In this document: one piece after another, positions 1 through 27,411 of the stretch
Layout of the letters: each line of letters starts with the position of its first letter
Numbering within the stretch: position 1 is the stretch's first letter
DNA from: a virus
Length of the DNA stretch: 27,411 nt
Virus record (IMG/VR): IMGVR_UViG_3300042396_000149
Span: 1-27,411 of that record
Reading direction: 5' to 3' (one strand)
Notes under the pieces: generated by a model
Databases searched by the model: none
What the model was told of the DNA's origin: nothing
The model's input: only the letters and a program-made list of their open reading frames with translations
Program-made: the position numbers and the translations under genes

Positions 1-826
1 TGCCGAGCAATTGCTTAAGCATGGTGATTTCTTTTACGCCAAACCGATCAGGACAAATCAAGTCCCCTTTCTTTGTGCGTGGATCATATTCGCCAAGGAT
101 GGTCTTGCGTCGCTTGCCATCGTACTCTGCGGGAATACAGATATGCTCCCAGCCTTTGATGTCGTTTAAGATATGACCGCTGATGTCACGCTCGTGCAGA
201 CGTTGCATGACCGTGACCATCGCATCGGTTTTTGGGTTATTAAGACGTGTTGACCACACCATGTCAAACCATTCGAGATCAGACTCGCGCATCGCCTCAG
301 ACTGAGCTGCCTGCGCACCGTGAGGATCATCGAGTATCAAACGCGAACCACCCTCACCAGTAGCTGTACCGCCAACAGACGTTGCGAGTCGATAACCAGT
401 CTTGTCATTCTCAAAGCGTTGCTTTGCATTTTGATCGCCAGCAAACTTGAACATGTGACCCCAACGCTCTTGATACCAAGGTGATTGGAGTAATCGTCTT
501 GTCTTCAAGTTGTCGCGTGTTGACAGCGTGCCAGAATAAGACGCGCACAAAAACTTCTGAGCAGGATCGGTGATCCACTCCCAAGCAGGCCACATCACTG
601 ACACAATCGTTGATTTAGAATGACGCGGAGGAATGTTGATTAGCAGTCGATGTATCTCGCCAGCACTGACTGCTTCAAGATGCTCGCAAATCTCCTCAAT
701 GTGCCATGACTCCATGAATTGAATACCGGGTTCAACCACATGCCATGACTGTTTAACAAATTCATAGAGTGAAGCAGACGCTGCGCGTCGTGCCTTCTCA
801 GCCTTAACTTTTTCAAGCAGTGTCAC
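1..826 (-). CDS. terL: Terminase large subunit, C-terminally truncated by the window edge
   Basis: ATPase of the DNA-packaging motor, which docks on the portal and threads DNA into the capsid. Reading the minus strand from a GTG at 826 gives 275 open codons to the window edge. Visible motifs: a terminase-type Walker A, PPRHSKS, at residues 66-72; Walker B LILDDP at 163-168; and MQRLHERDISG around residue 209, typical of the end of the ATPase domain. The nuclease domain, usually the last ~200 residues of a 450-500 residue protein, lies outside the window. The GTG start overlaps the terS stop as GTGA, which suggests translational coupling. Family assignment is firm; the exact start is inferred from the overlap. 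Confidence 0.93.
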   Translation of the reverse strand, partial: MTLLEKVKAEKARRAASASLYEFVKQSWHVVEPGIQFMESWHIEEICEHLEAVSAGEIHRLLINIPPRHSKSTIVSVMWPAWEWITDPAQKFLCASYSGTLSTRDNLKTRRLLQSPWYQERWGHMFKFAGDQNAKQRFENDKTGYRLATSVGGTATGEGGSRLILDDPHGAQAAQSEAMRESDLEWFDMVWSTRLNNPKTDAMVTVMQRLHERDISGHILNDIKGWEHICIPAEYDGKRRKTILGEYDPRTKKGDLICPDRFGVKEITMLKQLLG

Positions 827-1359
827 GCACTCGCCTTTTGAAGCAATGAGTGCATGGTATCCAGCTCATCATCGCTCAAGCCTTTAAAGTCACCAGCCGT
901 TTGTTGCGTGTTGTTGATCTGAATGGCGGTATCAATGTCTTTGCCAAGGATCGTTTCCTTTCCTTTTTGCAAAGCATTCTGCGCCTGCGTATGCTCTTGA
1001 ATGGTGATCGTTTCATCAATCTTGCGCATCATTGTTGAAAGATTTTTCATCGTTGAACGCTTGAAGAACTCTAAATGACTGAGTCTTTCGTTAACCAAAT
1101 CATTATGAACAATGATGTCTGTTTCTTTTAATGTATCCTTCTGTTTCTTTATTTCGCTAAGTGATTGTTTTGCTTCTGTTTCTTTTATTACAAGCTGTTT
1201 CTTTTCTTCAGACTTAATCCAATTGTATTTTGTAGCACGCTTGCTTATCTGTGATCGTGATTTAATGCTTACATTTTCACGCTCGACTATCTCAGCCAGT
1301 GATAATCCAGCCTCATAATAACTTTGCACCAATTGCCAATCTTTTTCACTGTAAGCCAC
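823..1359 (-). CDS. terS: Terminase small subunit
   Basis: Probable DNA-recognition subunit of the terminase. I start it at the GTG at 1359 (178 aa), because an AGGAGGT Shine-Dalgarno lies 4 nt upstream. A longer reading up to 1461 would run through the 3' end of phoH. The N-terminus (QSYYEAGLSLAEIVERENV followed by ISKRATKYNW) has the look of the helix-turn-helix of small terminases. The middle and C-terminus are charged and probably coiled (MRKIDETITIQEHTQAQNAL), as expected for an oligomerising subunit. It sits between phoH (10-nt gap) and terL (GTGA overlap). Assignment rests on the HTH, size and position next to terL rather than on a unique motif. Confidence 0.8.
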   Translation of the reverse strand: MAYSEKDWQLVQSYYEAGLSLAEIVERENVSIKSRSQISKRATKYNWIKSEEKKQLVIKETEAKQSLSEIKKQKDTLKETDIIVHNDLVNERLSHLEFFKRSTMKNLSTMMRKIDETITIQEHTQAQNALQKGKETILGKDIDTAIQINNTQQTAGDFKGLSDDELDTMHSLLQKASA

Positions 1360-1369
1360 TGCTACCTCC

Positions 1370-2068
1370 TTAACGGTAACGGAGAATAATTTCTTTACAC
1401 ATCTCTGATCTAACAATATCGTCAATACCAAACTCGACGATACCAATCTTATCCACATCATAAAGCCGATCTACTGCATCGGCAAGTCCAGACAAACCTC
1501 GAATGTCGGTCTGCGCAATGTCACCATCAATGATTACTTTGCAGTCATCACCAATCCGAGATAAAAACAAAGCCATTTGTGACACGGTACAATTTTGCGC
1601 CTCATCTAAAATGCACAGACTGTTTTTGAACGTACTACCACGCATGAACTCCAGAGGCTTCATTTGGATCTGTCCGCGCTTAAGCAGTAGGTCAGTATAA
1701 GATTTCCCTAGACGCTCCTCTAGCACGCTAATAAGTGGCTCCATGTACGGCAAATACTTCTCAGCCAGAGTGCCTGGCAAAAAACCAAAACCTTTGCTTG
1801 ATGCTTCGACGTTTGGTCGCGTCAGTATCACGCTATCAATGAGCTTTTCTTCGAGTAACTCGGCTGCGTAAGACGCGGCTATGTACGTCTTTCCCGTTCC
1901 TGCCGGACCGACAGCAAAAGTGATAACGTTTGCACGAATTGCATTGATGTATTGTTGCTGTGCTTTGTTTAATGCACGCAACTGGGATTTCTTTGGTGTT
2001 GTTGTTACTTCTTGTACAAACTTTTGTGCGCGTCGATCTTTGCGCTTAAGTTTCTTTTCAAAATCCAT
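1370..2068 (-). CDS. phoH: PhoH-like P-loop ATPase
   Basis: A 232-residue PhoH-family NTPase, common as an auxiliary gene in aquatic phages. The cellular role is unsettled; links to phosphate stress and RNA metabolism come from bacterial homologues. Walker A GPAGTGKT is at residues 54-61 and Walker B CILDEAQN at 152-159. The family segment LTRPNVEASSKGFGFLPGTL lies between them, and IDGDIAQTD (sensor-like) and GLSGLADAV follow. The first ~25 residues are basic. An AGGAT Shine-Dalgarno lies 6 nt before the ATG. Upstream is the ~800-nt structured gap; downstream come terS and terL, so phoH may be expressed with packaging genes. Confidence 0.93.
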   Translation of the reverse strand: MDFEKKLKRKDRRAQKFVQEVTTTPKKSQLRALNKAQQQYINAIRANVITFAVGPAGTGKTYIAASYAAELLEEKLIDSVILTRPNVEASSKGFGFLPGTLAEKYLPYMEPLISVLEERLGKSYTDLLLKRGQIQMKPLEFMRGSTFKNSLCILDEAQNCTVSQMALFLSRIGDDCKVIIDGDIAQTDIRGLSGLADAVDRLYDVDKIGIVEFGIDDIVRSEMCKEIILRYR

Positions 2069-2214
2069 GTAAGATCCTATTGAGAATAAGGCATCGCGCT
2101 AGGTAATTGACTGCTCTCCGCCTAGCGTGATTAAGAGTAAAGGTAAAACATGAACACGATAGCCATCACGCTATCACTAAAAACACTAACACCTAAATGC
2201 GTTTAGTGATAGCA

Positions 2215-2249
2215 AAAACCACCACGTCATTGATGCAAACAACGTGGTG
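2215..2249 (-). terminator. Terminator-like hairpin upstream of phoH
   Basis: On the minus strand CACCACGT pairs with ACGTGGTG (8 bp), with a small extra TTG/CAA pairing inside, and the stem is followed by GTTTTT. It could end the putative structured RNA before phoH, or attenuate phoH. The T-run is only five, so this is moderate evidence. Confidence 0.35.
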
Positions 2250-2442
2250 TAAAAACTCCCATTTAATCAATTCCAAACTTCCTACGGTACAAGATTGATT
2301 AAGCGGGCGACTAACCAAGGATCTGATAGTTGCCGGTGCTGATCTCCGGCTTAGTGTTATTTGGTGGTGTACTTTCAACCACTCCCAAGTTTCCTATTTG
2401 CACCGACGTGCCATTACCGCTGTGCATCAGCCTGCACATTAA

Positions 2443-2528
2443 CTATCAATAAAACAACATGGTGTAGCTGATTAGACTCTCTTAGCGCACGTTATCATCG
2501 TGACAAAACCATATTGTTTTATTGATAG
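2443..2528. repeat. Long inverted repeat, 15-bp perfect arms
   Basis: CTATCAATAAAACAA at 2443-2457 is matched by its exact reverse complement at 2514-2528. The helix continues inward for six more positions with one mismatch that becomes a G-U pair on the minus strand. The ~44-nt interior contains a small CACG/CGTG hairpin. It is either the trunk of an RNA multiloop or a cruciform-forming DNA site. Confidence 0.75.
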
Positions 2529-2626
2529 CTGCTTGTCTTTCCAAACTGTCAACATAACTAAACCCAAGCCACAAACCAGCCATTGATAAATCGCCAAAAA
2601 TAAAAATACTGGCTTGTGGTGGGCAT

Positions 2627-2727
2627 AAAAAAAAGCCTACTTAATTTCCATCGAAAGAGAGCGAGAATTGGCTCATGGAAATAAAAAAGGCTTTTGTTTA
2701 AATTCTCGTTCATTGGCTTTCGACCTA
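2627..2727 (-). ncRNA. Putative ~100-nt RNA with crossing stems and a terminator-like 3' end
   Basis: Two sets of complementary arms interleave. Set b: 2688-2695 with 2631-2638 (AAAAGCCT type, 8 bp) and 2675-2682 with 2644-2651 (8 bp). Set a: 2717-2722 with 2652-2657 (6 bp) and 2701-2708 with 2662-2669 (8 bp). The order a-b-a'-b' allows an H-type pseudoknot or two alternative folds. On the minus strand stem b runs straight into eight T residues (2627-2634), a rho-independent terminator signature; between its two halves three of five positions also pair on that strand. A TGTTATAAT extended -10 lies just upstream. It may be a small RNA or an attenuator after the primase-helicase gene. Confidence 0.45.
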
Positions 2728-2733
2728 GAAAAA

Positions 2734-2742
2734 ATTATAACA
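2734..2742 (-). promoter_or_regulatory. Extended -10 promoter element
   Basis: The minus strand reads TGTTATAAT, a perfect extended -10 (TGnTATAAT). No good -35 hexamer is seen 16-18 nt upstream, which extended -10 promoters tolerate. Start of transcription would fall near 2727, immediately before the crossing-stem element. Confidence 0.5.
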
Positions 2743-2770
2743 CATCCCAAAAAAATATTCCCAACTTCAT

Positions 2771-2885
2771 TCCCGTCCCATTCCCGTTCCCGTCCTCCCA
2801 CTCCCTAAAGGGAGTGTGGGACGGGCGGGAATCTAATGGGCGACTGTCCCGAATCCCGTTTGGGACAATTCGGGAATCACGGGAC
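2771..2885. repeat. CCCG/CGGGA repeat cluster with hairpins and a G-quadruplex motif
   Basis: Plus-strand C-runs at 2772-2774, 2777-2779, 2783-2785, 2789-2791 and 2797-2799 give five G-triplets on the minus strand with loops of 2, 3, 3 and 5 nt, a textbook G-quadruplex pattern. Next to them 2789-2806 pairs with 2809-2825 in a near-perfect hairpin. Further TCCCG/CGGGA words continue to the helicase stop codon and form TGTCCC/GGGACA and CCGAAT/ATTCGG pairings. The cluster lies just 3' of the primase-helicase gene, where it could be iterons or a structured 3' end. Confidence 0.6.
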
Positions 2886-4739
2886 ATCTTTTCTTAACCA
2901 GTAATATCCAGCATCATGCATTACAAGTCCTTGTTTTTCAAGGTCTTTTAGTCCTTCATTGAAGCGATTGGAGTTTGACTTGCTGTTATTGCTCTTAATT
3001 TCCTCATACGCAAATGGTCGCCACTCCTCACGGGACACCACAAATTCCCGTTCGCCCAAAAGTGTGCGGGAACCACCTAAATTTTGCGTCGCTGCGATGG
3101 CTTTTTTTAGTCCATCTAAACATTTTTGCGTAGCTGGTTTTAATAACGCTTCTTCTTGGGCAACTCCCACATACTCTAAGTAAACACCATCGATTTGCTC
3201 TTGCAGGTAATCATCATAAAAACATTCACCTTCCAGCGGCACAATCTTTAGCGCAAATTCCATGCTGCTACCTGCCGCAAAGTCTTTTGACTTGGTGCAG
3301 GAGAACGTCACTTCCATCTTGGATTTCTTTGTCATGCAAAATTCAGCATCCATACCAGCTTTGATGGCACTACTACCACGCGCACGACCTTTATCCCCAT
3401 GACCACTATGATGAACAGTCACAATCGCGCTGGTGTACTTCTTTGTGAGCATTTCAATGTTGGATAAATACATTGCCATATCCTCGCTGCTATTCTCATC
3501 ACCGTGCATATTTCTGTGCAGTGTATCGATAAAGATAGCGTATGGTTCTTGATCGGTAATCTCGGCAATGATCTGGATGATTTGTTGCACCGCATCTGCA
3601 CTCAACATGTTCACGGATTTTGTGCTAAAATAGATGTTATCTGGATCACGACTGTATTTCTGTTTTAGTGCTTGCATACGCATAGCTAAACCACGATGAC
3701 CTTCACCCGCGATGTAGATGACTAGACCCTTCTTCGTCATTCGTCCGTGCCAAGATATGCCTGTGCCAATACAAAACGCCCAGTCTAAAGCAACTAAAGA
3801 TTTACACGCGCCAGATTCCCCAAACAAGAGTGTGCTGGATCCTCGTTCCAGCACATCCTTTATTACCCAATCGGCTGGCTTCATCTTAGCCATTAATTCC
3901 TGAACCGACACAAACAAACTTTGTTTTCTTCCGCACACAAAATTGTAAACGGATTCAATTCCCGCGTTGTTTGCCATGTCGTTGAAGTCTTCACCCACAA
4001 TCGGTGGGTAAATAACTTCAACACCACACTTGCTTGCTTTCTCAACGCCTACGCCAGACGCATCGTTATCCGCGCAGATCAAAACGCGACCTTTGTATTC
4101 TTTGCGGATCATGTCGCACACTGGTTTCAAATTGCCCGCGTTGAATGCAACGACAACGCAAAATCCTGTGGCTTCATGTAGCGTCATTCCAGTGGCAAAA
4201 CCTTCAGTGATTAAAACCGTATCGCCTAGATTTCCGATCACATAGTAACCGCCTTGCATCTTGCCGCCAGTGTAGAAACGCTTGTCACCATCGGCTGAAA
4301 TAAACTGCAATGACTGGATTTCCTCGTTTGCACCATAGACGGGAACGACCAGGCGATTATCATAAAGCCGCAATCCAGAATCAGACTTGATGTTCTTGCG
4401 TATCAAATAATCATGGTTTTCAATCGTGGGCAACTTAGCGTACAGCTCTTGCGCATTAAAGGCAGCGGAGGCATATGCAAAGTCACGCTCCTCCTTGGCT
4501 TTTTTTAATGCTTCTTCACGATCATAATCGCTCGCTGAGGCTTGACCGTTAATAAACCAATAGTGAACCTCGCCAGACTTCCAATCGCCAAATGCTGCGC
4601 CTTTACCGTCAGCGAACATGGATACCCATCCAGACTTGTCCTTGCCAGTCGTCTGGAATCTTGTGATGGCGGAGTTCTTTATATATGGCGGAGGATTAAA
4701 TCCCACCGCACGGATTGCGTCGAGCAGTTCTTGACTCAT
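2877..4739 (-). CDS. TOPRIM primase - RepA/AAA-type helicase
   Basis: A 620-residue bifunctional replication protein. Residues 20-65 resemble the N-terminal domain of plasmid/phage primases (GWVSMFADGKGAAFGDWKSG); no zinc finger is seen. The TOPRIM core spans about 170-255, with E179 in LITEGFATG and the DxD pair D224/D226 in ICADNDASG. A RecA-like RepA-type ATPase follows: Walker A GESGACKS (307-314), Walker B AIFIDTLHR (401-409), and VTVHHSGHGDKGRARGSSAI (440-459). The C-terminus (about 560-620) looks like a winged helix. Walker A has Cys where Gly is usual before the Lys. It presumably primes and unwinds at the phage origin. Its ATG overlaps the HTH gene stop (ATGA). The 3' end runs into the CGGGA repeat cluster. 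Confidence 0.9.
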   Translation of the reverse strand: MSQELLDAIRAVGFNPPPYIKNSAITRFQTTGKDKSGWVSMFADGKGAAFGDWKSGEVHYWFINGQASASDYDREEALKKAKEERDFAYASAAFNAQELYAKLPTIENHDYLIRKNIKSDSGLRLYDNRLVVPVYGANEEIQSLQFISADGDKRFYTGGKMQGGYYVIGNLGDTVLITEGFATGMTLHEATGFCVVVAFNAGNLKPVCDMIRKEYKGRVLICADNDASGVGVEKASKCGVEVIYPPIVGEDFNDMANNAGIESVYNFVCGRKQSLFVSVQELMAKMKPADWVIKDVLERGSSTLLFGESGACKSLVALDWAFCIGTGISWHGRMTKKGLVIYIAGEGHRGLAMRMQALKQKYSRDPDNIYFSTKSVNMLSADAVQQIIQIIAEITDQEPYAIFIDTLHRNMHGDENSSEDMAMYLSNIEMLTKKYTSAIVTVHHSGHGDKGRARGSSAIKAGMDAEFCMTKKSKMEVTFSCTKSKDFAAGSSMEFALKIVPLEGECFYDDYLQEQIDGVYLEYVGVAQEEALLKPATQKCLDGLKKAIAATQNLGGSRTLLGEREFVVSREEWRPFAYEEIKSNNSKSNSNRFNEGLKDLEKQGLVMHDAGYYWLRKDVP

Positions 4740-4906
4740 AAAGATTCCAAATAGTCTGAAAGTTTTTTAATCATGTCATAGCTGGTGCGCTTTTCAATGT
4801 CATGGATAAAGCGATGAAGCGTTAAACGTGAAATGTCTGTTGATCGTGATACTTCACTGATGTTCATGGGTTTGAGTTTGGTTTTGATTTGATCTGGCGT
4901 AAGCAT
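4736..4906 (-). CDS. Small Cro/CI-like HTH regulator
   Basis: A 56-residue protein. The start at 4906 gives AGGA with 7-nt spacing; an in-frame ATG at 4912 would be almost on top of the Shine-Dalgarno. The stretch NISEVSRSTDISRLTLHRFI followed by RTSYDMIKKLSDYLES fits an XRE/Cro-type helix-turn-helix. It is the first gene after the overlapping divergent promoters and overlaps primase-helicase by ATGA. Cro-like proteins usually bind operators in the divergent region next to their own gene, so it is a good candidate to control both arms. Target binding is inferred; the HTH is visible. Confidence 0.75.
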   Translation of the reverse strand: MLTPDQIKTKLKPMNISEVSRSTDISRLTLHRFIHDIEKRTSYDMIKKLSDYLESL

Positions 4907-4928
4907 TGTCATTTCCTTTTGTTCAAGT

Positions 4929-4970
4929 TATAAAAAAATATGTTGACATTATAAACAGCGTGCGGATAAT
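4929..4970 (+). promoter_or_regulatory. Rightward promoter P1 with A-tract
   Basis: -35 TTGACA at 4943-4948 and -10 GATAAT at 4965-4970, spacing 16. Upstream sits an A-tract element starting TATAAAAAAATATG at 4929. The same 16-nt block plus a conserved AACAG in the spacer recurs at the second promoter near 9369. It should drive the recombination module. Confidence 0.72.
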
Positions 4971-4975
4971 AGCAA
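4948..4975 (-). promoter_or_regulatory. Leftward promoter (HTH regulator and primase-helicase)
   Basis: On the minus strand -35 TTGCTA (4970-4975) and -10 TATAAT (4948-4953) are 16 nt apart. The elements interlock with the rightward promoter on the opposite strand: the leftward -10 overlaps the rightward -35, and the reverse. Confidence 0.6.
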
Positions 4976-5022
4976 CCTCGGTAAAGAAATTATTTTTTTA
5001 ATTCCCAATGTGGAGAGCAACA

Positions 5023-5772
5023 ATGAGCTTACTTAATAGCATTACAAAACCCGTAAACAGATACCGTTTGTTCACAATTTACGGTGGAGCTGGTACAGGT
5101 AAAACGTCTTTGGCTAATACGTTTCCTGCGCCAATTTTTATAAGAGCTGAAGATGGCTTGTCTTCAATTCCTGCTGATGCAATGCCAGACGCATTCCCAA
5201 TTTTAGAAACAGGAAGTGACATCTTTAATCAATTATTGGCATTGATCAAAGAGGATCACCAATACAAAACTGTCATTATCGACAGCATCAGTAAATTAGA
5301 TCGCTTGTTTACAGATGAAATAACAAAAGGCGACAGCAACGCTAAAGCATTAGCCACAGCAATGGGTGGTTATGGTGCTGGGTACCAAGCTCTTGGCTCT
5401 ATGCACGGACGTGTGCGTAAAGCCTGTCAAATTCTTTCTGATCAAAAAGACATGAACATCGTGTTTTTGTCACACGCAGAACTAAACACAATTAGTCTAC
5501 CAGATGCAGATCAGTATCAGCAATTTGGTTTAAAGATGGAAAAAAAATCGCAGAGTCATTACATCGACGATGTAGACTTTGTGGGTTATCTGCGTCTTGA
5601 AACTTTTATATTAAAAGACGAACAGAAGAAAACAAAAGCGACAAGCAGCGGTGAGCGCATTATTCAATGCACGAGCCAAGCATCATCTGTCAGCAAAAAC
5701 CGTATGGGTTTAACTGACGACATTTTAGTGACTTATGGTGTAAATCCATTAGCACAATTCATCAATAAGTAG
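5023..5772 (+). CDS. Sak4-like RecA-fold ATPase (AAA_24 type), recombination
   Basis: A 249-residue P-loop protein; Walker A GGAGTGKT at residues 21-28 and Walker B TVIID at 83-87. The layout (short N-terminus, RLFTIYGGAGTGKTSLANTF, TVIIDSISKLDRL, then VFLSHAE) matches phage nucleotide-binding proteins called Sak4, short Rad51/RecA-like proteins that assist single-strand annealing. The start at 5023 is chosen over 5008 because GGAG lies 7 nt before it and after the first ATG. It is the first gene of the rightward operon and is followed by an SSB-like protein and a YqaJ exonuclease, the usual partners. ATPase family is sure; Sak4 function is by homology and context. Confidence 0.82.
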   Translation: MSLLNSITKPVNRYRLFTIYGGAGTGKTSLANTFPAPIFIRAEDGLSSIPADAMPDAFPILETGSDIFNQLLALIKEDHQYKTVIIDSISKLDRLFTDEITKGDSNAKALATAMGGYGAGYQALGSMHGRVRKACQILSDQKDMNIVFLSHAELNTISLPDADQYQQFGLKMEKKSQSHYIDDVDFVGYLRLETFILKDEQKKTKATSSGERIIQCTSQASSVSKNRMGLTDDILVTYGVNPLAQFINK

Positions 5773-5782
5773 GAGAAACATC

Positions 5783-6301
5783 ATGAGTTTTTGGCAAACA
5801 AGCGAAGGTAAAAGCGCAACAACAGAAGCGACAGGAAAGTTTGAAGCGTCAGCATCGTATGAATTAATTCCAGACGGCACGACTGCGCTGGCTATCATCA
5901 CCAAACCATCAATTGAACAATACAATGGCGATGAGTACATCAATGTCGAATGGACAGTTGCAAAACCCGAAGCGTACAAAAATCGTAAGGTTTTTCAAAA
6001 AGTGCGCGTGTGGGATAGCAATCCCAAAAAAGCAGACAAAGCCAAGGCGATGCTTGCAAACATCGACAAAAACGCTGGTGGTAAATTGGCAAAACTTGAT
6101 AAAGATCCAACTAACGAGTCACTTGCCGTTCTGACCGGAAAAACCATGCTAATTAAGATTCTTATCTGGAGCATTGATGATAAGACGGGAAATTATATTG
6201 GCGCAGTATCACCACGCACAACAGAAGAAGCAGCACCTGCACCGACTCCTAAACCAGTTGAAATTGATGATGCGTTTGACGATTGGGACGTACCTTTTTA
6301 A
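5783..6301 (+). CDS. Single-stranded DNA-binding protein, DUF669-like
   Basis: A 172-residue protein beginning MSFWQTSEGKSATTEATGKFEA, then a beta-rich segment (YELIPDGTTALAIITKPSIE and YINVEWTVAKPEAYKNRKVF) as in the DUF669 group of phage recombination genes. The C-terminus is a Pro-rich linker followed by an acidic tail ending DDWDVPF, closely like the DDDIPF tip through which bacterial SSB recruits partner proteins. It most likely coats single strands during replication and annealing. It sits 10 nt after the Sak4-like gene with GGAG 8 nt before its ATG, and before the exonuclease. Confidence 0.75.
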   Translation: MSFWQTSEGKSATTEATGKFEASASYELIPDGTTALAIITKPSIEQYNGDEYINVEWTVAKPEAYKNRKVFQKVRVWDSNPKKADKAKAMLANIDKNAGGKLAKLDKDPTNESLAVLTGKTMLIKILIWSIDDKTGNYIGAVSPRTTEEAAPAPTPKPVEIDDAFDDWDVPF

Positions 6302-6349
6302 TTAACCAATTTACAGCACAAGGATGTGCATCTTTACGAGGAAAAGAAA

Positions 6350-7210
6350 ATGATTGAGCAACGAACAGACGAATGGTTTGCGCTAAGACGCGGACGTGTA
6401 ACAGCATCAGCAGTGGGTGCCATACTTGGATTATCACCACACCAAAAACCAAAAGATGTCATGCGTGCGATGGTACGCGAATGGCACAATGCAGAAAAAG
6501 AATTTAAAGGTAACAGTGCTACAGAGTACGGCACGTTCCATGAAGACATGGCAAAACTAGACTTTCAAATGGAAACCGGAAGCAGTATTGAAGAAACAAG
6601 TTTTCATCCGTTTGACGTGTGGCTTGGTGCATCACCAGATGGATTTGTTGGTGATCATTTAATTGAGATCAAATGTCCATTTAGCTTGCGTAATGCAGAA
6701 AACCCAATGTTTAAAACGATTGCAGATCAACCACATTACTATGCTCAGATTCAAATTCAGTTGTTTGTGACACGCAGAAAAACGTGCATCTTTTACCAAT
6801 GGAGTCCGTTTGGATCATCAACCGAGATGGTGGAATACGATGATGCATGGATTAAAGAAAACCTGTCAAAACTGCTGGCGTTTTATGAAGAATACCTGTT
6901 GGAGCGTCATCACAACGCGGCTGTGCATTTAGCACTTAAGCACACGAATGTTGATGGCTTGGACGACAAGGTTAAGTATTACTTTGAACTCAAAGCGCAG
7001 ATTGCATCGCTTGAAGAATTAGCCAAAGCAACACTGCAAGAAATCATAGATGGCTGTGACAACAAAGATAGTGAAATTGATGGTCATAAGTTAACCAAAG
7101 TGGTTAAGAAAGGATCCGTAAGTTACGCCAAAGCAGTAAAAGAATTGCTACCTAATGCAGATTTAACGCCTTACATGGGTAAACCCACAGAGTATTGGTT
7201 ATTGTCATGA
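6350..7210 (+). CDS. YqaJ-type recombination exonuclease (lambda exonuclease fold)
   Basis: A 286-residue PD-(D/E)XK exonuclease expected to resect double-strand ends for annealing. The N-terminal RTDEWFALRRGRVTAS is the hallmark of YqaJ proteins. Catalytic residues: E59 in ATEYGTFHE, D97 in GASPDGFV, E106-x-K108 in LIEIKCP, and the Q-rich YAQIQIQL (131-138) on the following helix. The start at 6350 is preferred over 6326 because GAGGA precedes it at a normal distance. It overlaps the helicase start as ATGA at 7207, suggesting coupled synthesis. Confidence 0.92.
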   Translation: MIEQRTDEWFALRRGRVTASAVGAILGLSPHQKPKDVMRAMVREWHNAEKEFKGNSATEYGTFHEDMAKLDFQMETGSSIEETSFHPFDVWLGASPDGFVGDHLIEIKCPFSLRNAENPMFKTIADQPHYYAQIQIQLFVTRRKTCIFYQWSPFGSSTEMVEYDDAWIKENLSKLLAFYEEYLLERHHNAAVHLALKHTNVDGLDDKVKYYFELKAQIASLEELAKATLQEIIDGCDNKDSEIDGHKLTKVVKKGSVSYAKAVKELLPNADLTPYMGKPTEYWLLS

Positions 7211-8976
7211 AACAAAAAATGCGCCCATACCAACAATCAGCACACGATGAAGCGATTGCATGGGTACGCAAAAATGTGGAGTCCTGCGTTTTAGAATTAC
7301 CAACAGGCGCAGGTAAATCCATCATTGTTGCCGAAATTGCCAATACGCTGCATAAGGTAAGCAAAGGCAAACACGTTTTGTGTATTGTTCCAAGCAAAGA
7401 ATTGCTAGAACAAAATGCGGATAAGATCCGCGCAACAGGAAATGGCGTGTCATTGTTTTCTGCCAGCGTTGGTGAAACCTGTCTTGCCAATCCACTGGTG
7501 GTTGGCACACCTGTCAGCATCAAAAACCAGATTGACAGGTTTGGCAGTCAATTCTGTGCAGTCATTATTGACGAATGCCATCGAATCACACCTACGGTCA
7601 TTCATATTATTGAACAACTACAGGTATTGAATGAACGTCTGCGCGTCATTGGTTTGTCTGCCACACCGTACCGCATGAACACTGGCTACATTTACAAGTA
7701 CGATCAACGTGACGTGGCTTTAAATGAAAACAAAAGTCGTGATCCCTACTTTCACAAGTTGATATACAAGGTGACAGCACGCGACTTGATAAGCCAAGGT
7801 TATCTGTGTCCTCCTGTTGTCGGAGAGATTCACAGCGAACATTATGAAACGCGCGACATGCAACTAAACGGCATGGGTAAGTTTTCAAAGGAAGACGTTG
7901 ATCGTGCGTATCACGGAAAAGGTAGATTGACTTCCAAGATTGTTGCGGACGTGATTGCACAATCACAAAACCGACATGGCGTGATCTTGTTTGCTGCAAC
8001 AGTTCAGCACGCTGGTGAAATCATGGAGTCACTGCCACCAGAGCTGTCTGAAATTGTTACTGGATCCACACCTGCTGGTTTGCGTGAAATCATTTTGCTT
8101 AAGTTTAAAGCCAAGATTATTAAATACCTGGTAAACGTCGCTGTGCTTACCACAGGTTTTGACGCACCGCACTGCGACGTGATTGCACTTCTACGCGCCA
8201 CTGAGTCTGCATCACTTTTACAGCAGATGATTGGACGAGGTTTGCGTCTAAGCGACGGAAAAGAAGATTGCTTAGTTCTGGACTATGCAGAGAATATTGA
8301 CAGGCATTGCCCAGACGGTGACGTTTTTAATCCAGATATTAAGACGATCAACAGCGTAGATTTTGAAGGTGAGTATTTGATTGCGCGTTGCGAGAGATGC
8401 TCAACGCTAAATGAATTTAAACCACGCGACAACGATGCTGGATTTGGCATTGATGACAATGGTTATTTCTTAGACTTGCAAGGCAATCGAATTGTAACGG
8501 AGTATGGATTTTTCCCTGCGCATTATGGACGTGCTTGCCAGTCAGATTACTGCGACTATAAATGGAGCTGTAAACCGTGTCATGAATGTGGTGAAGGTAA
8601 CGACATCACGGCACGGTATTGCAGATCGTGCAAAGAGGAGTTAATTGATCCCAATGAAAAGTTAGTGCGTGAACATCGTAAACGCAAGAGTGATCCCTAC
8701 TTGATGCAAACCGATGATGTGCTAGACATGAAAATAAAACCAACAATCAGCAAAGCCGGTAACGAGTGTTTGCGAGTTGAATTCACCACACCTTGGCGCA
8801 CGTTTACAGTTTTCTTTATTCCCCAATTAGCACGGGGATACGGTAGTTTTATGGCTGTTACAAAAAAAGGAACAAAAATGCCCGAAACCGTCACTTATCA
8901 AAAAGTAGGCGATTTTTATAAAATATACAATTACAACGCGAGGCCTTTAAACGATGAAATTCCCCTCTTGGCTTAA
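7207..8976 (+). CDS. Superfamily 2 DEAD/DEAH-type helicase with zinc ribbon
   Basis: A 589-residue helicase of the phage/UvsW-RecG-like SF2 type. Motifs: RPYQQSAHDEAI Q-like segment (6-17), Walker A LPTGAGKS (31-38), Walker B DECH (122-125), motif III SATPYR (151-156), motif V near TTGFDAP and motif VI QQMIGRGLR around residue 340. The C-terminal third carries paired cysteines (CERC near 394; CKPCHECGEGN and YCRSCK around 457-478), likely one or two zinc ribbons. It may remodel forks or branched recombination intermediates made by the neighbouring Sak4-like protein and exonuclease. It overlaps the exonuclease by 4 nt and the next nuclease gene by 23 nt. Confidence 0.92.
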   Translation: MKQKMRPYQQSAHDEAIAWVRKNVESCVLELPTGAGKSIIVAEIANTLHKVSKGKHVLCIVPSKELLEQNADKIRATGNGVSLFSASVGETCLANPLVVGTPVSIKNQIDRFGSQFCAVIIDECHRITPTVIHIIEQLQVLNERLRVIGLSATPYRMNTGYIYKYDQRDVALNENKSRDPYFHKLIYKVTARDLISQGYLCPPVVGEIHSEHYETRDMQLNGMGKFSKEDVDRAYHGKGRLTSKIVADVIAQSQNRHGVILFAATVQHAGEIMESLPPELSEIVTGSTPAGLREIILLKFKAKIIKYLVNVAVLTTGFDAPHCDVIALLRATESASLLQQMIGRGLRLSDGKEDCLVLDYAENIDRHCPDGDVFNPDIKTINSVDFEGEYLIARCERCSTLNEFKPRDNDAGFGIDDNGYFLDLQGNRIVTEYGFFPAHYGRACQSDYCDYKWSCKPCHECGEGNDITARYCRSCKEELIDPNEKLVREHRKRKSDPYLMQTDDVLDMKIKPTISKAGNECLRVEFTTPWRTFTVFFIPQLARGYGSFMAVTKKGTKMPETVTYQKVGDFYKIYNYNARPLNDEIPLLA

Positions 8977-9352
8977 AGTTTACGGTGACACTTCGTATCG
9001 TGGTGAATGCCCAAGCGAAACGCTTGAAGCAATTACATTCTTTGCGCAACTGCGACGTGAATACCCAGATACCTATGGATTAATTGCCACGCACATCAGA
9101 AACGAAGGCAAGCGATCATGGGAGCAGGTAGCACGACAGAAAGCAGAAGGGATGACCAAAGGCGCACCAGACATTATTATTCCCACCAGGCGAGCATTTG
9201 TATGCGAGATGAAACGACGCGATCATACGAAGTCAAAATGGCAACCGATGCAGCTCGAATACCTCAAATCCGCACACGATGCCGGAGCGTTTGTTTGCGT
9301 CGCACTGGGATATGACGCGGCTTACAGCGCATTCCTAGATTCTATTGTTTAA
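8954..9352 (+). CDS. VRR-NUC domain nuclease
   Basis: A 132-residue PD-(D/E)XK nuclease of the VRR-NUC family. Catalytic signature: D73 in KGAPDIIIP and E85-x-K87 in AFVCEMKRRD, then Q97/Q100 in WQPMQLEYL. The N-terminal E22 in CPSETLEAITFFAQL corresponds to the usual first helix. Stand-alone VRR-NUC proteins in phages are likely structure-specific or junction nucleases. It starts 23 nt inside the helicase gene and closes the recombination module; the next promoter begins just after its stop. Confidence 0.88.
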   Translation: MKFPSWLKVYGDTSYRGECPSETLEAITFFAQLRREYPDTYGLIATHIRNEGKRSWEQVARQKAEGMTKGAPDIIIPTRRAFVCEMKRRDHTKSKWQPMQLEYLKSAHDAGAFVCVALGYDAAYSAFLDSIV

Positions 9353-9354
9353 AA

Positions 9355-9396
9355 TATAAAAAAATATGTTTACTTAGTGAACAGGTATGCTATTAT
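9355..9396 (+). promoter_or_regulatory. Rightward promoter P2, copy of the P1 architecture
   Basis: Positions 9355-9370 repeat exactly the 16 nt at 4929-4944. -35 TTTACT is at 9369-9374 and -10 TATTAT at 9391-9396, spacing 16 as in P1, and the spacer shares AACAG at the same offset. It should start transcription of the small-gene run. Confidence 0.65.
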
Positions 9397-9451
9397 TTAA
9401 CCACGCTTTCAAGAAGGCGAAACAATAATAAAACTAACCGGAGTAAAGATT

Positions 9452-9589
9452 ATGAAAGCATTTAAATTAGACGGCATCATTGGAACTGTTGATCAATTTG
9501 GTTTTGTTCAATGGGGTGGAATTGGTTGTCACTTAGCAAGTTTGACAGACAACTGCGCGTTAAAAATTGCAGCATTAAAAGCAAAATAA
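9452..9589 (+). CDS. Small hypothetical protein (45 aa)
   Basis: Begins MKAFKLDGIIGTVDQFGFVQ and ends in Lys-rich KIAALKAK. GGAG lies 9 nt before the ATG. It is the first gene after P2 and has a well-formed start region, which is nearly repeated before the next gene. No family recognised. It is isolated from the next gene by a strong hairpin. Confidence 0.65.
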   Translation: MKAFKLDGIIGTVDQFGFVQWGGIGCHLASLTDNCALKIAALKAK

Positions 9590-9599
9590 ATAACAAAAA

Positions 9600-9625
9600 A
9601 ACTGGGCGTAAACATGCGCCCAGTT
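9600..9625 (-). terminator. Strong hairpin with T-run on the minus strand
   Basis: AACTGGGCG (9600-9608) and CGCCCAGTT (9617-9625) form a perfect 9-bp stem with an 8-nt loop. On the minus strand it runs directly into a T-run; on the plus strand the nearest T-run (TTTTT) starts about 10 nt later. It looks like a terminator oriented against the genes, or a two-way barrier. Confidence 0.55.
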
Positions 9626-9651
9626 CGCTCAACTTTTTAGGAGTAAATATT

Positions 9652-9906
9652 ATGAAAAAATTTAAAGTAGCAATAACCAACCTAGGCGGTTGGAATCATT
9701 TAGGTGCAGTTTGCACAAAAGGAGAATTTATCTCTAACGGTTTAATTGGTGGAAGTGATTTCATTGCTTCTAAACGCGCTGATGCAAACCAAAAAGCACA
9801 GGATTGTGCTGACTGGGCATCGCAGTTTGATGACCAAATCGGCACAGCATTCTTAGTGTGCCGCAAAACACCTCGTAAGGGGTGGGTTGTTGTGGCTCAA
9901 TTTTAG
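9652..9906 (+). CDS. Small hypothetical protein (84 aa)
   Basis: MKKFKVAITNLGGWNHLGAVCTK at the N-terminus; predicted mixed alpha/beta with one Ala/Asp-rich helix (KRADANQKAQDCADWASQF) and a hydrophobic strand at the end (GWVVVAQF). Three cysteines, no metal-site spacing. AGGAG lies 9 nt before the ATG in a leader almost identical to that of the preceding gene. A longer reading from 9511 is rejected because it crosses the hairpin and lacks a Shine-Dalgarno. Function unknown. Confidence 0.7.
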   Translation: MKKFKVAITNLGGWNHLGAVCTKGEFISNGLIGGSDFIASKRADANQKAQDCADWASQFDDQIGTAFLVCRKTPRKGWVVVAQF

Positions 9907-9916
9907 GAGGTGTGTT

Positions 9917-10222
9917 ATGTATGAACAAATCACTTTCCAAATTGTCACGCATGACAATTATGAATTGACCGCTGAGGTCAAAGTGTTAATAACTGGTAGC
10001 TTTAGAGAAGCTACATTTCATCACGAAGCTGAGGATGAAAGAGAAATTGACATTGAAAACATTGCCATCTTTGATGAAGATGGTGATCCAGTTAATAAGC
10101 CATCACAAAGATTACTTCAAATTGTCGAAGAACATATCGACGACAATTTTATTGAGATTTATCGTGGTGCTACCACCATTGATAATTTCCACTCAGATTA
10201 CAAATTGCGTGATCTGATTTAA
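9917..10222 (+). CDS. Acidic hypothetical protein (101 aa)
   Basis: Strong Shine-Dalgarno AGGAGG (9905-9910) overlaps the previous stop codon and lies 6 nt before the ATG. The protein is markedly acidic (EAEDEREIDIENIAIFDEDGD) and looks like a small beta-rich fold. No family recognised. A hairpin with seven T residues follows, so it ends a transcription unit or an attenuated segment. Confidence 0.75.
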   Translation: MYEQITFQIVTHDNYELTAEVKVLITGSFREATFHHEAEDEREIDIENIAIFDEDGDPVNKPSQRLLQIVEEHIDDNFIEIYRGATTIDNFHSDYKLRDLI

Positions 10223-10238
10223 CGAATACTCCTACTCT

Positions 10239-10262
10239 AGCCGCACACGCGGTGCTTTTTTT
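10239..10262 (+). terminator. Rho-independent terminator
   Basis: CCGC (10241-10244) and GCGG (10249-10252) with loop ACAC, then seven T residues at 10256-10262. Short GC stem plus T-run in the right orientation after the acidic protein gene. The following genes have no obvious promoter, so it may be partial. Confidence 0.55.
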
Positions 10263-10273
10263 GAGATACTAAG

Positions 10274-10420
10274 ATGATAGACTTTATAAAATTCCTAGAC
10301 GACTCGGATGTCGCCTATTTGGTTATGCTTGCGCTTTTTTTAGCGATGGCAAAATTGCATTCCAAAGCAATGGAAGAAAACACACGTTTACGCAAATTAC
10401 TTAAGAGAGCAATGAGATGA
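10274..10420 (+). CDS. Small single-span membrane protein (48 aa)
   Basis: One transmembrane segment (AYLVMLALFLAMA) is followed by a charged tail likely to coil (HSKAMEENTRLRKLLKRAMR). Shine-Dalgarno is weak. Its stop overlaps the next start as ATGA, which supports the frame. Such proteins can act in lysis or membrane remodelling, but nothing here shows that. Confidence 0.55.
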   Translation: MIDFIKFLDDSDVAYLVMLALFLAMAKLHSKAMEENTRLRKLLKRAMR

Positions 10421-10635
10421 TTAATCCAGTACAACAAATGATTGCTGAGGCAATCAACTCAAAAGATCCAGCACACAATGTTGCGCTGGTTTGCACGGAG
10501 ATCGTGCGTGGTTTAAGTTTCATTGCTAATGCCATTCCAGACAAGGAAGAACAGGAAGCGTTTATTGAAACAGTCAGCAAGCAAATCCATGCTGAACTTG
10601 AAATCCTACAACAAACAACACAATTCGAGGCATAA
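10417..10635 (+). CDS. Small helical hypothetical protein (72 aa)
   Basis: MINPVQQMIAEAINSKDPAH start, mostly alpha-helical, acidic C-terminal half (IPDKEEQEAFIETVSKQIHAEL). It overlaps the previous gene by ATGA and is preceded by GAGAG. No family recognised. Confidence 0.65.
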   Translation: MINPVQQMIAEAINSKDPAHNVALVCTEIVRGLSFIANAIPDKEEQEAFIETVSKQIHAELEILQQTTQFEA

Positions 10636-10639
10636 GACG

Positions 10640-10888
10640 ATGAGCGCAACTCTTTTATTAACTTTGAGCTTTTTAACTGTTGATACCACAATCGACAAGA
10701 AAGGACGTACAACGCAAGTTGAACGTATTGCCTACACTACAACGGCAATTCCATATGACACGCGCCAAGCATGTGCTAATGCGCAACAGGAATGGCAGTT
10801 TGCTGTTGGTGCTTACCAAATGTCAAAACGCCCAACTCGGATTATCACTGCTGTCTGCAATGACAGCGCAACGGGAGTGGTAGAATGA
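10640..10888 (+). CDS. Putative exported small protein with two cysteines (82 aa)
   Basis: Starts MSATLLLTLSFLTVDTTIDK, a hydrophobic segment that could be a short signal or anchor, then a soluble region with two Cys about 28 residues apart (RQACANAQQEW and ITAVCND). A longer reading from 10523 lies in another frame over the previous gene and is rejected. The product resembles that of 14095-14295 in layout. It overlaps the next gene by ATGA. Function unknown; export is inferred. Confidence 0.6.
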   Translation: MSATLLLTLSFLTVDTTIDKKGRTTQVERIAYTTTAIPYDTRQACANAQQEWQFAVGAYQMSKRPTRIITAVCNDSATGVVE

Positions 10889-11310
10889 GCTTACTAACTG
10901 AAAAACAAATTGTCGAAATTATTGGCATGGCAACTCAGCAGGATGAGTTTGCTGGAATTCTGAAGTTAAAATTTGATAACTGGAATGAAAATCAACAAGA
11001 TCAATTTGAACCCAACTGGGATGAAATACCGGAAGAAGTGGTTGAAGTTCAAATGAAAATAGACTGGTTGAGACCAGACACCGGAGATTATTACGAAGAA
11101 CCGTTCTTTATTAAAATTTATAAACGCCCGTTACGCGCTCATACTCATGCGCAAATCATGATGAAATACGCTGAGGTTGCGGCTCGGAGGATTGATCCTT
11201 GGACGGAGTTTGAAGTCTTTATGATTGATGATCAAGAATGGGTTTCTAATAACGGTCCTTTGTATTTTATTGACAACTGTCAATATCGCCATATTGGGGA
11301 AACAAAATGA
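10885..11310 (+). CDS. Acidic hypothetical protein (141 aa)
   Basis: A Trp- and acid-rich protein (KFDNWNENQQDQFEPNWDEI) with a central basic segment (FIKIYKRPLRAHTHAQIMMKY). Both ends are held by ATGA overlaps with neighbours, so the frame is secure. No recognisable family or motif. Confidence 0.7.
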   Translation: MSLLTEKQIVEIIGMATQQDEFAGILKLKFDNWNENQQDQFEPNWDEIPEEVVEVQMKIDWLRPDTGDYYEEPFFIKIYKRPLRAHTHAQIMMKYAEVAARRIDPWTEFEVFMIDDQEWVSNNGPLYFIDNCQYRHIGETK

Positions 11311-11507
11311 AAAACGATTTAATTTGGGTGGCTATTTGTTCATTCTTAATAGGTGCATTGCTTTGCTTTATTACAATAGCAGCAACACACAGACACTACC
11401 ATGAAATCATTAAGACAAACATCGGTGAGTTCATGTTACGAGACAGCAAACTATACGGGGTGTATGAGCTAAGTCGAGATAATCAAGGGAACATGGTGGC
11501 GAGATGA
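11307..11507 (+). CDS. Small membrane protein (66 aa)
   Basis: An N-terminal transmembrane segment (DLIWVAICSFLIGALLCFIT) is followed by a soluble tail of ~40 residues. ATGA overlaps at both ends. It may be an inner-membrane anchor or part of lysis or exclusion functions; no evidence decides. Confidence 0.65.
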   Translation: MKNDLIWVAICSFLIGALLCFITIAATHRHYHEIIKTNIGEFMLRDSKLYGVYELSRDNQGNMVAR

Positions 11508-11662
11508 AACAAATAGCATTAGAAGAACATTTGCTTAATCGTCTTAACGATCTTAAAAAAGAACGTAAAAGCCTGAAGCGTCAAAAACTGCGCAGCATTA
11601 AAGAAACCATTGATATTCAATTTATATTGACAAAATTTAGAGAGGAACGTAAACATGGCTGA
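11504..11662 (+). CDS. Small basic coiled-coil protein (52 aa)
   Basis: Highly charged, Lys/Arg/Glu-rich (HLLNRLNDLKKERKSLKRQK), probably one long helix. ATGA overlap at the start; the end overlaps the next ATG by 8 nt. Could bind nucleic acid or a partner; unknown. Confidence 0.6.
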   Translation: MKQIALEEHLLNRLNDLKKERKSLKRQKLRSIKETIDIQFILTKFREERKHG

Positions 11663-11732
11663 ATTAATTTTTTGGACAGGCATTGTGGTTATGATCGTCT
11701 GTTTTCTGGTGGAGTACGCTGATGGGAATTGA
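11655..11732 (+). CDS. Membrane microprotein (25 aa)
   Basis: MAELIFWTGIVVMIVCFLVE, essentially one transmembrane helix, preceded by GAGAGGAA about 8 nt upstream of the ATG. It overlaps both neighbours. Kept because of the Shine-Dalgarno and the overlap chain, but short length limits confidence. Confidence 0.45.
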   Translation: MAELIFWTGIVVMIVCFLVEYADGN

Positions 11733-11799
11733 TGACGCAGCGGCACTTATTTTCTTTGTTTTGGGATTAATCTTGGCGGGAATATGGATATACCATTAG
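11722..11799 (+). CDS. Second membrane microprotein (25 aa)
   Basis: MGIDDAAALIFFVLGLILAG then IWIYH; again a single hydrophobic helix, with GGTGGAG upstream (11709-11715). It overlaps the preceding microprotein by 11 nt and the following gene by 16 nt, so the three starts are interleaved in different frames. Confidence 0.45.
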   Translation: MGIDDAAALIFFVLGLILAGIWIYH

Positions 11800-11942
11800 T
11801 AAAACCGATTGAAGCATTAACGCCAGTACAGAGTGAATGCAAGCACGATCACTGGCGTATTTACCAAAGTCGCGGTTATAGAGAATGCGACAAGTGCAAA
11901 CTACAACGACCAATCTTTAATGTTGTGAAGCATCAACGATGA
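11784..11942 (+). CDS. Small zinc-ribbon-like protein (52 aa)
   Basis: Contains CKHDHW and, 11 residues on, RECDKCK, a Cys/His pattern compatible with a single zinc site. GGCGGGAA precedes the ATG. It ends in ATGA overlap with the next gene. Such mini zinc proteins are common in phage early regions; function unknown. Confidence 0.6.
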   Translation: MDIPLVKPIEALTPVQSECKHDHWRIYQSRGYRECDKCKLQRPIFNVVKHQR

Positions 11943-12199
11943 ACATTAGTCAGATATTTATCAACCTGTCGCCATTCTTGCGCGACAAGTTTACAAGTGA
12001 AGTATTCACCTTGGGATTGGTGCATGAGTTGAATCAAAAACAATTTGAAGTACGTTGCAAGCGACTTATTCGCCAGCACAATGGTGAAACCAGAAAATTA
12101 TACAAGGCTCTTTCTAGGCTAAATGCAGCAGAAAGATTAAGATTTTTTGACGTAGTAAGTGGGGTAGATGATGGATCACAAAGAGTTGCAGATTATTAA
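11939..12199 (+). CDS. Hypothetical helical protein (86 aa)
   Basis: Helical and basic in the middle (RCKRLIRQHNGETRKLYKAL), otherwise featureless. Starts by ATGA overlap; its 3' end overlaps the next gene by 32 nt in another frame. No family recognised. Confidence 0.6.
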   Translation: MNISQIFINLSPFLRDKFTSEVFTLGLVHELNQKQFEVRCKRLIRQHNGETRKLYKALSRLNAAERLRFFDVVSGVDDGSQRVADY

Positions 12200-12740
12200 G
12201 CAGATTGTGCGATACAGTGCAAAAACTGGAAATTTTTATCGTGGTGAATCTGATTCGCCAGCTAAGTTTACAAATAAAAACAAGCACGCAACAATTTCAT
12301 TTCGGAGAGGTGAAATTAATTGCACTTATCCAGCATGGAAAATTGCGATTTACATGTCGCATGGTTATTGGCCAGACGATGGTGATACTTGTGAATATGT
12401 CGATAGCAATCTAAATAATTTGAGTTTGAGCAATCTGCGCGTTATCCATTTTAATGATGACGAAACAACGGTGATGGATTACTGCATTGATAACCAGCTT
12501 GAGTATCGATATGTGTCACTAAAAATGCGCAAAGAAAAAAGGATCAGAAGAAATGTTGGTGGGATGTCGTACTGGTTTTATAAAAAAGAAGACTTTGAAC
12601 GCCAGTGCCGCAGTTTAAAAAAGATAGATGTTGAACAGGTAAAAAAACCAAGTATTGGCAGACGCAAAAACCAGCACTTTAGAGAATTTTTAAAAACACA
12701 CATGATTGTGCCAAAACGGTGGGAGATGACTTTATGTTAA
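12168..12740 (+). CDS. HNH-like protein with substituted active-site residues (190 aa)
   Basis: The segment PAWKIAIYMSHGYWPDDGDT then EYVDSNLNNLSLSNLR (about 55-91) follows the layout of phage HNH endonucleases of the A-H-R-x-A...DHxNxxxxDNRxxNLR type. The first His is replaced by Trp57 and the DH pair by Glu76-Tyr77, while the terminal N..NLR remains. It may therefore be a DNA-binding relic or a recruited non-nuclease. The C-terminus is basic (KKPSIGRRKNQHFREFLKTH). An in-frame ATG also occurs at 12171. Not a confident nuclease. Confidence 0.55.
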   Translation: MMDHKELQIIKQIVRYSAKTGNFYRGESDSPAKFTNKNKHATISFRRGEINCTYPAWKIAIYMSHGYWPDDGDTCEYVDSNLNNLSLSNLRVIHFNDDETTVMDYCIDNQLEYRYVSLKMRKEKRIRRNVGGMSYWFYKKEDFERQCRSLKKIDVEQVKKPSIGRRKNQHFREFLKTHMIVPKRWEMTLC

Positions 12741-13336
12741 AAATAGATCAAAAGATTGTTGGCTATAAAGTAGTCAACAAAGAAGAAGAAAAAGTAGTGT
12801 TTGAGATGATACACGAGAATTTTCCTCGACCACCGCATTTGACAGGTACAACGTATAAGATTAAGACACCGCAGAGTGAACACGCTTTGTATATCACTAT
12901 CAATGATATGGTGCTTAACGGTGACGAGCGTCATCCTTATGAAATGTTCATTAATTCCAAAAATATGGAGCATTTCCAATGGGTACTTGCATTAACTCGC
13001 TTAGTGTCGGCTGTTTGGCGCAAAGGTGGTGACTCTACTTTCCTTGTAGAAGAACTCAAGAATGTCTTTGACCCGAAAGGTGGTTATTACAAAAAAGGTG
13101 GTGTGTATATGCCATCGCTAGTGGCTGAGATTGGTAGCGTAATTGAACAGCATTTAATAGCAACTGGTGTTATTAAAGTTAAGGTGGACGCGCATCAACA
13201 AGCATATCTTGAAGCTAAGAAAGAAGAAGCTAAAGGTGTTGAGATGCAACTCTGCACTAAATGTAATGTCAAAGCATTAATTCTTATGGACGGGTGCATG
13301 ACGTGTACTAATTGCGGGGAATCAAAATGCCAATGA
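12734..13336 (+). CDS. Stand-alone TSCPD/NrdJb-like protein with zinc ribbon
   Basis: A 200-residue protein that resembles the C-terminal part of adenosylcobalamin-dependent (class II) ribonucleotide reductase. FPRPPHLTGTTYKIKT and HALYITINDMVLNGDERHPY are TSCPD-like (residues 30-70). The end has C174-x2-C177, C188, C191, C194 and C199 ([13 protein letters not shown]), as in class II reductase tails. Size matches NrdJb of split reductases. No catalytic NrdJ/NrdA subunit is in the window. GGGAG 8 nt before 12734 sets the start, rather than 12719. It neighbours dUTPase, consistent with nucleotide metabolism. It may act on a host reductase; that is inference. Confidence 0.7.
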   Translation: MLKIDQKIVGYKVVNKEEEKVVFEMIHENFPRPPHLTGTTYKIKTPQSEHALYITINDMVLNGDERHPYEMFINSKNMEHFQWVLALTRLVSAVWRKGGDSTFLVEELKNVFDPKGGYYKKGGVYMPSLVAEIGSVIEQHLIATGVIKVKVDAHQQAYLEAKKEEAKGVEMQLCTKCNVKALILMDGCMTCTNCGESKCQ

Positions 13337-13476
13337 CTAAATGTGGTAAGTTTTATTACTATGGTAGGAAGTCACGGGCAAGGATGATGGATGATTTAAA
13401 CCTGCGGTACGACATAGATAAAGACCACGTAAGAAATTATTTAAAACACTTTTGGAAGAAACAAAATGAAAATTGA
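13327..13476 (+). CDS. Small basic hypothetical protein (49 aa)
   Basis: Tyr- and Arg-rich ([19 protein letters not shown]), one probable amphipathic helix at the end. GGGGA precedes the ATG by 6 nt. It overlaps the genes on both sides by about 10 nt, which supports translation. Unknown function. Confidence 0.5.
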
Positions 13477-13906
13477 AATTAAGAAGTTAGACCCAAAAGT
13501 AATTCTACCTGCTTACGAAACAGCAGGCGCAGCGGCTGTGGATTTACGCGCTAACATCAATAAGGCAATCAAACTTGATCTTGGCGAAACAGCATTGATT
13601 CCTACAGGAATTGCCATCAACATCAATGACGATAAAGTGGCAGCGGTAATCTTACCTCGCAGCGGTCTTGGGCACAATCACGGGATTAAACTTGGCAATT
13701 CTGTTGGCTTAATTGATAGTGACTACACGGGAGAGCTCAAAGTGTCAGTAAAGAATACAGGTACTGGTGTGTACAAGATTAATCCACAAGATCGCATTGC
13801 TCAAATGAAATTTATTCCAATAGTGCGAGCAGAGTTTATTGAAGTGGAGGAATTTAGCGCAGTGACTGAGCGTGGTGCAGGTGGCTTTGGGAGTACAGGC
13901 AAATGA
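13466..13906 (+). CDS. dut: dUTP diphosphatase
   Basis: Trimeric-type dUTPase (146 aa) hydrolysing dUTP to dUMP and diphosphate, protecting phage DNA from uracil and feeding dTMP synthesis. All five motifs are present: [10 protein letters not shown] (20-29), [10 protein letters not shown] (64-73), [15 protein letters not shown] (77-91), DRIAQMKF (109-116), and [11 protein letters not shown] (136-146), which supplies the Arg and Phe of the mobile lid. Length is normal. It follows the NrdJb-like and a tiny gene and overlaps the next by ATGA. Confidence 0.97.
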
Positions 13907-14094
13907 ACACAAAAGAAAAATTTATAAAAGATATGCTCTCAATTAAAAATAGTTTGGATTGCGATGAAATCAATGGACTCATATCTCAAGGCTCTTGGTG
14001 GATTTTAGATACAATAATTGATGAGTTAATTGACGATGCGGATAAACACGCAGAAGGTATTGAATTACATTTTGAAATTTTACGGAGAGAATAA
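13903..14094 (+). CDS. Small acidic hypothetical protein (63 aa)
   Basis: Acidic, helical ([20 protein letters not shown]). ATGA overlap with dut; its stop directly abuts the next ATG. No family recognised. Confidence 0.6.
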
Positions 14095-14295
14095 ATGATC
14101 GCAACAACAGCTTATATTTTAATTATCGCTGTAACAACTCACGGTGAGCTTACACAATCAACAATTGAATTTGCAGATAAGGCATCATGCGAATCAGCGG
14201 CAGTTAGACAGGATTTTGCGTTTAAAAATTTGCAGTTTGCAGGTAGATGGAATTTAACCTGCCACCCATATCAAATTACTGGAGAGAAGAAATGA
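14095..14295 (+). CDS. Putative exported small protein with two cysteines (66 aa)
   Basis: Hydrophobic start (MIATTAYILIIAVTTHGELT), then a soluble part with two Cys about 25 residues apart (KASCESAAVRQDF and WNLTCHP). Layout and several positions (Thr-Gln after a Gly, Cys-x-x-Ala, then a Phe and Ala) recall the protein of 10640-10888. GGAGA precedes the ATG. Unknown function, possibly periplasmic. Confidence 0.6.
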   Translation: MIATTAYILIIAVTTHGELTQSTIEFADKASCESAAVRQDFAFKNLQFAGRWNLTCHPYQITGEKK

Positions 14296-14342
14296 AAGTA
14301 ACCCTAGTGCAAAGCAAATTGGTATCTGGATCGCTTAATTAA
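14292..14342 (+). CDS. Possible micro-ORF (16 aa)
   Basis: MKVTLVQSKLVSGSLN, started by ATGA overlap with the previous gene and GGAGAG upstream. Too short to judge by composition; it may be a real leader peptide or chance. Confidence 0.22.
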   Translation: MKVTLVQSKLVSGSLN

Positions 14343-14357
14343 GTTTGAGAATTTTTA

Positions 14358-14516
14358 ATGAATGAATGGATAGCAAAATATCATCCAGAAACGACCATAT
14401 TAACGCTTAACAAGGAGCAATGCGCCAAGTACATGGATTTGTTAAAATGGCTTGCTGATAATCCAATGGATCCTGTCAGCGTAAGCAATTTAGTTCTAAG
14501 CAGGCGAGAGAGATGA
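14358..14516 (+). CDS. Small hypothetical protein (52 aa)
   Basis: MNEWIAKYHPETTILTLNKE with a helical middle (CAKYMDLLKWLADN). Its stop overlaps the next start as ATGA. No strong Shine-Dalgarno. Unknown. Confidence 0.5.
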   Translation: MNEWIAKYHPETTILTLNKEQCAKYMDLLKWLADNPMDPVSVSNLVLSRRER

Positions 14517-14638
14517 AACCAAAAATTAAAAAGGTAGGCAATTATTGGTTTTGCTATACCGATTTTTCAAGAGTTGCTTCTGGCATTACACCAGAGGCAG
14601 CCTATAACAAATGGATGGAATTAAATTATTATGATTAG
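14513..14638 (+). CDS. Small hypothetical protein (41 aa)
   Basis: KPKIKKVGNYWFCYTDFSRV and a short helix (TPEAAYNKWMELN). This resembles small phage proteins with a beta-hairpin plus helix (N-x-W-x-C...G.T..EAY..W), but I cannot name a family. ATGA overlap at the start; it overlaps the glycosyltransferase start by 8 nt. Confidence 0.5.
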   Translation: MKPKIKKVGNYWFCYTDFSRVASGITPEAAYNKWMELNYYD

Positions 14639-16160
14639 ACCAATTTTTTTTGTTAATGTTGATATTGGCAAAGGTTTGGCAGGAATTGAATCATCTGCCA
14701 TGCTTAGATCAGTTATGTTTAATGATTATTTAAACATAAATGCAATTTATTTAACCAATTATTATAATTCTCAACTTCATAAAAACAAAAAGCAATATCA
14801 AAATTCTGGACGCATGAGTTCGTCAATGAAAGTGTTTAACATGTATGATTTCTTTCAAGAAATTACTCATATTGAATATGAAGGTAAAAAAGTTTTGCCA
14901 GAAATTTTAGCAGCGCATAGAAAAGTAGCTGTGTCAGACTCTAAAGACATGAGATTTTTTACAAAAGACGGAGATTTTTATGCGTATTGTAAGTGCAATG
15001 ATGATGGTGCTATTGAACATGTAAATTATTTTGAAGATAATCAAATTGTTCGACGTGAAGTTTTTGACTGTCGTGGTTTTTTAAGTCGATCTGAATTGTT
15101 TTCATTTGCATCTGATGGATCAAAGATAACAAACGAAATTTATTATCGCCAGGATGGAACTGTTGCGCTTCACAAGCGTTGTTTAATTTCTGAATCTGAT
15201 ATTTCTATTCAGTCAATTTACTTGACGGATAAACATGGTCACATTATTACAAGATTTTTATCCGACGAAGACATGCTTTATTTTTGGGTTGATGCGCTTG
15301 TTAAAACGCATAGCAACGCTATTTTTATTGGTGATAGAAACAAAGAATATTATGACGCAATAAAAAAAGCAAATGGTGAAGACATTAAGATTATTCCAAT
15401 TATTCATAGTGTTCATACTTGCGATGGTAAAAACATCATGGAAGCTGAAACGAATCATTTCTTTAGGCCAGTGTTAGATGATCCGGCAAATCAAGATGCC
15501 ATCATTGTCTTTACAGATGAACAACGTCAAGATATAGCTTCACGATATGGCAACGCTAATTATCACATTATTCCACACTCGCATTCTCCAGTAGAATATA
15601 ACACGCCATTTGCAGAACGTAAGCGCATGAAGGTTGTCTACTTAGCTCGCTACTCATCTGAAAAAAATCACAAATATGCGTTAGAAATATTTAAAAAAGT
15701 TCTTGAAACTTTACCTGATGCAGAGCTTCATTTATATGGATTTGGTGACGAAAAAGATTTTATTAACACTTTTGTTAAAGATAATAATTTATCAAACAAT
15801 GTATTTGTTAATCCATTTGAATCAGATGTTAACAAAATTTATCAAGAATCAGTGTTGTCAATATTGACTAGCACATGTGAAGCATTTTGTTTGAGTGTCA
15901 TGGAAAGTTTATTTAATGGATGCCCAGTTATTGCACTCGATATTAAATACGGTCCGTCAGCAATGATACAAGACGGTAAAAGTGGGTTTTTAATTGAACA
16001 CGATGATAATTTTGAGGATAACTTTGCAAATAAAATAATTGAAGTTCTAGCCAATGATAAACTTAATGAGTCGCTTATTGATTATGCTGCAACATCAATG
16101 GACGCATACACCCATAGTGCTGTTGCACAACGATGGCAAAAACTAATTAAATCATTTTAA
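14631..16160 (+). CDS. GT-B glycosyltransferase of the TagE/GtfA type
   Basis: A 509-residue retaining-type glycosyltransferase. The N-terminal lobe has the LAGIESSAMLRS helix (17-28), then an inserted beta-repeat domain (about 105-210) with DGxxxxY/xDxxG repeats (YYRQDGTVAL, DCRGFLSRSELF), the DUF1975-like add-on typical of GtfA and TagE. HSVHT (259-263), the donor lysine/arginine site YLARYSSEKNH (337-347), the E-x7-E pair E417/E425 (EAFCLSVME) and YGPSAMIQDG (440-449) are also as in that group. GtfA O-glycosylates serine-rich-repeat proteins; TagE glucosylates teichoic acid. It is the last gene of the rightward operon, convergent with a late operon holding a serine-rich-repeat protein. The acceptor is inferred. 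Confidence 0.88.
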   Translation: MIRPIFFVNVDIGKGLAGIESSAMLRSVMFNDYLNINAIYLTNYYNSQLHKNKKQYQNSGRMSSSMKVFNMYDFFQEITHIEYEGKKVLPEILAAHRKVAVSDSKDMRFFTKDGDFYAYCKCNDDGAIEHVNYFEDNQIVRREVFDCRGFLSRSELFSFASDGSKITNEIYYRQDGTVALHKRCLISESDISIQSIYLTDKHGHIITRFLSDEDMLYFWVDALVKTHSNAIFIGDRNKEYYDAIKKANGEDIKIIPIIHSVHTCDGKNIMEAETNHFFRPVLDDPANQDAIIVFTDEQRQDIASRYGNANYHIIPHSHSPVEYNTPFAERKRMKVVYLARYSSEKNHKYALEIFKKVLETLPDAELHLYGFGDEKDFINTFVKDNNLSNNVFVNPFESDVNKIYQESVLSILTSTCEAFCLSVMESLFNGCPVIALDIKYGPSAMIQDGKSGFLIEHDDNFEDNFANKIIEVLANDKLNESLIDYAATSMDAYTHSAVAQRWQKLIKSF

Positions 16161-16167
16161 ATAAATA

Positions 16168-16191
16168 AGCCGCTTTTCAGCGGCTTTTTTT
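16168..16191 (+). terminator. Rho-independent terminator between convergent operons
   Basis: AGCCGC (16168-16173), loop TTTTCA, GCGGCT (16180-16185), then a seven-T run. It ends the rightward operon just after the glycosyltransferase. The late operon ends at 16190, inside the T-run; on that strand the stem is followed by TTATTTATT, so it may serve both. Confidence 0.88.
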
Positions 16192-17860
16192 ATTCTTCTT
16201 CGTCGTATGCATCTTGTGCGCTTTGCAGTTGATACATCATATTGTTTAAATACTTTTGATCTATTCCAGCCGCATCTAATGCATTTTTATAAGCATTCAA
16301 TCCTTTTTCACCATACCGTGCAGCTTTTCCAGTTGCAACCGCAGCTTCACCAACAAGTCTTGGCGATGATAACATTAAGTCTGCTATTGTTAATGGTACA
16401 CCACCAGCTAAATATGCGCCTACAGATGTTGCTCCTGCTCTAGCAAGACCTCTTGGAGCATAAGGAGATAACGCTTGACCTGATAGCATGGGCAGTACGT
16501 TTTCTGCGCCATACGGCTCAAGTTCTCGCAATTTATCCATGCGTAATCCATACGAAGTATTAACGTTGTTGCGTGTTAATCCTTGCGCCTTGGTTAATTG
16601 TGTTTCATCTTTTGTATTAGGTTTTAGATTAAATGTTTTTTCAATGTCATCGGCTTCTCTGATTCTGCGTGCTTGATCGCGCATAAGTCCTGCATACGAA
16701 TTAGACTGTTTTGATATTTCATCTTTAATAGCGTTTGATACGTTTGATGCCATCATAGTGGATGGATCTCTTGGATTGTTCCAATCTCCAAGCTCATGAA
16801 TACCTTGTTTTAATGCATCAAAACCTGCTACATTTCTAAAATCTTTTCCACGAGGAACGCCTAGCAATCTCTGCATTGCTGTTGGCTGTTGCTCATCTTT
16901 CCAACGCTGCATTGCATCCATAATAGCATTGCGTTGCGTTTGTAAATTAGGATTCTTATCAAATCCATCATATTTTTTCATATTTAATGCACCACGCGCA
17001 GCTTGTTCAACAGGAACAAAATCAAGTGGATTATATCGATTAAATAAACGCTGTAATGATTCATTTTGGCGAATATCTTGCATCCCAGCCTGGTAATCTT
17101 TTGATGTCTTACCTCGCATATTTTTAAGAGATTGTTCCAAAATATCAACCGGCTCAGTAAGCGACGTGCCTTCTTCTTTGCGCATGTGTCGCATTAATGC
17201 ATCTAATGGATCGCCACCACCATAACCAGCTTGGTATGCCTCGCGAATAGGCACATCACCTACACCGGTGTGCGTTCCTAATGCTGATGCAGTTAAATTG
17301 CTAATAGGCTCTTTTAGTTTTCCTACCGCTGCAAATGGTGCAACACTTGGATCTAAATTGGACAATGCGCTTAATGCTTTATTTTTTGTAAGCAGGCGTG
17401 CTGGTTGAATAAATGTTGCTAAATCCGCAGCGACTCTTGCAGGATGCGTAGCCAATGTTTTCTTAAAATTATCCATGCTGCCATATTCATCGGTTATTGC
17501 TTGAAATACGGCTTGCAGTTTTTCAGGATTTTTAGCAGTTTCTGGATTGAGTTTATACATCACATCAATCACCGACTGTGGCAATGCCTTTTGAATTGCA
17601 GCGTTGCCTAAATCTAATGCGGCTTGTGCTGATTCAATTGGATGCAACAATGGTTCAATAGATGATTTTGCAACATCTACTACATCCATAGGTAAATTTC
17701 CTAACGCCTCTCCTGGAACATCAGACCATTTACGATTTTGGTCTTTTTCCATTTCGCCTTTTAGCTTATCAACTTTTTCATAAATCTTTAATGATAGTCC
17801 TTTATCGCCAAGATTATATGCTTCTTCAGCATCGTTAACTAAATCATCAATTTGACTCAT
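16190..17860 (-). CDS. Putative internal virion/ejection-type protein (556 aa)
   Basis: Last gene of the late operon. The N-terminus is acidic and helical (DDLVNDAEEAYNLGDKGLSL), the middle is long and mostly helical (LFNRYNPLDFVPVEQAARGA), and the C-terminal ~110 residues contain a Gly/Ala-rich hydrophobic stretch (ARAGATSVGAYLAGGVPLTI) followed by SSPRLVGEAAVATGKAARYG. This combination is often seen in podovirus internal or ejection proteins that cross the envelope. GGAGG lies 9 nt before the ATG. No named family; function by position and composition. Confidence 0.5.
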   Translation of the reverse strand: MSQIDDLVNDAEEAYNLGDKGLSLKIYEKVDKLKGEMEKDQNRKWSDVPGEALGNLPMDVVDVAKSSIEPLLHPIESAQAALDLGNAAIQKALPQSVIDVMYKLNPETAKNPEKLQAVFQAITDEYGSMDNFKKTLATHPARVAADLATFIQPARLLTKNKALSALSNLDPSVAPFAAVGKLKEPISNLTASALGTHTGVGDVPIREAYQAGYGGGDPLDALMRHMRKEEGTSLTEPVDILEQSLKNMRGKTSKDYQAGMQDIRQNESLQRLFNRYNPLDFVPVEQAARGALNMKKYDGFDKNPNLQTQRNAIMDAMQRWKDEQQPTAMQRLLGVPRGKDFRNVAGFDALKQGIHELGDWNNPRDPSTMMASNVSNAIKDEISKQSNSYAGLMRDQARRIREADDIEKTFNLKPNTKDETQLTKAQGLTRNNVNTSYGLRMDKLRELEPYGAENVLPMLSGQALSPYAPRGLARAGATSVGAYLAGGVPLTIADLMLSSPRLVGEAAVATGKAARYGEKGLNAYKNALDAAGIDQKYLNNMMYQLQSAQDAYDEEE

Positions 17861-17862
17861 AG

Positions 17863-19026
17863 TTAATTACCTCCGTGCAATTTTCTTAACTGCTCAAGAC
17901 GATCATTTGGATTTGTTGTATTTGATTCTTTTTTATTTAACGAATTTGATTGATACGATCTTAAACGTGGTTTATAACCAGAATCTTCGCCAAAACCTGA
18001 GTTTCGTTCTTCTTCAATTCTAAGAATATTAGTTTTTAAATTTTCTAAATTAGTAATAATCTTTTTAGGATCATCTGTTGCAATTGGAATTGATGGTGCA
18101 AGATTTTTTTCTTCTGCTAAAGGAACTGCTGCACCTGCTAAATCATGACGTTTTAATGATGCAATCGAACCAACTTTATTTCTTGGATCATTACCTTCTG
18201 GATCAAATCGTTGAATTGCTGCTGTTGGTGCGTAATTTTTCATACCAAATGCTTCAGGATTTTTCTTTACTGCTTCAATTGCTGCATCAATTTCTCTTAT
18301 TGTTGCAAAGTTTCCATTTTGAGCATTTACTTGTGTAGCCGGAACTTGTTGCAATTTTTCAGGTTTTTCCAATGAACTTGCAGGAGGTAAACCATATGAT
18401 GACGATTGAGGAACAAGCACTTGCTGACCATCTTTAACAACTGCAACAGGTGTTTCTGGACGTTGAGGATTGCGTGTGCTTGTTAAATATTCACGCATTC
18501 TTTCTTGTTTTTCTGGCGATGCACCTGCTATTGCATCTGCAAATAATTCAGCTTGAGATTTTTTTGGAGCAACATTATAACGCGCAAGCATAGATCCTAA
18601 ACTTTTCTCGTCTGCGCCATACAGCTCTGCAATGGCTTGACGTGAAGCCAACTGCTTTGCGATGTTCTCATTGTGTTGCTTACGCTCTGACGCACGACTT
18701 TCTGCCATCGCATTAGCAACATTCATCAATGGCTCACCAAAACCTTTTGTGGTAGATGGTGCTGCAAGAGCCGCTGCCAGCTTAAAGTACATCTCTGACT
18801 TGTCTTCGGGTTGCTGATTGGTAAGATTTTTTTCAAGCGCATCACGAAGTAATGCACGTTGCGCCTCAGCAGTTTTGCGTGCTTCACTATATTGAGCGAA
18901 CAATTGTTTTTGCATATCAGGATTAAGTGAATAATTTGATGCCAAATCTTGAATCGTCGGCTGTTTATCCTCCATATCGATGTCGTTGACACCATAGTTT
19001 TCTGCTAAATCTTCAATATTTGCCAT
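17863..19026 (-). CDS. Hypothetical virion-associated protein with HTH-like repeats (387 aa)
   Basis: Two tandem copies of a short motif open the protein: NIEDLAENYGVND (3-15) and TIQDLASNYSLNPD (24-37). Related copies occur in the upstream 1842-aa protein ([20 protein letters not shown]). Next a long helical, Gln/Glu/Ala-rich region (QYSEARKTAEAQRALLRDAL), then a Pro/Ser-rich disordered middle and a polar C-terminus. Start and the upstream stop overlap as TAATG. Probably a structural or assembly protein given its place in the operon; no family recognised. Confidence 0.5.
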   Translation of the reverse strand: MANIEDLAENYGVNDIDMEDKQPTIQDLASNYSLNPDMQKQLFAQYSEARKTAEAQRALLRDALEKNLTNQQPEDKSEMYFKLAAALAAPSTTKGFGEPLMNVANAMAESRASERKQHNENIAKQLASRQAIAELYGADEKSLGSMLARYNVAPKKSQAELFADAIAGASPEKQERMREYLTSTRNPQRPETPVAVVKDGQQVLVPQSSSYGLPPASSLEKPEKLQQVPATQVNAQNGNFATIREIDAAIEAVKKNPEAFGMKNYAPTAAIQRFDPEGNDPRNKVGSIASLKRHDLAGAAVPLAEEKNLAPSIPIATDDPKKIITNLENLKTNILRIEEERNSGFGEDSGYKPRLRSYQSNSLNKKESNTTNPNDRLEQLRKLHGGN

Positions 19027-22000
19027 TAAATTTCTCCACCGTATTTTTTATATAATCTGTCAATTTCTTTGCTAACTGCGCCACCTTTTGCTAAATCACT
19101 CATCATTGGCTCTCCGCCTGAATCTCCCCATGAGCTAAAATCAAACATACCGCCTAAGTTATCATACCATGATGATCCACCACCAACATCTGAACCAAAA
19201 TCAAACATACTACCTAAACTTCCCCATAAAGAAGAATCACTTGGTAAATCGTAGGTGCCATCAGGATATTGTCCGGATTGCAGTGGGTATCCATTAGAAT
19301 CGTATCCTGGAATATGGTATTGACCAAAAGTATTGTTTTTAACAAGCGCACCAGATGTATCGTAGTGAACATTAGCTGGAAGTGGATTATTGGTATCAAA
19401 TGTAGATGATACGCTGCCATATAAATCATCTAACCCTTGTGAAATTTTATCAAAGAAACTTGTATCGCTTCCAGATCCACCAGTTGACCCAAAATTATTA
19501 TTTCCACTGGCTAATGGATAATAAATTGATCCCGTAAAGTCTTCAGGCAATTGTTCTTGATCATTAGTAAAGAAAGCACCAATTGATCCAACTGTGCCTT
19601 CAATACTGCCAATTAGATCATTATAGGTATCGGCAACATGTGATCCTATTGTATCAAAGAAATTGGTTGGTAGACTGTCCCGATTAAGTGTAATTGTTTC
19701 ACCTATTGCATTGCCTTGAGAGTCAATTGGTGTAGCTGTAATAGGACCAGTATCATTTAAATTAACGGCAATTGAATGTGCATTGATGCCTAAATCTTGA
19801 TTCCAAATATTGCTAACCTTTATTGAATCGTATGGACCAAGTCCACCAGTAAAAGATGATGCGCCAAGAACGCCAAGTGTTTGTAATAATTTTGCGGTTA
19901 TTGGATTTGCTGCTGCCCAGTGATTGTAATCATTATATTCGTTTGCTAATGCATCATCGTAATTTGTACCATTTAGTAAAGATTTAATTTCAGCAACTAA
20001 TGGAATACCAAGTTTTAATGGAACTACACCTTCTGCTAATGCATCAATTCCTGCATTAGTTGTTGGGAATAATTCTGAGCCAATCATTTTTCCATCTTGT
20101 AATGATCCGTTCATTTCAGCTTTATTAACTGCTTCATTAAATTGTTTTATAGAATTAGCATTATCTTTTGCAAAATTAACTGCTTTTGTTAATGCAGTAT
20201 CCCCAAGATTATTATCTTTAGCGTATTTTTGAATTGCATCAGGATTATTTATGTTATTTGTAATAACATCAGCAAATTTTTCAGTAACCGCATCAGTTGT
20301 TGGAACTTTAATAACTGCAAATGGCTCTGTTCCACCGCCAATAGGATTTCCACTTGAATCTTTAAATGGACCTAATGTTAAGCCTTCTCCTCCTACTGTA
20401 AACAAATGACCAGAGTTAAGTACATTTGATGCATTATTGTTTGTTAATGCTTTCGTATCACCATTAGACCAATCTTTCAAAAAGTCTGGCACTAATGAGC
20501 TAATATCAATTGACGCATCTTTTGAATAAACATTGCGTGCAAAATCCAACGGATTCATTGGTGCCTGTCCTTGAATTACATTGCCCAAAGAATCTAAAAC
20601 ATAAGCTGGGCCTGGCATAATCATTTTGGCAAAATCACCAAGTGAACTCAGTAATGTTTGCTCTGTAAAATCCTTTAATTTTTCTTTTGGAATTGTAATA
20701 AACTCAATAGCAATTTCTTTAGCTTTTTCTGGTGTAATAGGATTTGGCTTATCTTTTGTTTGTTCAACAATTTTATTTGCTAGAGTTGCCGCCTCCGCAA
20801 TTTGCTTTACTGCATCAACTGTTTGTGGCTGTGTTGTTGGTTGCGTAATTGGTGTTGTGCTTGTTAATCCACCAGAAGTATTTGGCACAACCGTGCTTGA
20901 TGTTGTGTTTCCCGTAGATCCTGTAGAACCACTTGAACCCGTAGAACCAGTTGCAATTCCACCAGTTAACCCAGATGCTGCATTAGCCGCATCAGATTTC
21001 ATTTTAGCCGTAAGAATAGTATTGTTAATTTTTATACGCAGTGCATCGGCTAATTCTGGAATATGATAAAACTCACGTTGTGTATCAACAGGATTTTTTG
21101 CCATATAATCGTTAAATTCTGCATCTCTCTCAGGTGAATTCCATTTTATTGCACCTTTTATTGCATTTTCACTTACGTTGTAATGTTTAGCTAATTCACT
21201 AATAGTTGGAATCGTATCCGTAGGTAAATCTGTTGTTTTAATAGTATCCATCAAAGAATAAAGATGATTTAATGCTTTTTGCGATTTTTCATTAAATAAA
21301 AGATTTGGATCTCTTGCCGCCATATAATCTGTAGCATCTTCAGGACTCCATCCTTTTGTTGCCATTAACTGTGCTACTTTTACAACATTAATAGGAATGT
21401 TATATTTGGCAGCAATATTTTCAATCGTTGGATTTGCTAAAGCAGCCGCATCTAATACCTCTTGTTTTGCTATTGCTAATGAAGTTGATGTGCTTGCAGA
21501 TGCATACGCTGAGGCTGAAGCACTAGCGGCTTTTGCAGCATTAGCAGAATTTGCTGATGCGGCTGATGCGGCTTTACTTACTGATGTAGATGCACTTAAA
21601 GAATTGGCTTTTTCGGTGCTTAATGATTTAAGTTCACTTAATGATGTGGATTTGCTTAATGAATTTACCGTGCTTACAGATTTCGCTGCGCTTATAGATG
21701 CTACGGTACTTGCTGATTTTACTTCCCAAGTAGAATGTGAATGTGACGTTGCTAGAACTTTTTCTGCACTTAAAGAATTAGCTTTTTCTACGCTTGCAGA
21801 TTTTGCATTAAAATCTAATACAGATTTGCTTAATGAATTTACGGTACTAATAGACTTTGATGCGCTTATAGAATTAGCGATACTATTTGATTTAACCTCA
21901 CTTAATGATTTAAATCGCTCTGCACTTAAAGATTTTACTTCGTTTACGGAATTTGCTTTGCTTTGAGAATTAACCTCGCTCACAGATTTTGATGCGCTTA

Positions 22001-24554
22001 ATGATGCTAACGTACTTGCAGACTTTATTGCATCTGTTGATTGCAATACGCTTAATGAATGTGATTTTTCTGCACTTAAAGAATTGGATTTTTCGGTACT
22101 TAAAGATTTAATATTGCTAACAGATGCCGATTTGCTTAGAGCTGTAACCTCACTTAATGATTTTGATGCACTAATAGAATTTATTGTGCTTGTAGATTTT
22201 GCTGTAATTGTACTTAAAGAAGTAGCAATACTTAATGATTTAGATGCGCTTATAGAATTAGCGGTACTATTTGATTTAACTTCTTTTAAAGAATTAGCCG
22301 CGCTTACTGATGCAGAAATACTAAATGATTTTGCGGCACTCAATGAAGTATTAGCACTTAAAGATGCCGATGTACTAAAGGATTTAGCCATTGATGCGCT
22401 TGATGCATGAGCATCATTCAAGGATTTTGTTGCGCTTACAGAGTTAGCCACACTTAATGAGTTTGCCGAACTTAACGAGTTTCTAGCACTTAAAGATGAA
22501 GATGCACTTGCCGATCTTTCTATGGCCGCACTGGACGAAGTAGCAACACTTAATGATTTAGACTCACTTAAAGAATTAGCAGTGCTTAATGATTTAGATT
22601 CTTTTAATGAATTAATAGTGCTTGTTGAAGCCGATAAACTTATTGATTTTACTGCTGATGTGCTTTGCAAATTTGCTGTGCTTAATGATTTTGATGCGTT
22701 TGCCGATGCTGACGCACTTGATGCTTTCTCTGCCTTTAAAGACGAAGCGTTGCTAATAGATTGCGCAACACTTAATGATGCAGCAGTGCTTAATGATTGT
22801 TTAGCACTTTGTGCATTAGATGCACTCGTGGCAAGAGCAACTTTTAATGATCCAGCGGCAGATAACGAATGCTCTTTAGCTATAGATTGAACGGTTGATA
22901 TGCTTAATACATGCTCAGTGCTTATAGATTTTACGGTGCTTGTCGATGCAGATTTAACGTCCGCCAAAGATTTGTCTGCTTCTATATTTTTTTGCAATGA
23001 TTCTGATTTTGCAACACTTGCCGAGGATACTTTATAAGCACTTAATGATTTTGCTACGGTTAACGATTCTTCTTTTGCAGACGAAACAGACGTTGCAGAA
23101 TTTGCACGAGAAGTGCTTGCATCTTTATTTGCTTGCGATAAAGAATTATAAGCCGATTCTAATTTTGTTTGTTGCTCTGACGTGTATGGTCCAATTTGTG
23201 AATAACTAGATTGATTAGGATTTATAGCAACCGTTAATTCTCCTAATGAATTATTTGTTGACCCAGTAGAACCAGTAGAACCTGTTGAACCAGTAGACCC
23301 AATAGACCCAGTAGAACCTGTTGAACCAGTAGACCCAATAGACTCAGTAGAACCTGTTGAACCTGTTGACCCAATAGAACCAGTAGACCCAGTTGAACCT
23401 GTTGACCCAATAGAACCAGTAGACCCAATAGAACCAGTAGACCCAATAGAACCAGTAGACCCAATAGAACCAGTAGAACCAGATCCGCTTCCGCTATCAG
23501 ATGTATTTCCTGATAAAGATGAATATGTAGATTCTAATGCTGACCCACTACCTGTACCACTACCTGAACCTAAACCTATACCAGATTCACTTCCAGATCC
23601 TGAGCCTGTGCCACTACCACTGCCTAAATCACTACCTGAACCAGAACCAGAACCACTACCTAAATCACTTCCAGAACCACTACCTGAACCGATGCCTGTG
23701 CCACTACCAATTCCACTACCAGAGCCTAATCCACTTCCAGAATCAATACCAGATCCACTTCCACTACCTAAATCACTACCAGATCCAATTCCGCTACCAC
23801 TACCAGAACCTGTGCCACTACCAATTCCACTACCAGAGCCTAATCCACTTCCAGAATCAATACCAGATCCACTTCCACTACCTAAATCACTACCAGATCC
23901 AATTCCGCTACCACTACCAGAACCTGTACCACTACCACTACCAGAACCAGAACCTGTACCAGAACCTGTGCCAGAACCTGTGCCAGATGCACTGCTATTT
24001 AAAGACAAATCAAGAGATTCAGAAGTTAATGAGCCTAAACTTACAGATGTAGATGTAGATGTAGATGTAGATGCAGATGACGCAGACGATGCTGAATAAT
24101 TTTGATAATTAGGATTGCCTAAAACATCACCCCACCACGAACCAGTTGCATTAACTAAGTCATAACGATTCTGATTGTACTTATCCATTAACGCTACTAA
24201 TTCTGGTTGCGTTGTTGTTGGATTATTTTTTAATGTTTCATTTATATTTTTAACATAATTCTCATAAGTTGGTGTGCCAACCTGCGGCACAACTCCACCA
24301 CCAACTTGTGTGTTAAATGTACCGGAATGAGTAGCAGGCGATTGAAATTGTGGCGCAGAATACATGTTTGTATTTTGCAAACGATTATTGTATTCCTTTA
24401 AGTATTCTTGATACTTGGTTTGATCCGCGTCATACGCATCTTGTTGCAATGGATCAATCGTTTTTCCAGTTGGCATAGGCGTGCCGCCATATGTATTGGT
24501 CGGATTGCTTAAGCCATATTGTTTCAATAACTCATCTAATTCATAACCGTACAT
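19026..24554 (-). CDS. Giant serine-rich-repeat virion protein (1842 aa)
   Basis: Domains in order: unique N-terminus (1-150); Ser/Thr microsatellite stretch (153-172); GSG/GTG linker (188-336) with a perfect tandem duplication; [12 protein letters not shown] linker (355-433); spacer; serine-rich hexapeptide region (about 480-1030), units such as [24 protein letters not shown]; two HTH-like motifs ([10 protein letters not shown] near 1040, [10 protein letters not shown] near 1113); a short STG linker (1198-1224); a unique C-terminal domain of ~600 residues ending in [20 protein letters not shown]. The Ser-rich part recalls SRR adhesins that are O-glycosylated in other bacteria. No signal peptide or LPXTG. 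AGGAT precedes the ATG. Position between ejection-type genes suggests a virion fibre or tail component. Antisense open frames over the repeats are artefacts. Confidence 0.85.
21465..23115 (-). repeat. 18-nt/hexapeptide serine-rich repeat region
   Basis: Protein repeat S-[LIFV]-S-x-x-x, e.g. [18 protein letters not shown]; at DNA level a degenerate 18-nt period. Copies are diverged, so this is an old array kept by selection rather than fresh slippage. Confidence 0.85.
23255..23490 (-). repeat. Near-identical 9/18-nt repeats coding [12 protein letters not shown]
   Basis: The plus strand shows repeated ccagtagacccaatagaa and close variants. Units keep the frame and have changed little, so length may vary between relatives. 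Confidence 0.85.
23695..23922 (-). repeat. Perfect 114-bp tandem duplication in the GSG linker
   Basis: Positions 23695-23808 and 23809-23922 are identical as read, 38 codons each, in frame. The next unit diverges after CCTGT. Identity implies recent duplication. Confidence 0.85.
24045..24074 (-). repeat. Hexanucleotide microsatellite
   Basis: AGATGT repeated four times exactly, then AGATGC, in plus-strand reading. It codes alternating Ser/Thr at the start of the Ser-rich part; six-base slippage would stay in frame. Confidence 0.8.
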
Positions 24555-24566
24555 TTTGTATCCTTA

Positions 24567-26093
24567 TTAACCAGTTAAACCTTTTACGAGTGCCGCGCCA
24601 CTTGCTAATTGTTGCAATACTGATGGAGCAAAAGTTTGACCTGAAGCATTGGTTTGTGACGTTGTAATGGTTGGAATAGTATTAGCAGGAAGACCACGAA
24701 TTTGTGCATTCATCCAATCAAGTTGATTTTTAGGATAATCTTGCATAGTTTGCCATTGTTGTTGCGCTGCGGTCAGTTCAGCTTGTTTTTGTGCTTGCTG
24801 TGCTTGACCAGCCGCTTCAAGCGTTGCTGTATCAAGATTTTGCATTTTTTGTTGATTACCAAGTATTGTAGTGTAATCATTTAATGCGCCCATTTGACGG
24901 GTTGCATCTTGAGCTTGTGCGCCTTGAACATCTTTAGCGGCTGTCAATCCAAGTTGTTGTTGCTGACCTGCTTGTTGTGCTTGTTGATTTGCAATGGTCG
25001 CTAAGTTTTGTTGCTCTTGAGCTGTCAATTGACCTTGTGTCTGACCAATATTAGCTAAGTTTTGTTGCATTGCTGATGTCAACTGACCTTGTGTTTGACC
25101 AATATTAGCAAGATTTTGTTGTTGAGCCGATGTTAATTGACCAGCAGTTTGACCAATATTTTGATATGCTTGTGCTTGTTGAGATGCTAAGTTTCCAGCA
25201 GTTTGACCGAGCGTTGCTTGGCGACCCAAATCTGTTTGAGCATTTGCCATCGCTTGTGTGTAACCTTGATTAGCTAATTTTCCTTGTTCTTGGAGTAATG
25301 TTTGCTGAGTATCACGAAGCGCACGCGCTCCAAATTCACCCATGCGATTTCCACCAAATTGACCGGCTTTAATAAACTGATCCGATACCTGTGGCAATAA
25401 ATTTTCACTTAAATTGCGACCAGCTTGTTGCGCCAGTGTATCCATTACATTTTGCTGATATGGATTCATGTAATTGTTTATGCCGGTATAGGATTGCTGA
25501 CCAGCCGCTGTTAAATAAGGATTTGCATTAGCAGTAATATTTCCAGCACTAGTATTGCTGTTGGTTAAATATTGATTTGCCACTGTTGATGGCGATAATG
25601 CTTGTGCAGATACTAACGACGTAGCAGCAGTTAATGGATTTAAATTTGCGGCACTTGTTAAATTAACATTAGCTGCACCTGATGGCGATAATTTTGCGGC
25701 ATTAGTCCAATTACCACTAGCATCTTTAATCCATTGCGCAGGCGTATTAGGTGATAAATAATTGGTTTGACCCGTGCTAAGTCCTGTAGCCGTATTAGAA
25801 TTCTGATACGCCTTCATCGCTGTAGCGGCATTAGTAAGACCCGCATTCATTCCTGTTGGGGAATTAAACCCAGTAGAATTTTGCTGAACCTGAGAATAGG
25901 CTTGCGTTTGATTAGGATTTAATGACGCAACTGTTGGCAGAGCATATGGCACATAAGGTCTATCTGCCGTAGCAATTGCGTTTTGAATCTGATCGTAAAT
26001 AGCGGCTTGCATCCATGCTGGTGTACCAGTTGTTGTAGTATCAGCTTTAAAAGATGTTTGTGGCGTTTGTGATGTCAGTGAATAGGTTCCCAT
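24567..26093 (-). CDS. Putative structural/ejection protein with 18-residue repeats (508 aa)
   Basis: N-terminal half Ser/Thr/Asn/Pro-rich with repeats such as NLTSAANLNPLTAA and QALSPSTVANQYL. A conserved-looking core (NPYQQNVMDTLAQQAGRNLS, then QFGGNRMGEFGARAL, around 215-265) precedes a Gln/Ala-rich helical region with 18-residue repeats (QQNLANIGQTQGQLTSAM) at about 305-365. The C-terminus is WQTMQDYPKNQLDWMNAQI and a hydrophobic tail. The core resembles uncharacterised phage virion proteins seen next to ejection proteins. GGAG 7 nt before the ATG; TAATG overlap with the upstream gene. Confidence 0.55.
   Translation of the reverse strand: MGTYSLTSQTPQTSFKADTTTTGTPAWMQAAIYDQIQNAIATADRPYVPYALPTVASLNPNQTQAYSQVQQNSTGFNSPTGMNAGLTNAATAMKAYQNSNTATGLSTGQTNYLSPNTPAQWIKDASGNWTNAAKLSPSGAANVNLTSAANLNPLTAATSLVSAQALSPSTVANQYLTNSNTSAGNITANANPYLTAAGQQSYTGINNYMNPYQQNVMDTLAQQAGRNLSENLLPQVSDQFIKAGQFGGNRMGEFGARALRDTQQTLLQEQGKLANQGYTQAMANAQTDLGRQATLGQTAGNLASQQAQAYQNIGQTAGQLTSAQQQNLANIGQTQGQLTSAMQQNLANIGQTQGQLTAQEQQNLATIANQQAQQAGQQQQLGLTAAKDVQGAQAQDATRQMGALNDYTTILGNQQKMQNLDTATLEAAGQAQQAQKQAELTAAQQQWQTMQDYPKNQLDWMNAQIRGLPANTIPTITTSQTNASGQTFAPSVLQQLASGAALVKGLTG
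25000..25163 (-). repeat. 54-bp tandem repeats in the 508-aa gene
   Basis: About three units coding (Q/M)QQNLANIGQTQGQLT..., two of them nearly identical at protein level, with synonymous differences in DNA (e.g. ctgacc/ttgacc). Confidence 0.8.
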
Positions 26094-27403
26094 TATCTTG
26101 CTCCTCTCATATAATCTAATGGCGATTTAGCGGCTGTACTAAATTGACCTTTTGCTAATTTTTTGCCTTTTTGTTTGCGAAGTTCAGCACGCATTTTATC
26201 AAGTTTTGCAGCACCGGCTTTAGTTGATCCATCACCAAGTAAAGCCACTGTTTCTGCATCAATAACATATTCGCCATCAGAAAGTCTTGCGTCTATTGTA
26301 TCATCTCTGCCCGATCCTGACCCTTGTGCTAAGTAAGCAATTCGAGATAAACCGCCTTGTGCTTTTAATACTGGCTCAGGTGCATTTGGATTGGCTGAAG
26401 GTTTTACAATACGATATTTGTTCAAACCTTGCCCATAATTAAGCGCAGCAAATGTACCTATGTCTTGACCTACTTTTGCAGCGTCAATTGCCATTGCATC
26501 ATAATCTAGCGTTGTTGATGGTTGATTATAATATTGTTGTTGCTCAGTCGTTAGTTTTGGTGATGATACAATTGCTTGTTGTACCTTATCAGATCCGCCC
26601 AGCATGGATGCAGCCGCAACACCACCAAGTCCAAGCAAACCAATTGTCCCCCAGTCCATAGATTTATCGCCAGCAGGTGGTACTGAGCCTGTTGCAGGTG
26701 GTGTTTGACCTAACGTGTCTTTTGCTAATTGACCACTATTTTCATCAGCAGTTTGTTGCACTGCTTGATCAGCAGGAGAATTTTTATCCCAAACTCCTTT
26801 CGCAAGACCTGCTAATGCACCTGATGTCAGTGCTTGACCTGGTTCATATCCAGCCGTCAACATATTACCGCCAACCCGTGCGGCTGTATTTATGCCACTA
26901 CCTAAGTTTGGACTTCCTGTTGCAAATTTATTGGCTAATTGCGGGCCAGCACCAGAAAGCGCACCACCAATACCACCCTGCAATGCACCTTTCATAATGT
27001 CTTCATTAGTCAATGCATTCATACCACCGCCAATTAATGCACCACCCGCAGCGGATGCAGCAATTGGGTTTTTAATGCCTATAGCACCACCAATCTCAGA
27101 TCCTAAGCCAGCGTTTAATCCACCGAGTACACCAGATTGCAATCCACCTTTTAGTATGTTGTCACCCGTTAAGGCTGCCGCACCCGCACCTACTGCACCA
27201 GCAGCTAATGCAGTACCAGCAATTTGACCTGCTTTACCTAGTCCAAAACCAGCCGCGCTACCAAGATAATTACCTACTGCTGGCGCAAATACACCAATTG
27301 CCGCAGGCAAAATGGTTTTAATCACGTTTTTCCAATTCCACCCAAACTCACGAAGACCTGTGCGTGGATTGATAGAACCTGATGCACCCATGTTTTTAAG
27401 CAT
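26093..27403 (-). CDS. Glycine-zipper virion/ejection-type protein, possibly 5' partial (436 aa)
   Basis: Residues 25-190 are an extended Gly/Ala-rich hydrophobic zipper (AIGVFAPAVGNYLGSAAGFG, AGTALAAGAVGAGAAAL, IGGAIGIKNPIAASAAGGAL), as in proteins that insert into the host envelope. A Pro-rich linker and a second hydrophobic stretch (TIGLLGLGGVAAASMLGG) follow. The C-terminus has DDTIDARLSDGEYVIDAETV and ALLGDGSTKAGAAKLDKM, a conserved block I associate with uncharacterised tailed-phage virion proteins, then a basic tail. The ATG at 27403 has no visible Shine-Dalgarno and the frame stays open to the edge, so the true start may lie outside. Confidence 0.6.
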   Translation of the reverse strand: MLKNMGASGSINPRTGLREFGWNWKNVIKTILPAAIGVFAPAVGNYLGSAAGFGLGKAGQIAGTALAAGAVGAGAAALTGDNILKGGLQSGVLGGLNAGLGSEIGGAIGIKNPIAASAAGGALIGGGMNALTNEDIMKGALQGGIGGALSGAGPQLANKFATGSPNLGSGINTAARVGGNMLTAGYEPGQALTSGALAGLAKGVWDKNSPADQAVQQTADENSGQLAKDTLGQTPPATGSVPPAGDKSMDWGTIGLLGLGGVAAASMLGGSDKVQQAIVSSPKLTTEQQQYYNQPSTTLDYDAMAIDAAKVGQDIGTFAALNYGQGLNKYRIVKPSANPNAPEPVLKAQGGLSRIAYLAQGSGSGRDDTIDARLSDGEYVIDAETVALLGDGSTKAGAAKLDKMRAELRKQKGKKLAKGQFSTAAKSPLDYMRGAR

Positions 27404-27411
27404 AGCCGCTT

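Follow-up and report, generated by a model that had tools for sequence, protein, structure and literature searches.

The window analysed here is a 27.4-kb viral contig whose minus strand carries genes for a primase/helicase (2877–4739), PhoH (1370–2068) and the large terminase subunit (2–826), together with a small ORF (823–1461) whose helix-turn-helix match is weak and sub-threshold. Between the primase and phoH genes lies a leader element (2742–2627, minus strand), the parts of which are collected in Table 1. The initial annotation had placed a promoter, crossing stems and a run of eight T in this segment, and all of them are present on the minus strand. In addition, a palindrome-rich stretch (2745–2876) is found between the primase stop codon and the promoter, and it occupies the same slot in L011, L013, L014 and L023. 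Its repeat words differ among the relatives (GGGAC/GTCCC, GTATAC/ATACATA and GTACGTACGC), and it could be a replication origin or the terminator of the primase operon.

Table 1. Positions of the promoter, the RNA arms and the downstream region in the window.
Feature	Position	Strand	Remark
Extended -10 promoter box TGTTATAAT	2734–2742; hexamer 2739–2734	-	Exact TATAAT with TG
Hairpin f (GGT/GCC) at the 5' end, loop = arm a	2715–2725	-	Helix 1 of alignment A5
Arm a (TCGAAAG)	2717–2723	-	Pairs with a' 2657–2651
Arm b (CGAGAATT)	2701–2708	-	Pairs with b' 2669–2662
Conserved linker and start of arm c (TTAAACAAAA)	2693–2702	-	In the first search pattern
Arm c (AAAAGCCT), outer terminator stem	2688–2695	-	Pairs with c' 2638–2631
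Arm d (ATTTCCAT)	2675–2682	-	Pairs with d' 2651–2644
Apical hairpin e (GAGC/GCTC), loop holds b' (2669–2662)	2659–2674	-	Covariation
Arm a' (CTTTCGA), immediately adjoining d'	2651–2657	-	Strict helix and alignment
Arm d' (ATGGAAAT)	2644–2651	-	Strict helix and alignment
Arm c' (AGGCTTTT) running into U8 (2634–2627)	2627–2638	-	Predicted intrinsic terminator, RNA 3' end
Structured region, element to phoH	2069–2626	-	z -6.8 for 2069–2728; slot alignment

The crossing of the arms, described in the initial annotation as a-b-a'-b', is real, while the actual order is nested, a-b-c-d-b'-a'-d'-c' followed by U8, so that a and b together cross c and d; hairpins f and e had been missed. In the window, all four helices are perfect Watson-Crick helices of 7–8 bp. 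In a single sequence one crossing pair is unremarkable, as 455 of 1000 dinucleotide shuffles equal it when G-U pairs are allowed. Of 1000 shuffles, 20 reach four Watson-Crick helices with 7 bp or more each, and none of 2000 contains the double crossing of two nested pairs totalling 31 bp. The decisive weight lies with the comparison of relatives. Ordinary folding of the element returns the terminator hairpin (-27 kcal/mol, z -2.5), because pseudoknots are beyond such folding. We also considered a leader peptide, and rejected it: the 51-aa ORF at 2558–2713 is not kept in other types, and in the B type it stops after three codons.

The loci of relatives were retrieved by the primase and PhoH proteins and by sequence patterns. 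The first pattern fixed the outer stem as AAAANCC and missed most types, and was then widened; the majority of copies were retrieved by a pattern that includes TTAAACAAAA and T8. The element, ~105 nt in length, is present in dozens of freshwater phage contigs, and in the slot alignment it takes the same place in the relatives, with clearly different sequences and the same pairings. In the first alignment, made of 10 sequences without the window's type, 95.9% of the cells are paired and double-sided changes occur at 20 of 37 pairs, versus 9.5 in shuffles. Model R1, trained without the window's sequence type, matches the window at 40 bits (E 2e-5), and model R2 matches it at 80 bits (E about 2e-15). 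The second model aligned 38 copies with 34 distinct sequences, giving 93.6% paired cells and a covariation score of 0.609, versus 0.165 for shuffles and 0.06–0.09 for slid versions. Across the 34 distinct sequences the four crossing arms covary, and the conservation of arm pairs in relatives, named in the initial annotation as a check, is thereby borne out.

For the individual helices of alignment A5, hairpin f, which is short (3 pairs) in the window's type, is paired in 90.7% of the cells and all 5 of its pairs change double-sided. Helix a/a' (helix 2) is 89.6% paired with 5 of 7 pairs changing on both sides, and b/b' (helix 3) is 90.2% paired with 6 of 8. Helix c/c' is 100% paired, d/d' 94% and hairpin e 97%, with both-sided changes at all 6 pairs of d/d' and all 4 pairs of e. 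Alignments fitted to the model are biased in favour of c, d, e and f; a and b, the pairs of which are absent from the model, receive no such bias. G-U pairs occur at many positions of the alignment, and the window has the f[a]-b-c-d-e[b']-a'-d'-c'-U fold with this covariation.

The near-invariant sequence in the element is limited to UUAAAC with AAAA. The TTAAACAAAA linker is kept in pattern-independent copies except L014 (TTAACAAAAA) and the second copy of L089 (TTAAACAAAT), and U7–U8 is also found in copies that were not required to have it (L014, L028, L047 and the second copy of L089). L090, L094 and L100 match the pattern and were discarded, since the fold is absent. The widened pattern TATAAT..TTAAACAAAWSC hit mostly unrelated loci, of which the model retained four more clear copies in three loci. 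A further locus, L118 (1008–1104, minus strand; 30 bits), has the -10 box, TTTAAACAAA, the outer stem and the U-tract with no clear b/e part, and its hairpin loop GGGCAT is complementary to a later ATGCCC; possibly it is a divergent form of the element without b and e. Overall, as judged from the alignments, compensatory changes maintain six helices, of which two cross, and by the same comparison the window's element belongs to a hitherto undescribed phage leader RNA family.

No known family covers it. Rfam 15 at gathering has no match for the window, with only chance-level matches at E up to 5, and 11 loci of other types gave no family match and only a tRNA elsewhere. No earlier description was found in a literature search made mostly outside subscription journals. 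With blastn, one element type found nothing in 50,697 records of isolated phages, among which the primase itself has only distant relatives. In 84,980 bacterial and archaeal species genomes there is one pattern match (L114, 2076–2183), on a phage-like contig in a Methylomonas bin. This contig carries a primase, the element, an ORF and a terminase, hinting at a methanotroph host, though the bin could be contaminated.

The two ends of the fold are marked by transcription signals. An exact TATAAT stands 4–7 nt before the RNA (hairpin f) in 39 of 40 distinct upstream flanks, beyond which the upstream sequences are unrelated and the -35 is not conserved; in the window, the sigma-70 type TATAAT with TG is accompanied by a weak -35 (3 of 6). 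Since the TATAAT keeps a fixed distance to f, the transcript is predicted to start at the base of f, about 2727–2728. At the 3' end, c/c' plus U8 make up the terminator domain of the window (-21.6 kcal/mol), a stem followed at once by the U-tract as in an intrinsic terminator, which a simple terminator scanner misses because the loop is long. After the U-tract there normally comes an ATGRGTAAAAT-like sequence and then, 11–17 nt on (mostly 13–14), a start codon. With so little space, an accessory gene at this place can have no promoter of its own there and should depend on read-through.

By calculation, the terminator domain alone reaches -14 to -30 kcal/mol across 15 types, and the values are less favourable, about -11 to -20 kcal/mol, when a/b pairing is forced in the absence of c/d (15 types except L105). 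The terminator stem contains a large internal bulge (a') and long A-U stretches, so termination could be weak. When the nascent RNA is cut after a', many minimum-energy folds contain the a/b helices. In hairpins f and e, the arm fills the greater part of the loop; few free nucleotides precede it and not one follows. Loop arms of kissing complexes are arranged likewise, and this resemblance suggests that the full knot is possible, although the complete a/b helix could either form alongside the c/d stem or exclude it.

What follows the U-tract is highly variable. About a dozen unrelated accessory genes have been found there in the relatives, including genes for GIY-YIG and HNH proteins, an MT-A70 methyltransferase, pRha regulators and at least six orphan small proteins. 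An unusual cargo gene is that of L023 (8148–9245), with an MT-A70 adenine methyltransferase domain and, by eye, a ParB-like start. Leader types and cargo genes shuffle independently, as L003/L006 and L004/L006 exemplify (same leader with different cargo, and same cargo with different leaders). To judge from these comparisons, the main role in the relatives is to lead swappable accessory genes rather than to control phoH and terminase.

The leaders themselves are also exchanged. L015 and L020 share 97.2% and 99.5% identity in the flanks and 78.9% in the element, where the pairings are kept; that is, the arm sequences vary much faster than the flanks yet remain complementary. In L114, a and d come from one type and b and e from a second, a combination that would require either multiple exchanges or strong selection acting on every pairing. 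A search of whole records revealed three copies in G008 and two each in G002 and G018, with arms that differ within each contig. In L183, two differing alleles (153–256, plus strand, and 4090–4195, minus strand) face each other about 4 kb apart. The calculated cross-pairing of co-resident copies is mostly weaker than self-pairing, the exception being two a/a' crosses in L183 at -5 to -6 kcal/mol. As the arms diverge fast but stay complementary, and as co-resident copies differ, allele-specific RNA recognition by the element is possible. At the level of sequence, then, the family, its pairings, the promoter box, the U-tract, the cassette position and the allele swapping can be taken as established.

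The window is peculiar in having no accessory gene behind its element. In the window, L002 and L008, ATGCCCACCACAA stands directly after the U-tract, and in relatives this sequence is found behind the stop codon of the cargo gene, as TAAGTTTATGCCC. The accessory gene of the window was thus probably lost by deletion between two TTTATG repeats. L109 has lost its ORF independently, and the RNA is intact both there and in window/L002/L008. In the slot alignment, 2069–2626 of the window corresponds to the accessory ORF plus the structured region of relatives. This region contains swappable hairpin modules framed by CTATCA...TGATAG, which we also observed at L050 743–817, L109 6994–7068 and L012 5438–5504, and in some relatives the module is a tRNA or a tRNA-like fold; in the window no tRNA was found. 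The region resembles a large phage noncoding RNA and has no Rfam match except tRNA. GOLLD and ROOL were tried as candidates, and neither matched the slot of the window or any of four relatives.

The initial annotation had also proposed that the segment insulates or gates transcription into the structured region, phoH and terminase. Across the 808 bases that separate primase from phoH in the window, no TATAAT occurs other than the element's own. Across the loci compared, a TATAAT lies within 90 nt of the conserved core of the structured region in 14 of 40 distinct flanks, and 13 of these 14 belong to loci with no element ahead of the region (the other, L068, has both); in the element-free loci it stands 40–42 nt upstream of the core. 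The promoter of the element thus seems to have replaced that of the structured region, in which case the polymerase has to pass the U-tract to transcribe the region. This argues for gating with read-through, which is plausible, and disfavours plain insulation.

We consider it probable that the element is a conditional attenuator, i.e., a mobile, promoter-borne leader RNA, and the earlier suggestion of an attenuator or short regulatory RNA named the right class, a conserved, pseudoknot-capable RNA with a promoter and a terminator-like U-tract. Termination, read-through and regulation are what we infer for it. Transcription would start at the -10 box, with hairpin f as the 5' end of the RNA. Two pairings would involve hairpin loops: arm a, displayed by f, would bind a', and b', displayed by e, would bind the single strand b. 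The stem adjoining the U-tract would be built from c and d together with d' and c'. The default product would be an RNA of ~100 nt ended at U8. Some polymerases, perhaps a regulated fraction, would read through, by which the accessory gene and whatever lies beyond would be expressed. Because the a/b pairing can precede the synthesis of d' and c', it could fix the level of read-through or switch it. In the window, with its accessory gene absent, the element would gate the structured region, phoH and terminase directly.

Several other explanations have been weighed. The RNA may be a free-standing small RNA of ~100 nt acting in trans, with the adjoining gene merely fed by leaky termination, and its targets could be copies of itself reached via loops a and b'. 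We regard this as rather unlikely, though much agrees with it: the promoter and the U-tract exactly bound the fold, loops a and b' are displayed in hairpins, the arms evolve much faster than the flanks, no two co-resident copies are alike and cross-pairing among them is mostly poor, and the RNA is intact in the two gene-less backgrounds (window/L002/L008 and L109). Against it, the distance from U-tract to start codon is tight across unrelated genes, as is expected of a leader. A related idea, distinctly unlikely in our estimate, is that the element is an identity tag, whose terminated copies, acting in trans, use loops a and b' to recognise nascent RNA of their own allele and force its termination. 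If so, a resident phage or cassette would silence an incoming matching cassette, as plasmid incompatibility RNAs do, and the arms would diversify into compatible groups with the scaffold fixed.

It is quite improbable that the RNA modifies the elongating polymerase in the manner of HK022 put or EAR and so passes its own and later terminators. HK022 putRNA, ~70 nt with two stem-loops, binds the zinc-binding domain of the polymerase and suppresses downstream terminators (PMC9378689). Both are structured phage RNAs bearing on termination directly after a promoter (an early one for put); the element shares with putL this position and a compact conserved fold (PMC9378689), and a long, structured, terminator-rich region lies downstream. 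However, put consists of two plain stem-loops, whereas the element ends in its own terminator-like stem with a U-tract at the 3' end, and its arms vary freely where a polymerase-binding surface should hold its sequence. A site of DNA-level recombination or cassette exchange, with inverted repeats that have no RNA role, is very improbable: cassettes do shuffle between conserved TATAAT and ATG ends, but G-U pairs at many positions, and crossing, loop-framed pairs joined to a -10 box and a U-tract, are RNA features. A type III toxin-antitoxin locus, which has the matching order of promoter, pseudoknotted RNA, Rho-independent terminator and toxin gene (PMC5086642), is scarcely credible here, as the tandem RNA repeats are absent (a single copy per site) and the downstream genes are mutually unrelated, with no toxin family among them (no ToxN/CptN/TenpN match in any scanned).

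Among known systems, the T4 promoter-stem-loop cassettes (Arbiol et al. 2010, doi 10.1093/gbe/evq006) appear, by analogy, nearest to the element in behaviour. Mobile regulatory cassettes of this T4 type reportedly accompany the shuffling of accessory phage genes. Both are small segments of promoter plus structure, mobile with accessory genes; the element differs in its double-crossing pseudoknot, its covarying arms and the U-tract before the start codon, and in the phages that carry it. The C4-type antisense RNAs of P1/P4 (Rfam RF01695) control transcription by pairing between two separate RNAs. They have paired a/b complementarities in common with the element, which in contrast holds both strands in one RNA of ~100 nt and has no Rfam match.

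Structured 5' leaders are also known from the Downstream-peptide and glnA riboswitches, the former before short orphan ORFs, and in the attenuating crcB and pfl riboswitches the structure overlaps the terminator (PMC2864571). Unlike these, the element has no Rfam match and no shared cargo pathway, and its arms, UUAAAC excepted, are without the fixed sequence expected of a ligand pocket. In the leaders of T4 homing endonuclease genes, RNA structure hides the ribosome binding site (PMC3014915). Phage RNA structure is thus associated with endonuclease genes in both cases, but the cargo of the element also includes non-endonuclease genes, and the U-tract that closes its structure lies ahead of the binding site.

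Overall, this work adds a well-supported structured RNA family that is absent from Rfam and comes almost only from uncultured freshwater phages. It suggests that phages may add and swap accessory genes under control, each gene with its own promoter and folded gate. In addition, arms that change so rapidly and yet preserve their pairs are unusual in a leader, and through them allele-specific RNA control becomes directly testable.
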